Source: Leptospiraceae bacterium (GTDB lineage: Bacteria > Spirochaetota > Leptospiria > Leptospirales > Leptonemataceae). Taken from it: 64,000 nt of DNA. Both the position numbers and the translations under genes were made by a program. The notes under the pieces were generated by a model that had not been told where the DNA came from, made no database searches, and saw only the letters and a list, made by a program, of their open reading frames with translations. This document shows positions 1 through 64,000 of the stretch, piece after piece (within the stretch, counting starts at the first letter, position 1; each line of letters begins with the position of its first letter). The stretch covers positions 1 to 64,000 of the forward strand of contig PBEB01000074.1 in NCBI GenBank assembly GCA_002717505.1. Direction: 5' to 3'.

Positions 1-877
1 GATTCACGGCGGTTTCCTTGCTCAAATCAAAGGTTACCAGCTGATCGCTATTCATGAACTCAAGGGCTGAATCAAACATTCCTCTCCAGACTTGAACCTG
101 AGCTGCCTGGGAGCGATTCTCAAAGTTATCATTCAACAGGTCCAGGAATTGCTCTCTTCGCTTCAGTCTTTCTTCAGTAATTCGCCCTGCAGCCGGAGTC
201 AGATTGTTCACTGGTTTGTCCACGTTCCCAATATGAAAAGAAGAGAAGCGGATGGGCAAAAAGCCGTGACGACCAATAATTCCTCCTCGCTGTCCGAGAG
301 TTACTACCGAGGGAAAATAGGGCCCTTTGTAGTCCTTCTTTTTGCCGTACGCTACCGTACATCCCCAGGATGGGATATCGGGAAATCCGGCGGATTCGGT
401 CATACGATAGCCTGTATTGAGCAGCCTTTGTGCGAATCCATGGTCTCCATCCTCGGACCAGGTTGAGCGGATCATACTCAGATGCTTGAGTTGGGCTGCG
501 GTCCTGCGAAATGGTCCACCAATCTGCACTCCTCGAATGGAGGAGTTTACAGTACTAAATCGGCTCTGATTTCTCCTGGGGTCCAGGGTATCCACATGAC
601 TCATGCCGCCGGCCATGTTAATAAATATTACGCTCTTAATTTTGCTGGGCAGCACAATATCGTAAGGATCCTCATCCCATTCCGGCATTTCCTCTGCATG
701 GAGCCCAGGGTTCAGGCCCAGAGTGCGAGCCAGGGTATCGGCGGCGCCATTGGCCAGTCCCAGGCTGGCGAGAAATCCTGCGGTGCCCCGGAGAAAATGA
801 TTTCGGCTCATGTTTCCGGCGGTGGAGCTGGTCTGCTCCCTGTTTTCGCTCTGAGTCTTTGGATTTGATTCTTTCAT
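1..877 (-). CDS. DUF1501 family protein, 3' end cut by the window edge
   Basis: I translated this by hand from the minus strand; it stays open to base 1, so the C-terminal part lies outside. The start at 877 has a purine-rich GAGGAAA about 8 bases upstream; an internal ATG at 811 is the alternative. After a hydrophobic N-terminal stretch (residues about 26-50) comes the DUF1501 hallmark FINMAGGMSHVDTLDP, a sulfatase/alkaline-phosphatase-like metal-site segment, then STWSEDGDHGFAQ. DUF1501 proteins are exported, usually by Tat. Here the expected twin arginine is replaced by MSRNHFLRG, so the export route is uncertain. It follows the DUF1549/DUF1553 gene by 48 bp on the same strand, the pairing typical of Planctomycetes and Verrucomicrobia. 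The substrate is unknown. Family call is firm; function is not. Confidence 0.88.
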   Translation of the reverse strand, partial: MKESNPKTQSENREQTSSTAGNMSRNHFLRGTAGFLASLGLANGAADTLARTLGLNPGLHAEEMPEWDEDPYDIVLPSKIKSVIFINMAGGMSHVDTLDPRRNQSRFSTVNSSIRGVQIGGPFRRTAAQLKHLSMIRSTWSEDGDHGFAQRLLNTGYRMTESAGFPDIPSWGCTVAYGKKKDYKGPYFPSVVTLGQRGGIIGRHGFLPIRFSSFHIGNVDKPVNNLTPAAGRITEERLKRREQFLDLLNDNFENRSQAAQVQVWRGMFDSALEFMNSDQLVTFDLSKETAVN

Positions 878-925
878 GATGATTTCCTCTTTGTGAGTTC
901 TGCGCGCTGCAACAGTTCCAGCGCT

Positions 926-2782
926 TTAGTTGATATGAATGAATTCCTGACTGTTAAAGATGCTCCAGATCAGATCCTGCAATGCCTCCTGATTAAAGCG
1001 ATCCTTCTTGTTTCCTGACAATTCGGTGGCTGTAAGTCCCTGGATTTGTTGCCACTCTGCATTGCTCATTCTTCGCGAAAGCAGGCTTTGAAAGATTGCA
1101 TTGGCTGCATCTTCTATGCTTCCTTCCTTCTGATAGTATTGATGGATGTAGGATCCTTTCCGGGCGAAGTTCTGGGCCAGGCGATTGGTGAGCCGCCCAT
1201 TCAGCAGGGTTAGAACCTGCTCGATAGTCGGGGCCACTTCATCGTCGGCGATATCGATTCGTGGACCTGCGCCGAAAACAGCCAGAAAGGAATTATAGTG
1301 CACCGGCCTTTCCACTTCTGCCGCATTGGAAAAATCTCTCTGGTTCTGACTGGGCGACTTCAGAGCGCCCAGTCCTTTAAGATTAATCGCGGAAAGGTCC
1401 GGTTTAGATGTTGCCAGAGCAACCTTTCGTTCGCGGATGTCGGAAACGGTCATGGCAAAAGAACCTTTGATCAATGAATTCATCAACTGATCTGGATCCA
1501 TTCTCTGCGCCTGGAAATAGCGAATGGAAGACCCGGCATCCCGAGAATCCTTCTCTGGCATGGATCTGGCGTATGCGCGGGAACTGACAATGTATAGGAC
1601 CAGATCCTTTACTCGATAGTTTTGCTGAACGAATACCTGGTCCAGATGGTTCAGAATCTCTTCGCCCTGGATTTCTGTCTCATCGTTCCAGTCATCCATG
1701 GGAGTGAAAAAGCTCCAGCCCATAAGTCTGGTCCAGACTCGATTGATAAAGACCTTGCGAAATCGATCATTCTTTCGGTCCGTGAACCAGCGTGCCAGAA
1801 TCGCACGACGGTCAACGCCCTCTTGCAGAGTGGCAGCGCTTCCATCCGGATATACAGGTCGCACCAGGTCACCACCGGGTTCATCATCGCTTACAGGAAA
1901 ACGAAGACCCATTTCTGGTACGCGAAATACAGCATCGTACTTGAGGTCGGTTCCCTGACGGTGGGCCTTTTTCTGCTGCTGATTTAGCTTGTTCCAGTAG
2001 TCCCGGTAGAATTTCTGCCACGCATTGTTGTATTGCTTCTGGGCATCTGCAGGCAGGTTTTCGATCTCATTTCTGGGAACATATTTCAGCCCTGTCAGGC
2101 TTTCGAACTTGCGATCATATTGATCGGTGGTGTATTGCTGAGCGAAGAATGCGGCCAGACCATAGTAATCCCGCTTGGTGTAACCTTTGTAGAAGGGATG
2201 ATCATGGCAGCGGGCACATTCCAGTCTTTTGCCGTGAAACAATCGACCGGTGTATTCAGCCAGTTGCAGGGGATCTCCTCCATCTCGCACGATGAAGTTA
2301 ACGGCAGGGTTCTCTTCCGGCGAACCCGATGCAGTGAGCATTTCTGTAACCAGCACATCGTAGGGTTTATTTTGATGTAGCGATTGGCTCAGATAGTTAT
2401 AGAAGCTGGCGTATTTAAGATCTCGCCCTTCTGTCTGTTCGCGAAACAGGGAGCCAAAGTATGTGCCCCAGTACTGGGCAAATTCAGGACTTCGCAGATA
2501 GGCTACAGCATAATTCATCCTGGCCAGTTGTGGATCGGTGGCGGCCGACGAATAGTGATCCAGTTCTTGAATAGAAGGTATTGTTCCTCGAATGTGAAGG
2601 GACAATCGCCGAAGAACAATTCCAGGATCGGCTGGTTTTAAATCGGCATCGGCCAGGTCTTCATATAGCTCATCCAATCGGTCCGGTTGAAGAGGTGCTG
2701 AGGACAGAGAGGAAAAGCTTCCGGCCACGATATGCGAAAGCAAAACTAGAGCCAATACAGAGGTATTCAATATCCGTTTCAT
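926..2782 (-). CDS. DUF1549/DUF1553 (planctomycete cytochrome-associated) exported protein
   Basis: A 618-residue protein with a cleavable signal peptide (about residues 1-27, followed by SSAPLQPDRLDELYEDL). DUF1549 (PSCyt2) occupies roughly residues 40-230 and carries a single haem-binding-type motif C189-A-R-C192-H193 in the family context LECARCHDHPF. DUF1553 (PSD1) follows to the C terminus, with the characteristic RAILARWFTDRKNDRF and FINRVWTRLMGW stretches. In Planctomycetes these proteins are encoded beside DUF1501 proteins and are thought to act in the cell envelope, possibly in carbohydrate or sulfated-polymer breakdown; direct biochemistry is lacking. Here the DUF1501 gene lies immediately downstream, so an operon is likely. 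Many Planctomycete members have an additional N-terminal PSCyt1 haem domain, absent here. Family call is strong, role unknown. Confidence 0.9.
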   Translation of the reverse strand: MKRILNTSVLALVLLSHIVAGSFSSLSSAPLQPDRLDELYEDLADADLKPADPGIVLRRLSLHIRGTIPSIQELDHYSSAATDPQLARMNYAVAYLRSPEFAQYWGTYFGSLFREQTEGRDLKYASFYNYLSQSLHQNKPYDVLVTEMLTASGSPEENPAVNFIVRDGGDPLQLAEYTGRLFHGKRLECARCHDHPFYKGYTKRDYYGLAAFFAQQYTTDQYDRKFESLTGLKYVPRNEIENLPADAQKQYNNAWQKFYRDYWNKLNQQQKKAHRQGTDLKYDAVFRVPEMGLRFPVSDDEPGGDLVRPVYPDGSAATLQEGVDRRAILARWFTDRKNDRFRKVFINRVWTRLMGWSFFTPMDDWNDETEIQGEEILNHLDQVFVQQNYRVKDLVLYIVSSRAYARSMPEKDSRDAGSSIRYFQAQRMDPDQLMNSLIKGSFAMTVSDIRERKVALATSKPDLSAINLKGLGALKSPSQNQRDFSNAAEVERPVHYNSFLAVFGAGPRIDIADDEVAPTIEQVLTLLNGRLTNRLAQNFARKGSYIHQYYQKEGSIEDAANAIFQSLLSRRMSNAEWQQIQGLTATELSGNKKDRFNQEALQDLIWSIFNSQEFIHIN

Positions 2783-3119
2783 TTCTGTGATCCTATTGGT
2801 GCCTTTGGATTCGCACCATTCTTGGACGGTATTTTAATCGCAGCAGGTTCGAAAAATGAAGAGCCTCGATCAAGACATCAATTCATCAGGTTCATCTTTT
2901 TTAGAAGCAAGAAATAAAAAATGAAGTTGGGCCCCGGACTCGGGCAACTGTCACAGCTAGAAAGGGAGCTCGAATTTGGAAGGCCTGGGATTCAGAGAAC
3001 AGGCAATAAGACCACCCCTATGCAGGGTCTTGATTTGCGGCGAATCTATGCATTGAAAAGTTGGGCTCAAGCATTCTGACTTTCTTTTGCATCGATGGTG
3101 CGATCCTGGTGCGCCCGGC
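2783..3119. other. Intergenic region of 337 bp
   Basis: Upstream of the DUF1549/DUF1553 gene and downstream of the Cys-rich lipoprotein gene. A 64-codon minus frame at 2957-3151 overlaps the lipoprotein gene and has no plausible protein character. I see no tRNA, strong hairpin or clear promoter. Confidence 0.4.
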
Positions 3120-3353
3120 TCAGTAGCAGTCTCGGGATTGGCAGGCTTCAATACAGCTTTGTTTATTGTATTGAGGTCGTGGCTGCTGATGAGGCTGGTT
3201 TTGATTCAGGCCCTGGTTGATGCCCTGGCCGGAAAGTGAACTGCAATTTCGCATACATCTATTTCGCTCTGCCATACATTCGGAGGGGGTCATGTTGGAA
3301 CCCGAGCCGGAGCAGCTCAAAAGAAAGAGAGTAATGAGAGAAATATACTTCAT
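3120..3353 (-). CDS. Small cysteine-rich lipoprotein
   Basis: A 77-residue protein. The N terminus MKYISLITLFLLSC is a short signal peptide ending in a lipobox (FLLSC), so Cys14 would be lipidated by Lgt and cleaved by LspA. The mature part has a CMAERNRCMRNC cluster, a Gln/Asn/Pro-rich middle and a C-terminal CIEACQSRDC cluster, giving six cysteines besides the lipid-bearing one. Spacing of these pairs (CX6CX3C and CX3CX4C) suggests disulfides or metal binding in the periplasm or on the outer membrane. I do not recognise a named family; similar short Cys-rich lipoproteins are common in Leptospirales. The start is the only ATG that gives a signal peptide. Confidence 0.72.
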   Translation of the reverse strand: MKYISLITLFLLSCSGSGSNMTPSECMAERNRCMRNCSSLSGQGINQGLNQNQPHQQPRPQYNKQSCIEACQSRDCY

Positions 3354-3473
3354 CCCGGAAATTTCGAAACACCCATGAAGCAGGTCAACAGGAATCTGAT
3401 TTCAGGCATGAATCGAACAGCAGGATAATTCGCAGAATCGTTATGGATGGGAATTCGCTGTCTCTATGAGAGC

Positions 3474-3986
3474 TCAGTGATGCGGCGGCCATATAGAAAT
3501 GATTTTGTAGTAATCATTCGAAATCCGGATTTCGCCATCCCGAATGCAATTCAGGTGGGCCGAACTGTGCATCTGCAACAAATCAATCCGACTTTCATTC
3601 TTCTGGATTCTGGAGTCTGATGCGAATCGTCGCTGCAACAGATCTACCAGAGGCTCCTTTCGAAATCCCCATCGGGCGATGACAAAGTGCAAGGATTCAA
3701 ATCGTCGAAGAATGGACTCCACCTTTTGCGGCTTGACCTGGCCTGCCTCGGCCCAGAATACAGGACGCTTTTGGACTGGGTCCAGCGCTACTACATCAGG
3801 CTTGTAGCGGTCTCCAATGGACTTTTCCACCATGATCTCTGGATATTGCGGCAGGTACAGGGCCCAGAGAAATGCCTTGAGAAATACATGCTCGGAGGAC
3901 TCCAGAGGCTTCTTGATCAGATGCAACTTTTCAGATCCCCGGCGGAAAACCCACTTTCTTCGCAATTCCAGGCTTTCCTTTTCCAT
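3474..3986 (-). CDS. YaeQ-like protein, probable PD-(D/E)XK nuclease fold
   Basis: The frame is open from 4046, but I place the start at the ATG at 3986 ([12 protein letters not shown], 170 residues), which leaves 46 bp to the divergent hadA-like gene instead of an overlap. The central part reads [12 protein letters not shown], then a strand VFWAEAGQ, then [12 protein letters not shown]. This D...(E/D)xGQ...K pattern resembles E. coli YaeQ (EPDLW...WIDVGQP...KRLRKA), a PD-(D/E)XK-fold protein of uncertain function. The match is by eye only. The N-terminal part has many basic residues. Expression is probably monocistronic. A plain conserved hypothetical protein is the alternative. Confidence 0.55.
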
Positions 3987-4032
3987 GCTTCTTTTGTTGA
4001 CTCCGATGTCAAAGTTACCAGTTTTGCTACCT

Positions 4033-4479
4033 ATGGCAGTAAGCAAAGACCTTGTAGGTAAGAAATTAAACCCCTATACATTCACAGTGGAGCGGGGCAA
4101 GGTAAAGGAATTTTGTAGGGCGATTGGTGAATCCAATCCTATCTTTCTGGATGCGGCGAAGGCCAAAGAGGCCGGCTTCGAAGATACGCCCATCCCTCCT
4201 ACCTTCCAGACCGCATTTCAATTCTGGGGATATCCAGAAATCTTCGACGATATGGGTAAAATGGGCATCGATGTACAGCGCCTGCTTCATATGAAAGAAG
4301 AGTATAACTATCTGAAACCCATCTATCCGGGAACGGAGATCCATGCCCAGGGCGAAGTGATCGATGTTAAGACCGGAAAAATGGATATGGTTACTTTTAA
4401 GACCACTTACGCAGATAAATCTGGCGAAGCATTGCTGGAAGCTGAAATGGCCATCGTAATTCGACCGGAGGATAGCTAA
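4033..4479 (+). CDS. MaoC-like hydratase, HadA-type non-catalytic subunit
   Basis: 148 residues from the ATG at 4033 ([17 protein letters not shown]); the open frame reaches back to 3817 but the upstream part is antisense to the neighbour. The fold is a single hotdog domain of the MaoC N-terminal type, with [22 protein letters not shown] followed by [11 protein letters not shown]. The catalytic Asp and His of hydratase 2 (DxNPxH) are replaced in ESNPIFLD, as in mycobacterial HadA, which forms a heterodimer with catalytic HadB. The HadB-like gene lies 111 bp downstream on the same strand. The pair probably dehydrates (3R)-hydroxyacyl-ACP or -CoA in fatty acid metabolism. There is no recognisable Shine-Dalgarno sequence in front of the start. 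Confidence 0.8.
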
Positions 4480-4590
4480 TCCGATTTCGCCAGAGCAGCT
4501 TTTTTAGGTATTCATCTCTGCATATGGTATGAGCCGGAGCAGAGAAGGACTGAAAAAAGGGAAGCGAAAGGAATAGAAAGGAGCAATACT

Positions 4591-5004
4591 ATGAATCGAA
4601 TCAAATTGAGCGACTACAAGCAGGGAGATGAGATCCCGGAGCTAAAAACGAATGCTATTCAGCATATGGACCTGGTTCGCTATGCCGGTGCCAGCGGAGA
4701 CTTTAACCCAATTCATACAGATCCAGATTTCGCCGAAAAAGTGGGCCTGGGAGGAACCATCGCCCATGGAATGTATGTCATGGCGCTGATTGGTCGTTGC
4801 GTAACCAACTGGGTAACTCCGGCGCAAATGAAAGCCTTCGGAGTGAAATTCAAAGCTATGACTAAACCGGGCCAGGCAATTACCTGTTCCGGTAAAGTTA
4901 AGAAGATTAAAGAAGAAGAAAAGCTGATGACCGTATCTGTGCAGGCTTCGGATGAAAACGGAGAAGTAAAAGCTGCAGGAGATATTGTTATCGCTTGCGA
5001 TTAA
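4591..5004 (+). CDS. MaoC-like (3R)-hydroxyacyl dehydratase, HadB-type catalytic subunit
   Basis: A 137-residue hotdog protein preceded by AAAGGAG 7 bases before the ATG. The hydratase 2 motif is complete: YAGASGDFNPIHTD with D37 and H42 as the expected catalytic dyad, followed by GLGGTIAHGMYVM. Length and motif match HadB and other single-hotdog dehydratases. Together with the HadA-like partner just upstream it would form an (R)-specific dehydratase/hydratase of the fatty acid chain-elongation or beta-oxidation type. The 111-bp gap means separate translation signals but probably a common transcript. Whether the substrate is ACP- or CoA-bound cannot be told from sequence. Confidence 0.87.
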   Translation: MNRIKLSDYKQGDEIPELKTNAIQHMDLVRYAGASGDFNPIHTDPDFAEKVGLGGTIAHGMYVMALIGRCVTNWVTPAQMKAFGVKFKAMTKPGQAITCSGKVKKIKEEEKLMTVSVQASDENGEVKAAGDIVIACD

Positions 5005-5022
5005 TTCTTTTCGGGTCGCCGC

Positions 5023-6063
5023 GTGCACCAAAATTCGCGCAACCCGGTACTGACTGAATCTCAACAGGCCCGCTTTCTGGAAATGTCCAGGGAAGCGGGC
5101 TTTGATCTGTACGGATTTACGTACGCATCTATCTCTGAATCCGATCGTACCAATCTATCTGCATTTGCCCGGGACAATGAAGCAAATGATCTGCACTGGT
5201 TTAACAGGCACCTGAACCTGCGAACCCATCCATCGGACATTTTACCTGGCGCAATTTCTGTTCTCATGCTGGGGGTCATCTACAGACATCCTGAAATGGA
5301 TAGCGCTGTGGAACAGGCCAGGGCGAAAATCTCAAGATATGCAGCGGGCAAAGATTATCATCTTGTGTTGCGAAAGAAAGCGGCTCGTCTTGCCGATCAT
5401 TTCTTTGAGGAGAACAAAGAAGTGCTGCCCGGTCTTAAATACCGCATCACTACGGATTCTGCTCCCGTTCCCGAAAAGATCCTGGCTCGGAACGCTGGCC
5501 TGGGCTGGCAGGGCAAGAATACGAATCTCATCCATCCGGAAAAAGGATCCTATTTCTTTCTTACAGCGGTGTTCTTAAATGCTGAGCTGGAAGGCGCAAA
5601 AGGTGAAAGTCCGTTGGATTCTGCTGGAAATTTAGAAGAGTCTGGAGATTTGTTTCGGCCGGCAAACTTCGATCGCTGCGGTAGTTGCCGTCAATGTCTG
5701 GATGCCTGTCCCACCGGAGCTCTGGAGCCGTATCGCATTCAGGCCGATCGATGTCTATCTTACTGGACCATCGAGGCCAGGGAAGATATGCCACCCGAAA
5801 TAGCGCAGAATACCAAGGGCTGGGTCTTTGGATGCGATATCTGTCAGGAGGTCTGTCCCTATAATCGCGGAGCGAAGGGCCGGAAGCAGATAACAAATGA
5901 GAAAGACTTCTTTCCCCGGGCCAGGCTGTTGGGTTGGCTTAAGAAGCCAGAGAATCCGGCGGAGGAAGAACTCTGGCAATCCTTGAGTGTTTCGTCTCCT
6001 CTAAAGAGGCCGGGGCAGGAGCGTTTTCGCAAGAGCTGGCTTCAGGCGAATACCAGCAGCTAG
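5023..6063 (+). CDS. queG: Epoxyqueuosine reductase QueG
   Basis: 346 residues starting at GTG 5023, 18 bp after the hadB-like stop; the next ATG (residue 21) would remove part of the N-terminal helix, so GTG is preferred. QueG reduces epoxyqueuosine to queuosine in the wobble base of tRNAs, using a cobalamin and two [4Fe-4S] clusters. The family segments are clear: SILPGAISVLMLG-type N-terminal region, RNAGLGWQGKNTNLIHPEKGSYFFL, then ferredoxin motifs CGSCRQCLDACPTGAL from C219 and CDICQEVCPYN from C271. C-terminal HEAT-like repeats present in longer homologues are missing, as in many short QueGs. It shares a strand with the dehydratase pair but no functional link is obvious. Confidence 0.93.
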   Translation: MHQNSRNPVLTESQQARFLEMSREAGFDLYGFTYASISESDRTNLSAFARDNEANDLHWFNRHLNLRTHPSDILPGAISVLMLGVIYRHPEMDSAVEQARAKISRYAAGKDYHLVLRKKAARLADHFFEENKEVLPGLKYRITTDSAPVPEKILARNAGLGWQGKNTNLIHPEKGSYFFLTAVFLNAELEGAKGESPLDSAGNLEESGDLFRPANFDRCGSCRQCLDACPTGALEPYRIQADRCLSYWTIEAREDMPPEIAQNTKGWVFGCDICQEVCPYNRGAKGRKQITNEKDFFPRARLLGWLKKPENPAEEELWQSLSVSSPLKRPGQERFRKSWLQANTSS

Positions 6064-6183
6064 ATTCTGGTCCGATCTCATTGCACTGGAGGGTTTCGTC
6101 AGGATTTCCTCTCTCCGGGATTCAATCTTTCGAAGCCTTGCAGCCGTCTGACGTGCCACAGGACCCTCTGGTATGCCGCGACT

Positions 6184-6816
6184 CTAGCTCCCAGATGCCT
6201 GATTTACGGCATCCTCAACGAGGGAAGGGATCGCTGCGGAAAAATCTCCAACCTCAAGAGTGACCCGAGAATTGACCAGCGATATGATTCCATGCAGCGA
6301 GCTCCAGAGCCGCATCAGTCGGTACTTGATTTCCTCTTCATCTGTATCATTTTCCGCGACTATCTGAGAGATGCACTGTGCCGCCAAATCGGCCACTAGC
6401 AGGGCTTCATTGTTCTGTTGCTCCGCAAGTTTTTCATGGCGGGTACCGCGATAGTCTGTGAATCGCGGAAGATCCAGGCTGAAAAGAACATTGTAATACC
6501 TGGGATTCGCCAGTCCAAATTCAACATAGGCCTGACCTAGAAGCAAGAGACGATCCGATGGATTTCGCGCAGGGGCTGCCCGGTCTTCCATCTCGGACAG
6601 TAATCGCTGGAACCCTCTGGAAAGAACGGCCAGATAAAGCTCATCCTTGTCTGCGAAATAGTTATAGATGGTCTTGGCAGCGATCCCCAGTCTCGAGCCC
6701 AGCTTCCGCATACTGAACTCCTGAAATCCGGCTTCATCTATGAGAGCGATGCTTCCTTCAATCATTTGATCTCGGGCGGCTTCAATTTCGGCGGGGCTTG
6801 CAGGTGGTCTGGGCAT
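6184..6816 (-). CDS. TetR/AcrR family transcriptional regulator
   Basis: 210 residues. The N-terminal helix-turn-helix is typical: IALIDEAGFQEFSMRKLGSRLGIAAKTIYNYFADKDELYLAVL (residues about 24-66). The C-terminal ligand domain resembles the WHG/TetR_C_13 type (LLLGQAYVEFGLANPRYYNVLFSLD). It is divergent from an APH-type kinase and glpD, and the intergenic region contains a perfect 14-bp inverted repeat covering the kinase -35 box, so it most likely represses the kinase/glpD unit. A second inverted repeat closer to its own start suggests autoregulation. The ligand is unknown. Confidence 0.88.
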   Translation of the reverse strand: MPRPPASPAEIEAARDQMIEGSIALIDEAGFQEFSMRKLGSRLGIAAKTIYNYFADKDELYLAVLSRGFQRLLSEMEDRAAPARNPSDRLLLLGQAYVEFGLANPRYYNVLFSLDLPRFTDYRGTRHEKLAEQQNNEALLVADLAAQCISQIVAENDTDEEEIKYRLMRLWSSLHGIISLVNSRVTLEVGDFSAAIPSLVEDAVNQASGS

Positions 6817-6848
6817 AAAGGGCTCAGGTGGATTAAATATTCAAATCT

Positions 6849-6870
6849 CGGGCATAATCTAGAATGCCCG
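6849..6870. promoter_or_regulatory. Inverted repeat CGGGCAT-8-ATGCCCG upstream of the TetR gene
   Basis: Seven-base perfect arms separated by eight bases, 33 bp upstream of the TetR ATG. On the minus strand it overlaps a plausible -10 region for the TetR gene. Either a second operator or an RNA hairpin in the tetR leader. Function is inferred. Confidence 0.5.
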
Positions 6871-6899
6871 ATTTCGAGCAATCCAAGCAGAAAGCACTG

Positions 6900-6931
6900 A
6901 AAATAAAAGTAACACCCGTTACTTTTATTTT
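6900..6931. promoter_or_regulatory. Probable TetR operator: perfect 14-bp inverted repeat
   Basis: Left arm AAAATAAAAGTAAC, spacer ACCC, right arm GTTACTTTTATTTT. The arms are exactly complementary. The last base is the first base of the TTGACA at 6931, so a bound repressor would block RNA polymerase on the kinase promoter. Location between divergent tetR and target genes fits the classic TetR arrangement. Confidence 0.8.
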
Positions 6932-6959
6932 TGACAAATGCTCTGTCCAGGATTATTCA
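6931..6959 (+). promoter_or_regulatory. Sigma70-type promoter for the kinase/glpD unit
   Basis: -35 TTGACA at 6931-6936, 17-bp spacer, -10 TATTCA at 6954-6959. Predicted start of transcription is near 6966, which rules out the upstream ATG at 6938 and supports the start at 6986 (or 6971) for the downstream gene. Confidence 0.7.
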
Positions 6960-6985
6960 TCTCAAAAACGATGAGAGTGTTTCGT

Positions 6986-7834
6986 ATGTTAGATGAGACT
7001 TCAATCGCTCTGGCGGAGCTTCCTGCACCTCTGGCTCTGGGTCGGTCTGCCGAGATTTATCCGTGGAGAGATGGTCGGGTTCTCAAGCTTTTCCTTCGGG
7101 ATTGCCGCCGCGAAGATATCCTTCAAGAACTGTCCAATACCAGGGCTGTGAGTCGCACAGGAATCAATGCTGCCAGCTGCCATGGCACCGTGGAAATAGA
7201 CGGGCGAATTGGCATCATTCTGGATCGCATTGATGGGCCGTCATTAACCAAACTTCCGGAGTCCAGGGCGGGGGAATTCTTCTCGGTGCCCAGGTATCTG
7301 GCCGATGTGCACCTGCAAATTCACAATGAAAAATGTCCGCAACTTCAGGATATTCGGGAGCGGCTGATATCTAATCTGGACCTTGAATCGCTGTCATTTC
7401 TCAGTAGAGAGGAAAAGGAGAGCATTCGCAAATATGTATCTTCTCTTCCGGCCGGTGACCGGGTCATACATCTGGATTTCCATACGGAGAATATTATCTG
7501 TGCTGCCAACGGAAGGTTTGTCATCGACTGGATGACTGCTGCGAAGGGGCATCCGGCCATGGATGTAGCCTTTACATACTACTTGATGAAAGACGCTGAA
7601 CTCTTTCCGGGGATTTCCCTGTGGCAAAAGATATTCTATGAAACCGTGCGACAGTATATTCTGAGTAAATACCTGAAGCGCTATTTTCGGGTGTCCGGAT
7701 TGTCCCGGGTAGACTTAGAGCCCTGGCGTTTGCCTGTATTACTCTTTCGTCTGGGGCTCTGGAATATTGAAAGCGAAAGGCCCAGACTCCAGTTCTGGAT
7801 TCGGCAGGAATTACAAGGGATCCCAAAGGGATAA
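6986..7834 (+). CDS. APH/choline-kinase-fold phosphotransferase
   Basis: About 282 residues from ATG 6986; GAGAG lies 8 bases upstream, and the promoter at 6931-6959 excludes the ATG at 6938. The protein kinase-like fold is seen in AEIYPWRDGRVLKLFLRD (Lys for ATP binding), the catalytic loop VIHLDFHTENII (HxDxxxxN) and the metal-binding IDWMTAAKGHPAMDVAFTYY. Family members phosphorylate aminoglycosides, choline, fructosamine, homoserine and other small molecules, so the substrate cannot be read from sequence. The gene ends 7 bp before glpD, and both probably answer to the divergent TetR protein. A glycerol- or polyol-related substrate is a reasonable guess from this pairing, no more. Confidence 0.82.
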   Translation: MLDETSIALAELPAPLALGRSAEIYPWRDGRVLKLFLRDCRREDILQELSNTRAVSRTGINAASCHGTVEIDGRIGIILDRIDGPSLTKLPESRAGEFFSVPRYLADVHLQIHNEKCPQLQDIRERLISNLDLESLSFLSREEKESIRKYVSSLPAGDRVIHLDFHTENIICAANGRFVIDWMTAAKGHPAMDVAFTYYLMKDAELFPGISLWQKIFYETVRQYILSKYLKRYFRVSGLSRVDLEPWRLPVLLFRLGLWNIESERPRLQFWIRQELQGIPKG

Positions 7835-7841
7835 AGCTTTG

Positions 7842-9449
7842 ATGGATCGTACCGCTTCTATCGATTCCGAAGTAGATTTACTTGTGCTGGGAGGTGGAAT
7901 CACCGGGGCTGCACTTGCCTACGAAGCATCCAGTCGTGGCTATGAGACGCTGCTTCTGGAGCAAAATGACTTTGGCTCCGGCACTTCGGCAGCCACCGGT
8001 AAGCTAATTCACGGGGGCCTTCGCTATCTTAAGAAGTTTGAATTTGGCCTGGTTCGCGAATCTCTCCGAGAAAGAAGAATTCTATCAAAGATTGCTCCCA
8101 ATTTCGTTTATCCATTTCCCACCATTCTACCGAATCCCGGCATCGTAGAGCGTATGGGATTGATGGCTTATGATTTACTGTCCTTTGATCGAAACCGGGG
8201 AGGTAACAGGCAGAGATTACCCGGAACAAGAAGAATCAAAGGGGAGGCGGCTCGAGCACTGGCGCCGAACTCCCTGGAAAATCCGGCATCCGATGTACTT
8301 CGCTATTTTGACTGTCTTTGCATCAGTCCAGAGCGGTTAACTCTTACTTTCCTCAAGTCCGCAATGAACTATGGAGCGCGAGCGGCGAACTACGTGGAGG
8401 CTCTTCGGTTTCTCGTGAAGGACAATCGTGTAATCGGCGCAATAGTGAAAGATAAAATGAGCGGCAAGGAACATGAGGTTCGCGCTCGTACTGTGGTAAA
8501 TGCCACCGGACCCTGGACTCAAACTCTGTTGAATCGTTCTCTGGAGCAATCTGTACCGGATCCCCAGACCAGGTCGGAAGGGATCTATCTCGTGACTCGA
8601 AAGCTGTCCGAAGAAATGTATCTCTTTGTAGGACGTCATGGGCACTTTAGCTTCGCTCCCTGGAACAATCATAGTCTTATTGGCCCTACCGATACTCCCT
8701 ACCACGGGGAAGTCTCTAAATGGGCTGTTTCTGAACAAAGCATTAATCGATTTCTGGAAGTGATCAATGCCACCGCGGATTTGAAGACTCCTCTGCGAAG
8801 AGAAGATGTACTGTTTGCGTACGGTGGTCTTCGTCCGCTGGCAGAGACAGGCGAGGATACATACAATGCCAGCCGAAGATCGGATCTGCACGATCATGCG
8901 GATGACGGTATGGAAGGACTGATCACAGCGGCGGGTGGAAAGTATACCACCAGTCGTCATTTCGCAGAGGAAATCTTCAGTCGAGTGGTCAAGAAAGTGA
9001 AAAAGAAAGCAGGGCCCCCACTCAGTGAACACCAATTGCTTTTCGGATGTAGCGAAAACGTTGAAGATGAAATACAGGAGTTGCGCCAGTGGGCCGGGCT
9101 GGACGAAAGGACCGCAGATTTCCTGGTGAGGCATTATGGAACCGAGGCACGTTCTCTTGTTTCGGAGGCTCATGGGCCCAATGCATTAGGGCCTATCAAC
9201 GAACGGGGAGAGATTCTAGCCCAGGTGATTTTTGCTGTTCGTCATGAAATGGCTCTAAACGTGGACGATGTTTTGTTTCGCAGAACGGACATAGGCTGGT
9301 TTGGCCATCCGGGAAAAGAGTTAATGGACCAGATCATAGATATAATGGGTGCCGAACTGGGCTGGTCTGCTCGGGAAGCCAATGAACAGAGGAACAGGGC
9401 GGAAGGCCACTATCGTTTTTCTGATAAACCCGGTGACGATTTGCAATGA
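7842..9449 (+). CDS. glpD: FAD-dependent glycerol-3-phosphate dehydrogenase
   Basis: 535 residues from ATG 7842; the frame is open upstream to 7767 but that part overlaps the kinase gene. The enzyme oxidises sn-glycerol 3-phosphate to dihydroxyacetone phosphate and passes electrons to quinone at the membrane. The N-terminal FAD-binding Rossmann motif is VLGGGITGAALAYEASSRGY, followed by GTSAATGKLIHGGLRYL, the GlpD signature. NATGPWT and PLRREDVLFAYGGLRPL are also present, and a C-terminal DAO_C domain follows from about residue 395. No glpF or glpK is adjacent. Position right after the APH-type kinase suggests co-transcription and possibly translational coupling. Confidence 0.93.
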   Translation: MDRTASIDSEVDLLVLGGGITGAALAYEASSRGYETLLLEQNDFGSGTSAATGKLIHGGLRYLKKFEFGLVRESLRERRILSKIAPNFVYPFPTILPNPGIVERMGLMAYDLLSFDRNRGGNRQRLPGTRRIKGEAARALAPNSLENPASDVLRYFDCLCISPERLTLTFLKSAMNYGARAANYVEALRFLVKDNRVIGAIVKDKMSGKEHEVRARTVVNATGPWTQTLLNRSLEQSVPDPQTRSEGIYLVTRKLSEEMYLFVGRHGHFSFAPWNNHSLIGPTDTPYHGEVSKWAVSEQSINRFLEVINATADLKTPLRREDVLFAYGGLRPLAETGEDTYNASRRSDLHDHADDGMEGLITAAGGKYTTSRHFAEEIFSRVVKKVKKKAGPPLSEHQLLFGCSENVEDEIQELRQWAGLDERTADFLVRHYGTEARSLVSEAHGPNALGPINERGEILAQVIFAVRHEMALNVDDVLFRRTDIGWFGHPGKELMDQIIDIMGAELGWSAREANEQRNRAEGHYRFSDKPGDDLQ

Positions 9450-9638
9450 TAGTCCCGGACCCCATCTACGCAAAATATCCAACGTCTTCCAGCTAATCGT
9501 TGGTGGTGTAAGCCAGGTGACCATCAAAGAGGAATAGGGGCTCCACATAGAAGGATTAATTTTCCAGAAGAAGAGGATTGGCCTCAATGTCTTTTTCATT
9601 GGCTGGACATGAAGCGGTTTACGGACTAAACTGGATGC

Positions 9639-10631
9639 ATGGAAATGAAAAGGATCGGCCCATCAAATGTTCATGTTACGCCACTGACTTTCGGTGCCTG
9701 GGCCATCGGTGGTTGGATGTGGGGAGGAGCCGAGGAAAAGGATGCTCTGGCTGCCATCGAGAAGTCCCTGGATTTAGGAATAACTACAATTGACACCGCG
9801 CCTGTTTATGGCTTTGGCAGAAGCGAAGAGATCGTGGGAAAGGCCCTGAAGAGTGTTCCTCGAGATAGCTATCAACTGCTCACCAAATGTGGTATGAACT
9901 GGGAGACCGAGGAAGGAGAATACTTTTTCGATACCAACGATGAATCTGGCCGACCCATTCGGATGCATAAGTATGCAGGGAAGAACCGTGTAATCAAAGA
10001 ATGCGAAGATAGTCTGCACAGGTTGCGAACGGACTACATTGATCTATTTCAGCTTCATTGGCCGGATGCCACTACCCCGATCAGTGAAACCATGGAGGCT
10101 TTCGAAAAACTTCGAGAACAGGGCAAAATTCGAGCCGCAGGAGTATGCAACTACTCCGCGCCGCAAATGAAAGAAGCTCTGCAAAGCATAGAACTGGCCA
10201 GCAATCAGGTGCGATACAGCATGGTATCCAGGGAAATCGAGGAAGATGTGGTTCCCACGGCAAAAGATGCAGGAATGAGCATACTACCATACAGTCCCAT
10301 GGAACGGGGTTTTCTAACGGGAAAATTCCATCCCGCTTCGCGCTTCAATGCCGGTGATACAAGAGCCGGTTCGCGATGGATGGAATCGGAGAATATGCAT
10401 AAATTGCAGAAGCTCATTGAAAAGCTTCAGGAGATCGCGAATTCAAAAGGGGCAACCATTGCACAGATAGTTTTGGCCTGGACCATGGGACGACCTCAAG
10501 TAGCCACAGTTCTGGTTGGCGCCCGAAACCCGGATCAGATTCAGGAAAATGCAGGCGCACTTTCGCTTCAGTTGAGCGAAGCGGACTTAAATGATATCGA
10601 AAGAACCATTCAGCAGCTTGCACTTGTATAA
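9639..10631 (+). CDS. Aldo/keto reductase
   Basis: 330 residues forming a (beta/alpha)8 NADPH-dependent oxidoreductase. The catalytic tetrad is visible: D52 and Y57 in TIDTAPVYGFGRSEEIVG, K83 in LLTKCG and H140 in LFQLHWPD. The coenzyme-binding C-terminal part ATVLVGARNPDQIQENAGA is also typical. A 25-residue insertion between the Lys and His motifs is found in bacterial members of the AKR11/13 type. The physiological carbonyl substrate is unknown. The 189-bp gap after glpD holds nothing I recognise and the gene is probably transcribed on its own. An upstream in-frame ATG is not available, and the start MEMKRIG fits the family. Confidence 0.9.
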   Translation: MEMKRIGPSNVHVTPLTFGAWAIGGWMWGGAEEKDALAAIEKSLDLGITTIDTAPVYGFGRSEEIVGKALKSVPRDSYQLLTKCGMNWETEEGEYFFDTNDESGRPIRMHKYAGKNRVIKECEDSLHRLRTDYIDLFQLHWPDATTPISETMEAFEKLREQGKIRAAGVCNYSAPQMKEALQSIELASNQVRYSMVSREIEEDVVPTAKDAGMSILPYSPMERGFLTGKFHPASRFNAGDTRAGSRWMESENMHKLQKLIEKLQEIANSKGATIAQIVLAWTMGRPQVATVLVGARNPDQIQENAGALSLQLSEADLNDIERTIQQLALV

Positions 10632-10858
10632 GCTGGGAGCCGAGCGATGACCTGAGGTGACAGAATTCAGTGTGACAACGGCGAATACTGAGGGGGCCAG
10701 GTAGTGGCGGTGTTCCCAGGCAAGCCTGGCATTCTTATAGGATTTCTGAGTATGTCGGACCTTCTACAATTTCCTGTTACTCGCCAGAACACGCAGGGGT
10801 TTTCTAATTGTAGCATAACCCCCTCTTTCGAATTTCGACATACAGGCTAGGTACAGTT

Positions 10859-12175
10859 ATGAACATGATGGAAATCGCATTCCCCATTATCGTGGGACTG
10901 ATTTTCCTGGAAGTGATTCTGGGTTGGATCCAGCATCGTCCCTATTACAGGGTAAACGATACTGTGGCCGGGATCAGCACCGGTATCATGTTTATGCTTG
11001 TGGGTGTTCCCACTTTGTTCGGCGCGCTTATCGTCTATGATTGGATCGAGCGGAACATTTCCATCTTTGCTCTTTTCAACTGGCAGCCCATTCCTTTTGA
11101 CGATCCTCTTACGTTTCATAGTGCCTTTCCTTTTGTTCAGATTAATGCCATTCCTTTTCTGTACTGGGTGGTTGTATTTTTTGCCGTAGACTGTCTCTAT
11201 TACTGGTTTCATCGACTGTCCCATGAGATTAATTTTCTCTGGGGTTCCCATGTTACGCATCATTCCAGTGAGCAATTCAATCTGGCTGTGTCCTTCCGAG
11301 GTGGAAGTTTTCAGCGAGTGTTTGAATATGCATTCTTTCTGCCTCTGGCCTTTCTAGGGGTGAACTGGTTCATGTTTCTCTTTGCCCACCGTGTTTTGAA
11401 GCTGTGTCAATTCTGGGTGCACACTGCTGCCGTACCGGAACTCGGCTTTCTGGAATACTTTATGGTCACTCCATCCAATCATCGTGTGCATCATGGTAGA
11501 AATCCTCAGTACATCGACAAGAATCATGGAGGAATCTTCATTATCTGGGATCGAATGTTCGGAACCTATGAACCTGAAAGAGAAAAGATCAACTACGGCA
11601 TTACAAATCAGCTAACCAGTTTTAATCCTCTCTGGATGACCTTTCACTACTATTCGGAGCTGTGGCAAATGTCAAAGGGTGCGAAATCCTGGAAAGACAA
11701 GGTTAAGGTCTGGTTTGCCAAACCTGGCTGGAAGCCTGCTGACCTGGGAAGCAGTGAAATTGTCTATTCGGATCCAGATCGACCGGATTACGATCCTCCT
11801 CTTCCGCGAAGAGTGAAGATCTACGGAATCTTTCAGTTCGTTGCTCTTTCCGGTTTTGGTCTGCTCGCCTATAGCCTGGCCCATGACTCCGCTTTTGGAA
11901 TCTTCCGACTGTTGATTCTTATTGGGTTTACCGTGTACGGCCTGACCAATGTAGGCGGGATACTGGATAGCAAAGGCTGGGTATTTCCATCCGAGATGCT
12001 ACGGCTTGTTTTGTTGCCGATGGTAGCTTTTCTGATCCATCTTAATGGGTATCTGGAAGTAAGCACATTGCTTTACATTGTTGGTTATAGTGCTGCTTCT
12101 CTCATCTGGCTTACTCTGTTACGTCGAGCTTTTACCGGTGAGGACGATCCAGAACCTACAGCAATGGCTGCCTGA
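10859..12175 (+). CDS. Sterol desaturase/fatty acid hydroxylase superfamily membrane protein
   Basis: 438 residues with several membrane segments (residues 5-25, 40-60, 90-115, and more in the C-terminal third). The diiron histidine clusters are in order: HRLSHE, HVTHHSSE and HRVHHGRN, a complete eight-His set of the FA_hydroxylase superfamily. The layout, with a C-terminal membrane extension after the catalytic region, resembles alkylglycerol-monooxygenase-like bacterial proteins. It would insert oxygen into a lipid C-H bond using O2, consistent with an aerobic organism. The 227-bp leader has a short CCAGGC/GCCTGG hairpin but no clear promoter. A second ATG two codons downstream is an equally possible start. 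Confidence 0.87.
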   Translation: MNMMEIAFPIIVGLIFLEVILGWIQHRPYYRVNDTVAGISTGIMFMLVGVPTLFGALIVYDWIERNISIFALFNWQPIPFDDPLTFHSAFPFVQINAIPFLYWVVVFFAVDCLYYWFHRLSHEINFLWGSHVTHHSSEQFNLAVSFRGGSFQRVFEYAFFLPLAFLGVNWFMFLFAHRVLKLCQFWVHTAAVPELGFLEYFMVTPSNHRVHHGRNPQYIDKNHGGIFIIWDRMFGTYEPEREKINYGITNQLTSFNPLWMTFHYYSELWQMSKGAKSWKDKVKVWFAKPGWKPADLGSSEIVYSDPDRPDYDPPLPRRVKIYGIFQFVALSGFGLLAYSLAHDSAFGIFRLLILIGFTVYGLTNVGGILDSKGWVFPSEMLRLVLLPMVAFLIHLNGYLEVSTLLYIVGYSAASLIWLTLLRRAFTGEDDPEPTAMAA

Positions 12176-12318
12176 CTTTTAGAGATGCCAACGTGGCCCG
12201 GTTTGCACCTGGCCTTTCCAGCTCCTGTTCGCTTCCCGGACACTTTTTTCGAGTCTTTACAAAAATCTGAGAAATAAAAAAGTAAGGTCTTGTTATTCAT
12301 ACGGTCGTCTAAGCCGTT

Positions 12319-12570
12319 ATGAAGCCACCGATCTGTACATTATGTGGTCACGACTTCCGGGACCAGTGGGATGGGAAGGAAGCCGGTGGTGGTCTGGTTC
12401 AATTCATGGACTATCGACCACCTGGTGCAGGAAAAGTGGGTCATCCTTCTGGTCTGGGTTTCTTTTGCTCCAGCCATCTATCTCAAGCTCGTAGCCTGCA
12501 TCATCTAACTATGCAAGATGCACTTAGAATGATGCGAACTGAAAGCTCTATGACCGGTTCCATTTCCTGA
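12319..12570 (+). CDS. Small protein with a probable CxxC...CxxH zinc site
   Basis: 83 residues: C6 and C9 in ICTLCGHDF, then C50 and H53 in FFCSSH, spaced as in small treble-clef or ribbon proteins. The middle is Gly/Pro rich and the C terminus is helical (LTMQDALRMMRTE). I do not recognise a named family. The pattern of metal ligands and a sensible start after a 143-bp gap make this a likely real gene. Role unknown; no operon partner. Confidence 0.6.
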   Translation: MKPPICTLCGHDFRDQWDGKEAGGGLVQFMDYRPPGAGKVGHPSGLGFFCSSHLSQARSLHHLTMQDALRMMRTESSMTGSIS

Positions 12571-12642
12571 ATCCGGTGAAAACAGGCGGTGGTCCATTTT
12601 CCTGAGCCAGGCTTCGACACCCAGGTACTGCGAAATTCCTGA

Positions 12643-14643
12643 CTAATTCCGGTTCTGAGATTTGATGGCCTCAAGATCTGTGGGCGAGGGAAAAATTCGA
12701 TTCTGATCCAGCAGGTAATAACTCAGATTCAGAAAGGCCCGACTTTTCAGATAGTGTCCCGGGCAATGACTGGCCATATCCTGGTTGGCCACATCGCAGG
12801 GACCTTCACTTTCATGAGGTGGATGTATGGTGTAGGTCGTGCCCGGTCCGCCTTCCACAGATTGAACATAGAACAAGGGTTCCTGTATCCATCCAAAAAG
12901 ATTTCCGTAGGCGAAATACGCTGATCCACCTTCGGACTTCATTAGATCTCGACCGAATGAAGTGAAGTAAGTCTCTTTGCCGATGAATCCAAGGATGGTA
13001 GGAAAGACATCAAGCTGCGAAACAATGTCATCACGAATTCCGGGCTGAATTTTTCCGGGAGCATAGAGAAGAAGAGGGACATTACGATCTTCATAGTAAC
13101 TCAAGAAGCGATGATGACTATGATCGGAAACGAATACGAAGATCGTATCTTTAAAGTACGGAGCTTTCTTCGCCTCTTCCAGAAAATCATGAATGGCCCA
13201 ATCTGCATAATGATACACATTGAGATACTCATGGTCCTGGACACTTTCATCAAAGATGTTAAACCGTTCCTCGGGAGTGTGATATGGATAGTGCGTGGTT
13301 ACGGTATGTACAGTGGCCAGAAAGGGTTGATCGGCAGGTAGCTTTTGAACTTCCTCATGAATGAGCTGCAGAATTCGACGATCACTGAAACCCCATCCGC
13401 CGGTGCCCTGTTTCATTCCGCGCTTTTCGATCTCTTCTTTACCGATTAGATTCGTAAAGCCCCAGTGGCTCATAATCGTTCGCTTATTGTTAAAGTCCAG
13501 ATCATTACCAGAAACGAAATAGGTTTCATAACCCAGGCTTTGAGCCACAGTTCCCAGGCCGGAAAATCGATTCGTAATCTGCGGAGTCCTGACTGCTGTG
13601 AGCCCGGGACGATCCGGAACGCCTCCTGCCAGAGCCATTAATCCATTTGTAGTCCTTCCTCCAGGAGCATAGAAATGGGTGAAGAATAATCCCTGCTTCA
13701 GTATTTCATTGAAATAGGGTGTGACCGTTTTGCCTTCTACCTGGCCGTCGGTAATGGGCGAAATGAACTTTCCGGTCCACCCTTCCAGAATTACTACCAT
13801 GATATTGGGCGGTCTTCCTTCTCGGGTCGCATCCAGTTTTCGCAGCAGCGGATATTCATCGCTTACAAACGTCGCGCCTGGAAAATCGATGGCCTGCCGC
13901 ACTACGTCAATGGCTACATCCACTTCCATCTTATGGCGCTCCGGGATAGAAGTGCTCTTGAGATCCACGATGGCTGTATAGACCCCGTTCACAGCCAGAA
14001 GATTTATAAAATGATTCCTGGTAAATACTGCATCCGTCACTCGGAGGGGATTGGTTTGAACACCGCCGCGAATCCCAACTACAATGAGAACGATGCATGC
14101 AAAGAATGCGATAAGAGGATGTTTCCAGGATCTGGTATCATGCGCATAGGGGATCTTTTGAAGAAGCCAGATGACCAGAGCAACAAAGCCAGTGGTCAAA
14201 GCCAGGCCACCAATAACAGTGAAGGGAGCGTTCTGGAGCGCGGCTCCGAGAATGACAAAGAGCTCTGTGCCCAGAAAGGCATAGGCTTCGTATCCGATAT
14301 GCTTGTTGGCATTTTCAAAATAGATAATATCTGCCACCAGGATGATTACCTGAAAGAAAAGAACAAAAGGCGGTAGATAAACCCAGAGTAGGCGATAGAG
14401 AGAAAAGCGATTCAGATAGTGGATCATTGCCAGAAGAGCAAAGGGACCCATAATTATACAAACTGTGGAAATATCAAATCTCAATCCAAGAAGAAAAGCC
14501 CATAGAATATCGGTCCAGGGACTATCTCCGGATCGGTAGGAGTAGATGGCAAAAAACAGGATGCGGTAGGCCAGAAAAAGGCCCAGGCTAATGCCAACGT
14601 AGGTCAGGACCAGTCTGAAATTATAGGGTAGCCTCTTCCACAT
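12643..14643 (-). CDS. LTA synthase family membrane sulfatase-fold transferase
   Basis: 666 residues. Five transmembrane helices lie within residues 10-200, followed by an extracytoplasmic sulfatase/alkaline phosphatase-fold domain. Active-site features match LtaS-type phosphoglycerol transferases: metal ligand E287 in VVILEGW, the nucleophile region GGRTTNG (T331/T332), HTVTTHYPYH and FVFVSDHSHH. In Gram-positives LtaS polymerises glycerol phosphate; in Gram-negatives related enzymes (OpgB, EptA-like, or leptospiral LTA-synthase-like proteins) decorate periplasmic glycans or lipids with phosphoglycerol or phosphoethanolamine. With no Gram-positive envelope here the second role is more likely. 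Monocistronic as far as can be seen. Confidence 0.88.
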   Translation of the reverse strand: MWKRLPYNFRLVLTYVGISLGLFLAYRILFFAIYSYRSGDSPWTDILWAFLLGLRFDISTVCIIMGPFALLAMIHYLNRFSLYRLLWVYLPPFVLFFQVIILVADIIYFENANKHIGYEAYAFLGTELFVILGAALQNAPFTVIGGLALTTGFVALVIWLLQKIPYAHDTRSWKHPLIAFFACIVLIVVGIRGGVQTNPLRVTDAVFTRNHFINLLAVNGVYTAIVDLKSTSIPERHKMEVDVAIDVVRQAIDFPGATFVSDEYPLLRKLDATREGRPPNIMVVILEGWTGKFISPITDGQVEGKTVTPYFNEILKQGLFFTHFYAPGGRTTNGLMALAGGVPDRPGLTAVRTPQITNRFSGLGTVAQSLGYETYFVSGNDLDFNNKRTIMSHWGFTNLIGKEEIEKRGMKQGTGGWGFSDRRILQLIHEEVQKLPADQPFLATVHTVTTHYPYHTPEERFNIFDESVQDHEYLNVYHYADWAIHDFLEEAKKAPYFKDTIFVFVSDHSHHRFLSYYEDRNVPLLLYAPGKIQPGIRDDIVSQLDVFPTILGFIGKETYFTSFGRDLMKSEGGSAYFAYGNLFGWIQEPLFYVQSVEGGPGTTYTIHPPHESEGPCDVANQDMASHCPGHYLKSRAFLNLSYYLLDQNRIFPSPTDLEAIKSQNRN

Positions 14644-14688
14644 GGAATGAAGCTCCCAGCATCCGTCCGAGGGTCAAACGATTTGTGG

Positions 14689-15084
14689 CTAGCGAGACTT
14701 GAGATTCTCGATAACCCGCATGAGTCGATCGGTTACCTCTTGAGCTACTGACATAAGATCGGGGTTATTCACCGCTTTCATGGACTCCAGGGGATTGATA
14801 GCGGCCACTTCAGTTCCACCACCTTCTCGTTCCTGAACGATTACGTTGCAAGGTAACATGGTTCCGATTTTATCTTCCATTGTCAGGGCCTTATGAGCGT
14901 AAGGAGGATTGCAGGCTCCCAGGATCCGGTACTTGCGAAAGTCCACATTCAGCTTTTCTTTTAGCTTATCCTGAATATCGATTTCGGAAATGATACCAAA
15001 GCCTTCTTCTTTCAGTGCTGCAGTAACTGTTACGATGGCCTGATCAAAGTCCTGGTCCATTTCTGTGGCAAAATAATAACTCAT
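14689..15084 (-). CDS. DUF302 domain protein
   Basis: 131 residues covering the whole DUF302 fold: EEGFGIISEIDIQDKLKEKL, YRILGACNPPYAHKAL and TMLPCNVIVQE. The conserved GACNPP cysteine and the LPCN cysteine are both present. DUF302 proteins are cytoplasmic or periplasmic, of unknown activity, and often sit in sulfur or persulfide-handling and thiol-redox clusters, commonly with CsoR/CstR-family control. A CsoR-type palindrome lies 36 bp upstream of this start (15121-15139), supporting that link. A purine-rich GGAGAGAT immediately before the ATG gives a good ribosome site. No partner gene of the sulfur pathway adjoins. Confidence 0.88.
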   Translation of the reverse strand: MSYYFATEMDQDFDQAIVTVTAALKEEGFGIISEIDIQDKLKEKLNVDFRKYRILGACNPPYAHKALTMEDKIGTMLPCNVIVQEREGGGTEVAAINPLESMKAVNNPDLMSVAQEVTDRLMRVIENLKSR

Positions 15085-15120
15085 GGATCTCTCCTTCAGG
15101 GCAAGACTGAGTTTCAGTTA

Positions 15121-15139
15121 AATACCCATAGGGGGTATT
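15121..15139. promoter_or_regulatory. CsoR/CstR/FrmR-type operator palindrome
   Basis: AATACCC-ATAGG-GGGTATT: perfect 7-bp arms around five bases. This TACCC...GGGTA pattern with an internal G/C tract is the operator style of the CsoR family, which senses Cu(I), persulfides or formaldehyde. It lies directly upstream of the DUF302 gene. No csoR-like gene is in the window, so the regulator must be elsewhere. Confidence 0.65.
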
Positions 15140-15216
15140 GGCAATCTTTTCTTGGGCCCCGTTCCTGTAGCAGAAGAGGGATGTTGCCGGATCATTGGAC
15201 AGTCTGTCGTTGCTTA

Positions 15217-15636
15217 TCATTGCTCTTCGCCCGAGTTGTCTATCGCATCGATTCTTTCTGTTTTTCCTTCATCCGCACCAGTATTCGCCTCTGACCTGGA
15301 TTCTGTGTCTGGATCTGACCTGGTCCCCTCTTTCTGTGTGGGTGTATCAGAGTTGGCGGCCAGGTACCAGGGAATGGTGATGGGAAGCAGTACGGTGTCG
15401 GCCACGAGGCTGAATGGTAGATCGATGATTCCGCCCACCAGAGCGAGAAGAGCCAGCCCACCGCAATCCAGAGGCGAATCCAGAAGCTTGCTTCCTCCAT
15501 AGATCAGAAGTAGATCGATTTGAGTTCCGCCATATATCGTAGGGTCATTCTCGGAAACATCGTTAATCATGCTCAGTGTAGTAGAGCAATGAAGGTTGAG
15601 CAGAAGGAACAGAACTCCTCCGGCGATAAGTTTCAT
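15217..15636 (-). CDS. YceK/YidQ-like lipoprotein
   Basis: I start it at ATG 15636 (MKLIAGGVLFLLLNLHC, 139 residues), which gives a proper type II signal peptide with Cys17 lipidated; the upstream ATG at 15654 adds six residues. The mature part follows the YceK family pattern: CSTTLSM, YGGTQIDLLLI, then DLPFSLVADTVLLPITIP, followed by an acidic, disordered C-terminal tail of about 45 residues. YceK-like proteins are small envelope lipoproteins of unknown function. The tail is unusual for the family. It precedes the DUF302 gene on the same strand by 132 bp, with the CsoR-type site in between, so the two are probably separate units. Confidence 0.72.
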   Translation of the reverse strand: MKLIAGGVLFLLLNLHCSTTLSMINDVSENDPTIYGGTQIDLLLIYGGSKLLDSPLDCGGLALLALVGGIIDLPFSLVADTVLLPITIPWYLAANSDTPTQKEGTRSDPDTESRSEANTGADEGKTERIDAIDNSGEEQ

Positions 15637-15680
15637 AAATCTAGATTGGAACAATTTATCTCCGCCATATATCCTGAAGT

Positions 15681-16457
15681 TCAGGGAAGTAATAAATACT
15701 TTCCTGGCTCCAGGGTCTTTCTATACTTCTTTTCGTAGTCACGACTGAACAATGTCCGATTCAGGGCCTCTCCTTTAAGAGAAACCATTTCACCATGTCT
15801 CCAATGATATGTCTTTCCCGTTTTCCGTTCCTGCACCCTTTCGCCATGGATGGCAGCGCTCACAGCGCGAATGTTTCCCAGATGTCTCAGGTTTTCAAAA
15901 TCTGCAGCCTTCTCTGGATTCACAAATCTGCATTCCATAAATCGAGTGAACAGAATTGCATCGTGGAAATACTCCGGTACAGTGATGGTTCCGCTGGCAT
16001 GGCTACACTCCACGAATTCGCGCACCATGTTTTTGAATATAAACAGGATTTGCGATCCCAGCCCCGGATGTTTTTGACCGGGAAATAGATTCTCTCCTTT
16101 GGAGCGAATGTTCTGGGTAAGAAACCAATCAATGGAAACCAGTCGGATCGGTTCAGGACCGGTCACTGGATAGTCACCTAATTTGAGCCTGAGAAAGAAC
16201 AGATCCTGATGATCTGCCGAGTAGACATGAATGCGATTATCTGCCAGGGATTCGGTTTCTATAGAAAGAATCCAGTCTTTGTATCCTCTTGCTTCAATCT
16301 CCCGGAATAGTCCCAGCCTCAGAAGTATTTCCTTCACTTCGCTCTCTTTTAGATGACCTAGAAAAAGCTCCGGTCGATCCACAGACCCGCTCAGTCCCAG
16401 TTCGGAAACATCGATGTCTTCTAAGGGAATCGTTTTTTCATCGTCAGAGGGAATCAT
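15681..16457 (-). CDS. Conserved hypothetical protein of 258 residues
   Basis: No family recognised. The sequence has no signal peptide or membrane segment and looks like a soluble cytoplasmic alpha/beta protein: LSIETESLADNRIHVYSADHQDLFFLRLKLGDY, SIDWFLTQNIRSKGENLFPGQKHPGLG and RHGEMVSLKGEALNRTLFSRDYEKKYR. The GQKHPGLG loop followed by a helix could bind a phosphate, which is speculation. It is divergent from the hybrid histidine kinase with only 77 bp between starts, so shared regulation is possible. The downstream YceK-like gene is 45 bp away on the same strand. Confidence 0.7.
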   Translation of the reverse strand: MIPSDDEKTIPLEDIDVSELGLSGSVDRPELFLGHLKESEVKEILLRLGLFREIEARGYKDWILSIETESLADNRIHVYSADHQDLFFLRLKLGDYPVTGPEPIRLVSIDWFLTQNIRSKGENLFPGQKHPGLGSQILFIFKNMVREFVECSHASGTITVPEYFHDAILFTRFMECRFVNPEKAADFENLRHLGNIRAVSAAIHGERVQERKTGKTYHWRHGEMVSLKGEALNRTLFSRDYEKKYRKTLEPGKYLLLP

Positions 16458-16481
16458 ATAGTTAATCTTCCGAAAACCTTA

Positions 16482-16511
16482 TTGACGATCCTCAACCGGC
16501 TTCCCTATATT
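16482..16511 (+). promoter_or_regulatory. Probable sigma70 promoter of the hybrid histidine kinase gene
   Basis: TTGACG at 16482-16487, 18-bp spacer, TATATT at 16506-16511; predicted start near 16518, giving a leader of about 17 bases with no evident Shine-Dalgarno sequence before the ATG at 16535. Confidence 0.5.
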
Positions 16512-16534
16512 TTGCCCAGAAAAACTACGAAACA

Positions 16535-18205
16535 ATGGAAGCCGTGTCCAGGATTGCCTATTTAACGTACGATCGAATTCATTATCCATTCTTGGGGTAT
16601 GCCTTGCTGTACCCTCTGGGGTACTACTTTCATAGTTACTTTGAGCCGTTTCAGATTTCAGACAACCTGATTTTCCGTATTGGCATCGGCATTTACTGTG
16701 CGTTTCTATTCATAGGGTCTTTTTTTGTTGCCGGTCGGCGAGTGCTGCCTTTCGCCGTGGGCCTCCTGCATTTTTTCACGTTGCTGTACTCCTTTGTCCT
16801 CTGTCATTACAATGAGCTGGGTCTGAGTTATACCATTGGCCTGGCTTTGATCGTGGCATCCACTATCTCGGCCAGCATGAATGTTACCTTCATTCGAACC
16901 TATCTCGGCCTGGCTCTGGCATCATCCCTGTTTGTAATGATTCTGGCCACCGAAGGGGCACATCTCAACCCATATCTATTCTTTCTGGCCACCGGCGCGA
17001 TAGGTTTATTTGCCTACCAGTCCCGGAAGAGTGAGCTGGGATTGCTGGATGAACTGGAAACCTCCAACCTGGAAAAGGCGGACTTTCTGGCTACCATGAG
17101 TCATGAAGTGCGAAATTCCCTGAATGGAATTATTCCGGTACTGGATCTGTTACAGGGAGAGCAAGATTTGAATCGCAGAAGGGAGTATCTTTCTGTAGCC
17201 CGCCGATCCGGACGTTTCCTGTTGGATCTTATCTCTGAAGTGCTGGACCTTTCGAAAATGGCTGCCGGACGTCTGGATCTGCAAAAGCAGCGTTTCAGGC
17301 CCTCCCATGTAGTGGAGCTTGCAGTGGAGACCTTTCAGGTCCAGGCCGAGGCCTCCGGGAATCGTTTGCACCTGGAGCAACGGGGAAAAGATTCCTATTG
17401 TCTGGGTGATCCTACTCGAATTGGGCAGGTCCTGAACAATCTAATTGGAAATGCAGCCAAGTTCACGGAACAGGGTGAAATTCAGGTTATAGCCCAGTTC
17501 GAATCTAACGGGGATGAGCTGGCGATTTTGTTTATTGTTCAGGATAGCGGACCCGGAATACCCGATCTAGAAAGAGAAATCGTCTTCGACGAATACAGCC
17601 AGGTGCATTCAGCGGGCTGGCGAAAAAAAGGTACAGGACTGGGACTGGCCTTGAGTCGAAAGCTTGCCAGGCGAATGGGTGGGGACATCCTGGTGAGGCA
17701 AAGTCCGGCGGATTTCGCGCCTACCGGTAGTCGATTCGAATTTCGCTTCGCTCTACCCCTGGATCTGCAAGGACCACCACTGGCTCAAACTGGTCGAGAG
17801 CTGCATAGCGGACGAGCTCTTGTTGTGGACGATGATGCCGTAAGTCGTATGGTAATGGAGAGTCTGCTGCCGAACATAGGGCTTTCGGTGGAAAGCCTGG
17901 GCAGTGTTCAGGAGGCTCGACATCGTCTGTCGGAGGGGCACTACGAATACGTTTTTCTGGATCTTGAAATTGCCGATGACTCGGGAATCGAGCTGCTGAA
18001 GTCCCTGGGTGATCGCTCGAAGGATGAAGCCTATTTTCTGGTTACGGCTCATTCCGGAGGAGATGTTGAAAATCAGGCAATGCTGGCTGGTTTCGACGCT
18101 GTACTTACCAAGCCCCTGGATATGGAAATGCTGAGGAGTTTTATCCAGGAAGAGCAAGAAGGGACAGCCGAATCGAACGAAGAAAGGATGGCCGGTTCCG
18201 ATTGA
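16535..18205 (+). CDS. Membrane hybrid histidine kinase
   Basis: 556 residues. Residues 20-165 form about six membrane helices with no recognisable extracellular sensor domain, similar to other spirochaetal kinases. HisKA follows with ATMSHEVRNSLNG (His190 the phospho-acceptor), then HATPase_c with N-box GDPTRIGQVLNNLIGNAAKF, G1 VQDSGPGIP and G2 KGTGLGLALSRKLA. A receiver domain at the C terminus begins GRALVVDDDAVSRMV, with Asp476 in FLDLEI and the conserved Lys in VLTKPLD. The protein thus autophosphorylates and passes the phosphate to its own receiver; an Hpt protein or response regulator would be encoded elsewhere. Signal unknown. Transcribed divergently from the 258-residue unknown protein. 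Confidence 0.93.
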   Translation: MEAVSRIAYLTYDRIHYPFLGYALLYPLGYYFHSYFEPFQISDNLIFRIGIGIYCAFLFIGSFFVAGRRVLPFAVGLLHFFTLLYSFVLCHYNELGLSYTIGLALIVASTISASMNVTFIRTYLGLALASSLFVMILATEGAHLNPYLFFLATGAIGLFAYQSRKSELGLLDELETSNLEKADFLATMSHEVRNSLNGIIPVLDLLQGEQDLNRRREYLSVARRSGRFLLDLISEVLDLSKMAAGRLDLQKQRFRPSHVVELAVETFQVQAEASGNRLHLEQRGKDSYCLGDPTRIGQVLNNLIGNAAKFTEQGEIQVIAQFESNGDELAILFIVQDSGPGIPDLEREIVFDEYSQVHSAGWRKKGTGLGLALSRKLARRMGGDILVRQSPADFAPTGSRFEFRFALPLDLQGPPLAQTGRELHSGRALVVDDDAVSRMVMESLLPNIGLSVESLGSVQEARHRLSEGHYEYVFLDLEIADDSGIELLKSLGDRSKDEAYFLVTAHSGGDVENQAMLAGFDAVLTKPLDMEMLRSFIQEEQEGTAESNEERMAGSD

Positions 18206-18269
18206 TACGTAGTGCCAGAGTCCGAATCAAGCTGGCATTTCTCTTTTCTGAATTGATATACAGCGTTGA

Positions 18270-19514
18270 TCAAAGATCCAGTAAGCGAGCCTGAAAACCA
18301 GCTTCGCGAATGGTCTGCATGATCTGGTCTTTATGGGCGGAGTCCCTGGTTTCCACGGTAAGGTCCAGGTCTGCACTCTTAATGGACAGGGCAGAAAAAA
18401 CTCGATGATGAGCTACATCTACGATATTTCCTTCGCACCGGGCAATCATATCGCTTATTCGCGCCAGTTCGCCCGGAACGTCAGTAATCTCCAACCGTAT
18501 GCGAATTAACCGGCCGTCCCTGGCCAGGCTTCGAAGCATAACGAAAGCCAGAATTCGTTCATCTATGTTGCCGCCGCAAATGATAAGTCCCACTTTTCTG
18601 GATGCGAAGCGACTGGCATTTTCTGGCGATAGTAAAGCTGCCAGAGCCGCCGCCCCGGCTCCTTCGGCCACGGTCTTTTCTACACTGGCCAGAAGGGCAA
18701 CGGCCCGTTCGATTTCTTTTTCGGGGGCAAGGACAATATCGGATACATGTTTTCGAATGATGTCCATAGTAAGCTTCCCGGGGGATTTCACAGCGATGCC
18801 TTCTGCAATAGTGGCTGCACCGGTGGGAGCAAGGCTTAGATCATAGAAATTATTGTAGGCGAATGGATAGGCATCGCTCTGAACGCCGTAAACCTTAATA
18901 TCAGGATTCAAGGAATGAGCTGCGATGGAAATACCTGATATTAAACCGCCTCCTCCGATGGGCACAATCAAGGCATCTAGATCGCCATGCTGTTCTAGCA
19001 TCTCGATGGCTACGGTGCCCTGACCTGCGATGACTTCAGGATCATCGTAAGGATGAACGAGAACCAGATCCTTCTCCTTGATTCGCTCCAGGGCAACCGC
19101 ATAGGATTCGTCTACATTATCCCCGGCCAGCTCCACAGTAGCGCCGAAGTTACGAGTGTGCCGGACTTTGTTTAGAGGAGTGTATCGAGGCATTATAATC
19201 GTTGCGGGAATTCCCAGCCGCTGGCAATGATAGGCCACACCCTGGGCATGGTTTCCAGCAGACATAGCTATTATGCCACGAGCCTTTTCTTCATCTGACA
19301 GACTCAGCAACTTATTGAGGGCGCCTCGCTCCTTAAAAGAGGCAGTAAACTGATGATTTTCGAATTTCAGCCATACATCCGCGCCACAGAGTCCAGATAG
19401 CGTGCGCGAATGCTGAAAGGGCGTCTTTACAATAGATCCGTTAAGGTTTTTGAATGCTTGCTGGATATCCTGAAATGAGGGCGATGCACGATTTGGTTTC
19501 GGCTGTGATTGCAT
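18270..19514 (-). CDS. ilvA: Threonine ammonia-lyase with C-terminal ACT domain
   Basis: 414 residues. PLP-dependent fold II enzyme that converts threonine to 2-oxobutanoate, the first step of isoleucine synthesis or a catabolic route. K61 in TASFKERGALNKL carries PLP; VPIGGGGLISG is the phosphate-binding Gly loop; IICGGNID is also typical. A single ACT-like domain occupies residues about 335-414 (RLEITDVPGELARISDMIARCEGNIV). The length and single short ACT domain match the TdcB/IlvA 400-residue class, not the 510-residue E. coli IlvA with two ACT domains. Leptospira mostly makes isoleucine by the citramalate pathway, so a catabolic or auxiliary role is plausible. Monocistronic. Confidence 0.92.
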   Translation of the reverse strand: MQSQPKPNRASPSFQDIQQAFKNLNGSIVKTPFQHSRTLSGLCGADVWLKFENHQFTASFKERGALNKLLSLSDEEKARGIIAMSAGNHAQGVAYHCQRLGIPATIIMPRYTPLNKVRHTRNFGATVELAGDNVDESYAVALERIKEKDLVLVHPYDDPEVIAGQGTVAIEMLEQHGDLDALIVPIGGGGLISGISIAAHSLNPDIKVYGVQSDAYPFAYNNFYDLSLAPTGAATIAEGIAVKSPGKLTMDIIRKHVSDIVLAPEKEIERAVALLASVEKTVAEGAGAAALAALLSPENASRFASRKVGLIICGGNIDERILAFVMLRSLARDGRLIRIRLEITDVPGELARISDMIARCEGNIVDVAHHRVFSALSIKSADLDLTVETRDSAHKDQIMQTIREAGFQARLLDL

Positions 19515-19663
19515 ATCCTGATTCTGCGCTCTGCTAATCCCTTACTAGTTCTGGCTCATGATTTTCGCAAGACATTGGTTAGATTCTGTTTCCATGGAGC
19601 CACGATCTACGAGCTACTATGCACTAATTGATCCATCGCATTACCGCGTGCCGACCCTGGTTT

Positions 19664-20533
19664 TCAGGCAGAGTCGGAAGTATTGAGGTATCGATCCAGA
19701 TTGTGGTCGATCAACTCCATTCCCGCTTCGATCTTGGCCGGCCAGGACGGCAGGGTATCATCCTCCCAGTACCAGTCCCCAACTACATTGAGAATGGGAC
19801 CTGCATCGGAAAACAACGCTTTCTTTACACCGATTTGTAGGTCCTCGGTTTCCAGGGAACGGTAGGGAACGTTGGATTTGGCCAGAGGACCCAGGACAGA
19901 TTCTTCCTCGGCCCCATTTATGGATGCGAAGTAATCTTTAAACTTCTTACCGGAGGCTTTCCAGCCTTTTCTGTATTCCTCCTGTTCCGGATACTTCCCG
20001 GAACTGATGGCCTTCTGCGAAAGGATAGAGATTCCTCTGGCTGAATTACTCACAAACATTCCATAGCGAACGCATTTAAAGCGATCCGCATGCTTCAGGG
20101 TAATCTCTTCCATTGTGATTTTAGTGTAGATCATGGGCCCATAAAGCATCATCAAGGGCTCCAGCCACATGAACCCGGAAAACCAGAGAGCGATTTCAGG
20201 CGAAAGTGCTCTCGTGAGTCTCAGCATTGGTATCACCGAGAACTCCACGCTTTCTCTGTATTCCTGAGCATCCGCATATTGCACAGGTTTCCCTACAGGG
20301 CCCCGAGCCGGTACATATACGATGGCCCGCAACGGATCGTTCACTTCATTTATTACTCGATCAATGGAATTCGCATCTGTAAGGTTAACATCATTGATGG
20401 TCCGGTCTGCGCCCTGCACAGTACCTTCCGACGAAGTAGTGCTGATGATGTATGCCTCTGGATCTTCCTTTCGAATCGCCTGTATCGATTGCTGACCCAG
20501 TACTGCATTTCCGCCAATAATTAGATAATTCAT
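19664..20533 (-). CDS. NAD(P)-binding Rossmann-fold protein (SDR-like)
   Basis: 289 residues from ATG 20533, which has GGGAAG just upstream; the longer frame from 20584 has no ribosome site. N-terminal MNYLIIGGNAVLGQQSIQAI is a Rossmann nucleotide-binding turn, and the expected NVNDPLRAIVYVPARGPVG strand/loop follows. The usual YxxxK pair may be Y...K in LYGPMIYTKITMEEIT. The C-terminal half is unlike classic SDRs. Orthologues occur in leptospires as uncharacterised proteins, sometimes near lipid genes. The substrate is unknown. It is divergent from the serine hydrolase gene with 138 bp between starts. Confidence 0.72.
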   Translation of the reverse strand: MNYLIIGGNAVLGQQSIQAIRKEDPEAYIISTTSSEGTVQGADRTINDVNLTDANSIDRVINEVNDPLRAIVYVPARGPVGKPVQYADAQEYRESVEFSVIPMLRLTRALSPEIALWFSGFMWLEPLMMLYGPMIYTKITMEEITLKHADRFKCVRYGMFVSNSARGISILSQKAISSGKYPEQEEYRKGWKASGKKFKDYFASINGAEEESVLGPLAKSNVPYRSLETEDLQIGVKKALFSDAGPILNVVGDWYWEDDTLPSWPAKIEAGMELIDHNLDRYLNTSDSA

Positions 20534-20671
20534 AACTCTTCCCAATTTTGATTGCACTATATGTAAGCCGGTTCTGAAGAGCAACCAATTGACGGATATT
20601 CCATTATAAACTCGACAGATGAAAGACGGGGTTTCATTGATGCAATAGAAAGAGAACCTTCGGGGGAGTGT

Positions 20672-22162
20672 ATGAAGAATTGGAAGATTGTGGTATCCAT
20701 AGGAGCAGTTGTGCTGGCCGTCGCATTGCTTGCGGTAGTTTCGATGCTAGCTCCTATAGGAAGCGGCTACTATGCAAAATATCTTTGCTCTCAGCTATTT
20801 GTTTCCGGCCGCGAAGATGTTGAGCGGATCGTAGAAGAAGAAATCAAGCCCACGAATCCTTTGTTTGGCATGGTAAGTCATGAATTGGATCGGGAAGAAA
20901 AAACCGTCCGGGCAGTGACTCTGGGCCTCTTTAGTCCTACTCTTGCCATCTATCGCCCTGAAGTGGGTTGCACTCTGGCCGTAAAGGTGACTCGTGAGGA
21001 ATTGATGGCGCAGGTACAGGGCCTGTCCTTTGATCGTTCTGTTGATCCTGCGGAATGGCCCCGCGGAAGTTCTGCCCCCATTGCCGATGAAGCTACCGAA
21101 GCGATGGATACATTGAATCTTGCCGAAGATTTGAATCCGCCGGTTATTACCAGGAATGGCATGACTTTGAGTACCCGCCGATTAAAGCAAGTGCTGGATT
21201 GGGCCTTCAGCGAACCAGAAGATGGAAGAAGGCAAACCCAGGCTGTGGTCATAGTCTATCGCGGTAAACTGATTGCTGAACGGTACGCTGACGGATTCAA
21301 CAAAGACACTCCGGTTCTGGGCTGGTCCATGTCCAAGACGGCTACAGCCACCCTGGCTGGCATGATGGTCCTGGACGGAAAACTGGATATTTCGGAGTCG
21401 GCGAATGTGCCCGAATGGGAGGATGACCCGGAACGAAGCGCCATCACTACCAATGATTTGCTCCACATGTCTTCCGGATTGGACTTTTCAGAAGTGTATC
21501 AACCCTTTAACGATGCTCCGGAGATGCTATACAATAGCGCCGATATGGCGGCTTATGCTGCCAGCCAATCTCCCGCTTATGTGCCAGGCACTCGGTGGTA
21601 CTACTCCAGCGGTGATACGAATCTTCTGGCCCGGATTCTAAGGGATCTTTCCGGAGGAACTCTGGTGGATGTTCAGAGCTATGCGCGAAATCGGCTTTTT
21701 AATGAGCTGGGTATGAACACGGTTTATTTCGAGCCGGATCCGTCCGGGACGTTCGTGGGTTCCAGCTATATGTATGCTTCTGCTCGCGATTGGGCGAGGT
21801 TGGGGCTTCTGTTGCAGAACGATGGTATCTGGAATGGAAAGCGAATTCTTCCAGAGGGCTGGGTAGAATACATGCGAACTCCTGCCAGCGATTCCGATGG
21901 GCAATACGGCGCCCAGCTCTGGCTGAATGCCGGTCGGGATAATGAAGAAGTGATTCCGGAAAGAAGATTTCAGTCCTTGCCCAAAAACATGTTCTATATG
22001 TCCGGGTATAATGGACAGAACGTTGTGGTTCTACCGGATGAAGAACTCATTGTTGTGCGCCTGGGAGTTACCCATGATCGAAACAATTGGAACATAGAGA
22101 AACTGGTAGTAGGATCTTTGCAGGCTCTGGGATTGCGTGAATACGTTGAGTCATTAGATTAG
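20672..22162 (+). CDS. Class C beta-lactamase-related serine hydrolase
   Basis: 496 residues with an N-terminal membrane anchor or signal (residues 5-27) and a long, poorly conserved region to about residue 165, then a beta-lactamase/transpeptidase domain. The nucleophile motif S219-M-S-K222 is in GWSMSKTATATL, the second motif is YYSSGDTNLL, and HMSSGLDF and the C-terminal YNGQNVVVLPD are also family features. The gene has GGGGGAG 4 bases before ATG. Such proteins are esterases, peptidases or D-aminoacylases as often as beta-lactamases, so drug resistance should not be inferred. It probably acts outside the cytoplasmic membrane. Confidence 0.87.
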   Translation: MKNWKIVVSIGAVVLAVALLAVVSMLAPIGSGYYAKYLCSQLFVSGREDVERIVEEEIKPTNPLFGMVSHELDREEKTVRAVTLGLFSPTLAIYRPEVGCTLAVKVTREELMAQVQGLSFDRSVDPAEWPRGSSAPIADEATEAMDTLNLAEDLNPPVITRNGMTLSTRRLKQVLDWAFSEPEDGRRQTQAVVIVYRGKLIAERYADGFNKDTPVLGWSMSKTATATLAGMMVLDGKLDISESANVPEWEDDPERSAITTNDLLHMSSGLDFSEVYQPFNDAPEMLYNSADMAAYAASQSPAYVPGTRWYYSSGDTNLLARILRDLSGGTLVDVQSYARNRLFNELGMNTVYFEPDPSGTFVGSSYMYASARDWARLGLLLQNDGIWNGKRILPEGWVEYMRTPASDSDGQYGAQLWLNAGRDNEEVIPERRFQSLPKNMFYMSGYNGQNVVVLPDEELIVVRLGVTHDRNNWNIEKLVVGSLQALGLREYVESLD

Positions 22163-22482
22163 AAAACAGAAAAGCCTGCAACATTGGAGCAGGGGAGGGA
22201 GCTTCGGGATTCGTTTGAATTCGAGGCTCTCGCTCCTCGCCAATCCTGCATTCTTTCCATCTAACGTTGAATGCTTCGCGCCCACCAACAAAAACCTAAG
22301 AACCATGGAATCTATGAGCAGGAGCCAATCGGCTTGGCGCATATTTCTGACTTGATGTCAGCGTATCGATCAGGGGCATCATGAGCTGCTACGGTCCGGT
22401 AACGTCACAAAAAAGTAAGCCGGACATACTATAGTTTCTAAATCATTACTGGACACCTGGTTGCCCCGCTTCACGTTTTGTC
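22163..22482. other. Intergenic region of 320 bp
   Basis: Lies between the serine hydrolase gene and the 1581-codon gene. A weak CCTGC/GCAGG hairpin follows the hydrolase stop but lacks a T-run. A TACTATAG stretch near 22428 could be part of a -10 box for the large gene, without a clear -35. Nothing else stands out. Confidence 0.4.
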
Positions 22483-25400
22483 ATGCTTCTGTCAGACCTT
22501 CATAACTCCGTAAAGGACCAGTTCCTCGATTCGGTAAATGATGCCCTGGATAAAGGCATCATGGACGCTGAAACCATTAGAATGCTGATCGTATCTCCCA
22601 CGGAAGACAGAAGTGCATTGATCATTCAGTTCAGCGATGAATACGAGGAATTCCTCTATTTAGAATTCGTAGATACGGATCCCATTGGCTACATCAACAT
22701 CTCTCCCTGGCTGGATGCATGCGATGCCCTGGACTCCGAAGTAGGCGAACTAAGCGATTCAGAATCTGCTCAGCTAAAGAGGATTCGTCAACGGCATGAA
22801 AAAGTCGGACCCGCTATTTCTTTGGAAACAATACCGGAAGGATTCCGCAGGCAGCGTATGGAGTTGCTTCGGGAAACCATGCTCCAGGAAGTGCAGTCCG
22901 GCCTCCGTCTGGCGGCAGCGGAACTGGCCCATCGCTTCCATCACGTTGTACCGATTGTGACCAAGAAGCTAGTTTTCGAAAATGAAGATCACAATGACAC
23001 CGTGGCTTTCTGCCACGAACTGGGCCAGGGACCTTTCTATCATGCGCTGGTGCATCTTCCGGAAGTCATTCTGACCTATCCGTTCCTGAAATTTACGGAC
23101 AAGGGATTTGTGTTGTTTTATCCGGAAGGAAGTATTCAGGAAGAGGATGACAATGAAATCTCCAGCGTAACATCGTTTGAGGCAGAAGAGATGCGCTTCG
23201 CCCGAATGAGCGACGACGGATCCGATTTTGTATTTCGAATGAAAGATCAATTCCAGGATTGGAAGATCGACGGAGGACATATCCACGAGGAATGGGGCGA
23301 TTTTTCTGAAGAAGAACTACTGAACGGATTTCGCCGTTTTCTCCAGGAGCATCCGGAACTGGAAATTGACCTGCAGACCGTGCCGCACCCGGTAAGCAAT
23401 CGCAAAGACTTTGAGCAGTGGATGGACCGCCTGGTGGAATTCAATCTGAAACTCGGATATGATCAATTCACTGCCATTCTGGATATGGGCGAAGAAGCCG
23501 TGGAAGCGGCTCTGGCCATCATGCCAGATACTTATTCCCAGAAGGACCGGCTGAAGATTCGTCGCGCTCAGCGAAGCATGGAGACCGGCAATTTTGCTCG
23601 AGCGTTGAAACAGTTTCAGGAAATCCAAAACCTGTCTTCGCATTACGATCCAGAATTGCTCTATCTTTACTCCGTTACGGGAGAAGACCATGTCTTTGAA
23701 AAAAAGCTGGATGAATTACAAAGTGAAGGCGCCGCAAAAGGCGAAGTGAAGCTACCTGTCTGGCTTCATAGGGTTCGCAAGAATTACACGGATCCTGCCT
23801 CTTTGCAGGGACTGCAGCAGGAACTCTCAGAATTTGTACAGGAACGTGAGGGCTATAGAGATCAAAGCTATGCTCTATTCAATCTTGCTATTGTTTTCGC
23901 GGGGCTGGGAAAAATCGGCGAAGCGCTGGCTACTATTCGTCGGGTGGACTTTACAGAGAGTTTTCTCTCTTCAATAGCCAGTGCTGAGCTAGCGGTGCAT
24001 CCTGAATTGGTGGCTGCCTGGGTGGAGATGAAATCCGAACGGGAAGAAGCGGAAGCTCTGTCCCAGGCGCTGCGAGAGGGGCCGGAGCAGGAGGAAATCG
24101 AGGATCGTCGAAAAGCCGAAGAAAGCGACTCAGAGTTGGAATTTGTCTTTCAGTCCGAACTGGAGCACGAATCCAAAGTGGACTGGGCTGATTTTTTCGG
24201 ACCGCGTCGGTTGCTGCGCGCCCGGGATGAAACCCTGGAACTGCTGGCAGTGGATCTGGACGCTCAATCTGTTCAATCAATCCATTCAATACCTCTAGAA
24301 GCAGATGCCGGAGATTACTCATTTCAGCTGAGCGGAAATCATCTCTTCGTGCTGCGCTACAACTCTGAGAGTATAGTTCAGTATGATATTCAAGACGACC
24401 AATTCGAGCTGGTTGCCACTTATTCGCATAAAGCCCGAAACTCCAGATATAGATTGATAGGTGTACATGACGGCCATCTTTACGCTTCCGCCGGTCCACG
24501 AATGGAAATATTTGCGGTGGGAGAGACGGCAGAGGTTCCTCTTTCGCAGGTATTATATAAGCTTCCCGACGAATCTGTATATTTCATTGCAGGCTATAAG
24601 AACATCATCTATGCAGGAAGCCGCGATTTGACCACAATCGATGTTTCCGACCCTTTCAAGCCTCAGGTGCTTTCTAGCCTGGCTCCCTTTTCCAGTTCTA
24701 CTCCACATGAAATACAATTCTGGGACCATTTCTTACTGGCAGACTATCTTTATGACATCAAGGTTCCGGCTTCGCCCCGGCAAATTGATGACATCTGTCG
24801 TGACCATGCTCCGCTGCGAGTGTTTGGTTCTGACTCGAAGGATGCGCTGCCCGAACATGTACCGGGATTATTTAGCTGCGGCGATGACCAGGGAATGCTA
24901 AGACAGATTCTTCATAAGGATGGAGTGTTTTCAGGCGTTCGTATCTGGCAAAACGTTATGGATCAGGAAAGAGAATTTCCCAAAAGAAGCGTTTATCCTG
25001 TATGCTCCATGCTCTGCGGAGATCGACTGGTTGCGGTGAATCGCGATGAAATCTTTTTCTTCGAACGCTTTCCCGCGAAAGTCAGGCCCACCATGGATGG
25101 TCAGAGTCTTCTGGAATCGTCAGTTAAGGGTATGCTACAGGAATACTCTTCCACTGATTCCTCGGAGAAAGCAACCGTTGGTGGGATCAGGATTATCCTG
25201 GAGTCCTATGGTGCCGAAATAAAGATTTTGCCAGCAGTGAGTATCCCTTCGGTGGGCTCAATGACTCCATTGATAGAGAAGCATCTCTTCTATTCCAGAG
25301 ACAATCCCGACTTTGTGGAAGGAGCGATTGTCCGCGTGGACGATGAGACTCTGGCCCAGTTTTGCAGATCGCTTCCCGAGCTCCAGGAAATGGCCTCGGG

Positions 25401-27228
25401 TCAGGTTTTTGTAAGCATCTCCCATCGTCTGGACGGGCAGGTGCAGCTTACAGAACCTTATTATCTGGAATGGAAGGTAGAAGATCGGCCCTGGATTCCA
25501 GCTCGAACTGGAGCCGTAGAAGTAGGATTACCCACAAGCACTCGGGAGATTTTACTCACGAAGAATGCAAATCTCTGGAAATCGCTACGAGAAGCGGCCG
25601 CAGGCGATGAGACGGTTCTTCAGGAGTTGCTGGATATTTCGCTGGAGGATTCATCAGAAGATGAGAGCGAAACCGATATTCCTCTTACCGCTGTCCGAGC
25701 CATTGCTCGCATTCCAGATGCTGGACTGGTACATAACATTTTCATGGCCGGGGTTGCCGGTCACCTGGGGAACCTTTCCGCATCTGAGTTGAGAGACCTG
25801 GATCTGGAATTACTTAAAAATGTGAAAAAGGAGGGCATCTCCGCAGATTATTTATACATACTGCTCCGACATCTCTGGGAGATCGCCAGCTCAGATCTCA
25901 ATCGGTCCATTCTGAAATCAGTGTTGCAGAAGATTGGTGGCGAAATGGCCGCTATTCTGGCATTTCGCCTGGAGGAGTGGGAGAACGAAGATCTAAAAGA
26001 AGCTGTAAAGGAAGTGCTGGAGAATCCCTATTTTAACTATTACTCCTTTCGCGGAGAGGATGGTGCCGCTGGCTTCGAGGGACCGGACCTTTCGATGCTA
26101 CCTGTATCCCTTCTGGCGCCCCACAGGGATTTGTTGCGAAACCGTTTAAAAGAAATCTCGGAGACCAGAGCTGACATAGATAGCCTGGTTCCTTTCTGGC
26201 AAATGTTAACCACCCTGGGGGAGCCGCCTGCACTGGAGCTAGTAGCGGAGAAGAATCTTCGTGCCAAGGAATATCTGGAAGGCTCATCCTTTGGCTTTGG
26301 TAAAGATTCTGATGATGAGCCGGAAAGCCCGGATGCATTCTCCGTTCGTCTCGAGCGAAGACTCCGGGTTCAGGAAATGCATAACCGCCTCTTACGAATT
26401 CAGAAAGGAGAGAGCATTCCTCTTTTCAGTGAAGAATGGAAACCGGAACCTTTTCGTCGATCCTGGGTGGGGCTCTGGTCTACGCTTCTCGATTACGGGG
26501 AAGAGGTAACAGGAGACCGCAATGGCTACCAGAAAAGCGTGCTACAGGCGCTGGAAAATAATCTGGAACGGGAAGAAGAGACTTTCAATGGAGATCTCAC
26601 ACTTTCGCTGCGATTTCTCGATTACGTCCTGACTCAAATTTCCGAGGATCCATCCATCGCCGAAGCATCGTCCTCTCTATTTGCCGCGCTGGATGCGCAG
26701 AAACATCGACTTCCTGAAAATGAAAACTTCCGCTCCTTGAAACATAAAGGTCTGCTATCCATCCTTCAATCCGCCTGGAATGACGTGAAAGAGAAGAACT
26801 TTTCAGAAGCACACAGAAAGTGCGACGCAATACTGGCCATGGATCCCTCCATGGGACAGGCTTATTTTCTGAAAGGGAGGCTTATCTGGTTGGAGGAAGG
26901 AATCCAGGCCTATCTGGTGCAGGCCGAGGATTTCTACAAAAAGGCCACAGGGGATCGGGCTGGACTTGCTCGACTCTATAACATGACCGGTTGTGCTTAT
27001 GACGAACTCAAGGACCCTGCGAGAGCCATTCCATTCTTCGAAAAGGCTGCAGCCGAGGTCCCCGAAGAGGCGATGTATATTGCGAACATCGCAGAATGCT
27101 ATTATAAACTGAACAAACCGGAAAAGGCCCTACAATACGCCGGACATGCGAAGAACAAAGGTGCGAATTCTGAGATTATTCAGAAAATTCTAGCCAATTC
27201 CGGTGTCATCTCCGGCGTCGCAGAATAG
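22483..27228 (+). CDS. Giant TPR/beta-propeller protein of unknown function
   Basis: 1581 residues, soluble and acidic, no signal peptide or membrane helix. N-terminal 300 residues are unrecognised. A helical TPR-like part begins near residue 355 (RRAQRSMETGNFARALKQFQEIQ) and runs to about 520. Residues about 570-880 are beta-rich with an LVIVD-like blade (YAGSRDLTTIDVSDPFKPQVLSSL, near 707-735), pointing to a beta-propeller. A long HEAT-like helical part follows (RAIARIPDAGLVHNIFMAG onwards), and the last 140 residues are good TPRs (ARLYNMTGCAYDELKDPARAIPFFEKAA, then IAECYYKLNKPEKALQYA). It faces the SUKH-TPR-LRR gene tail to tail. All domains are protein-interaction modules, so a cytoplasmic scaffold is the simplest reading. 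No enzymatic motif found. Confidence 0.85.
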   Translation: MLLSDLHNSVKDQFLDSVNDALDKGIMDAETIRMLIVSPTEDRSALIIQFSDEYEEFLYLEFVDTDPIGYINISPWLDACDALDSEVGELSDSESAQLKRIRQRHEKVGPAISLETIPEGFRRQRMELLRETMLQEVQSGLRLAAAELAHRFHHVVPIVTKKLVFENEDHNDTVAFCHELGQGPFYHALVHLPEVILTYPFLKFTDKGFVLFYPEGSIQEEDDNEISSVTSFEAEEMRFARMSDDGSDFVFRMKDQFQDWKIDGGHIHEEWGDFSEEELLNGFRRFLQEHPELEIDLQTVPHPVSNRKDFEQWMDRLVEFNLKLGYDQFTAILDMGEEAVEAALAIMPDTYSQKDRLKIRRAQRSMETGNFARALKQFQEIQNLSSHYDPELLYLYSVTGEDHVFEKKLDELQSEGAAKGEVKLPVWLHRVRKNYTDPASLQGLQQELSEFVQEREGYRDQSYALFNLAIVFAGLGKIGEALATIRRVDFTESFLSSIASAELAVHPELVAAWVEMKSEREEAEALSQALREGPEQEEIEDRRKAEESDSELEFVFQSELEHESKVDWADFFGPRRLLRARDETLELLAVDLDAQSVQSIHSIPLEADAGDYSFQLSGNHLFVLRYNSESIVQYDIQDDQFELVATYSHKARNSRYRLIGVHDGHLYASAGPRMEIFAVGETAEVPLSQVLYKLPDESVYFIAGYKNIIYAGSRDLTTIDVSDPFKPQVLSSLAPFSSSTPHEIQFWDHFLLADYLYDIKVPASPRQIDDICRDHAPLRVFGSDSKDALPEHVPGLFSCGDDQGMLRQILHKDGVFSGVRIWQNVMDQEREFPKRSVYPVCSMLCGDRLVAVNRDEIFFFERFPAKVRPTMDGQSLLESSVKGMLQEYSSTDSSEKATVGGIRIILESYGAEIKILPAVSIPSVGSMTPLIEKHLFYSRDNPDFVEGAIVRVDDETLAQFCRSLPELQEMASGQVFVSISHRLDGQVQLTEPYYLEWKVEDRPWIPARTGAVEVGLPTSTREILLTKNANLWKSLREAAAGDETVLQELLDISLEDSSEDESETDIPLTAVRAIARIPDAGLVHNIFMAGVAGHLGNLSASELRDLDLELLKNVKKEGISADYLYILLRHLWEIASSDLNRSILKSVLQKIGGEMAAILAFRLEEWENEDLKEAVKEVLENPYFNYYSFRGEDGAAGFEGPDLSMLPVSLLAPHRDLLRNRLKEISETRADIDSLVPFWQMLTTLGEPPALELVAEKNLRAKEYLEGSSFGFGKDSDDEPESPDAFSVRLERRLRVQEMHNRLLRIQKGESIPLFSEEWKPEPFRRSWVGLWSTLLDYGEEVTGDRNGYQKSVLQALENNLEREEETFNGDLTLSLRFLDYVLTQISEDPSIAEASSSLFAALDAQKHRLPENENFRSLKHKGLLSILQSAWNDVKEKNFSEAHRKCDAILAMDPSMGQAYFLKGRLIWLEEGIQAYLVQAEDFYKKATGDRAGLARLYNMTGCAYDELKDPARAIPFFEKAAAEVPEEAMYIANIAECYYKLNKPEKALQYAGHAKNKGANSEIIQKILANSGVISGVAE

Positions 27229-27543
27229 AGATAGAGCGTACGGACAATCCTGATGCCGGCAAGGGCTGATATGGCGATCCATGGCTACAAATGTGCGAGC
27301 CCTTTGGTTTAAAAAAAGGCAATGCTTCCAATCCCCGGTTTTGATACTAGCCATGATTAAGTGAAGCTATGTTTCTCGGATGATTACAGGGGCTCAGAGA
27401 AGCGCCGGATTTCTGGTGGAACGCATTCTCACGGTATTGCGCGTCCAGGATTGCAGGTCTTGCCTTACAGTGATGCCAGGCCTCGTTTTTCGGCGCAATT
27501 CGCACCTCTAACCTGGGTTTTCCCTTCTGATGGATGGCATTCT
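27229..27543. other. Intergenic region of 315 bp between convergent genes
   Basis: Separates the stops of the two large convergent genes. A plus-strand frame at 27361-27639 reads into the downstream gene antisense and has no protein character. No clean terminator hairpin seen; an A-run at 27311-27317 lies next to a weak CCTTT/AAAGG pairing. Confidence 0.4.
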
Positions 27544-29979
27544 CTAAAGAATGTCCACATCCGGGCGGAGCTTTCGAAATTCAGTTATCTCATCATTCAT
27601 GAGAGCTCCATGGGCGCGTATTCTGCAAAGATACGGTAGATCCTTCAAAGCCAGAAGCCCGGTAATAGAAGGGTTTCCGAATATCACAAGTTCTTCCAGA
27701 CTGCTACAACCGGACAGAGCTTCAATATTTCGAATTTCGTTCTGCTGAATGAAGAGCTCTCTTAACTCGGTAAGGTTCTTCAGTGGGCTCAAATCTTCGA
27801 TGGAATTCTCGATTAGCTCCAACCGACGAAGCCCTTTGAGGGCGGATAGGCATTGAATTCCAGTTAATTCATTGTGGCTGAGATCCAGAGTTCGCAGTGT
27901 GGGAATCTCTGGCAGACTGAGTTCCCCTTTGAGACCATTTTTAGAAAGGTCCACCTTTGCCAGAAGAGGGATGTTTTGCAGAGGAGAAAGGTCCTGAATC
28001 TGATTTTCCTCCAGGTTCAACGTCCGCAGTGCGCCCAGCGAAGATAGGTCAGGCAATTCTTTGATCCCGTTTTTGCGAACCGAAACCCAGTCTGCACGGA
28101 CCAGTCTGGTTAAAGGCTCCAGTGTTTCCAGGTCATTGTCGGAAAGGGAAAGATGATTCTCTTTTCGCAAGTCAAAAAAGCCTTCTTCTGTGGGAACTCC
28201 ATCTTCTATGTCATCCACTTCACTTTCCAGAGCTTCTTTCCATGCATCCGGAAGAGCCTTCCACCAGGTGGTCCAGTCCTGCAACTCTTCTTCGTTCATT
28301 GGCTTTTCCCATGGCCGGGCTGATAGCCACAGTTCCAGATCTTTTCCTTTTGGTTCTTTATCCCAGTGGGGTTCCAGTTCCTGTAGCAACGGAAGATTTC
28401 GCAACTCCAGTGCCGATTTAAGGCCTACAGCTTCCAATGGATTGGAAAAACAGGAGATCTCTTTTAAAAGTGTATTGTTCTTTAAGACGTTTAAATCCCG
28501 AATCTGATTGTCATAGATGTTAATCTCTTTCAGCTCTGGCAATTCTGTAAGGGGTTCCAGCGATTCGATCTGGTTGTCGTTGGCACGCAATTCCCGTAGA
28601 TTCTTTAGGCTGGAAAGGGGGTTCAAATCTGTTACCTCGGTCTTCGCAATGTCCAGGTCCTCCAGTCGCGAGAGAGAGGATAGCTGAGAAATCTCCTTTA
28701 GAGGGTTGCCTTTCAGGCTCAATTTCTTCAGGGCTGGCCAGTTCAGGCCTTCAAGGCTGGAAAGGTTACAGCCTTCTAATGATAGGCTTCGCAGCCTGCG
28801 AAATAGTCTCAGGTCATCCAGATATTCAAGATCAGAATGATCCAGCTTCAGTTCGGTTCGGCGAAGCAGTTTCTGAATGTCCTGCGCATTTACCCTGGAG
28901 GGCTTCTTGTCCATGAGCTCCGCGAGCTGGGATTTTAGTTCCTTGATGGACAGCGATTTCCACCAGCCCAGAAGGTCTTTTTTCTCCTGTGCAGCCAGTG
29001 GCTCTGGAGTGCGATCCATCCATGACAGTACGGAATCAAAGATTCCGCCTGGATTTCCCTTTTCCTTTTCTTCTTTGATACGCTGGACGGTCTGCTCCAG
29101 TCGTTCGGCGTTATCCTGAAACCGAGTGGCGATAAACCCAAAATACTTCGTTGCATCCTTTCGATTATTCAATTGGGCGTAGGCGATGGCGCGATACAGA
29201 AAGGAATAGTATGCGGAGTAATCATCCCAGAGCATGAACATCGAAGCGCTGACTTCATTGGCATAATCGACTAGCTTCTGATATTCCTTCTGGTCCAGGA
29301 AAATGCTCATCAGGTTCAGAGCTGCGGACTTCTCCCCCTCGGCCACGGCCGCTTCGAATATTTCAATTGCCCTGTCGAAGTTCCCGGTATTCTTATAACA
29401 CAGGGCCAGCAGGTTTCTAAGCGCTCCGGGAATCGATTTGAACTGATCGAATACATCGAAATTGACTTCGCCCAGCTCATTCAGACCGGCTTCTATGGTC
29501 TGCGCGCAGGATTCATAATCCTCTGCATCATACAGGGCCCGAGCGCTGGTATGCAGATCCTGATGCTTTTCCGCCGGAGTTTTCTCATCTGGCTTGAGCA
29601 GACTTGCAAGGAAGGAATCCAGTGCGTCGGAGTGCTTCTGGAATCCGCTTTCGTAGTCAAAGAAATAGACGGGCAGCTTCCTGGACTTCAGATCCACCGC
29701 CATGAAAAACGTGCCACCGAGATTAAGAATGTCGCAAAGCGGCCAGAGTCCTTTGCGAGCCTGAAAGTCTTCGCTGTATTCGAATTTATCTGGCAGTTCC
29801 TCGCGGTCTTTAAAAGTGAGCTCTGCTCGCACATCACTGGAAAAGCCGTACAGGTTGGTGGCCGCCATTCCCTCGTAATTCTTCCAGTCACCGGAAGAGA
29901 AAAATTCATGAAGACGCTCCGGCAAGGTAACGTTCCAAGCTTTTTCCAGTGTATCAGGGCTCAGGTTTTTGGAAGGCAT
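27544..29979 (-). CDS. SUKH (SMI1/KNR4)-TPR-LRR multidomain protein
   Basis: 811 residues. Residues 1-130 match the SUKH fold: WNVTLPERLHEFFSSGDWK, LWPLCDILNLGGTFFMAVDL and VYFFDYESGF. TPR-like helices occupy about 140-310 (LCYKNTGNFDRAIEIFEAAV). Then comes a cap with LLGWWKSLSIKEL and six or so leucine-rich repeats of the LxxLxxLxxLxNxI type (about 370-530). A second cap (DWTTWWKALPDAWKEAL) and a second LRR block of about eight repeats run to the end. The two WWK-caps plus LRRs look like an internal duplication. SUKH domains are best known as immunity proteins against polymorphic toxins and as eukaryotic signalling modules. No export signal. Convergent with the giant TPR/propeller gene. Confidence 0.85.
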   Translation of the reverse strand: MPSKNLSPDTLEKAWNVTLPERLHEFFSSGDWKNYEGMAATNLYGFSSDVRAELTFKDREELPDKFEYSEDFQARKGLWPLCDILNLGGTFFMAVDLKSRKLPVYFFDYESGFQKHSDALDSFLASLLKPDEKTPAEKHQDLHTSARALYDAEDYESCAQTIEAGLNELGEVNFDVFDQFKSIPGALRNLLALCYKNTGNFDRAIEIFEAAVAEGEKSAALNLMSIFLDQKEYQKLVDYANEVSASMFMLWDDYSAYYSFLYRAIAYAQLNNRKDATKYFGFIATRFQDNAERLEQTVQRIKEEKEKGNPGGIFDSVLSWMDRTPEPLAAQEKKDLLGWWKSLSIKELKSQLAELMDKKPSRVNAQDIQKLLRRTELKLDHSDLEYLDDLRLFRRLRSLSLEGCNLSSLEGLNWPALKKLSLKGNPLKEISQLSSLSRLEDLDIAKTEVTDLNPLSSLKNLRELRANDNQIESLEPLTELPELKEINIYDNQIRDLNVLKNNTLLKEISCFSNPLEAVGLKSALELRNLPLLQELEPHWDKEPKGKDLELWLSARPWEKPMNEEELQDWTTWWKALPDAWKEALESEVDDIEDGVPTEEGFFDLRKENHLSLSDNDLETLEPLTRLVRADWVSVRKNGIKELPDLSSLGALRTLNLEENQIQDLSPLQNIPLLAKVDLSKNGLKGELSLPEIPTLRTLDLSHNELTGIQCLSALKGLRRLELIENSIEDLSPLKNLTELRELFIQQNEIRNIEALSGCSSLEELVIFGNPSITGLLALKDLPYLCRIRAHGALMNDEITEFRKLRPDVDIL

Positions 29980-30221
29980 GATCTATCTCGCAATTGAAGG
30001 TCTTTAGGATGGAGACCCATGGCAATTTTCAGTGATTCTCGATCAATAAAAATAGGGAGGATTAATAGTTAAAAATACAAAGCAGGAGGAATGTCCCGGG
30101 TGAAGTGTGCTCAGTGACAATGCGTCAGAAGTAAGTGCCAGGATAATTTCCAGTCAATGTTGGATGGAATTCGACAGGAAGTTTTTGGATGGGTCAAGAA
30201 AACTAATGCAAGACTCCTTTT

Positions 30222-30845
30222 TTATTCATGGATCATGCGAAAATGATCCGGCACCGTGGCCGTGGAGTTACTCAGAGTAGATTTGTTCTGGCGAATGGCT
30301 TTGAATCCCAGGGACTCATACAGGGAAAGTGCCGCGGGGTTTTCCGCTGAAACATCCAGCACTAACGTTGAGAATCCGGCCTTCTTGCCTTCCGATACCA
30401 TGTACTGCATTATCTTTCGGCCATTACCCTTGCGACGGTGGTCATGGTGAACCCCCACATGGGCAATACAGTATTCATCCTTCTCTGGTGGCACGATTAT
30501 AGATTCTATCTGCAGTCCTCTTCGCATAATGCCAGGCGCACGAAAGGGCCCATAGTACCGCAGGATCTGCCGGATGGCTACCAGCATGAAGGAAAGACTC
30601 TCGCTCCCTGAAAAGGAGGTGGCCACTCCCACAGGAGTGCCATTGATTTCAGCTACTCTGTGGTTCTTATAACCGAACTCACCCCCGGGTTTTTGAAGAG
30701 TCCGGGATAGAAAATCTATGGCATTTAATTTTGTTTTGTGCGAAAATATATAATCGAAGGCGGCGGGCCCGGAGCTATAGACCAGCGGTGCGATGACCTT
30801 TGCATCGTTCGGGGTAGCGGCTCGAAACACCAGGTTAACAGACAT
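30222..30845 (-). CDS. GNAT family N-acetyltransferase
   Basis: 207 residues. The acetyl-CoA-binding segment HVGVHHDHRRKGNGRKIMQYMVSEGKKAGF follows the R/QxxGxG/A pattern (RRKGNG), and the C-terminal LDVSAENPAALSLYESLGFKAI is the usual GNAT beta6-alpha4 part. Length and layout match small-molecule or protein N-acetyltransferases; the substrate is unknown. It lies 108 bp downstream of the DUF1554 lipoprotein gene on the same strand and could be co-transcribed. Confidence 0.87.
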   Translation of the reverse strand: MSVNLVFRAATPNDAKVIAPLVYSSGPAAFDYIFSHKTKLNAIDFLSRTLQKPGGEFGYKNHRVAEINGTPVGVATSFSGSESLSFMLVAIRQILRYYGPFRAPGIMRRGLQIESIIVPPEKDEYCIAHVGVHHDHRRKGNGRKIMQYMVSEGKKAGFSTLVLDVSAENPAALSLYESLGFKAIRQNKSTLSNSTATVPDHFRMIHE

Positions 30846-30953
30846 ATATTCAGGACCGGATAGGGCTGTCTGATGTCAATTGATACTGAGATGCCTTTTT
30901 TCGAAGGAAAGGTAAGGCAGATTGTTCGGAATGAGCACTGGATGCGAATGTGG

Positions 30954-31670
30954 CTATTGCTGAACGCATATCAGATGCATGTTTGAATTGTTCCAGCCGG
31001 CCGATGTCCCGGTATACAATGCCTGCGTCGTGGTAGCGTGGGAATAGCCAATCCAGCCATTGCTCATCGCTGTCCATCCGTTTGCATCAGACTGCACCCC
31101 ACCCACACCAGGAGCCGGACCTAGAGTCTGCCAGGACCCATGAATGCCGCCCCAGTGCCAACGAGATGGTGGAAGGGAAGTGAACGGGTTGGTAAGGGGG
31201 AACGAGAAAATGCGGTGGGAAGTTGTGGTGCCTATGAGAGCCATGTCATCGGCACGTAAATAAGTCCTGTTGGCTCCCAGAACCCAGTTCGTATGGTCAG
31301 AGGGGTCCGAAGGGGTACAGTCCGCATTGATACAGGCAAATCGCGGGTTGGCGTCCGTGGTTTGAGTTCCCAGGAGGGCCTTGAAAACTCCTGAGTAAGC
31401 CGCGGCCACTGCCTCTGCCTGGCAGATCGCATCTGCTTCGTCGACACCGGCTCCCCCACCCTGCATATTGGCAGGGTAGTTTGTAGCCGTCCGAAAAATT
31501 AGAAACGGTCCAGGGTTCTCCAGGAGCCCGGGATTTGCCTGCAGGAGGGCCATCATCAGTCCAGAATCATCATTCTCAGAGGAATTTGTCTGGAAGGCGG
31601 GGTGCGCCCAGCAGGAAAGGCAAAGGCTTGAGAAAAGCGCAATAGTCAGTAGAAATCGCACAATAGACAT
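30954..31670 (-). CDS. DUF1554 lipoprotein (leptospiral)
   Basis: 238 residues. The N terminus MSIVRFLLTIALFSSLCLSCWA ends in a lipobox (LCLSC) with Cys20 lipidated, as in spirochaetal lipoproteins. The rest is the DUF1554 domain, with a C-type-lectin-like layout: FLIFRTATNYPANMQGGGAGVDEADAICQAEAV, YSGVFKALLGT, NWVLGANRTYLRAD, GWTAMSNGWIGY and the final MHLICVQQ. This family is nearly confined to Leptospira and relatives, where many members are surface or secreted proteins, so it is a strong taxonomic marker. Ligand unknown. Expected location is the outer membrane or surface. A TTGACA lies about 25 bases upstream of the ATG but no matching -10 could be placed. Confidence 0.88.
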   Translation of the reverse strand: MSIVRFLLTIALFSSLCLSCWAHPAFQTNSSENDDSGLMMALLQANPGLLENPGPFLIFRTATNYPANMQGGGAGVDEADAICQAEAVAAAYSGVFKALLGTQTTDANPRFACINADCTPSDPSDHTNWVLGANRTYLRADDMALIGTTTSHRIFSFPLTNPFTSLPPSRWHWGGIHGSWQTLGPAPGVGGVQSDANGWTAMSNGWIGYSHATTTQALYTGTSAGWNNSNMHLICVQQ

Positions 31671-31856
31671 ACTGACTGTTCGATATACTTATCTGTCAAC
31701 CCTATTGATCAGTATAGAGGCGCTTGCCTATTTAACCTGTATGAAAGCAGTGAATCGACCTCAGGAGTAGGGCTTTTCAAGCGGTAACGAGGGGCAATTC
31801 AGGTAGCTCCGCTGGTTGTCGGTTCAGGTGAAAAAAAGCATAGGCTCTGGCCAGGA

Positions 31857-31890
31857 TATTCTAGTACTATAATATTCTAGCGGTAGAATA
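31857..31890 (+). promoter_or_regulatory. PadR promoter with TATTCTA operator repeats
   Basis: TATTCTA occurs at 31857-31863 and 31873-31879, and the second copy forms a perfect inverted repeat TATTCTA-GCGG-TAGAATA with 31884-31890. A TATAAT -10 box sits at 31868-31873, so the operator covers -10 and the start site. The inverted repeat ends five bases before the PadR ATG, fitting autorepression. Confidence 0.68.
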
Positions 31891-31895
31891 GTGCT

Positions 31896-32498
31896 ATGGA
31901 GATCAGTGATACAGAGCTCATGCTTCTGGGATTGGTAGCAGAAATGCCCCGTCACGGCTACGAATTGGAACAGGTAATTGTTCATCGGGCCATGCGTGAA
32001 TGGACTGCCATCGGCTTCTCTTCGATTTACTTCCTCCTCGGAAAGCTTCAGAAGCGAGGGCTGATCAGAGCGTATACGAGTAGAGCTTCTAATAGGACCA
32101 AGGCACAGATCCCTGGAGCTGATTCGCAAATCTCCGACCAGGAATCGGAGCCGAACACGAAGCCTCGAAAGGTGTTCACTGTCTCGAAGAAAGGGATGCG
32201 CATTCTTAAGAATCAAGCTTTGCGATCCCTGAGAGAGATTTCGGCGCATTACTCATCTTTGACACGGGGATTGCTTCAATGGCCCTTCCTGTCCAGGGAA
32301 GAGGCGCTTGCCGCTCTGCAAGATCGCCTGGAAGCCCTGCGAAGCGAGGAAGACCGCCTGTCGGGGCTTCAATTGGACCAGCAGCCATTGCCCGATTACG
32401 AAAATGCGATGTACGATTTTGCATTAAGTCAGATTGAGTCGGAATACGAATGGGTGAAGCGTACGGCTGAGTATATGGAAACGAAACCATGGAATTGA
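31896..32498 (+). CDS. PadR family transcriptional regulator
   Basis: 200 residues. The winged helix is typical of PadR: DTELMLLGLVAEMPRHGYELEQVI, SSIYFLLGKLQKRGLIRAY and KVFTVSKKGMRILKN; a linker of about 25 residues rich in Ser/Lys sits inside the wing region. The C-terminal half is a long coiled helix for dimerisation, as in PadR_C (Vir-like) members. PadR proteins usually repress genes for stress, efflux or aromatic compound handling. The GyrI-like ligand-binding protein is encoded 55 bp downstream and forms a common pairing with PadR. Palindromic TATTCTA repeats overlap its promoter. Confidence 0.9.
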   Translation: MEISDTELMLLGLVAEMPRHGYELEQVIVHRAMREWTAIGFSSIYFLLGKLQKRGLIRAYTSRASNRTKAQIPGADSQISDQESEPNTKPRKVFTVSKKGMRILKNQALRSLREISAHYSSLTRGLLQWPFLSREEALAALQDRLEALRSEEDRLSGLQLDQQPLPDYENAMYDFALSQIESEYEWVKRTAEYMETKPWN

Positions 32499-32553
32499 GG
32501 GTAAGTAAACCGTCTGAAGAATGGGATCGGGCTGAGAAAGATGGAGGAAAGGG

Positions 32554-33162
32554 ATGAATGTAGAAGAATTTCACAACAGACTGAATGAGTTATATAAGCC
32601 TCCATCCGATGGATTCGCATTCGTCAATATTCCTGAAATACGTTATATGGCTATTAGTGGTCACGAGGCGCCGGAACAATCCAGGATTCTGGAGGCTGCC
32701 AAATGGCTTTTTGCTATTGCGCATCTGGTTAAGCCGGATATACGGAAAAGGATGGGAAAGAACTTCGTTGAGCCTCCCATGGAATGCCTGTTCTGGGCAG
32801 ACGATCGTGCAGATTTCGCACAGGGCCGTAGGGAAAAATGGAAATGGAAGGTAATGGTGGTCCTGGTCGATTGGGTGTCTGACCAGCGGTTTGAAGAAGC
32901 GCTGACGGAACTGGAAGCGAAATGGGAATCTGTTCTGGAGCCTCGACCCGAGATCACGGTTTTACAGGAAGGCCGAAGTGTTCAGAGAATGCACGTTGGG
33001 GACTATGCTGGAGTCTCGACTTTGTGCGATGAACTTTATTCTCATTTTTTGCCCGAAAACGAATTGTCTCCATCAGGGCCGTATCACGAAATCTATTTGA
33101 ATGATCCTGCTCGCACCAGTCCAGAAAAGCGTCGAATCATTGTACGCCAGCCGATTAGCTGA
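32554..33162 (+). CDS. GyrI-like small-molecule-binding protein
   Basis: 202 residues with GGAGGAAAGGG directly before the ATG. The fold is the GyrI/SOUL-like domain: IPEIRYMAISGHEAPEQSRILEAAKWLFAIAH at the N terminus, and PSGPYHEIYLNDPARTSPEKRRIIVRQPI at the C terminus, a highly characteristic ending of this subfamily. GyrI-like domains bind planar or cationic ligands and some are hydrolases for cyclopropanoid or other xenobiotics. It is probably co-transcribed with padR and may sense or sequester the same ligand. Confidence 0.87.
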   Translation: MNVEEFHNRLNELYKPPSDGFAFVNIPEIRYMAISGHEAPEQSRILEAAKWLFAIAHLVKPDIRKRMGKNFVEPPMECLFWADDRADFAQGRREKWKWKVMVVLVDWVSDQRFEEALTELEAKWESVLEPRPEITVLQEGRSVQRMHVGDYAGVSTLCDELYSHFLPENELSPSGPYHEIYLNDPARTSPEKRRIIVRQPIS

Positions 33163-33481
33163 GAAGAAGTTGATGCCAGCGATTAGTTTCAAAAGCAATC
33201 TGTAGGCATGGGCGTCTGCTTCCTTCAAGTTGGAACTTCAGGTCAGGGAATAGCCTGGCCGTTATTGTAGATCTCAGAGGGTAGGAGCACTGTCTTTCCC
33301 ATTCACATCGTGAAAACCTCGCGGAGAACACCTTGAAAAGGAGGACCCCCCTGAGGATCCGGCGCATTTTCTCCGTTTCGTTTCGGCGCTCCTCGGGTTG
33401 AATTCTAATCCGGGAGGCCGCTGCTTATCATTCAGGTTGCCACCCAGAGCCCGCTATGTTTAACTTCCTCTGGGGGATAAA
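33163..33481. other. Intergenic region of 319 bp
   Basis: Between the GyrI-like gene and the methyltransferase gene. No RNA gene, clear terminator or promoter recognised; the last 15 bases contain the GGGGG ribosome site of the methyltransferase. Confidence 0.4.
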
Positions 33482-34096
33482 ATGAGAACATGGGAAGAAG
33501 ACTACAAAACCGGTGAGTTACCCTGGGATACTGGAGTTCCTGATCATCACCTGGTTTCCCTGGTGAACAATGGACGAATACGAGCAGGCGCAACTCTAGA
33601 AATTGGATGCGGAACAGGAACGAATGCAATCTGGTTAAGCAATGGGGGATTCAGGGTCCTGGGAATCGACATAGCACCTACAGCAATTGAAATGGCTCGG
33701 AGCAAGGCGGATGGTAGATCGAATCTTGACTTCAGGTGCATGGATTTTCTGGCCGAGGATCTTGGATCCAAATTCGACTTCATTTTTGACCGGGGAACCT
33801 TTCATATTTTTGACTCCGCCGATGAACGAAATTCCTTTGTTAACCGAGTGGCGGAATCGCTGGTTCCAGGGGGACTCTGGCTGAGTTTGATTGGAAGCAC
33901 CGAAGGGCCTCCCCGTGGCCACGGTCCGCCGCGACGCAATGCCCGGGATATCGTGGGTGCACTGGAAGACCACCTGGAGATTGTGGAACTTCGCACTTCT
34001 GAGTTTGAACCCGATATACCCTCATCCGCGAGGGCCTGGATCTGCCTGGCCAGAAAGCGAATGGAACCAGCCCAGATATCCACCAGGTTGCATTAA
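33482..34096 (+). CDS. Class I SAM-dependent methyltransferase
   Basis: 204 residues with GGGGG five bases before the ATG. N-terminal W(E)EDYKTGELPWDTGVPDHHL resembles thiopurine/TehB-type small-molecule methyltransferases. SAM motif I is LEIGCGTGTNAIWLSNGG, with acidic residue ID after FRVLG, and motif post-I MDFLAED; FDFIFDRGTFHIF and LVPGGLWLSLIGS complete the core. Likely substrates are thiols, selenium/tellurium oxyanions or other small electrophiles. An independent gene among accessory functions. Confidence 0.88.
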   Translation: MRTWEEDYKTGELPWDTGVPDHHLVSLVNNGRIRAGATLEIGCGTGTNAIWLSNGGFRVLGIDIAPTAIEMARSKADGRSNLDFRCMDFLAEDLGSKFDFIFDRGTFHIFDSADERNSFVNRVAESLVPGGLWLSLIGSTEGPPRGHGPPRRNARDIVGALEDHLEIVELRTSEFEPDIPSSARAWICLARKRMEPAQISTRLH

Positions 34097-34275
34097 TCCA
34101 TTGAGTTTCAATGCTTCAGCGCTTTACCGTGTAGAAGTGAGTAGACCTTCCAGGCAAATCATCGGCCAGGCAGGAGAAATTCCCGATTCTGGAGAATCAG
34201 GCAAGAATACTGGAGTATCCCATTGGTCGAAAGTGGCCTTCTATGCCTTGCATGTCCTATCAACCGGAGGACAAT

Positions 34276-35052
34276 ATGCAAATAAAGGGAAATACTGTGC
34301 TGATCACGGGCGGAGGATCTGGCATCGGTCTGGCGCTGGCGAAGGAGTTTCGATCCCTGGGAAATACAGTGATTGTAGCCAATCGCTCGGAAGCCAGACT
34401 ACAGCAAGCCGCTGAACAAGGTTTCGCAGCCTATAAAATGGACATGTCTGACCAGGAAAGCATACAGAGGACGGCCGGGGAAATTCTGGCCGATCATCCA
34501 GAGTTAAACGGAGTGATCCATAGTGCAGGGATTATGAAATCAGAAAGCCTGGTTTCAGGTCCGAACCCAGAAATCCAGATAGAAACGCTGGCGATAAACC
34601 TACAAGGGCCCATTCTATTGAACAATAGTCTGATTCCGCATCTGGTCCAGAAACCGGATGCTTTCATCGTTACCGTAACATCGGGTCTGGCATTCGTTCC
34701 GCTGGCCATGTATCCCACCTACTGTGCCTCAAAAGCAGGTTTACATTCCTACACTGAGAGCCTACGATACCAGTTGAAGGAAACCTCGGTGCAAGTAACG
34801 GAGCTCGCTCCTCCTTATGTGCAGACCGAATTAACCGGGGAGTCTCAGGCCAGCGACCCGATGGCCATGCCGTTGGATGAGTTTATTGCCGAAGTGATGA
34901 GCCAACTGCAAGAGAATCCGGAGGCGAAAGAACTGCTGGTAGAGCGAGTACAGCCATTGCGATTTGCAGCAGAAATTGGGTCTCAAAAATATCAGGAATT
35001 CTTCGCACAGTTCAACGATGGGTTTACTGTAGCAAGAGCCGGCGTCTTCTAG
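34276..35052 (+). CDS. Short-chain dehydrogenase/reductase, DltE-like
   Basis: 258 residues from ATG 34276, which has GGAGG seven bases upstream; the longer frame from 34243 lacks a ribosome site. TGGGSGIGLALAKEF is the NAD(P)-binding TGxxxGxG motif; IHSAGIM the NAG strand; the catalytic residues are S (TVTSGLAF) and the YCASKAG (YxxxK) motif. The C-terminal TELAPPYVQTELTG matches the DltE/oxidoreductase subgroup often encoded beside AraC regulators. The AraC gene follows by 21 bp, so these two are probably one operon. Confidence 0.9.
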   Translation: MQIKGNTVLITGGGSGIGLALAKEFRSLGNTVIVANRSEARLQQAAEQGFAAYKMDMSDQESIQRTAGEILADHPELNGVIHSAGIMKSESLVSGPNPEIQIETLAINLQGPILLNNSLIPHLVQKPDAFIVTVTSGLAFVPLAMYPTYCASKAGLHSYTESLRYQLKETSVQVTELAPPYVQTELTGESQASDPMAMPLDEFIAEVMSQLQENPEAKELLVERVQPLRFAAEIGSQKYQEFFAQFNDGFTVARAGVF

Positions 35053-35073
35053 GAGATCCCGGGGGGATTAAGA

Positions 35074-36126
35074 ATGTCCAATACGAAACGAATCCCGGAG
35101 GAACTGATTTCTCTGGCCCTGGATTACTCCAGGGCCGGAACCCTGGTCCAAACTCCATTGGACAAGCTGAAAGTGATTCGAAGCGATCTGCTTGCCGGCC
35201 CATTGCACTCTGTGTATGAGCCCTCGGTCTGTTTTATCGTTCAGGGGGAAAAGACTGCTACTGTAGGAAAAACCGTGTACCGATGCGAGGCCGGGAAGTT
35301 TTTCGCATCCTCGGCGAACCTCCCTGTGGTGGGCCAGGTAATCAAAGCATCATCGGCGAAGCCCTACCTTGCACTGATCCTGACTCTGGACTCCGGAACA
35401 ATATACGAATTGGCCAGTGCCACAGATTTTCGAAGACGGACTTTGGAGTCTATGGGCCCCGGAGTATTTCTGGATGATGTAAGCGAATTGATGGTGGATG
35501 CATTCTTAAGACTTATGCGATTGCTTCATCAACCGACAGGGCTGACCATCCTGGGTCCGCTTATCATGAAGGAGATTACCTATTATTTGATGCAGTCTCC
35601 TTTTTCGCGAAATCTCTACGATCTGGGAATCAAAGGAAGCGGTGTGAATCGCATTTCCAGAAGCATTCAGAAGATACGCACTGATTTTGCTCAACCACTG
35701 AAAGTAGAAGAACTGGCGCGAATGGCTGACATGAGCCCATCCGCATACTACGAGAATTTTAAGAAGTTCACTGCATTGAGCCCTATCCAGTTTCAAAAGC
35801 AACTCAGGTTGCAGGAAGCCAGAAAGCTGCTCGCAACGGAAACGGAGGATGTGACTTCAGTGGCTTACGCAGTGGGATATGAAAGCCCTTCGCAATTCAG
35901 TCGAGACTATTCACGACATTTCGGTTCTCCACCCTCAAAGGATCTGAAGAATCTGAGAAATGGGCTGGAACGAGCGGCCGCAATTCACTCGGAAATGGAA
36001 ACTTCGGGGAGCAGGGAAGGGTTGCGCCAATCTCGGAATGCCGCCGTGGGTCCGGGCAATCGGGCCGCCGGTGATTCATCAGGCCAGCCCCTCAACGGCC
36101 TGACCAGAGCAAGGAAATCCGTTTAA
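35074..36126 (+). CDS. AraC family transcriptional regulator with extended C terminus
   Basis: 350 residues. N-terminal AraC_N (PF06719-type) domain covers residues about 25-180 (VYEPSVCFIVQGEKTATVGKTVY, YLALILTLD). The double helix-turn-helix spans about 192-290: LKVEELARMADMSPSAYYENFKKFTALSPIQFQKQLRLQEARKLL and TSVAYAVGYESPSQFSRDYSRHFGSPP. The last 55 residues or so are low-complexity and unlike the family, and the stop at 36126 overlaps the decayed cyclase fragment, so the gene's 3' end was probably altered by the rearrangement that brought the fragment here. Subfamily members usually sit with SDR or aldo/keto reductase genes, as here. Confidence 0.88.
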   Translation: MSNTKRIPEELISLALDYSRAGTLVQTPLDKLKVIRSDLLAGPLHSVYEPSVCFIVQGEKTATVGKTVYRCEAGKFFASSANLPVVGQVIKASSAKPYLALILTLDSGTIYELASATDFRRRTLESMGPGVFLDDVSELMVDAFLRLMRLLHQPTGLTILGPLIMKEITYYLMQSPFSRNLYDLGIKGSGVNRISRSIQKIRTDFAQPLKVEELARMADMSPSAYYENFKKFTALSPIQFQKQLRLQEARKLLATETEDVTSVAYAVGYESPSQFSRDYSRHFGSPPSKDLKNLRNGLERAAAIHSEMETSGSREGLRQSRNAAVGPGNRAAGDSSGQPLNGLTRARKSV

Positions 36127-36382
36127 CGTTCGCATCGGCATCAATTCCGGGCGCGCCATTCGAGCCAATGTTGGAGGTAAGGACCGAAGGGAGTATACTT
36201 TCATTGGTGATGCCGTTAATCTAGCCCAGCGCCTTGAGTCTCAATGCACTCCGGGTAAAATGCTCATCTCTGTTAACTTTCCTCCCTCGGCTCTTGATGA
36301 TTTAAAGTTTACGAGACGCACGCTCACAGTAAAGGGTAAGCGAGACCCGGTGATCGCTTTTGAATGTGAGCCGCTGCCATAG
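36104..36382 (+). pseudogene. C-terminal remnant of a class III adenylate/guanylate cyclase
   Basis: Reading from 36104 without a start codon to the TAG at 36380-36382 gives 92 residues: FNVRIGINSGRA, IRANVGG, RREYTFIGDAVNLAQRLES, then CTPGKMLIS and LTVKGKRDPVIAFE. This is the second half of a cyclase homology domain, including the transition-state Asn and Arg in DAVNLAQRLE. The first half with both metal-binding Asp residues is absent; upstream in this frame a TGA occurs at 36101-36103. The fragment overlaps the last codons of the AraC gene in another frame. It cannot be catalytic and marks a deletion or recombination breakpoint. Confidence 0.82.
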
Positions 36383-36583
36383 CGGCCATTCCAGTGGTCA
36401 GAATTAATCCGGCGTTTCATTGGGCTCGTCCGTGCTGGAAATTAGTCCAGGGTTCCGGTTCAAAGCCGGAAACCATACCCCGATCTCTGGCCTACCACCG
36501 TCCCATTTCATAAATTCCTGGCTCTCTGTTTGTAAAGATTTCCGGAAAATGTATTGCCCTTCGAAGGCCCTTTGTATAAAATA

Positions 36584-36606
36584 TATTCTAGAATAGGAAT
36601 TATAAT
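36584..36606 (+). promoter_or_regulatory. TetR promoter with TATTCTAGAATA palindrome
   Basis: A perfect 12-bp palindrome TATTCTAGAATA (36584-36595) lies just before a TATAAT -10 box (36601-36606), upstream of the TetR ATG at 36644. The half-site TATTCTA is the same as in the PadR promoter at 31857-31890. Probably the autoregulatory operator. Confidence 0.55.
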
Positions 36607-36643
36607 ATGTCGGCCGGGATTTCCGGAAGGATAGGCACAGCCC

Positions 36644-37240
36644 ATGGGTAGGAATCCGAAATTCGAAGATACTCACTTCATTTCTGCGGCGCAGGAGGTG
36701 ATCGCAACCGACGGTCTGGAAGGCTTGAACGTGCTCAAGATCGCCCGGCAGGCGGGAGCAACCACAGGCTCCCTTTACCACCGATTTGCTTCTGTGGAGG
36801 AATTGGCGGCAATGGCCTGGATGGAGGCCGCAGAATCGTTTCAATCCGAGTTCGCCCTGGCCCTTTCTGAAGCGCCTCCAGCGGAGGCCGTTCTTGCGGG
36901 GGCGCTGGTTACACCGGATTGGTCCCGGAAGAACCTAACAGCGGCTCGAGTCCTTCTCAGATCAAGCGCGGCCACGCTGAAGCAGCAGGAATTGCCGGCT
37001 CCCCTCCAAAAGCGCCTGGGACGATTGCAGAGCAACCTCAGGCGGACCATATTGAGCTTTGCCCGTAGGTATGAAAGTAAGGCTAGTCCGGAACGCATTG
37101 AACTCTTTCAGTTTCTTTTGGCAGATATGCCCCTGGCAGCTGTAACACCTTATCTGAAGCGGGGCGAGTTACCCCCGGACCGCGTAAACAGTGTAATTCG
37201 CACTGCGATTTCTGGATTTTACAAAGAGCTAAAGAACTAA
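36644..37240 (+). CDS. TetR/AcrR family transcriptional regulator
   Basis: 198 residues. Helix-turn-helix at residues about 15-58: AQEVIATDGLEGLNVLKIARQAGATTGSLYHRFASVEELAAMAW. The C-terminal ligand domain is divergent, Ala/Leu rich. It is followed after 19 bp by an SRPBCC-fold gene, forming a likely operon, and has a palindrome overlapping its promoter. The combination TetR plus lipid- or ligand-binding SRPBCC protein suggests regulation by a hydrophobic compound. Target genes beyond this operon are unknown. Confidence 0.88.
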   Translation: MGRNPKFEDTHFISAAQEVIATDGLEGLNVLKIARQAGATTGSLYHRFASVEELAAMAWMEAAESFQSEFALALSEAPPAEAVLAGALVTPDWSRKNLTAARVLLRSSAATLKQQELPAPLQKRLGRLQSNLRRTILSFARRYESKASPERIELFQFLLADMPLAAVTPYLKRGELPPDRVNSVIRTAISGFYKELKN

Positions 37241-37259
37241 AGATCAAAGGGGCGAAACG

Positions 37260-37754
37260 ATGAAAGTGAAAAACGTGCATGAGCGGAAAATCAAGGGCAG
37301 CAAGGAAATGGTTGAAAGCATTCTCGAGAGTCTTGGGACCCGAAACGATCGTATCTGGCCGCGAAACTGGCCCCCAATGCGATTGAAGCCTTCCAAAGAA
37401 AAGTTAGGACGGGGAGGACATGGGCCTATTCGATATCGAGTGAAAGAGCACGTTCCCGGCAAAAGAATAGTTTTCGAATTCGAGCAGGATCGTCTTTCTC
37501 GAGGCCTTGTAGGCGTTCATTACTTCGAATTGCTGGCTGAAGGCAGCGATGAATTTATCGTCAGGCATGTCATCGATGCGAAGCTTGGATGGCCGGCCTC
37601 CTTACTCTGGCCGATATTAATTCGTCCATTGCATGATGCGCTTCTGGAAGATGCCCTGGATAACTTTGAATCGGCGGTATCTGAGATGCCTGAAAATGCG
37701 AAGTATGTCCACAGTCCCTACGTTAGCCTGCTGCGAATGGCAGTGGGCGGGTAG
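37260..37754 (+). CDS. SRPBCC (START-like) family protein
   Basis: 164 residues with AAAGGGG 7 bases before the ATG. The helix-grip fold is suggested by VHERKIKGSKEMVESILESLG at the N terminus, the strand pair YRVKEHVPGKRIVFEFE, and the C-terminal long helix PLHDALLEDALDNFESAVSEM. SRPBCC proteins bind hydrophobic ligands in a deep cavity; some are cyclases or hydratases. Co-transcription with the upstream TetR gene is likely. Confidence 0.72.
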   Translation: MKVKNVHERKIKGSKEMVESILESLGTRNDRIWPRNWPPMRLKPSKEKLGRGGHGPIRYRVKEHVPGKRIVFEFEQDRLSRGLVGVHYFELLAEGSDEFIVRHVIDAKLGWPASLLWPILIRPLHDALLEDALDNFESAVSEMPENAKYVHSPYVSLLRMAVGG

Positions 37755-37833
37755 ATACTGGCAACCCGGATTGTTCCGTTAATTGCTGGAGTTCTCGGTT
37801 GGAGGACGCTTTCGAGTAGGGAGCGAAGAATTG

Positions 37834-37900
37834 CGGAGAGGGGGGGCGATGCATCGCTGACTTCGTCAGCTCGCGCGCTCCGCCTACGGCTCCGCGAACG
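37834..37900. repeat. REP-like palindrome cluster with a partial tRNA-Ser end duplicate
   Basis: Begins with CGGAGAGGGGGGG (37834-37846), identical to 13 bases at the 3' end of the tRNA-Ser gene (38022-38034). It is followed by the 12-bp palindrome GCGATGCATCGC (37846-37857), the hairpin GCTGAC-TTC-GTCAGC (37856-37870), an alternating GCGCGC stretch and GCCTACGGC. The structure is like repetitive extragenic palindromes. Copy number elsewhere cannot be seen here. Confidence 0.6.
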
Positions 37901-38021
37901 AACCCCAAGAATTGGTGCAGATTGCTGCGCAATCTTTTTAGGCTACTGGCGCCCTGTAGTTGCCGGTTCTCACCCCCCGCTGCTCCGAGGAGCGTATTGT
38001 TGTGCGGAAATTTGGGAGATT

Positions 38022-38108
38022 CGGAGAGGGGGGGATTCGAACCCCCGGTGGGCGTGAACCCACACTTGCTTTCCAAGCAAGCACCTTAAACCGCTCGGAC
38101 ACCTCTCC
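38022..38108 (-). tRNA. tRNA-Ser (anticodon GGA)
   Basis: 87 nt, class II tRNA. The acceptor stem GGAGAGG pairs with CCTCTCC, the anticodon loop reads TTGGAAA with GGA in the centre, a long variable arm (GTGGG...CCCAC) is present, and the T arm is GGGGG-TTCGAAT-CCCCC. The discriminator is G, usual for serine, and CCA is not encoded. It reads serine codons UCC and UCU. Confidence 0.95.
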
Positions 38109-38355
38109 TTCCACTAAACCGGGCAGGAAGCCCTGAGATTTAGAGAACCTGTCCATGCTCGGATTAAAGGGAAGGCAGTCAAGAGAAAAGGCTGACCGTT
38201 GAGTTGAGGTACTGACGATCCGGACGGTTCAGCTCTCCAGGGTGCAGATTATTTGGCTGTCGGTATCCGCGGTGGCAGCAGTGGAGCCGGTCCAGGTCTC
38301 GGGGAAATAGTCTAGTAGGTCCCCGGTTCCAAAGGAAAGCAGTGCAACAGGCTGG

Positions 38356-38814
38356 CTATCCTCGACGTTCTTCGAAGAACTGAGTAAGCAACTCAGATGC
38401 GCTGTTCTCGTAGTCTTCGAGCAAGCGCCAGGAGGGTCGATGATTGATTTCCGAAGACAAATTGTCCAGAAGGCTTCGGAGTCCTGGCCAGGATGTGGAG
38501 CGGGTCATGAATGCTACCTCTGGAATTCGGGCATGAATGATGAGGCCACTGCACATCAGGCAGGGTTCCAGCGTCGTGATGAGAACGGTTCGTGGTAGTC
38601 GCTCGGAGCTCAGTCTTTTGCAGGCATCACGGATCGCCAGGAGTTCTGCATGAGCGGAGGGGTCGGCCTGCTCTAAAATCTGATTACGGCCCTCCGATAA
38701 AATGGTGCCGTGTTCATCGCACAGGACAGCACCAACCGGCGTCTCGCCGTGTTCATAGGCTTCGCGGGCTAATTGGAGCGCTCGCTGGCAGGCGTTGTCC
38801 GGAGGATAGAGCAT
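38356..38814 (-). CDS. tadA: TadA-like nucleoside deaminase
   Basis: 152 residues of the cytidine deaminase-like fold. Zinc ligands and catalytic Glu: H55-A-E57 in SAHAELLAIR, and P84-C85-L-M-C88 in TLEPCLMCSG. N-terminal ALQLAREAYEHGETPVGAVL is typical of tRNA adenosine deaminase, which makes inosine at the wobble base of tRNA-Arg(ACG). After the second motif the sequence departs from classic TadA (AFMTRSTSWPGLRSLL instead of the usual GxxDxKxGAxGS), so a related nucleoside or guanine deaminase is possible. It lies upstream of tRNA-Ser on the same strand, a neighbourhood tadA has in many genomes. Confidence 0.75.
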   Translation of the reverse strand: MLYPPDNACQRALQLAREAYEHGETPVGAVLCDEHGTILSEGRNQILEQADPSAHAELLAIRDACKRLSSERLPRTVLITTLEPCLMCSGLIIHARIPEVAFMTRSTSWPGLRSLLDNLSSEINHRPSWRLLEDYENSASELLTQFFEERRG

Positions 38815-38852
38815 GAGGTGCCACGGTTTAACAATCCGCGAAAGAAGTTCTA

Positions 38853-38889
38853 GCAGAAAAAAAGAAAGGCAGCCCCAAAAGGCTGCCTT
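38853..38889 (-). terminator. Rho-independent terminator of the acyl-CoA dehydrogenase gene
   Basis: On the minus strand, stem AAGGCAGCC, loop TTTTGG, stem GGCTGCCTT (perfect 9 bp, 38866-38889), followed by TCTTTTTTT. It begins 28 bp after the dehydrogenase stop and lies before the tadA-like start. Confidence 0.88.
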
Positions 38890-38916
38890 CGATTCAGACC
38901 AGGAATTCTGTGAGAC

Positions 38917-40071
38917 TCAAAGTCCCAGGCCTTTGCCCGCGATGATTTCGCGCATGATCTCGGACGTTCCTGCATAGATCGATTGCACTCTGGCATCCAG
39001 AAACGCTCGTGCGATAGGATACTCGGTCATATAGCCGTAGCCTCCGAAGAACTGCAGACATTCATCTACATGGCGCTTCAGTAACTCTGAACACAGTAGC
39101 TTCGCCTGGGATGCCTGGACGGTTACCTTTTCGCCTTTCATGAACTGAATGATCACCTGGTCCAGCATGGCGCGAGCAGCCAACTGCTCGGTGTACATGT
39201 CAGCCAGTTTGAACTGAGTATTCTGAAATTTGCTGATGGGTTTACCAAAAGCCTTTCTGGTTTTAACATAGTCTACAGTCATTTCCAGAGTAGCCTCGGC
39301 AGATCGCATGTTGCTTATGGCCAGCACCAATCGCTCGGTGGCCAGTTCGCTCATCAGGTATCTAAATCCATACCCTTCTTTGCCGATGAGGTTCTCTTTG
39401 GGAACTTTGACATCGTTAAAGAATAGTTCGGAGGTATCCTGTGCATGGAGCCCGATTTTCTCCAGTTTGCGGCCTCTTTCGAAGCCTTCCATGCCGCGTT
39501 CGATGCCCAGCAGAGAAACCCCGTTCTGCCCGCGGGAGGCATTGGTTTTCACAACTGTGATTACCAGATCAGAAAGATATCCATTGGAGATAAAGGTCTT
39601 GGAACCATTCACCAGATAGTGGTCGCCCTTATCCACGGCAGTGGTCTGGATTCCCGCCAGGTCGCTTCCTGCGTTCGGTTCTGTCATGGCTACGGCCAGG
39701 ATTTTTGTTCCGTCCACCACGCCCGGTAGCCATCGCTTCTTTTGTTCTTCGTTTGCATGGTGCAGAATATAAGGAGCGATTACGTCTGCATGCAGGCTCA
39801 CGAAGAAGCCGCTGGCGCCCACACGGGCCAGTTCTTCGATAACAATCACGTTATAAAGGAAGTCTGCTTCCGCCGCCCCGTATTCCGCAGGAAAATTGGG
39901 ACAGATCATTCCAAGCTGTCCAGCTTCGGCCCAGATTTCCCGGGGAACAATCTTGTCTTTCTCCCATTGTTCGTGGTTGGGAGCAACCTTTTCGTTTACG
40001 AAATCCCGGACCATGTCCCGGAAAGTATTATGATCATCTGTGTATGGTAGTTGACTGGGTAGTCCTTTCAT
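38917..40071 (-). CDS. Acyl-CoA dehydrogenase, long-chain (LCAD) type
   Basis: 384 residues from ATG 40071 (MKGLPSQLPYTDDHNTF), with AGAGG six bases upstream; the frame is open to 40161 but without a ribosome site. FAD-dependent alpha,beta-dehydrogenation of acyl-CoA, electrons passing to ETF. Signature MTEPNAGSDLAGIQTTA, KTFISNGYLSD and QFFGGYGYMTEYPIAR are clear. The C-terminal IYAGTSEIMREII has Ala where MCAD has its catalytic Glu, and the helix-G segment AEATLEMTVDYVKTRKAFGK has Glu, the arrangement of LCAD and isovaleryl-CoA dehydrogenases. Part of fatty acid beta-oxidation, the main carbon source of Leptospirales. Ends at its own terminator. Confidence 0.93.
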   Translation of the reverse strand: MKGLPSQLPYTDDHNTFRDMVRDFVNEKVAPNHEQWEKDKIVPREIWAEAGQLGMICPNFPAEYGAAEADFLYNVIVIEELARVGASGFFVSLHADVIAPYILHHANEEQKKRWLPGVVDGTKILAVAMTEPNAGSDLAGIQTTAVDKGDHYLVNGSKTFISNGYLSDLVITVVKTNASRGQNGVSLLGIERGMEGFERGRKLEKIGLHAQDTSELFFNDVKVPKENLIGKEGYGFRYLMSELATERLVLAISNMRSAEATLEMTVDYVKTRKAFGKPISKFQNTQFKLADMYTEQLAARAMLDQVIIQFMKGEKVTVQASQAKLLCSELLKRHVDECLQFFGGYGYMTEYPIARAFLDARVQSIYAGTSEIMREIIAGKGLGL

Positions 40072-40185
40072 ATGCCGCCTCTTTGCTGACGTAGCCATCA
40101 GGGCTGTGTCAGGTTGTATTGACTCAAAAGTCAACTTTTGGCTGGCCGGACTTTCTGCCAAGAAATATAAAACTCTGACACCCGG

Positions 40186-41775
40186 TCAGAACTCGAACAT
40201 CGTACCACTGAGGAATCGGCGAAAAACCTCGTATTTTCGTAGACCAAAAATGCGATTTCGATTCTTACGAATCCATTCATCCTGCTGAAGATAGCTTCCG
40301 CCAGGTTGTTCTCTTTTGCGCAATTCTACTCCTCGTCCGAAAAGAGCGCGAAACTCCTTTCGAATCATCTCCAGTGTTCGCGAATATGTGAGATAGGAAT
40401 CTACCTGCTCGCCATTTATGTCGCGAAACCTTTCAGTCCACCATTCGATGAGGATCTTGCGAATCAATGTCTCTGGATACTCGCGGCGAATCTGGCTCTG
40501 TTCATCGATTCTAAAAACGTCTCCAATATTTCTCTGGCGCAATGTCGCAATTAGAATGCGAAAGATCACATTGGGACCGCAATGGTAGAGGAAAACATCG
40601 GGATGCAATAGACCGGGGAAGTCCGCGGTTATCAAAGCTCTGGTATCTTCATTCAGAATTCGTTCGATGAGATCGATGTAGGCTTCCAGATGCGATGCTC
40701 CAGACCCCTTTTTTACCATGGCTCCAGATGCTGTAAGGCTGGAAGGCTGATCCTCTGGCCGAAGAACAACCAGAAAGGCATCTTTGAACTCCTCAAGGCC
40801 ATTTCGGTAGTCCTGCACGGAAATCTCCATGCTGTAATCTCTGGATCGATTCCAGTCCCGACTACCCAGGATTGGCACCGCATAAAGGCTGGCTCGATGG
40901 ATTCGCCTTTCACGGGTTTCCAGAATAATACTGCGAGCGATGGATACTTCTGGCGGACCTCCATCTTCCGGTTGAGCTTCCGCATCGGTCTCTGGCTTTT
41001 CTTCCTCTTTCTCGCCTTCCGGGCGTGCCAGAGCATCCAGGGTATAATCTACACTTCCGTCATAGCTCAGGTCGATGCGATATCCGCCGGTCACCGAATC
41101 TCGTTGCTCGCGATTGACCTGAATATATCGATAGAGGGCCCCAAGAAAACTCTCTGTGCTTCGGATGAGCTTTTGCACTGGTTCCAGATAGTCGGTTTCC
41201 AGGCCACGTACCAATCGCCGCGTTTCATGAATCACAGAGAAGGTATCTACAAGCTTGTTAATGTTTCGCCAGATCTCTCTGGATTTTTCATTGAACGTTT
41301 TAATCTTCTCATAGAAGCGTTTCAGCTTCACGAAGTTGATTTCGTTAGGGCCGGTTTCTTCCTGGAAATATTTTCGAACCTGACGGGTGGCCTCCCTGGT
41401 TAGAGTCTCATCGGCAGCTGTTTCCACGTAAACCCGGTAGGCCTTCCTAAGCGCATCGATATCTTTTTTCAGGTCTTCGCTATACTGCTCTACAACAGCC
41501 CGGGTTCCGTCTTCCAGACCAGGAGCAAAGAGTCGTTCCAGGATCAGGTTAGCAGTGGAGATGTGTGGTCGTAGAACCATCTCCACCGGACGGAGAAAGA
41601 GCTGCACATCCTCATCGGTTTTGGGTTCGGGAGGCCTTTCGACGGTGCGAGTGGCGCTAGAAAGAAAGGCTGCCTCTTCCGCCCGGGCCAGTGTATCCAT
41701 CTGGAAGGGCTGACTGAGAACCTTTTCCAGATCTTCATCTGTCTGCTCCCGAGATTTTTCTTCCGGATCGGCCAC
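40186..41775 (-). CDS. Conserved leptospiral hypothetical protein, 529 residues
   Basis: Not recognised. Soluble, very charged and mostly helical, with no signal peptide. Residues 60-230 look like a helical bundle (RPHISTANLILERLF, LKRFYEKIKTFNEKSREIWRNINKLVDTF), an acidic Pro/Glu/Asp-rich linker lies at about 258-285 (EGEKEEEKPETDAEAQ), and a second helical/strand domain runs to the C terminus (LIERILNEDTRALITADFPGLLHPDVFLYHCGPNVIF, IRKILIEWWTERF). Similar proteins are, to my knowledge, restricted to leptospires. It lies between the acyl-CoA dehydrogenase gene and the ftsH terminator and appears to be its own unit. No catalytic motif seen. Confidence 0.72.
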   Translation of the reverse strand: MADPEEKSREQTDEDLEKVLSQPFQMDTLARAEEAAFLSSATRTVERPPEPKTDEDVQLFLRPVEMVLRPHISTANLILERLFAPGLEDGTRAVVEQYSEDLKKDIDALRKAYRVYVETAADETLTREATRQVRKYFQEETGPNEINFVKLKRFYEKIKTFNEKSREIWRNINKLVDTFSVIHETRRLVRGLETDYLEPVQKLIRSTESFLGALYRYIQVNREQRDSVTGGYRIDLSYDGSVDYTLDALARPEGEKEEEKPETDAEAQPEDGGPPEVSIARSIILETRERRIHRASLYAVPILGSRDWNRSRDYSMEISVQDYRNGLEEFKDAFLVVLRPEDQPSSLTASGAMVKKGSGASHLEAYIDLIERILNEDTRALITADFPGLLHPDVFLYHCGPNVIFRILIATLRQRNIGDVFRIDEQSQIRREYPETLIRKILIEWWTERFRDINGEQVDSYLTYSRTLEMIRKEFRALFGRGVELRKREQPGGSYLQQDEWIRKNRNRIFGLRKYEVFRRFLSGTMFEF

Positions 41776-41952
41776 TGACTTTATTTTCGATCTTTCTAGC
41801 TTTTAGAGCAAGGAAAAAGCGCATTCAATGGCATGGCAAATTGGTGTTTGCAGAAGGCATTAATCATCGGATATTCGCTTTGTATGTAGGATTCCCAAAA
41901 CAACAAGGAGAGCGCTTAAACCGAAAGGCCCGGAACAACAAGGAGGACGCGC

Positions 41953-41981
41953 AAAAAAGGCCCGGAACTATGTCCGAGCCT
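41953..41981 (-). terminator. Rho-independent terminator downstream of ftsH
   Basis: Minus strand: stem AGGCTCGGA (41973-41981), loop CATAGT, stem TCCGGGCCT (41958-41966) with one G-T pair, then TTTTTT. It is 52 bp past the ftsH stop and closes the ispE-to-ftsH block. A second partial AAAGGCCCGGAACAACAAGGAG copy lies just upstream at about 41920-41945, so the element is partly duplicated. Confidence 0.82.
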
Positions 41982-42032
41982 ATGGATGCCTCCGGTTCTC
42001 ACTGGCACCTATTTCCGGGAGTCGAATGCTGA

Positions 42033-44057
42033 TCAGGTAGCCGGCGCCGGGGAGTGCCCGCCACCCAGGCCGGGAAGATCCTGTCCGCCTTCATGATGAT
42101 CTGGGTGGCTCAGTCTGCGCTGATTTTCCGAAGCCAGATCACCAACGATGGTATTCAGTTCTTCGCCGGTTACGGTTTCCTTATCCAGCAGTTCCTTTGC
42201 AATGCGCTCCAGTTTGTCCTTGTGCTCGCTCAGAAGCTTTCGGCCTTTTTGAAGCTGATCGTCCACGATTCTGCGAATTTCGGAGTCGATGGTGGCAGCG
42301 GTCTCATCGCTGAAGCTTTTGCCGGAAGAGACATCCCGTCCTACGAATACGCTATCATTGTTGGTGGAGTAGTTGATTGTACCCAGTTTCTCAGACATAC
42401 CCCATTCGCATACCATGCGGCGGGCAATGTTTGTGGCACCTCGAATGTCGTCCGAAGCGCCGGTGGATGTATCGTCGTAGATCAATTCCTCGGCCAGGTA
42501 ACCGCCCATGGCAACGCAAATACGGTCATGCCAGTATCGGCTGGGTTCGGAATGCTTGTCTTTCTCAGGAAGCATCATTGTAACTCCCAGAGCACGTCCA
42601 CGAGGAACAATGGTAACTTTATACACCGGATCGGCGTATGGCAGGAGGGTACCCAGAAGGGCGTGGCCCGCTTCGTGATAGGCGGTGGCTTCCTTTTCTT
42701 GAGGAGTCATAAAGAAGCTACGGCGTTCCGGCCCCATAAGAACCTTATCCTTGGCTTCTTCCATTTCATCCTGAGTTACTCGCTTCTTGCCTTTTCTAGC
42801 AGCCAGCAGAGCGGCCTCATTGATCAGGTTGGCCAGGTCAGCTCCCGTGAATCCAGGGGTTCCTCGGGCAATCTTGGATAGAGATACATCGGAAGTAAGG
42901 GGAATCTTTTTCGCATGAATGCGAAGAATCGCTTCTCGACCTTTTACATCTGGAGCATCTACCACAACCTGGCGGTCAAATCGTCCTGGTCTTAGAAGGG
43001 CAGGGTCCAGTACGTCTGCACGGTTGGTGGCCGCCATTACGATGACACCTTCATTTTCTTCGAAGCCATCCATCTCTACCAGCATCTGGTTCAATGTCTG
43101 TTCGCGTTCATCGTGACCGCCGCCCAGGCCTGCGCCTCTAAGTCTACCTACGGCATCAATCTCATCGATAAATACAATACAGGGAGCGTTCTTCTTCGCC
43201 TGATCAAAAAGATCTCTCACTCGGCTGGCACCCACACCAACGAACATCTCCACAAAATCGGAACCGGAAATACTGTAAAAAGGTACTCCTGCTTCGCCGG
43301 CTACAGCTCGAGCGATCAGGGTTTTACCGGTACCGGGAGGACCTACCAGAAGTACACCTTTGGGAATTTTCGCTCCAATGGTCTGAAACTTCTTGGGATC
43401 TTTTAGGAAGTCTACAACCTCAACCAGCTCTTCTTTCGCTTCGTCGCAACCGGCAACATCTAGAAAAGTGACCCGGGTTTTACCTTCGGCATGAAGCTTG
43501 GCTTTGTTTTTTCCAAAGGACATGGCACGATTGCCTGTGCTTTGAATCTGGCGCATCATGAAGATCCATAACAATGCGATGATAATTACGAAAGGAATCA
43601 TTTGAGCAATGGTAATCAGGAAGCTTGATTCCTCCGGATTCACCAGCTTGTAATTAATGTTGTTCTTATCCAGTTGCTCGAGAAGTCCATTGTCCAGCAA
43701 TCCCGGCACCGATTCCACTTCGAAGGGAACGGTCTTTTCCTTCATGCGCTCCGGGTCTTCATTGGTGATTTCCACGCCATCCTTCAGGTAACGTCCCTGA
43801 ATCTTGCGGGGGCCAATCTTTAATACGAAGCTATCGTCGGTAGGATTGGGATTATCTTTCTGATATTTGATACCGCCGGTGTAGATGCGGCCGTACCGCT
43901 CCTGCCCATCCGGGGTAAGCATCTTTTTGAATTGAGAATAGGTGATTTTTTCCGGAGTTTCCTGGCCCGGAAAGATCCCGTTTTGGCCCTGAAAAAAGAA
44001 GAGAATGATGATAATTCCCAGAAACAGGAACAGGAAGTACTTAAAGTTTTTGTTCAT
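42033..44057 (-). CDS. ftsH: ATP-dependent zinc metalloprotease FtsH
   Basis: 674 residues. N-terminal membrane helix (residues 6-24), a periplasmic domain of about 120 residues, a second helix (147-168), the AAA+ module with Walker A GPPGTGKT (239-246), Walker [16 protein letters not shown] region [21 protein letters not shown], and the zinc site HEAGH (461-465) with the third ligand further on in [14 protein letters not shown]. FtsH degrades misassembled membrane proteins and short-lived regulators such as LpxC in many bacteria. Final tail [10 protein letters not shown] is disordered. It is the last gene of the block ispE-glmU-prs-rplY-pth-ftsH and ends before a terminator. Confidence 0.97.
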
Positions 44058-44112
44058 AGGGAAGCCTGTAGACTTAGATCAGTATAGACAGCACCGGGAG
44101 GACCGTCAATTT

Positions 44113-44676
44113 CTAAAGGCGGAATTTTTCCACCACTTCGTCAATGTCGCCCTGGGTAATGGACCGGATAGCTGCTTCTGCGTCGTTAATGATGTTGATC
44201 AATTGAACGTTTTCCAGGGGATCGAACTCCTGGTTTACATATTGCTCGCGCTTCTTCTTGGATGCGCTCTTGCCCACAATGCCTACTCGAACGCGAATAA
44301 AATTGGGGGATTTTAGAGCGATGGCAAGATTGTCGATGCCCGGATGGCCATGATTGATCCCGCCCTGTTCAACAACGATCTTGCCCAGATCCAGAGCGAA
44401 ATCGTCCATGATGACGATGATGTCTTCGGGCTTGATTCGCAGGAAGGATGCAATGTACAGCGCCGCCTCCCCGGCGAGCTCGGCATAGGTCTGGGGCTTC
44501 AGAAGCACTACTTCTTCGCCTTCAAACTCACCGCGCCCGATCAGGGATTTCTTTTTCTTGGTGCGAATATCTATGTTATTGTTATTGGCGATTACATCGA
44601 GGATCTTGAAGCCAATGTTTGACCTCCGATTGATGTACTTTTCCCCGGGATTTCCCAGGCCAATAATCAGCTTCAT
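44113..44676 (-). CDS. pth: Peptidyl-tRNA hydrolase
   Basis: 187 residues. Recycles peptidyl-tRNAs that drop off the ribosome. The N terminus MKLIIGLGNPGEKYINRRSNIGF is diagnostic (catalytic-type Asn in GLGNPG), though the usual catalytic His of RHNxG is Ser here (RRSNIGF), an oddity worth noting. LLKPQTYAELAGEA matches LxKPxTxMNxSG with Ala-Glu replacing Met-Asn, and DDFALDLGKIVVEQGGINHGHPGIDNL (normally GGxxGHNGLxS) is recognisable but altered. It sits 14 bp after rplY and 55 bp before ftsH. Because several family-invariant positions differ, activity may be changed. Confidence 0.85.
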   Translation of the reverse strand: MKLIIGLGNPGEKYINRRSNIGFKILDVIANNNNIDIRTKKKKSLIGRGEFEGEEVVLLKPQTYAELAGEAALYIASFLRIKPEDIIVIMDDFALDLGKIVVEQGGINHGHPGIDNLAIALKSPNFIRVRVGIVGKSASKKKREQYVNQEFDPLENVQLINIINDAEAAIRSITQGDIDEVVEKFRL

Positions 44677-44690
44677 AGACTACCCTCGAA

Positions 44691-45296
44691 TCAGGATTCA
44701 GCTGCTGCTTCAGCTTCACCTGGTTCCTTGTCCGCCATTACAGTCATTCTGGATTGTGCGATTTTGCAGATGATAGGATTGCCTTTCATCATGATGTCCC
44801 AATCGCCCGGAATATCCAGATCTTTCAGGTGGATTTGTCCGCCTACCTGCAGATTCGTAATGTCCACTTCGATTTTCTCTTTTAGAGATCCCGGCGGAGT
44901 TCGCACTCGCAGCTGACGAATGTAGTGTTCCAGTGCCCCACCAGCTTTTACTCCGCGAGCGAAGCCTTTGGTTTCCACGGGAACATTGACTCGTAGCTTT
45001 TGAGAAGGGTTGATTCGGTAAAGATCTACGTGTAATACTTCGCCTGATACCGGATGACGCTGGATTTCTTTGGCCAGAACCTTGATGGTTCCTTCGCCTT
45101 CAACATCCAGTTGGATCTCGGAACTTTGACGAAGACCGGATTGAATCAGGCGATCAAAATCTTTGGCATCCAATTCCAATGCCTCGGCTTTTCCGCTTCC
45201 AATCAGGTTCGCGGGCACTTTTCCCGCAACGCGGCTACGACGAGCGACGTTCTTTCCTCTTCCATCGCGCTTGGTTGCTGCAATTTTTCTTTCCAT
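44691..45296 (-). CDS. rplY: 50S ribosomal protein L25/general stress protein Ctc
   Basis: 201 residues. N-terminal L25 domain (residues 1-90) binds 5S rRNA, with RDGRGKNVARRSRVAGKVPANLIG and VLHVDLYRI. The C-terminal TL5/CTC domain (about 95-180: VNVPVETKGFARGVKAGGALEHYIRQLRVRTPPGSLKEKIEVDI) is typical of the long form found outside Enterobacteria. An Ala/Glu tail closes the protein. It is located between prs and pth, the order seen in many bacteria, and is probably in the same transcript. Confidence 0.95.
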   Translation of the reverse strand: MERKIAATKRDGRGKNVARRSRVAGKVPANLIGSGKAEALELDAKDFDRLIQSGLRQSSEIQLDVEGEGTIKVLAKEIQRHPVSGEVLHVDLYRINPSQKLRVNVPVETKGFARGVKAGGALEHYIRQLRVRTPPGSLKEKIEVDITNLQVGGQIHLKDLDIPGDWDIMMKGNPIICKIAQSRMTVMADKEPGEAEAAAES

Positions 45297-45351
45297 TTTT
45301 CTACCTCGAATGATTTCCTGATGCCAATTTTCGCTGTATGGGCCCTTCCTA

Positions 45352-46290
45352 TTAGAGGAAAAGAGAACTTACAGACTCCTCATTATGAATTCTGCGAATC
45401 GCTTCGCCTACCAGACCGGCCACTGAAAGCTGAGTGATCTTTTCGATCTTCCTGGCTTCTGGAAGCTGGATACTGTTCGTAAATATTACTTCATCTATGG
45501 AGCTTTCCTTCAGGCGATCCACTGCAGGTCCAGAGAGCACAGCATGGGTGGCCGCAGCCATAACGGAAGCAGCTCCACTTTCTTTCAACGCTGAGGCGGC
45601 CTTGGTAATCGTTCCGCCTGTATCGATCATATCATCAAATAGAATACAATTTCGGTCTTTGACATCCCCAATTACATGCATCACTTCCGAAACATTGGCA
45701 CGGGGCCGTCTTTTATCGATGATGGCCAGGCCCGCTCCTATCTGGCGAGCCAGGAATCGGGCTCGTTCTACGCCACCAGAGTCTGGAGAAACCACCACAG
45801 GATCTTGCAGCTTCTTTTCGTTCAGATACTTTACGAATACCGGAGCGGCATACAGATGATCCACCGGTACTTTGAAAAATCCCTGAATCTGATCTGCATG
45901 GAGGTCCATGGTGAGCAGTCGATTGGGTCCCATGGACTCAATGAGGTCGGCGGCCACTCTTGCTGAAATGGGAACTCGTGGTTCGCTTTTTCTATCCTGA
46001 CGGCCATACCCGTAGTAGGGAATTACAGCGGTAATTCTCTTGGCGCTGGCCCGACGAATGGCATCCAGCATCAGAAAGAGCTCCATCAAATGGTCGTTGG
46101 CTGGTTCGGAAGTAGGCTGAACAATAAATACATCGCGTCCCCGGATGTTCTCTTCGATCTTAACGGAGATTTCTCCGTCGGAGAACTTCTTGATTGTGGC
46201 TACGCTCAGACGAGTGCCCAGGTATTTGGCTATTTCCCCGGCCAGTTCCTGGTTGGCGCTTCCTGAAAATATTAGTAGTTCGTAGCTCAT
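45352..46290 (-). CDS. prs: Ribose-phosphate pyrophosphokinase
   Basis: 312 residues from ATG 46290 ([17 protein letters not shown]), preceded by AGGAGAT; the longer frame to 46323 would overlap the glmU stop region and lacks a ribosome site. It makes PRPP from ribose 5-phosphate and ATP. The motifs [61 protein letters not shown] and the PRPP loop [11 protein letters not shown] are all present. Supplies PRPP for nucleotide, histidine and tryptophan synthesis. Translation follows glmU by 36 bp. Confidence 0.97.
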
Positions 46291-46326
46291 ATCTCCTGCC
46301 TGGCTTTCCGCTGAATCCAGCATGGC

Positions 46327-47112
46327 TCAGGATCCGCTTACGGCTCTTTGCTCCGTATGAAATCGATTATATTTCTCTTCCAGGCTGGCCAGTTCGTCCA
46401 CGGTATTGGCTCCCAGAGTCTGATCTGTATCGTTCAGGATCAATGTGCCGATTTTTCTGTTCTGGCCGCGATATACCTGCACAGCATCCGGTAGATAGTA
46501 TTCATTCTGCTTGTTGCTGGAATCTATGCGAGTTAGGATTTCAAAAATGCCCGGTGATTCAAAGATGTAGGTCCCAGCATTGGATTCTTTGATTTTACGA
46601 GTTTCCTCGTCCGCATCCTTTTCCTCGACAATGCGCTCCAGAAATCCATCTGCATCCCGAACGAGTCTGCCATAGCCAGTGGGATCCGGTTGTACAGAGG
46701 AAAGAACACATGCGGCCACATCCTGGGATTCCTGAGCCTGGAATAATTGCTCAAAGGTTTCTGGCTGAATCAAAGGCATATCGCCGGAGGTCACCAGGAG
46801 GGTGCCGGATTCATCGCCAATGGCTTCCTTCGCAGCAAGAAGGGCATGGGCTGTACCTTTTTGCTCGGTTTGCTCGGCAAATACTACCTGAGGATATTCC
46901 TTCAGATCGATGCGACTCTTAACTTCTTCCTGGCGATAGCCTACAACGACAGCGATCTTCGTTAGGTTTAATGATTTCAGATTCTCCAGAACGTGCTGGA
47001 TCATGGGCTTTCCGGCCACGGACAGAGCTACCTTGGGCAGCTCGGATTTCATCCGGGTACCTTTTCCTGCGGCCAGTATTACAGCCATGCGATTTGTGGA
47101 GGTAGATGCCAT
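46327..47112 (-). CDS. glmU: GlmU-like N-acetylglucosamine-1-phosphate uridyltransferase, pyrophosphorylase domain only
   Basis: 261 residues against about 450 for a bifunctional GlmU. The nucleotidyltransferase domain is complete: VILAAGKGTRMKSELPKVALSVAGKPMI, QTEQKGTAHALLAA, VTSGDMPLI and NEYYLPDAV. The left-handed beta-helix acetyltransferase domain is missing; the gene stops at normal length for the first domain and runs straight into prs, so this is not a frameshift. It would make UDP-GlcNAc from GlcNAc-1-P. The acetylation of GlcN-1-P must come from another protein. The start at 47112 is 26 bp from tRNA-Gln; an alternative ATG is at 47088. Confidence 0.88.
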   Translation of the reverse strand: MASTSTNRMAVILAAGKGTRMKSELPKVALSVAGKPMIQHVLENLKSLNLTKIAVVVGYRQEEVKSRIDLKEYPQVVFAEQTEQKGTAHALLAAKEAIGDESGTLLVTSGDMPLIQPETFEQLFQAQESQDVAACVLSSVQPDPTGYGRLVRDADGFLERIVEEKDADEETRKIKESNAGTYIFESPGIFEILTRIDSSNKQNEYYLPDAVQVYRGQNRKIGTLILNDTDQTLGANTVDELASLEEKYNRFHTEQRAVSGS

Positions 47113-47138
47113 GCGCTAACCAATCGAGCGGGAAGATG

Positions 47139-47210
47139 CTGGGCCGGGAGGATTCGAACCTCCGTATGTCGATACCAAAAACCGATGCCTTACCGCTTGG
47201 CGACGGCCCA
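47139..47210 (-). tRNA. tRNA-Gln (anticodon TTG)
   Basis: 72 nt. Acceptor TGGGCCG pairs with CGGCCCA, D arm GCCAAGCGGTAAGGC, anticodon loop TTTTGGT with TTG at the centre, T arm GGAGG-TTCGAAT-CCTCC, discriminator G, no encoded CCA. It lies between ispE and glmU, in the same direction, 7 bp after the ispE stop, so it is probably processed out of the polycistronic transcript. Confidence 0.95.
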
Positions 47211-47217
47211 ATATGTT

Positions 47218-48288
47218 TTATTCCCAGAGTGCAAACGTTTCAAATGGCAGCTCTGGATATTGGCTTTTCAGGCTGTCCAGAGCTTCAGTTGCTCTCTGAC
47301 CACTGCTATAAAGCCCATACAGAGCTGAACCACTGCCCGAAAGTGAGGAGTAGTCAGCACCAGTCTGAACCAATGATTGCTTGATTTGAGCCAGATCCGG
47401 ATGCATTGCAAACACCGGTTCTTCAAAATCGTTGGTCCAGTGTGCCAGGCGACCCCACTCTCCAGCGGCAATAGCATGCCAGTCTGAATCGCTTAGCAGA
47501 GACCCAAGTTTTGCATCCTCGCTTTGCTGTAAAGGCCTTTTCAATCTACTGTACGCCTCTGAAGTGGATACAAACAGTCCTGGAAAGCATAGAACACCGT
47601 ACAGAGGTCCGGCCTTCTTTGGTTGGATGCGTTCGCCGGTCCCTTCCACCAGGGCCGGTGTATTATCCAGAAAGAATGTGACATCGGCACCCAGTTCCGG
47701 GGCCATTGCTCTGGCATGGCTCATAGATATCCAGTTCTGGCTTACACCGTACAACAATATCAAAGCGGCATTGGCTGAACCAGCGCCAACACCAGTGCCT
47801 GGAGGGATGCGTTTTTGTATCTGGATGCTGAATTCGGGCAAGGATCCCGAGTCTGAATAATCGGACCGATGCTGTTGTAGAAGCGTCACTGCTCGCATCA
47901 TCAAATTCCTATCCAGGTTGGGTCCTCGCTCGCTTACATCCTCGAAGGCTTGCCGAATGGAGTCCGGCCCTGCAATCAGGTTTTCGGAGCTGAAACTGAA
48001 ATGGTCCGCTGTCTGAAACTGGATAGAGTCTCCGGGAAAGACCGGAGCTGGTTTCACAGAGGGATATTCCACGTAATCCACGGTTGGATCAGAATTGGCT
48101 TTCGTTGATCCGAGAGCGGCTTGAGGCGTCCGCTCCCCGGGGGCCTGAGCACCAGCTTCGCCAGCACCGGGCTTCAGAGAGCCCAGCCGAATTGGCAAAA
48201 AGAGACTGTAGATTTGATGGAGTCCGTTCTTGTTGGCCAGCCGCGGACCCACGGTGAGGCCCAGGTTGATCTTACACGGACATTGCAC
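47218..48288 (-). CDS. ispE: 4-diphosphocytidyl-2-C-methyl-D-erythritol kinase IspE with an insertion
   Basis: 356 residues against about 285 for the family. GHMP kinase of the MEP isoprenoid pathway. The N-terminal CPCKINLGLTVGPRLANKNGLHQIYSLFLPI and ATP motif KRIPPGTGVGAGSANAAL are clear, as is the C-terminal SLSGSGSALYG. The extra length is a Pro/Ala/Gly-rich, poorly conserved segment of about 50-60 residues (roughly 38-85) directly after the first strand pair. I use GTG 48288, the start giving the complete N-terminal motif; there is no good Shine-Dalgarno sequence. First gene of the block ending with ftsH. Confidence 0.9.
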   Translation of the reverse strand: MQCPCKINLGLTVGPRLANKNGLHQIYSLFLPIRLGSLKPGAGEAGAQAPGERTPQAALGSTKANSDPTVDYVEYPSVKPAPVFPGDSIQFQTADHFSFSSENLIAGPDSIRQAFEDVSERGPNLDRNLMMRAVTLLQQHRSDYSDSGSLPEFSIQIQKRIPPGTGVGAGSANAALILLYGVSQNWISMSHARAMAPELGADVTFFLDNTPALVEGTGERIQPKKAGPLYGVLCFPGLFVSTSEAYSRLKRPLQQSEDAKLGSLLSDSDWHAIAAGEWGRLAHWTNDFEEPVFAMHPDLAQIKQSLVQTGADYSSLSGSGSALYGLYSSGQRATEALDSLKSQYPELPFETFALWE

Positions 48289-48299
48289 AGCTGGAGGAG

Positions 48300-48320
48300 A
48301 GCATTCCTTCGAGGAATGCT
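48300..48320. repeat. Hairpin AGCATTCC-TTCGA-GGAATGCT between rpmG and ispE
   Basis: Perfect 8-bp stem, 5-base loop, located 4 bp after the rpmG stop on the minus strand and 11 bp before the ispE start. There is no T-run, so it is a weak terminator, a processing site, or a stabilising hairpin for the rpmG mRNA. Confidence 0.5.
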
Positions 48321-48324
48321 TGAA

Positions 48325-48483
48325 TTATTTGCTGATCTTTTTCTCTACGAACTTCACATACTTGCGAACTTTTGGATCGAACTTATTCACTTCCAGTTTC
48401 TCAGTATGGAGCTTCTTATTCTTGGTCGTAGTATAGAAATATCCCGTTCCAGCAGTGGACTCAAGCTTGATTATTTCTCTCAT
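48325..48483 (-). CDS. rpmG: 50S ribosomal protein L33
   Basis: 52 residues from ATG 48483 ([17 protein letters not shown]), with AAGGA directly upstream; an open frame extends to 48516 without a ribosome site. The sequence [33 protein letters not shown] is unmistakably L33. It lacks the CxxC zinc pairs, so it is the zinc-independent form. It precedes ispE with 36 bp between genes. It is divergent from the ankyrin gene. Confidence 0.95.
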
Positions 48484-48669
48484 GATTCCTTTTTTCTCAG
48501 ACCCGTCTGGCGTCAATTCACTAAACTATACGGGGCAAATCCCTGGATAAGCAAGGCCTTTCCTCGGTGGAGCCACAGGACGGATTTTTTATGTCTGCCC
48601 CTTAATTCAGGGCATTTCTGTCCGATGCCAGAATGGCGGCCTAATAGAATACATTGCCGGAGGGAGCCT

Positions 48670-50226
48670 TTGGAAATCAACATTCCCCGCAAAGCGAATC
48701 GAGTTCTGGGTTCGGCAGCCCTTGCTCTGGCCTGGATGGCCATTGGTTTGTCATTCGTAAAACCTTCCCTGGCCAATGAGCCCAGTGCCACAGATATCCT
48801 GTTGCGAGATGCTGATTCCTGCAATTTAAGGGGAGTGGAATTGGCGCTGGAGCACGATGCCGATCCCAATGCTAAATCAAGAGATGGAAAGACTGCCGCC
48901 ATGTATATTCTGGAGTGCAAAACCAGAATAGGTCTATGGGAGTGGCCCGGTGCGGTTCGGTTGGAGGTTACTATTCTTTCAGGCCTCGCGCAACTTCTGG
49001 ATGCGGGCGCTGATCCAGGTCAGAGAGATAGCAAGAATCGAAGCCTTTTAGAATATGCCTTTACGGCCCGGCATTTCCCGGCTGTTCAACTTCTTCTGGA
49101 GGCCGGTGCTGATTTTGGCTCCGGAGATTGTTCTGGTAAAGGTGCCGTAAAGGCATTTCTCACGAACTATGTGCATGCCTTTGAATACATCCGATTTCCG
49201 GTGCAGGAGGAGCAAAGGCTGTATGAAAGGGTGGTTCTAGAGATTCTAAAGAGTTGCGATTCGAACCAGCGTCAGGAATTCCTATCGCAACTCCTGGAGG
49301 GTGCTCTTCGAACTGCTCACTTTGAGGCCATACCGTTCCTGATGGAACTGGAAGCCAGGCCTCCACCTCGCTGGCAAGACGACGGACCGCTTCTAACGCT
49401 GCTTCAATACTCAGAGGATGCGGCCTATGTTGCCCTGGAGTCTCTTCTGAGCAGCGATTTCGCCCATGAGATTGCTCAGTGGAAAACCGTGCCAGCACTA
49501 CATCAAGCCGCTTTGCTGGGAAATACGCAAGCTCTCATGTTGATGATTGAGTCTGGCCTTCCGGCCGATAGTCGGGCCGAATCAAAAGAAACGGCTCTGC
49601 ACGTTGCTGCGCTATTCGGGCATACTGATGCGATGCGGTATTTGATTTCGCAGGGGCTATCTATAGAGAGTAAGACCAGAGCAGGTCGAACTCCTCTAAT
49701 GTTTGCCGTGCAGAGCGGTGAATTGGAGGCTGTGGCTTACCTGCTCCAGAAAGGGGCCTCTATTCATGCGAAAGACCAGGATGATGTTACGGCGCTCCAT
49801 ATTGCTGTAAAGTTCGCCGACAAATTTCCTTTCCGGCGGACGATGATGGGGAGCCGAGAACGTAGCGATTTTTCCCTCAACCGGGTCTGGTCATTGGAAG
49901 GTCGCAAAATCGATCTGGTGGATCTGCAACGGATTCGGCCGGATGGTTCCCTGGTTGAGGTGAAGGATCCGCCACATGACTATAGAGAGGATTCGAGACG
50001 GCTGGAGGAGGTGCGGCCTACTGAGCCTTCGAAGGAAGAGATTGTGGAGAAACCACCACAGAAGGAAGAGGTGGATGAACCGGAAGTCAGGACGAAAGTC
50101 CTGGAGTTATTGCTGGAGAGAGGTGCCAGGCCCAATGCAAGGGATTCTGCTGGAAGAGTTCCTCTGGATTTCGCTTCCGAAGCAGCGCGACCGGTGGTCG
50201 CTCCAATATTGCGCAAATACAATTGA
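48670..50226 (+). CDS. Exported ankyrin-repeat protein
   Basis: 518 residues from the TTG at 48670, chosen because GGAGG lies six bases upstream and it gives a clean signal peptide (KANRVLGSAALALAWMAIGLSF, cleavage near SLANEP); the open frame continues to 48121 but there antisense to rpmG and ispE. Ankyrin repeats are seen in the N-terminal part (CNLRGVELALEHDADPNAKSRDGKTAAMYI, AVQLLLEAGADF) and strongly at residues about 275-390 (TALHVAALFGHTDAMRYLISQGLSIESKTRAGRTPLMFAVQSGELEAVAYLLQKGASIHAK). A charged linker precedes a final repeat (LLLERGARPNARDSAGRVPLDFA). Probably a periplasmic protein-binding scaffold. Unrelated to the ispE block. Confidence 0.85.
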   Translation: MEINIPRKANRVLGSAALALAWMAIGLSFVKPSLANEPSATDILLRDADSCNLRGVELALEHDADPNAKSRDGKTAAMYILECKTRIGLWEWPGAVRLEVTILSGLAQLLDAGADPGQRDSKNRSLLEYAFTARHFPAVQLLLEAGADFGSGDCSGKGAVKAFLTNYVHAFEYIRFPVQEEQRLYERVVLEILKSCDSNQRQEFLSQLLEGALRTAHFEAIPFLMELEARPPPRWQDDGPLLTLLQYSEDAAYVALESLLSSDFAHEIAQWKTVPALHQAALLGNTQALMLMIESGLPADSRAESKETALHVAALFGHTDAMRYLISQGLSIESKTRAGRTPLMFAVQSGELEAVAYLLQKGASIHAKDQDDVTALHIAVKFADKFPFRRTMMGSRERSDFSLNRVWSLEGRKIDLVDLQRIRPDGSLVEVKDPPHDYREDSRRLEEVRPTEPSKEEIVEKPPQKEEVDEPEVRTKVLELLLERGARPNARDSAGRVPLDFASEAARPVVAPILRKYN

Positions 50227-50315
50227 TAGATTAGAAATGAGCTCCCGATCAAGGAGCTGCTACTCCGGGCCTGGCCGCGGAGCCATGGCCCTGTGCCGTC
50301 AATTCACAAAGATCA

Positions 50316-51119
50316 TCAATTTACGATGAGCTTGCGCAGGAGCTCCCTCTCTTCGGCATCGAAGTATTTTTCGTTTTCTGCCATGATGGTTTTGATCATA
50401 TCCACACTCATATAGTCGATGGTGCGGCTGTAAGCAATGTCGTTGTAGGGCTCAAACCATTGGAAAATGAAGCCACCGGGTTTTTCCCAGATGTCGGCAC
50501 CTCGCATGGTCTCCTCATCCACCGTGGACCGGGTTTTCTGACCGTAGGTCTTTTCCAGTTTCTCGCCAATCCATTTGGACTGGATAAAGGGTAGAATGAC
50601 GCGTACGTGGAAAAGCCGGCCTTCCATGGTATCGTACTCTTCTTCCGTGAGCTGATGGTTGTTCAGTTTGGCTACATTCAGGGGGCTTTTGTAGAAGTTA
50701 TATCTATAGAGAATATCGTTTCTTTTGACCAGGATGTAACGGTCCTCCACAGCCATTACAATTTCGATGCGCTCCGGAGTATTGGCAGCCGTAGCCAGGT
50801 CCTGGAATCGTTTTTTTACCGCGGAATAATTGGTCATCCAGGGCGTGTCAGCAAAGCCGTTCAGTTCAGCGTTTCCGGCATCGACAGCAGGTTGTTCAAA
50901 CTCTCCCGGAGCTTCGGCAAGGATGATCTCTCCCTCATCGCGCATCGGGGCCTCCGCCAGCTCCATGGAATCTGTGGGCCCGGTTTCATAGAGATTTAGA
51001 TCTCGGTCCGTTTCGTTGTCTCGGGCCGTCACCAGACTGGGCAAAATGACCATGGCTGGAATGGCTAAATAGAGAGCCATCAACGTCAGGCCCCAGAATG
51101 TATGCTTACTACCCCGCAT
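50316..51119 (-). CDS. Conserved hypothetical membrane-anchored protein
   Basis: 267 residues. One membrane segment at residues 10-32 (LTLMALYLAIPAMVILPSLV), either an uncleaved anchor or a signal peptide, then an acidic low-complexity stretch to about residue 85, and a folded C-terminal domain (TNYSAVKKRFQDLATAANTPERIEIVMAVEDRYILVKRNDILYRYNFYKSP, ... YMSVDMIKTIMAENEKYFDAEERELLRKL). I do not recognise a family; homologues appear to be leptospiral. Monocistronic; 225 bp from the next gene upstream. Confidence 0.7.
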   Translation of the reverse strand: MRGSKHTFWGLTLMALYLAIPAMVILPSLVTARDNETDRDLNLYETGPTDSMELAEAPMRDEGEIILAEAPGEFEQPAVDAGNAELNGFADTPWMTNYSAVKKRFQDLATAANTPERIEIVMAVEDRYILVKRNDILYRYNFYKSPLNVAKLNNHQLTEEEYDTMEGRLFHVRVILPFIQSKWIGEKLEKTYGQKTRSTVDEETMRGADIWEKPGGFIFQWFEPYNDIAYSRTIDYMSVDMIKTIMAENEKYFDAEERELLRKLIVN

Positions 51120-51346
51120 AGTTCCACTATCGGAGATTTTTTATTTTTCTCCAAGGAATATTATGGCCGATGCTCCGGGGCTTTTCGCATTCTTGAGCTG
51201 GAATGGAAGCGCTCCGGTCCACCTGAACTACTCAAATTCGGCCGCGGAGATGCATTCTGCCGGAGGTAGGTCCAGAAACTCCGAACCTTGAAATCGCATT
51301 GTCTGCGCACCTTCTCTTGGTTGCTGTGCAAAACCGGCCCTGAGCA

Positions 51347-51976
51347 CTAATTTCCGCAATAGCCGGTCCAGAGATAGCCAGCTGGAGTGGACGTTCCGTG
51401 GATGCACATGGAGTTTTCGAATACACAGACAGGCCCGGCCGGGTTCTCCAGGCCCTGTTTCAATGTCTCCTCGGGAATTCGGACGGCCAGTCTGAGAATG
51501 TAATCCAGGGATTCCGATCGGGACATGGGATAGGGCTCGGTGCCGCAGCGCCATACATTCAAGGAGCAGGCGGCATATTTCTCCAGCGAAGACCGGTCAC
51601 GTTGAGTGAAGGCACTCAGGACTGCGTAGCGTAGTGCGTCGTAGCTGGCAAAAAGTTGTCCCGGACCTCTGTTCTCCAGGCAGAGCCGTTGCTTTCGAGC
51701 CACAACGCCTGCATCGTTCCACTGAACTTGAGCAAAGTCATTAGCATGGTACTTTTCAATAGTGCGGTAAATCTCTATGGCCTTTTCTGGATCTGTCGCT
51801 TCCAGAACCTTGGCCCGATGAAGCAAATCGTTTACATCCGGTTTCGCATCGGTTTTAGTTTCCGAGATCAGAGGGAGGGAAGCCGTGGTGGATAGAACAA
51901 ACCAGAGGAACATAACCCGGGCTTTCAACGAGGGTCTTCGGGAAGCTCTCGCGCAAAATTTGCTCGAAGCCTTCAT
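51347..51976 (-). CDS. Exported cysteine-containing protein coupled to the FIST-cyclase
   Basis: 209 residues from the ATG at 51976, which overlaps the stop of the FIST-cyclase gene as ATGA, a sign of translational coupling; an in-frame ATG at 51991 is upstream. The N terminus (KASSKFCARASRRPSLKARVMFLWFVLSTTASLPLIS) is a long basic signal peptide. The mature part has a TPR-like helix pair (ATDPEKAIEIYRTIEKYHANDF) and six cysteines towards the C terminus (RLCLEN, AACSLNVWRC, VCVFENSMC, GYCGN), presumably in disulfides. Family not recognised. Its link to a cytoplasmic cyclase is unusual and suggests a functional pair. Confidence 0.7.
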   Translation of the reverse strand: MKASSKFCARASRRPSLKARVMFLWFVLSTTASLPLISETKTDAKPDVNDLLHRAKVLEATDPEKAIEIYRTIEKYHANDFAQVQWNDAGVVARKQRLCLENRGPGQLFASYDALRYAVLSAFTQRDRSSLEKYAACSLNVWRCGTEPYPMSRSESLDYILRLAVRIPEETLKQGLENPAGPVCVFENSMCIHGTSTPAGYLWTGYCGN

Positions 51977-54081
51977 GAGGATGTCTGCCATAGATAGGTC
52001 TGCATTTTACCTTTACCTTTGATGTCCACGCTTCGTGGAATTAGAGAGTGGGGTCGGCCTAGAAGTTCAAATGTTCTTTCGCTCACCTGGATGCAATTGG
52101 GCTCTCCGTGGGACTCCATCCTTTGCGCCATGTTTACCGTATCACCCCAGAGATCGTAGCTGAACTTATGGGTTCCGATGATGCCGGCCGCTACAGGTCC
52201 GGAATGGATGCCAGCCCTTAGTTTCAAGGTGAGACCATGCTTCAGGTTAATCTGTTTCATATGATCCATCATCGATCCTGCAGCAGCCATACAACGGCTG
52301 GCATGATCTTGCACTGGCTCGGGTACACCGGCCGCCGCCATATAAGCATCGCCAATGGTTTTGATTTTTTCTATGCCCAGTTCCTGACTGATGCGATCGA
52401 ACTCGGTGAATATATCGTTTAATAGATCTACCAGGACAGCCGGCTCCACGGTGGCGGAAAGCCGGGTGAACCCCACCAGATCTGCAAAGAGCACCGAAGC
52501 TTCATCCACCCGGTCCGAGATATTCTTGGCGCCGGACTTCAGACGCTGGGCGATGGTAGAGGGCAAGATGTTCAGTAACAAATCATCGCTTTTCTGTTGC
52601 TCGCGTTCCAGGTCTCCAGCGGTTAATCGCAAGAAGTGACCCAGGATTCTTTTCTCCCGGCGTAGCTGACTTACTTCGGCTCTCAGGTGCTCCGCAGATT
52701 CTGTATCTGGCGAAGTGCTTTCCACCAGATCTCGAATATCCGCAGCACTGAATCGAGTGGGCTGATCATGATTAAAATTGGGGCGGGCATCCTCCAGAGG
52801 GTGATGAGAAGGGAATTCATTAGTTTCCGCGTTCTGGGCCAGCCTCTCAGTATGCCCAGGTTTTTCTAGCATTCGCAAGGCTACTACGGAGATCACTGTG
52901 TTGTGCAGGCCGCAGCTCTGTCCTGCCGTTGTTCCGATTTCGCCCCAGGAACTGAATCCAACCAGCGGAAGGTTCCACAAGCGATGGATGGCTTGCAGTT
53001 CTTTCTGCATGTACTGGCCAAAGCTACGGGAGCGAAGGGCGCAATTAAACATCAGGACGGCATCGCTTCCCTGTGTTGAAAGACTATCTCGAAACCCCTG
53101 CATTTCTCTTACACTGAGTTCGATGGTTTCCAGTGCATTGGGCGAGCAAAAACGAACCAGAGAACCTTCCGGGATTTCGCCTCCGTAGGTAACCGATTTC
53201 TGACTTCCATCCATCTGAATCACTGCCCGCATCACTTCGCTGCCAGCAGCGTTACGTAGCAGAATCGGATATTCTCCAGCGGCCATCAAGTCTGGATCGA
53301 TGTGATTCATTACAGGACTTTGTGTGGCTGGCTTTAGATCAAAGTAATGGCTATAGAATTCGGTGGCTGGAATACCTTCGATTTCCAGGACTTCTCGGCC
53401 CCTGGAGCGTGTGATTCGTTTGGGTGTTCCCAGTTCCTTCCAGCCACTTACGGCCAGACCTTTGACTTCAACAATGTTTGCATCCAGGATCAATGCATAG
53501 ACCCCTGCATCTATGATCTCAGTGCTGGTGAGAAAGGGAGGCTTTTCCAGCACACCAAAGCTGCTGGGAACTGCTCCAAAAACGGAGGCATCGGGTATTT
53601 CCTGAAAGATGCCTTCCAGAACAGGCTCCGGCGAAACCTGCAATGAACCGGGCGCTACCAGAAGAAGCAAGGAAGGCTTCTCAAAGGACGATGCCATTTT
53701 CTGACCCAGTTTGCGACCCAATGCTGGCTGATCGATTTCCGGCGCGAATACCTCCAGGCGAAAGCTATCCGGAGGTAAATCAAGTAGTAGAGCTACAATA
53801 CCGTTGGCAAACACTCGGTCCTGAACGATAGGCTCCGCCGCGCAACTTCCAAACACCGGGATACCTATACGGGAAAAGGGTTTCAATACTTCCGGGTTCA
53901 GGATTCGATCCTGTACAAATACCAGGGCAAGACCGGGTCCGTGCTCAAACTCCGGTCGTCCATCCAGGGCCTTGCGTAGTTCTTCGGCGTTTCCAGCCTG
54001 AATTAGATAAGGTTTCAAAGTTCTCTCAATGTAGGACCTGGAGCGCCGATGGCAAGTAGTTCCGTTGGAACCAGGAATCAT
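51973..54081 (-). CDS. FIST-domain class III adenylate cyclase
   Basis: 702 residues without membrane helices. FIST_N (about 30-240: PGLALVFVQDRILNPEVL, SLLLLVAPGSLQVSP, SVFGAVPSSFG) and FIST_C (about 245-410: EFYSHYFDLKPAT, SDAVLMFNCALRSRSFG, PLVGFSSWGEIGTTAGQSCGLHNTVISVVAL) form a sensor proposed to bind small ligands such as amino acids. After a coiled linker (SAEHLRAEVSQLRREKRILG) comes the cyclase homology domain (about 520-700): metal Asp residues in VLFADLVGFTRL and KTIGDAYMAAAG, adenine-selecting Lys (KTIGD) and Asp (YDLWGD), and transition-state Asn/Arg in DTVNMAQRMES, so an active ATP cyclase. Divergent from the membrane AraC gene, coupled to the exported Cys protein. Confidence 0.92.
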   Translation of the reverse strand: MIPGSNGTTCHRRSRSYIERTLKPYLIQAGNAEELRKALDGRPEFEHGPGLALVFVQDRILNPEVLKPFSRIGIPVFGSCAAEPIVQDRVFANGIVALLLDLPPDSFRLEVFAPEIDQPALGRKLGQKMASSFEKPSLLLLVAPGSLQVSPEPVLEGIFQEIPDASVFGAVPSSFGVLEKPPFLTSTEIIDAGVYALILDANIVEVKGLAVSGWKELGTPKRITRSRGREVLEIEGIPATEFYSHYFDLKPATQSPVMNHIDPDLMAAGEYPILLRNAAGSEVMRAVIQMDGSQKSVTYGGEIPEGSLVRFCSPNALETIELSVREMQGFRDSLSTQGSDAVLMFNCALRSRSFGQYMQKELQAIHRLWNLPLVGFSSWGEIGTTAGQSCGLHNTVISVVALRMLEKPGHTERLAQNAETNEFPSHHPLEDARPNFNHDQPTRFSAADIRDLVESTSPDTESAEHLRAEVSQLRREKRILGHFLRLTAGDLEREQQKSDDLLLNILPSTIAQRLKSGAKNISDRVDEASVLFADLVGFTRLSATVEPAVLVDLLNDIFTEFDRISQELGIEKIKTIGDAYMAAAGVPEPVQDHASRCMAAAGSMMDHMKQINLKHGLTLKLRAGIHSGPVAAGIIGTHKFSYDLWGDTVNMAQRMESHGEPNCIQVSERTFELLGRPHSLIPRSVDIKGKGKMQTYLWQTSS

Positions 54082-54152
54082 ATAGAAGGATGCGGTCCCA
54101 TGAGTTCTATTTTTCTTGAACCGAGCTTGAGATTTCTCAACCTTGTCTGGCT

Positions 54153-56021
54153 TTGTTCTGGATTCGTAAAAATTCCGAGCCCCGCAACAGAGATGGAGCC
54201 AGTGGGCCTGGTGCTGCCCAGAAAATTCGGATTCGCTTCCCGGTATTTATTCTTCCCGTTCTCCTTCTGGCATCGTTTTGTTCCTTTTCTCTAGATGATG
54301 TCAACGGATACGAGAATCTCAGCTATCTGGAGGATGCGCATCATTCGCAAAACTGTCAGTCCATACACAAGGCGGATGGATGGAAAGCCACGGGACCAGT
54401 CTTGAATCGCGGATTCAGCAATGGCTGGATCTGGGTGCGACTGGATTCGGGGCAGGTACCATCTACCGGTAGATTTTTACTATTTCGTCAGGCAATGATC
54501 GGCGAGGCCATGTTCTGTTCTCCGAATGGAGTTCAGAGGGCCGGGGTGGATGTTCCGGTGCCACTGTGGCCGGTGCAAATCAGGTATCCAACATTTCGAC
54601 TACCGCAAGCCGAAGGCCCGTTCTATTTTCGCATAAAGTCCAGTAAGGTCATTAACTTCCCGATGCATGTCATCAGCCTCCCTGAGCTACTAAAGCACAT
54701 TCAGCATCGACAGGTTGTCCAATTTTCGCTTCTGGCGGCTGCATGGATTGCTGCCATTTTCTTTCTGGCAATCTTCTTCTATTCACCTCGTCAGCTGTAC
54801 CTCCTTTTTTCTCTGATGTTAACGACAGTATCTACCACGCTTTTCATCATTTACGGGGACGGCTATCTCTACTTCTGGCCAGCATCACCAGAGATCCAGC
54901 GGGCTGCCTTTAATCTATTTTCCATGCTAGCTGCTATGGCCAGCAGTCTGTTCGCCCGTCCCCTGCTCAAGACCTGGCAATGGCCCTGGATTGATCGTAT
55001 CATCCTGACGGTGGTTTGTTTTCAAGCCCTGGCAGCATTTAGTGCTCTCATTCCGGCTCTGGATCCTTTTTTCTATTTTGTTCTGATTACCGGTCCATTC
55101 GTTGGAGTGGTTATTACTGTGCCCATCGCCTTGCTTCGCTTAAAGGAAGGCGATATTCCCACTCGCTACTACTTTCTGGGTTGGCTGGTGTTTCTCACTG
55201 CCTTCTTTTTGAACATGCTGGTCTTTCGTGGACTGGTAGACTATCATAGTTTGATGGCCCATGCACCCATTGGAGCATCGCCGGTAGCGTTCTTGTTTTT
55301 TGCTCTGGGAAGCTACAGTCGTTTGCAGGTAGAGAAGCGGCACCGATTTCGCCTGCAGGAGAAGAATCGAAGGCTTCTGGAAGAACTGGAAGAAGCTCAG
55401 AGATCCATGCTGAATCGGAAGCAGCGTGCAGAACCATCGGTGGAAAAAAATAATGCCACTTCGGACGAAGCAAATCCCGGAAACTCCTCCGGTCCTGGGA
55501 AGAGTGCGATTCAGAACGAAGAGACTCATTCGGAACGGACTTCCCGTCCGGATAATATGTCTGGCGATGGAAGAGCAGGCCCACCTGAAGCCCGTACGGA
55601 TTACGATGCGAATGCTTCAAGCAATGATCCAGGGGACGGACCGGTACGCTCGCAGCTGACCGGAGTTGATGTTGAGGCTAAAAAAGCTCTGTTGCTTCAG
55701 GCGATGAAAGTAGACCGATTGTATGAAGTGGAAGATCTGCGCCTGGATGCCCTGGCGCGCCATGTGGATTTGCGGCCCCATCAGCTTTCCGAACTCTTGA
55801 ATCAAATCCTGAAAACTTCTTTTGTCGATTTTCTTCGCAAGTTTCGCATCGACGCAGCTATGGCCAGACTTTCGGATCCGGAATGCAAGGATTCTATTCT
55901 GGACATCGGCCTGGCGGTTGGATTTGGCTCCAAGACAGCTTTTAATCGAAGTTTTTCAGCCATTACGGGAATGACTCCAGGGCAATTCAGGAGTCAGGCA
56001 AGGCGAAACGATGTGGCCTAG
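54153..56021 (+). CDS. Membrane-bound AraC-type regulator with 7TMR-DISM sensor
   Basis: 622 residues. An N-terminal signal (hydrophobic FPVFILPVLLLASFCSF at about 30-46) precedes an extracellular 7TMR-DISM-type domain (GFSNGWIWVRLDSGQVPSTGRFLLFRQAMIGEAMFC), then seven membrane helices (about residues 195-390), a coiled coil (RLQEKNRRLLEELEEAQRSML), a disordered Ser/Asp/Glu-rich linker (about 430-505) and a C-terminal AraC double helix-turn-helix (LRLDALARHVDLRPHQLSELLNQILKTSFVDFLRKFRIDAAMARLSD, GLAVGFGSKTAFNRSFSAITGMTPGQFR). The DNA-binding domain is thus on the cytoplasmic face, so the protein would act on DNA from the membrane or after cleavage. Divergent from the FIST-cyclase. Confidence 0.9.
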   Translation: MFWIRKNSEPRNRDGASGPGAAQKIRIRFPVFILPVLLLASFCSFSLDDVNGYENLSYLEDAHHSQNCQSIHKADGWKATGPVLNRGFSNGWIWVRLDSGQVPSTGRFLLFRQAMIGEAMFCSPNGVQRAGVDVPVPLWPVQIRYPTFRLPQAEGPFYFRIKSSKVINFPMHVISLPELLKHIQHRQVVQFSLLAAAWIAAIFFLAIFFYSPRQLYLLFSLMLTTVSTTLFIIYGDGYLYFWPASPEIQRAAFNLFSMLAAMASSLFARPLLKTWQWPWIDRIILTVVCFQALAAFSALIPALDPFFYFVLITGPFVGVVITVPIALLRLKEGDIPTRYYFLGWLVFLTAFFLNMLVFRGLVDYHSLMAHAPIGASPVAFLFFALGSYSRLQVEKRHRFRLQEKNRRLLEELEEAQRSMLNRKQRAEPSVEKNNATSDEANPGNSSGPGKSAIQNEETHSERTSRPDNMSGDGRAGPPEARTDYDANASSNDPGDGPVRSQLTGVDVEAKKALLLQAMKVDRLYEVEDLRLDALARHVDLRPHQLSELLNQILKTSFVDFLRKFRIDAAMARLSDPECKDSILDIGLAVGFGSKTAFNRSFSAITGMTPGQFRSQARRNDVA

Positions 56022-56175
56022 AAGTACCAGAGCTGCAGTAAGAGAGTCAGAGGATAAACCAGGTTCGCAGACCGAAGCCTTCTGTCCGAACATCGTCCAA
56101 AAAACAACGCGAAAAAGAGAATGATGTCCAGAGTTAGGCCCGGGCTCGTTGGCCCGAACCCGGTATCTGATTTTT

Positions 56176-57324
56176 TCAGTTCACGACGTCGATGTCTCGA
56201 ATATGGCCATCGCCGGTGCTGTTTTCGATGAGAGCTGTTCCTGAATTGTTTTCCCAGACAGTGGGGTCGGATGATCCCCCAGAATTATCGGAGTAGCCTC
56301 CCACCAGAACGCTGGTTCCGGAAAGTGCGATGTCGAAGCTCTTGGCATGCTCGCCCGTATCCACTGGACTTAGATCTACGCGGTTTCCATCCACCCAGTA
56401 CGCTGCCTGGTCAATACCGGCGCTAGTTTGACTGAATCCGCTAATATAAAGAGTTGTACCAACGATTTCAATAGCATTGGCCTGAGCAGATCTGTTCACA
56501 TCGATCACCGACATGGATGTTCGCACACCATCTCTCCAGAAAACGGGCACTGGAATGCTAGAAGAGTTATAGCTATTTCCAACGGCATAGACAACACCGT
56601 TTTCTACTTCAAGGTCGGCCACGAATCCATTCTTGCTGTTATCGATTCTGGACAGCGTCGAACGCGTTCCATTGGTCCAGATACAGGGAAGTACGAGGGA
56701 GCCGTCTCCGCAGGAACCACCAATGTAGATGTTTCCTCCATCTACGGCAATAGACGCCGCCTGCGATGATCGGCCTGCATCCGGAACACTCAGGGCATTC
56801 CATTGATTGTTTTTCCAGTATCCCGGGACGCTGTTACCGGAACCATCAGCGCTGTAGCCAACTATGTAGAGATCCGCACCTACAAAGATTGCATCGGTGG
56901 CGATCCCATCTTGAGAGTTGTCCAGTCTGGATAGAGAAGTCCAGGTTCCATTTCTCCAGTAACCGGGAACTTGATACCCGGAAGCGTCCGAGGAATAGCC
57001 GGTAAGAATGATATCTGAAGAAGTCACCAGAATCGATGTGGCTTCGGATTCTCCGTTCGAATTCAGATCTGGAAGAGAGGTTTTGATGCCATCCTTGAAA
57101 TATATGGCTCTTCTTCCGCTACCATCATACTCCCAGCCAGCATAGTAAGTCCCGGCATTCGGATTGATGGCAAGGGCAGCCAGCAATAGCATATCGTTGT
57201 TGTCTTCTTCGTTCTGGCCCGGTAAAAGAAAGCACTGGGCGCACAGCACCATAGAGCTGGCGAGGGCAAAAATCCTGGCGGCGCTTCTGGCCACGTCCCT
57301 TTTCCTGATTGATTGGTTTGGCAT
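56176..57324 (-). CDS. Repeat lipoprotein with about six YWxxG beta-propeller-like repeats
   Basis: 382 residues from ATG 57324 (MPNQSIRKRDVARSA), with GCAGGAG upstream; the frame from 57420 has no ribosome site. The signal ALASSMVLCAQC ends in a lipobox-like MVLC or LCAQC. The mature part consists of about six imperfect repeats of roughly 50 residues, each with GxxPGYWxNGxWxxLSxxDxxxxxxAxxI followed by xxIYIVGYSxxxSG. Such WxNG/LS repeats resemble bacterial beta-propeller or Kelch-like surface proteins in leptospires. Probably on the outer membrane. Divergent from the lhr gene, with about 139 bp between starts. Confidence 0.75.
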   Translation of the reverse strand: MPNQSIRKRDVARSAARIFALASSMVLCAQCFLLPGQNEEDNNDMLLLAALAINPNAGTYYAGWEYDGSGRRAIYFKDGIKTSLPDLNSNGESEATSILVTSSDIILTGYSSDASGYQVPGYWRNGTWTSLSRLDNSQDGIATDAIFVGADLYIVGYSADGSGNSVPGYWKNNQWNALSVPDAGRSSQAASIAVDGGNIYIGGSCGDGSLVLPCIWTNGTRSTLSRIDNSKNGFVADLEVENGVVYAVGNSYNSSSIPVPVFWRDGVRTSMSVIDVNRSAQANAIEIVGTTLYISGFSQTSAGIDQAAYWVDGNRVDLSPVDTGEHAKSFDIALSGTSVLVGGYSDNSGGSSDPTVWENNSGTALIENSTGDGHIRDIDVVN

Positions 57325-57463
57325 AATCTGCTCCTGCACTCCGTACGAGTGGTTGATAGGGACAGACCATAGCACAGCATCCGGAGGATGTCGGTGCAGC
57401 TTATAAGTTGCACCTGGCAAAAATGGTTGGACAGTCAGACGGAGGGAAACATTTGTTTAGTCC

Positions 57464-60400
57464 GTGACGGATGCGGCCTCCAGGGATATTTCGCAACTCT
57501 TTCATCCTTTAATCTTAAAATGGTTTCAGGAGCGATATTCTGCGCCTACTGAGATTCAGACTTTGAGCTGGCCTGAAATTATGGCCGGTAAACATGTTCT
57601 GATTTCGGCTCCCACCGGTAGCGGAAAAACCCTTACAGCTTTCCTTTCAGCCATCGATGGTCTTGTATCCGGCAGAATCAGAACAGGCGGTCTCAGAGTT
57701 CTTTATATTTCACCTCTAAAGGCGCTGAACAATGACATTCGCCGAAATCTACTGAACCCGCTCAGTGAATTGCAAAGCCATTTCGAAGCCTCTGATCAGA
57801 GCTTTCCAGATATTCGAGTAAGCGTTCGCAGCGGCGATACTCCGGACGATGAAAGACGCTCCATGATGCGGCATCCTCCGGAGATTCTGATCACTACTCC
57901 GGAAAGTCTGAATATTCTTCTTACATCTCGTAACGGTAGACGAATCTTTGAAGGCCTGACCACGGTCATTCTCGATGAAATTCATTCCGTAGCTCCTACC
58001 AAGCGAGGGGTGCATCTAATGACGGCCGTGGAGAGACTGGAGCTTCTCTGTCCCGGCTTTCAAAGGGTTGCCCTTTCGGCCACGGTGCGTCCCATGGAGC
58101 GCATCGCTACCTTTGTAGGAGGATACCAGCCTACCACTTCCGGCGGCCACGTTTCCTATAGCCCCAGACCTGTCCGTATCCTGGAATCATCGGTTCAAAA
58201 GAGATATGAGCTTGAGGTGGATTTTCCGGTGGTGAAACATCAAGCAGAAAAGGTGGAAACTCCTTCGCAAAGCGAATGGCCGGAGGACATCCTGTTTGGC
58301 TCCGTTGTGCAGCGCTTGAAAGAGGTGATTAAAGCGAATCGCAGTACCCTGATCTTCACAAATAGCCGACGGATGGCAGAGAAGATCAGCATGCTTATTA
58401 ACGAAGGGGAAGAACAGATACTCTCTTATTGTCATCATGGTGCTCTTTCCCGAGAGATTCGCTCCGTAGTGGAACAGGACCTCAAAGAGGGCCGATTGCC
58501 TGCTGTAGTTGCCACCGCTTCGTTGGAACTGGGAATTGACATCGGCGAATTAGACCAGGTTGTTTTAATTCAGAGCCCGGGCTTTCTTTCTACGACGTTG
58601 CAGCGTCTGGGAAGAGCAGGGCATTCCGTGGGCGCCATCAGTCGGGGGTTGTTTCTGCCCTTACATGGCAGGGACTTGCTTCAATCTGCCATACTTGCTG
58701 GCTCTGTGGAAGCTCGAGAAATTGAAGAGGTGCAGCCGATTCGTGGAGCGCTGGACATACTATCTCAGGTCATCCTTTCCATGCTTTGCAGCGAGGAGTG
58801 GAATCCAGATGATCTGCTGGCATTTCTTCGTTCTACTTACAGTTATCACGATTTACCGGAGAGCCATTTTCGCACAGTCCTGGAAATGCTGAGTGGGCGA
58901 TTTGCAACATCCAGAGTTCGGGAACTTCGTCCGCGAATCTATCTGGATCCCATCAAGAATACTCTCAAGGCAGCAGAGGGTGCTCCCTTTCTCATCTACA
59001 TGAATGGAGGCACCATTCCGGACCGCGGATATTACGGATTGCGACACCTGGATACGAAATCTCGCATTGGCGAACTGGATGAAGAATTTGTCTGGGAAAG
59101 ATCCATTGGTGATACCTTTACCCTGGGGAATCAGTCCTGGCGAATTATGGAGATCAATCATAACGATGTTCTGGTTCGTCCTGCTCCCGGAGACTCGGCT
59201 TCCATGGCTCCGTTCTGGCGAGCGGATGCCCAGGACCGGGATGCCTTTGTCTCCGAAAAGCTGGCCGTATTTCTGGAGGAAAAATCAAAGGATCTGGATT
59301 CGGATCATACAGAAGAACTCATCCAATACCATCTAAGTCCCGAGGCCGCCGTCTATCTGCAGGATTTCCTGCGATTGCAGAAAGATAGAGCAGGTTTGCC
59401 GCATAGACATCATTTATTGATCGAGCATTACGAAGATCCAATGAATCGCTCGGACCGGAAGATGGTGATCCTCCACACCCTCTGGGGTGGTGAGGTAAAT
59501 CGTCCGTTTGCTCTGGCGATTCGCGGAGCCTTCTTGAAAAACTCCGGTATCAAGATTCAGACCATGAGCGATGACGATTGTGTTATGGTTATGCTGCCCT
59601 CTGAGTTTGATCAGAGCCAGCTACTGGATATTGTGCGGTCGGACAATCTGGAGGACCTTCTCAAAGAAGTGCTGTCCTCTACTGGATTCTTTGGCGCTCT
59701 TTTTCGTCAGAGCGCAGGAATCGCCATGCTTCTACCGGGAAAGGTCCGGAATCGAACTCCTCTGTGGCTGAATCGGTTGCGATCCAAAAAGCTCCTTGAA
59801 GCAACGTCCAATTTTAATGACTTTCCTGTAACCCTGGAGACCTGGCGATCGTCGCTGACGGACTCCTTTGATCTGAAGACGTTGCACTCTCGTTTGAGCG
59901 AGATCGATCAGGGAATCATTCAGATCTCAGAGGTCTTTACTCGTAGCCCTTCGCCGTTTGCGCGAAATCTAATCTGGCAGCAGACCAACACCTTCATGTA
60001 TCAAGATGATCGATCGGATTCGTCTGCAAAAGGGCCTGCCGAGGACTTTTTTAAAGAATTGGCTCGAACTTCGGGACTCCGGCCTTCCATCCCGGAAGCT
60101 GTGCTGGAACGGTACAGAAGTCGAATGCAGCGGACTGCTCCAGGATACGAGCCAGAGAGTCCGGAGGAATTGCTCTCATTGATACGGGATCGAATTCTCA
60201 TGGAACCCCAGGAGTATCAATATTATCGACGGCATCTTTCCGGGCAGAGGTCCCCAGGTTTTCCATATACTCCGCCAGATCTTTCTCCAGGTGTTTCTTC
60301 AGATTATTCTCAGGATTTATCGCCGGATTTATCGCCGGAACTTTCTCGAGATCTACCTCTCGCCCGGAAATTGGATTCTGCGAATAAGGCTGAGTCCGGC

Positions 60401-62134
60401 TATGAAGTTTCGAAATCGGAGTCTGGATCTTTTCTGGAGCATGGGCTGGTGTCTGTGAGGTTGAACCATTCTGCTCCCATGGTCTGCTCTCTGGACACAG
60501 TTCCTTTTCTGGAATCCCTTCCCATGGGGAAGGGAAGTCAAATCAACGCTGTGGAAGGCGGGCCATTAACCGAAAAAGCAGAGCTGGCCCTGGAAAGAAT
60601 CAGGGAGGATTATTCGCGGAGATGGGAATCCGATGGGGCCCCGGAGCCGGAGGACGTTCTGCGAGATCTAATCCAGAACTATCTTCCCTTTGTGGGTCCT
60701 GTTTCGCGGCCGGATCTCTACAGGATCTTCGCTGATCAGGGAGCGGTGGATCGTGTTCTGGAAAGGCTTCTTGAAGAAGGTCGAATTGTTGAGGGTCCAC
60801 TGATGGAATCTTCGCAGGCGAAAGGCAGCCTGGAAGTCTGCGATAATGAAACTCTAGAGATATTGCTTCGGCTAACCAGGCAGCACTATCGACCGGACTT
60901 CCAGCCGCGGATGGCAGAGGAATTACCGCTATTTCTGGCCAATTTTCAGGGACTCTTAAACCGAGGTTCTGAACAGGAGGATCTGCAGCTTAGCATGGAT
61001 CAGCTCATTGGTTATCCCTTGAAAGCTGCTCTCTGGGAATCGGAGATTCTGCCAGCGCGCATGCATCCTTATTTCCCTGTCTGGCTGGATTCGCTCTTTG
61101 ACCTTAGCCTCCTCTGGCTTGGCTATTCCGGAAAGTCCGTGATCTTTCTCACCGAGCGGGACCTGCCTCTCTTTCTGGAAACTATGGAAAATGAGAAGAC
61201 CGAAGACTCACAGCCCGATGCAAACCCATTGCTGAAATCTCTGTTTCCCCATAAAAAAGGACGATTCAGCTTTTTTGATCTACTGGGAGAGTCCGGCCAG
61301 ACCGCGCAGGAGCTTACTGCCAATCTATGGCATCTGGCCTGGCGTGGGTTGGTGACCAACGATTCCATGGTTAGTTTGCGAAAAGGGATCGATAACAATT
61401 TCCAGGCACCTGCCATACAATCCGGAGCCGGGAAACGCACGGGCCGGGGGCGCTGGAGCGGGGCCCTGGGCTCGGCCGGAAACTGGAGGGTGATTCCCTG
61501 GGAGGATCTAAAGGGTGCCGAAACTTCAGTTCTGGAACAAGAAGAAATGAACCGAGAGAGGATTCAGATCCTCTTCGGACGTTATGGAATTCTGTTTCGC
61601 GATCTATTGCAGCGCGAATTGCCAGGGTTTCGATGGAAATCTGTGGTCTCCACTCTGCGTCGAATGGAGCTTTCTGGCGAAGCGATAGGTGGCTTTTTCT
61701 TTCAGGGAATCCAGTCCCTTCAGTTCATGAGTCCTGCGGCGTTTCGCAAGCTAAACGAAGCCCTGGACCAGGATTCTGTTTACTGGATGAACGCTACGGA
61801 TCCGATTTCGCTCTGCGGTGTGGATGTACAGGGCCTGAATTTACCTCGTCGACTCCCGGGAAACCACATGGTTTTTCATGGAAAGAATCTTGTTCTGGTC
61901 TCTCGCAAGAAAGGAAAGGACATAGACATCCTGGTTCCCGCTGATTCGCCGGAGCTCGGCAGGTACTTTGATTTTTTCTCGGAGTGGCTGGCACGGCCGC
62001 GAAACCCTCCGTCCAGAATCGATATCGAAAGGATCAACGGAATTGATGCTCTGGACTCTGAGTATCGAAAGGATCTGGAGGCTTTCGGGTTTAGCTCCGG
62101 CCATCGGAGCCTGACACTACATCGCCGGTACTGA
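57464..62134 (+). CDS. lhr: Lhr-type superfamily 2 helicase
   Basis: 1556 residues from GTG 57464, close to the 1538 of E. coli Lhr. DExH helicase core: motif I SAPTGSGKTLTAF (about 48-60), motif II D171EIH, motif III LSATVRP, motif IV-VI LIFTNSRRMAEKI, ATASLELGIDIGELDQVVLIQSP and QRLGRAGHSVG. Next come the winged helix and Lhr core, and a long C-terminal half that in E. coli includes a uracil-DNA-glycosylase-like Lhr-CTD. A Pro/Ser/Asp-rich insertion (PPDLSPGVSSDYSQDLSPDLSPELSRD, from about residue 940) is not typical. 3'-5' helicase in DNA repair and stress. Probably monocistronic. Confidence 0.93.
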   Translation: MTDAASRDISQLFHPLILKWFQERYSAPTEIQTLSWPEIMAGKHVLISAPTGSGKTLTAFLSAIDGLVSGRIRTGGLRVLYISPLKALNNDIRRNLLNPLSELQSHFEASDQSFPDIRVSVRSGDTPDDERRSMMRHPPEILITTPESLNILLTSRNGRRIFEGLTTVILDEIHSVAPTKRGVHLMTAVERLELLCPGFQRVALSATVRPMERIATFVGGYQPTTSGGHVSYSPRPVRILESSVQKRYELEVDFPVVKHQAEKVETPSQSEWPEDILFGSVVQRLKEVIKANRSTLIFTNSRRMAEKISMLINEGEEQILSYCHHGALSREIRSVVEQDLKEGRLPAVVATASLELGIDIGELDQVVLIQSPGFLSTTLQRLGRAGHSVGAISRGLFLPLHGRDLLQSAILAGSVEAREIEEVQPIRGALDILSQVILSMLCSEEWNPDDLLAFLRSTYSYHDLPESHFRTVLEMLSGRFATSRVRELRPRIYLDPIKNTLKAAEGAPFLIYMNGGTIPDRGYYGLRHLDTKSRIGELDEEFVWERSIGDTFTLGNQSWRIMEINHNDVLVRPAPGDSASMAPFWRADAQDRDAFVSEKLAVFLEEKSKDLDSDHTEELIQYHLSPEAAVYLQDFLRLQKDRAGLPHRHHLLIEHYEDPMNRSDRKMVILHTLWGGEVNRPFALAIRGAFLKNSGIKIQTMSDDDCVMVMLPSEFDQSQLLDIVRSDNLEDLLKEVLSSTGFFGALFRQSAGIAMLLPGKVRNRTPLWLNRLRSKKLLEATSNFNDFPVTLETWRSSLTDSFDLKTLHSRLSEIDQGIIQISEVFTRSPSPFARNLIWQQTNTFMYQDDRSDSSAKGPAEDFFKELARTSGLRPSIPEAVLERYRSRMQRTAPGYEPESPEELLSLIRDRILMEPQEYQYYRRHLSGQRSPGFPYTPPDLSPGVSSDYSQDLSPDLSPELSRDLPLARKLDSANKAESGYEVSKSESGSFLEHGLVSVRLNHSAPMVCSLDTVPFLESLPMGKGSQINAVEGGPLTEKAELALERIREDYSRRWESDGAPEPEDVLRDLIQNYLPFVGPVSRPDLYRIFADQGAVDRVLERLLEEGRIVEGPLMESSQAKGSLEVCDNETLEILLRLTRQHYRPDFQPRMAEELPLFLANFQGLLNRGSEQEDLQLSMDQLIGYPLKAALWESEILPARMHPYFPVWLDSLFDLSLLWLGYSGKSVIFLTERDLPLFLETMENEKTEDSQPDANPLLKSLFPHKKGRFSFFDLLGESGQTAQELTANLWHLAWRGLVTNDSMVSLRKGIDNNFQAPAIQSGAGKRTGRGRWSGALGSAGNWRVIPWEDLKGAETSVLEQEEMNRERIQILFGRYGILFRDLLQRELPGFRWKSVVSTLRRMELSGEAIGGFFFQGIQSLQFMSPAAFRKLNEALDQDSVYWMNATDPISLCGVDVQGLNLPRRLPGNHMVFHGKNLVLVSRKKGKDIDILVPADSPELGRYFDFFSEWLARPRNPPSRIDIERINGIDALDSEYRKDLEAFGFSSGHRSLTLHRRY

Positions 62135-62319
62135 GAGGTGTACCTCCTCGGATCTTGGGAGAGTGCGGCTACGGGGAATTGCAAAACTCAATCTGGATTC
62201 GCAGCTAAAGCAGAATGCGAGTTTTCGGGTGCTCTGGCGCCGGATTCGCTAACCCGGTGCGGCCCTGGCTTTGATAGGTCCCTAGAAATGGTCAGGCGTT
62301 CCAGATCAGGATTCGTCTT

Positions 62320-63168
62320 TTAGAAATCCGTGTTGTCGTCCGGCAATTCCAGATCTGCGATTCGGTCTTCCGCAGAGGGATTCGTTTTACCAGATTTGCC
62401 TTTGCCTTTCCGGGACTGCAGGTCCTCCGGCTCCTGGAAGTCGTCTGGTAGGTCATCCTGGTACCGGGGCACTATAGAATCGGAATCCTGATCATCGGAT
62501 GCGAAATCCGATTCAAAGTCAGAACCTCCGGGCATTTCATCGGATTCATAGTCGTCATAATCATCGTAGCTGGATTCGATGCCCTCATTCTCCAGAGCTT
62601 CCTGTTTTTGATCCAGGCGGTATCCTGCATAGAGAAGACAGATTACAGCATTGATCAGAGAAAACAGAAAACTGGACTGATGATGCACTCCCCAGGAGGT
62701 AAGGTTTATGGAAGCGAGAGTTGTGGTGAGTCCAAAGAAGACGCCGATTTCGGTGTTTAGCAGTCGCATCAGCACTCCGGAAGAGCCACCGGAATCATGA
62801 GCCAGATCGCGAAAGGAAGGATACGCAAGGTGAAGGATCAATACAAAGAGGGCCGACTGAAAGAAATAGTTGGGCATTTGAGCGCTGGCCCAATCCGGCT
62901 CCGGACCAACATCCGGGGAGAAGAATCCACCCACCCAGGTTAGACCCCAACCAATAGCAATTCCTACTCCAATTCCGCCAAATTGAAGCAATCGATCCCT
63001 GCCATCAGTGAGATACATCAACTGATCCTGGATGATCTGCGGAATATTCAGAATCTCTTCCCGGCCATATCGATCCTTGCGCCGGAAAAGCTCATACCAG
63101 TAATGCACAACCAGCACAATGCCGGCAAAAATGGAAAACAGTATGATCCAGACCAGAATATCCAGCAT
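62320..63168 (-). CDS. Membrane protein with acidic cytoplasmic tail
   Basis: 282 residues. Membrane helices at about 3-22, 64-82, 104-122 and 142-190 (two), then a highly acidic tail of about 100 residues (SSYDDYDDYESDEMPGGSDFESDFASDDQDSDS) and a basic patch. No family recognised. The start lies 2 bp after the stop of the upstream gene (63171), so these two are translationally coupled and probably work together in the envelope. Plus-strand lhr ends 185 bp away, convergent. Confidence 0.75.
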   Translation of the reverse strand: MLDILVWIILFSIFAGIVLVVHYWYELFRRKDRYGREEILNIPQIIQDQLMYLTDGRDRLLQFGGIGVGIAIGWGLTWVGGFFSPDVGPEPDWASAQMPNYFFQSALFVLILHLAYPSFRDLAHDSGGSSGVLMRLLNTEIGVFFGLTTTLASINLTSWGVHHQSSFLFSLINAVICLLYAGYRLDQKQEALENEGIESSYDDYDDYESDEMPGGSDFESDFASDDQDSDSIVPRYQDDLPDDFQEPEDLQSRKGKGKSGKTNPSAEDRIADLELPDDNTDF

Positions 63169-63170
63169 AC

Positions 63171-64000
63171 TTAATCCTCGACCTGCAGGGCCTCTTCCTT
63201 TGCAATTCTTTCCAGGAGCGGAGCAAAGGGATCTGGCTGCTCTCCGGGAAATTCCGGGTAGATTTGCACATTTTCCAGTTCAACGTTTCTTAAAAAGCTG
63301 GATCTTTTGAGGCTGATGCGCAGGCCATTGTCGAACTCTTTCCAGTCTTCGAATGTAAACTCGATGCCTCGAGCTGGAATAGCCTGAGTCCAGAGCAACC
63401 AGCGTTCCGGTTTGCCCCTGGCATCGGCATAGATCAGATAGGAATCGCCCGGAGTGACTCCGCCGGTTTCATAGGTAATCAATAATCCCTGATCGTCCGT
63501 AAGTCGTCGTACGGCTCCGGGAGCCCTGAGTGCAGAGAAAGGATTAAGCCAGAATACATCGTTGATGTGCGCTTCGTAAGCTTTTTGAAGCCAGGATACC
63601 TTGTCTGAGCCATTGAGCTCCTTCCCATCTTCGAAGACCAATCCCTTATGCGAATCCAGCTGAAGAAAAACCGTTACTTCGCCTACCCCCTCAGATTCAT
63701 TGGACTCAGAATCTGAGACGTTCTCCGATGATTCTTCCTCGGCCTGACTGTTTTGAAACTCCACACGCACCAGTCGGCGATTTCGATCGAATAAATGTTC
63801 GCGATGGGCAGGCTTGAAAACAAAGGAAATAGCATCAGTTTCTTTCCAGGCTTTCAGACCGGTGAACTGTTCCACTTGATTGGTCTTACGCTCGGCTGCA
63901 GGTCCGGGCGTGGCCGAAGGTAAATCTCTGGTAATGGAAATGCCAATCCAGATTCCTGCGGTGACTAGCAAAGAGACCAGAATCGTAATATAGGTCAGAG
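63171..64000 (-). CDS. Membrane-anchored hypothetical protein, 5' end cut by the window edge
   Basis: Frame open to the right edge (at least 276 codons), with a hydrophobic LTYITILVSLLVTAGIWIGISI segment reading through the apparent TTG at 63971, so the true start is beyond base 64000. After the membrane anchor comes an extracytoplasmic part with an acidic Ser/Glu-rich stretch (QAEEESSENVSDSESNESEGV) and strand-rich segments (SYLIYADARGKPERWLLWTQAIPARGIEFTFEDW) that resemble lipoprotein or DUF4340-like domains, a weak impression. It is coupled to the following membrane-protein gene. Confidence 0.75.
   Translation of the reverse strand, partial: LTYITILVSLLVTAGIWIGISITRDLPSATPGPAAERKTNQVEQFTGLKAWKETDAISFVFKPAHREHLFDRNRRLVRVEFQNSQAEEESSENVSDSESNESEGVGEVTVFLQLDSHKGLVFEDGKELNGSDKVSWLQKAYEAHINDVFWLNPFSALRAPGAVRRLTDDQGLLITYETGGVTPGDSYLIYADARGKPERWLLWTQAIPARGIEFTFEDWKEFDNGLRISLKRSSFLRNVELENVQIYPEFPGEQPDPFAPLLERIAKEEALQVED

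Follow-up and report, generated by a model that had tools for sequence, protein, structure and literature searches.

A putative periplasmic DUF1549/DUF1553–DUF1501 module in Leptospiria and a Tat pathway that may read its signals by one arginine and a phenylalanine

The Tat pathway is named after two adjacent arginines. For TtrB, Hinsley in 2001 reportedly described a natural signal in which the first of them is a lysine; the signals described here also lack one arginine naturally, but TtrB loses the first and they lose the second. The canonical signal reads S-R-R-x-F-L-K in the available parts of PMC13323110 and PMC5539426. As presented in the former, a 2026 structure places the first arginine against Glu15 (through water) and Phe94 of TatC, and the signal phenylalanine in a pocket of Phe94, Leu9, His12 and Leu13. 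The second arginine forms a salt bridge with TatC Glu103 and packs on Tyr100, and may also contact lipid head groups (PMC13323110). Glu103 is described as almost completely invariant across all three domains (PMC5539426). In E. coli, the R6N substitution in a SufI-signal fusion and the TatC substitution E103A each stop transport (PMC13323110, PMC5539426); E103A even serves as an inactive control (PMC13323110), and single-arginine signals are rescued by hydrophobic compensation (PMC5539426).

The closest described departure comes from Leptospira, where Tat signals were found in 2016 to be usually RKxFL, in eleven families (PMC4758666). In one of these families, a 4Fe-4S protein, the prefix is about 50 residues long; tatA and tatC are present, and the general Tat-signal model TIGR01409 scores poorly. 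Section 20 of that paper neither discusses TatC residues nor names DUF1501. The NCBIfam family TIGR04400 bears the name 'Arg-Lys translocation region protein phosphatase RktP'. The gene pair studied here belongs to a second known system, the PSCyt2-PSD1 proteins of Planctomycetes and Verrucomicrobia with their DUF1501 neighbours (PMC5615132).

We analysed a window of 64,000 nucleotides that starts at the first base of a Leptospiraceae bacterium contig (C74), so that its left edge is the contig end; the assembly comprises 4.42 Mb in 74 contigs and is 87.9% complete. All window features described lie on the reverse strand. A gene for a 618-residue DUF1549 (PSCyt2)-DUF1553 (PSD1) protein occupies positions 926–2782, and 48 bases directly downstream of it lies the 5' part of a DUF1501 gene (positions 2–877, its first 292 codons). 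The original prediction of an adjacent module of this kind was borne out by Pfam matches for all three domains, and its suggestion to look beyond the left edge could be followed on a second contig. The last 1.65 kb of C57 (17,792 bases, L024) duplicate window positions 1 to about 1656, with 99.0% identity over 292 residues of DUF1501 and 99.2% over 242 residues of DUF1549. Given these protein differences of about 1%, we read C57 as the leftward continuation of the window from a slightly different strain. It carries the complete DUF1501 gene (L024:15610-17013, 467 residues), followed by two TPM-domain proteins.

The 618-residue protein matches both PSCyt2 (PF07583, E 3.5e-28) and PSD1 (PF07587, E 3.4e-32), and both domains recur in 21 of 21 aligned class members. 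A single CxxCH motif per protein, here CARCH at residues 189–193 (positions 2204–2218), lies inside PSCyt2, and its residues C189, C192 and H193, a putative c-type haem-binding site, are invariant in all 21. The class protein thus shares with the planctomycete and verrucomicrobial system the gene pair, CARCH and both sets of Pfam domains, and differs from it in being shorter, in having no Big_2 match and in forming a deep clade of its own (PMC5615132, as far as its available parts describe that system). Its N terminus carries a hydrophobic Sec-type signal (positions 2699–2782, the signal end being inferred), with a best 14-residue Kyte-Doolittle mean of 2.19 against a class mean of 2.36 (n=21). 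The original prediction had counted the missing multi-haem PSCyt1 partner as a departure. PSCyt1 (PF07635) has no match in the genome, and the control genomes likewise gave none; at E <= 0.01 none of the nine DUF1549/DUF1553 proteins scanned outside the class matched it, and six of the nine had Big_2 at the same threshold (four above the curated cut-off). PSCyt1 as the usual state is therefore rejected: among the nine outside proteins sampled it is no regular part of the relatives. Regarding the fold of the DUF1549/DUF1553 protein, Foldseek against the PDB gave no match at E <= 0.001 and a sequence search of solved structures no convincing one. The best VIA-align candidate was a phycobilisome linker (Z 5.3, rmsd 3.7, 80 aligned), from which we do not read kinship.

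The DUF1501 part in the window matches PF07394 at residues 81–290 (E 4.8e-25, 89 bits), the match being open at the contig end, and the whole protein on C57 reaches 265.9 bits over model positions 2–389 of 390; both pass the curated cut-off of 27 bits. The AlphaFold model of a DUF1501 protein from the same genus (L067, mean pLDDT 86.5) was assigned by Foldseek to the alkaline phosphatase/sulfatase fold (E 1.7e-7), and could be superimposed on PafA (5too; Z 20.3, rmsd 4.5, 282 aligned) and on NPP (7mw8; Z 20.1, rmsd 3.2, 246 aligned). A sequence search of solved structures gave a single weak sulfatase row (1fsu, E 0.028). Judged by this model, DUF1501 is a predicted alkaline phosphatase/sulfatase-fold protein. 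Available parts of PMC5615132 tie PSCyt genes to carbohydrate metabolism via neighbouring genes and, in some cases, carbohydrate-binding modules, which gives a weak lead to a similar role for the module.

The module is widespread around its host. Of 30 genomes of the order, 16 gave a PSCyt2 match, namely 5/5 of the same genus, 15/22 of family f1 (the genus included) and 1/8 of family f2. A DUF1501 partner adjoins each of the 21 aligned class proteins, which come from 19 genomes; most genomes hold one pair, and G004-G006 hold two each, in tandem. We also scanned the genomes of named species and kept the best 80 of 551 confirmed relatives, corresponding to 79 loci. Among these best 80, nine class members share 41–73% identity, and the next relatives drop to 24–29%; the latter are mostly from Acidobacteriota, Planctomycetota and Verrucomicrobiota, with a few others. 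In a DUF1549/DUF1553 tree of 99 rows, built by a quick method with a midpoint root, a branch of length 1.29 (SH-aLRT 100) separates the 22 class rows from the 77 others. Of the eight rows from other Spirochaetota, seven form one clade elsewhere and one (L056) stands alone.

These data bear on the claim that the pair had recently been imported from Planctomycetes, with a reduced function. The prevalence of Acidobacteriota, Planctomycetota and Verrucomicrobiota among outside relatives in the best 80 of 551 would suit such an import, as would the presence of PSCyt2 in merely 24 of the 392 genomes sampled across the phylum. Genus- and family-wide occurrence, the deep clade, the 24–29% outside identity (in the same best 80 of 551) and the retention of CxxCH together with the family-invariant residues contradict it, and we regard a recent import as very improbable. 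The trees of the two proteins, DUF1549 and DUF1501, share the same branching order inside the genus. At greater depth neither simply mirrors rpoB: both set G175 (family f3) apart from G200 and G207, whereas the rpoB tree joins G175 with G200 at 100/100; this deviation makes exchange, or duplication and loss, within the class likely. For rpoB, there was no match in the host genome and none from G207, and the placement of G164, a wrong reading frame on a branch of 10, was disregarded. Monophyly of family f1 was rejected for DUF1501 (p-AU 0.011), which we do not take as a sign of transfer because the rpoB tree likewise splits this family, setting genus g11 apart (88/95). The module is thus old in the class and has probably been exchanged, or duplicated and lost, among its members; the trees speak neither for nor against an ancient arrival from another lineage.

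The N terminus of DUF1501, NMSRNHFLRGTAGFLASLGL, reads identically on C74 and C57. The absence of a twin-arginine motif, already pointed out in the original prediction, is real: neither possible ATG is followed by an RR pair on either contig, and the motif at positions 791–808 is S-R-N-H-F-L, with the first arginine and the phenylalanine kept and the second arginine replaced by asparagine. The other canonical Tat features, namely the first arginine, the phenylalanine and a weakly hydrophobic h-region, are all present. Alignment of the class DUF1501 proteins revealed that the first arginine (R25) and the phenylalanine (F28) are invariant in 22 of 22, and that the second residue is R in 8, K in 5, S in 4, G in 2, A in 2 and N in 1. 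Within the genus alone it is N, K, G, K and S. Mapped on a DUF1501 tree built without the N terminus, these residues require at least 5 changes between arginine and non-arginine, and at least 10 changes of residue identity. Outside the class, 76 of 76 readable starts from 77 matches have the twin arginine (60 scored by script and 16 by eye, some of them near-identical to one another; L055, a match without a start, was excluded). Fisher's test on the second arginine, 8/22 in the class versus 61/61 outside, gave 1.2e-10 with kinship ignored.

Could the class DUF1501 proteins simply be exported by Sec, with R-x-x-F-L as a remnant? The RR pair is absent here, and many copies have an alanine ahead of the mature part which, by eye, looks like a signal-peptidase site. 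Yet the arginine and the phenylalanine are invariant in all 22 although the N termini are otherwise divergent, and ActB shows the same pattern (see below). Furthermore, the best 14-residue Kyte-Doolittle mean of the h-region is 1.30 in single-arginine DUF1501 signals (14 proteins), far from the 2.36 of the partner's Sec-type signals, which supports a Tat reading. Sec export of DUF1501 is accordingly an improbable alternative in our judgement, and the single-arginine signals presumably still use Tat. The corresponding h-region means are 1.62 in class RR signals (8) and 1.39 in outside RR signals (41 read), so hydrophobic compensation of the single-arginine signals is not seen: within the class they fall below the RR signals in hydrophobicity.

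We then compared the receptor. TatC was found in 46 of 48 class genomes and in 30 of 32 genomes outside the class, three of which are Spirochaetota of other classes; TatA lies upstream of tatC in the host genome. With positions numbered by alignment to E. coli K-12 TatC, Glu103 is present in none of the 46 class genomes, its place being taken by T in 13, V in 8, I in 8, A in 6, L in 3, F in 3, S in 2, Y in 2 and M in 1, and Tyr100 is likewise present in none. The residues around the first arginine and the phenylalanine are kept: His12, Glu15 and Arg17 in 45 of 45 readable sequences (the remaining one lacks its start) and Pro48 in 46 of 46; position 94 is F in 43 and Y in 3. The alignment of the host TatC to the solved E. 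coli TatC is gapless around the site, where the host has valine at position 103 and serine at position 100. Outside the class, Glu103 is present in 30 of 30 and Tyr100 in 21 of 30. Compared with the canonical system and E. coli TatBC, the class therefore shares the first arginine, the phenylalanine and the weakly hydrophobic h-region on the signal, and H12, E15, F94 and P48 on TatC; its signals may lack the second arginine, and its TatC lacks E103 and Y100. The half-site for the second arginine is thus absent from TatC, and the signals can do without that arginine; receptor and signals alike retain the half-site for the first arginine and phenylalanine.

The change extends to other Tat substrates. 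The model TIGR01409 scored above its cut-off in three of six genomes tried, and two proteins found with it, ActB of alternative complex III (from G016) and a lipoprotein amidohydrolase (from G000), served as queries; the class was searched with their mature parts and the starts were read. Both queries have RR by selection, since they were picked by an RR model. ActB is present in 45 of 48 class genomes, and 43 starts could be read (those of G007 and G179 are incomplete and were excluded). The first arginine and the phenylalanine are present in 43 of 43, and the second residue is K in 34, R in 7, A in 1 and S in 1; the host ActB has SRKNFL. ActB proteins of the same genus match TIGR04519, which NCBI names 'TAT-variant-translocated molybdopterin oxidoreductase', and the long-prefix 4Fe-4S protein of PMC4758666 fits ActB. 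Outside the class, RR is present in 7 of 7 ActB sequences read, a control made up of two solved sequences and five plasmid relatives (five of eight plasmid matches, H6-H8 being left out), some of them distant at 27–31% identity. The amidohydrolase, found in 10 class genomes with the paralogues L309 and L310 excluded, shows a weaker pattern: the second residue is R in 7, K in 2 and A in 1, and 8 of 10 retain the phenylalanine. The case with A (G009) is doubtful, as an RR pair lies one place earlier.

When the class signals are pooled, RR is kept in 22 of 75, and lysine is the commonest second residue (41/75). At least one signal lacking the second arginine occurs in 40 of 45 class genomes (39 if the G009 amidohydrolase is counted as RR). 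As judged from these signals, loss of the second arginine is a class-wide pattern that goes beyond DUF1501. The suspected altered function of the module more plausibly reflects a change in Tat signals and in TatC across the whole lineage.

We accordingly put forward the following putative mechanism. The DUF1549/DUF1553 protein would be exported by Sec and carry one c-type haem site, and DUF1501 would be its alkaline-phosphatase-fold partner, exported by Tat. The class TatC would have lost the half that meets the second arginine (Glu103, Tyr100) and retained the half with His12, Glu15 and Phe94. Tat signals would then be recognised by one arginine and the phenylalanine, leaving the second position free to vary, and DUF1501 would be the extreme case, with Asn, Ser, Gly, Ala or Lys there. 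As a whole, a class-old periplasmic module together with a TatC without the second-arginine half-site and signals read by one arginine plus phenylalanine seems to us a probable reading. For the history of the system we lean slightly toward a one-arginine Tat system throughout the class, in which the ancestor of the class lost Glu103 and Tyr100, and the signals were then released from the second arginine, as far as neutral residues in DUF1501, without a gain in hydrophobicity. Loss of Glu103 would have released the second signal position, and we place it first, with the signals changing later, because TatC is uniform (46/46) while the signals are mixed.

Several observations count against this one-arginine reading. 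RR is still kept in those 22 of 75 signals despite the loss of Glu103, the amidohydrolase pattern is weak, and single-arginine signals show no hydrophobic gain, unlike the E. coli suppressors. Furthermore, 12 of 30 outside TatC sequences carry Val (6) or Asp (6) instead of Glu15, always with an acid immediately before it. The outside signals read nevertheless retain the first arginine; a contact residue can thus be lost without freeing the arginine that it meets.

In a competing model, the class TatC would still recognise two basic residues (RR or RK), the contact being made by a displaced acid or by lipid head groups; lysine would be a mild lineage variant, and neutral DUF1501 copies would be poorly exported or rerouted to Sec. 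It draws on the predominance of lysine, on an acid somewhere at TatC positions 98–106 in 22 of 46 class genomes, and on the lipid contacts that PMC13323110, in its available parts, allows for the second arginine. Against it stand the remaining 24 of 46, among them the host, which lack an acid in this stretch, and the 12 genomes (11 if the doubtful G009 is discounted) in which one or more signals carry a neutral residue at the second position. Such residues occur in DUF1501 as well as in ActB, and the first arginine and the phenylalanine are invariant in both proteins. A stand-in acid near 103 that preserves RR is rejected by the counts, since RR is kept in 3 of 27 signals from genomes with an acid at 98–106 and in 18 of 47 from those without, that is, more rarely where the acid is present; this skew is predicted by neither the stand-in nor the one-arginine reading. 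We consider the two-basic model unlikely, while giving it some weight.

The RKxFL signals were already known; we propose as new the connection with TatC, the occurrence throughout the class and the neutral residues N, S, G and A at the second position. The class resembles the Leptospira RKxFL or Arg-Lys translocation system in that the second arginine is replaced, usually by lysine, in several Tat families, and the host ActB, with lysine, fits it. The host DUF1501, with asparagine, and other class copies with serine, glycine or alanine depart from it. RktP (TIGR04400) has no match in the 334-residue frame downstream of the host tatC (about 1.5 kb covered), and G024 does match it. A search of the literature by title and abstract yielded no paper on natural loss of TatC Glu103, and the available parts of PMC3827258, PMC13323110 and PMC5539426 hold no mention of it. 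If the one-arginine reading is true, the class would be a natural counterpart, on receptor and signal alike, of the two transport-blocking mutations of E. coli, and swaps of TatC and signals would offer a test of the need for two arginines. Tat predictors based on a strict RR would probably miss many Tat substrates of the class, as 53 of the 75 signals read have no RR.

The position of the Tat receptor TatC equivalent to E. coli Glu15, the contact of the signal's first Arg, is occupied by Val in six of the 30 TatC proteins from beyond the class (L241, L246, L251, L252, L255, and L265) and by Asp in six further ones; both groups carry an acid one position earlier. The first-Arg half-site is thereby seen to vary outside the class. 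On the signal side, one genus has two DUF1549–DUF1501 pairs in tandem, at loci L041 (genome G004), L042 (G006), and L044 (G005), and in each genome the Tat-type motif is unlike between the two DUF1501 copies, being SRR or SRK in one and KRS in the other. Among other Spirochaetota, three of the five distant rows examined (L060, L061, and L062) have DUF1549-type proteins without any CxxCH haem-binding motif, and the adjoining DUF1501 has the twin arginine.

In the present genome, the core of TatC shows a closer likeness, judged by eye, to that of G019 than to those of G017 and G018. In locus L196 (contig C64, positions 27800–29600), the stop codon of this tatC is closely followed by the tail of another tatC that resembles the one of G017, which looks like either the remnant of a replaced gene or strain mixture in the assembly. 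The frame 3′ of tatC (L226:2376–3377) gave no family match, and in G024 of family f2 RktP (TIGR04400; 216.7 bits vs a cut-off of 200) immediately follows tatC (L064:2177–3346). Strain variation is present in the assembly, as positions 1–1656 of the window (contig C74) overlap L024:16137–17792 (contig C57) with protein differences of about 1%.
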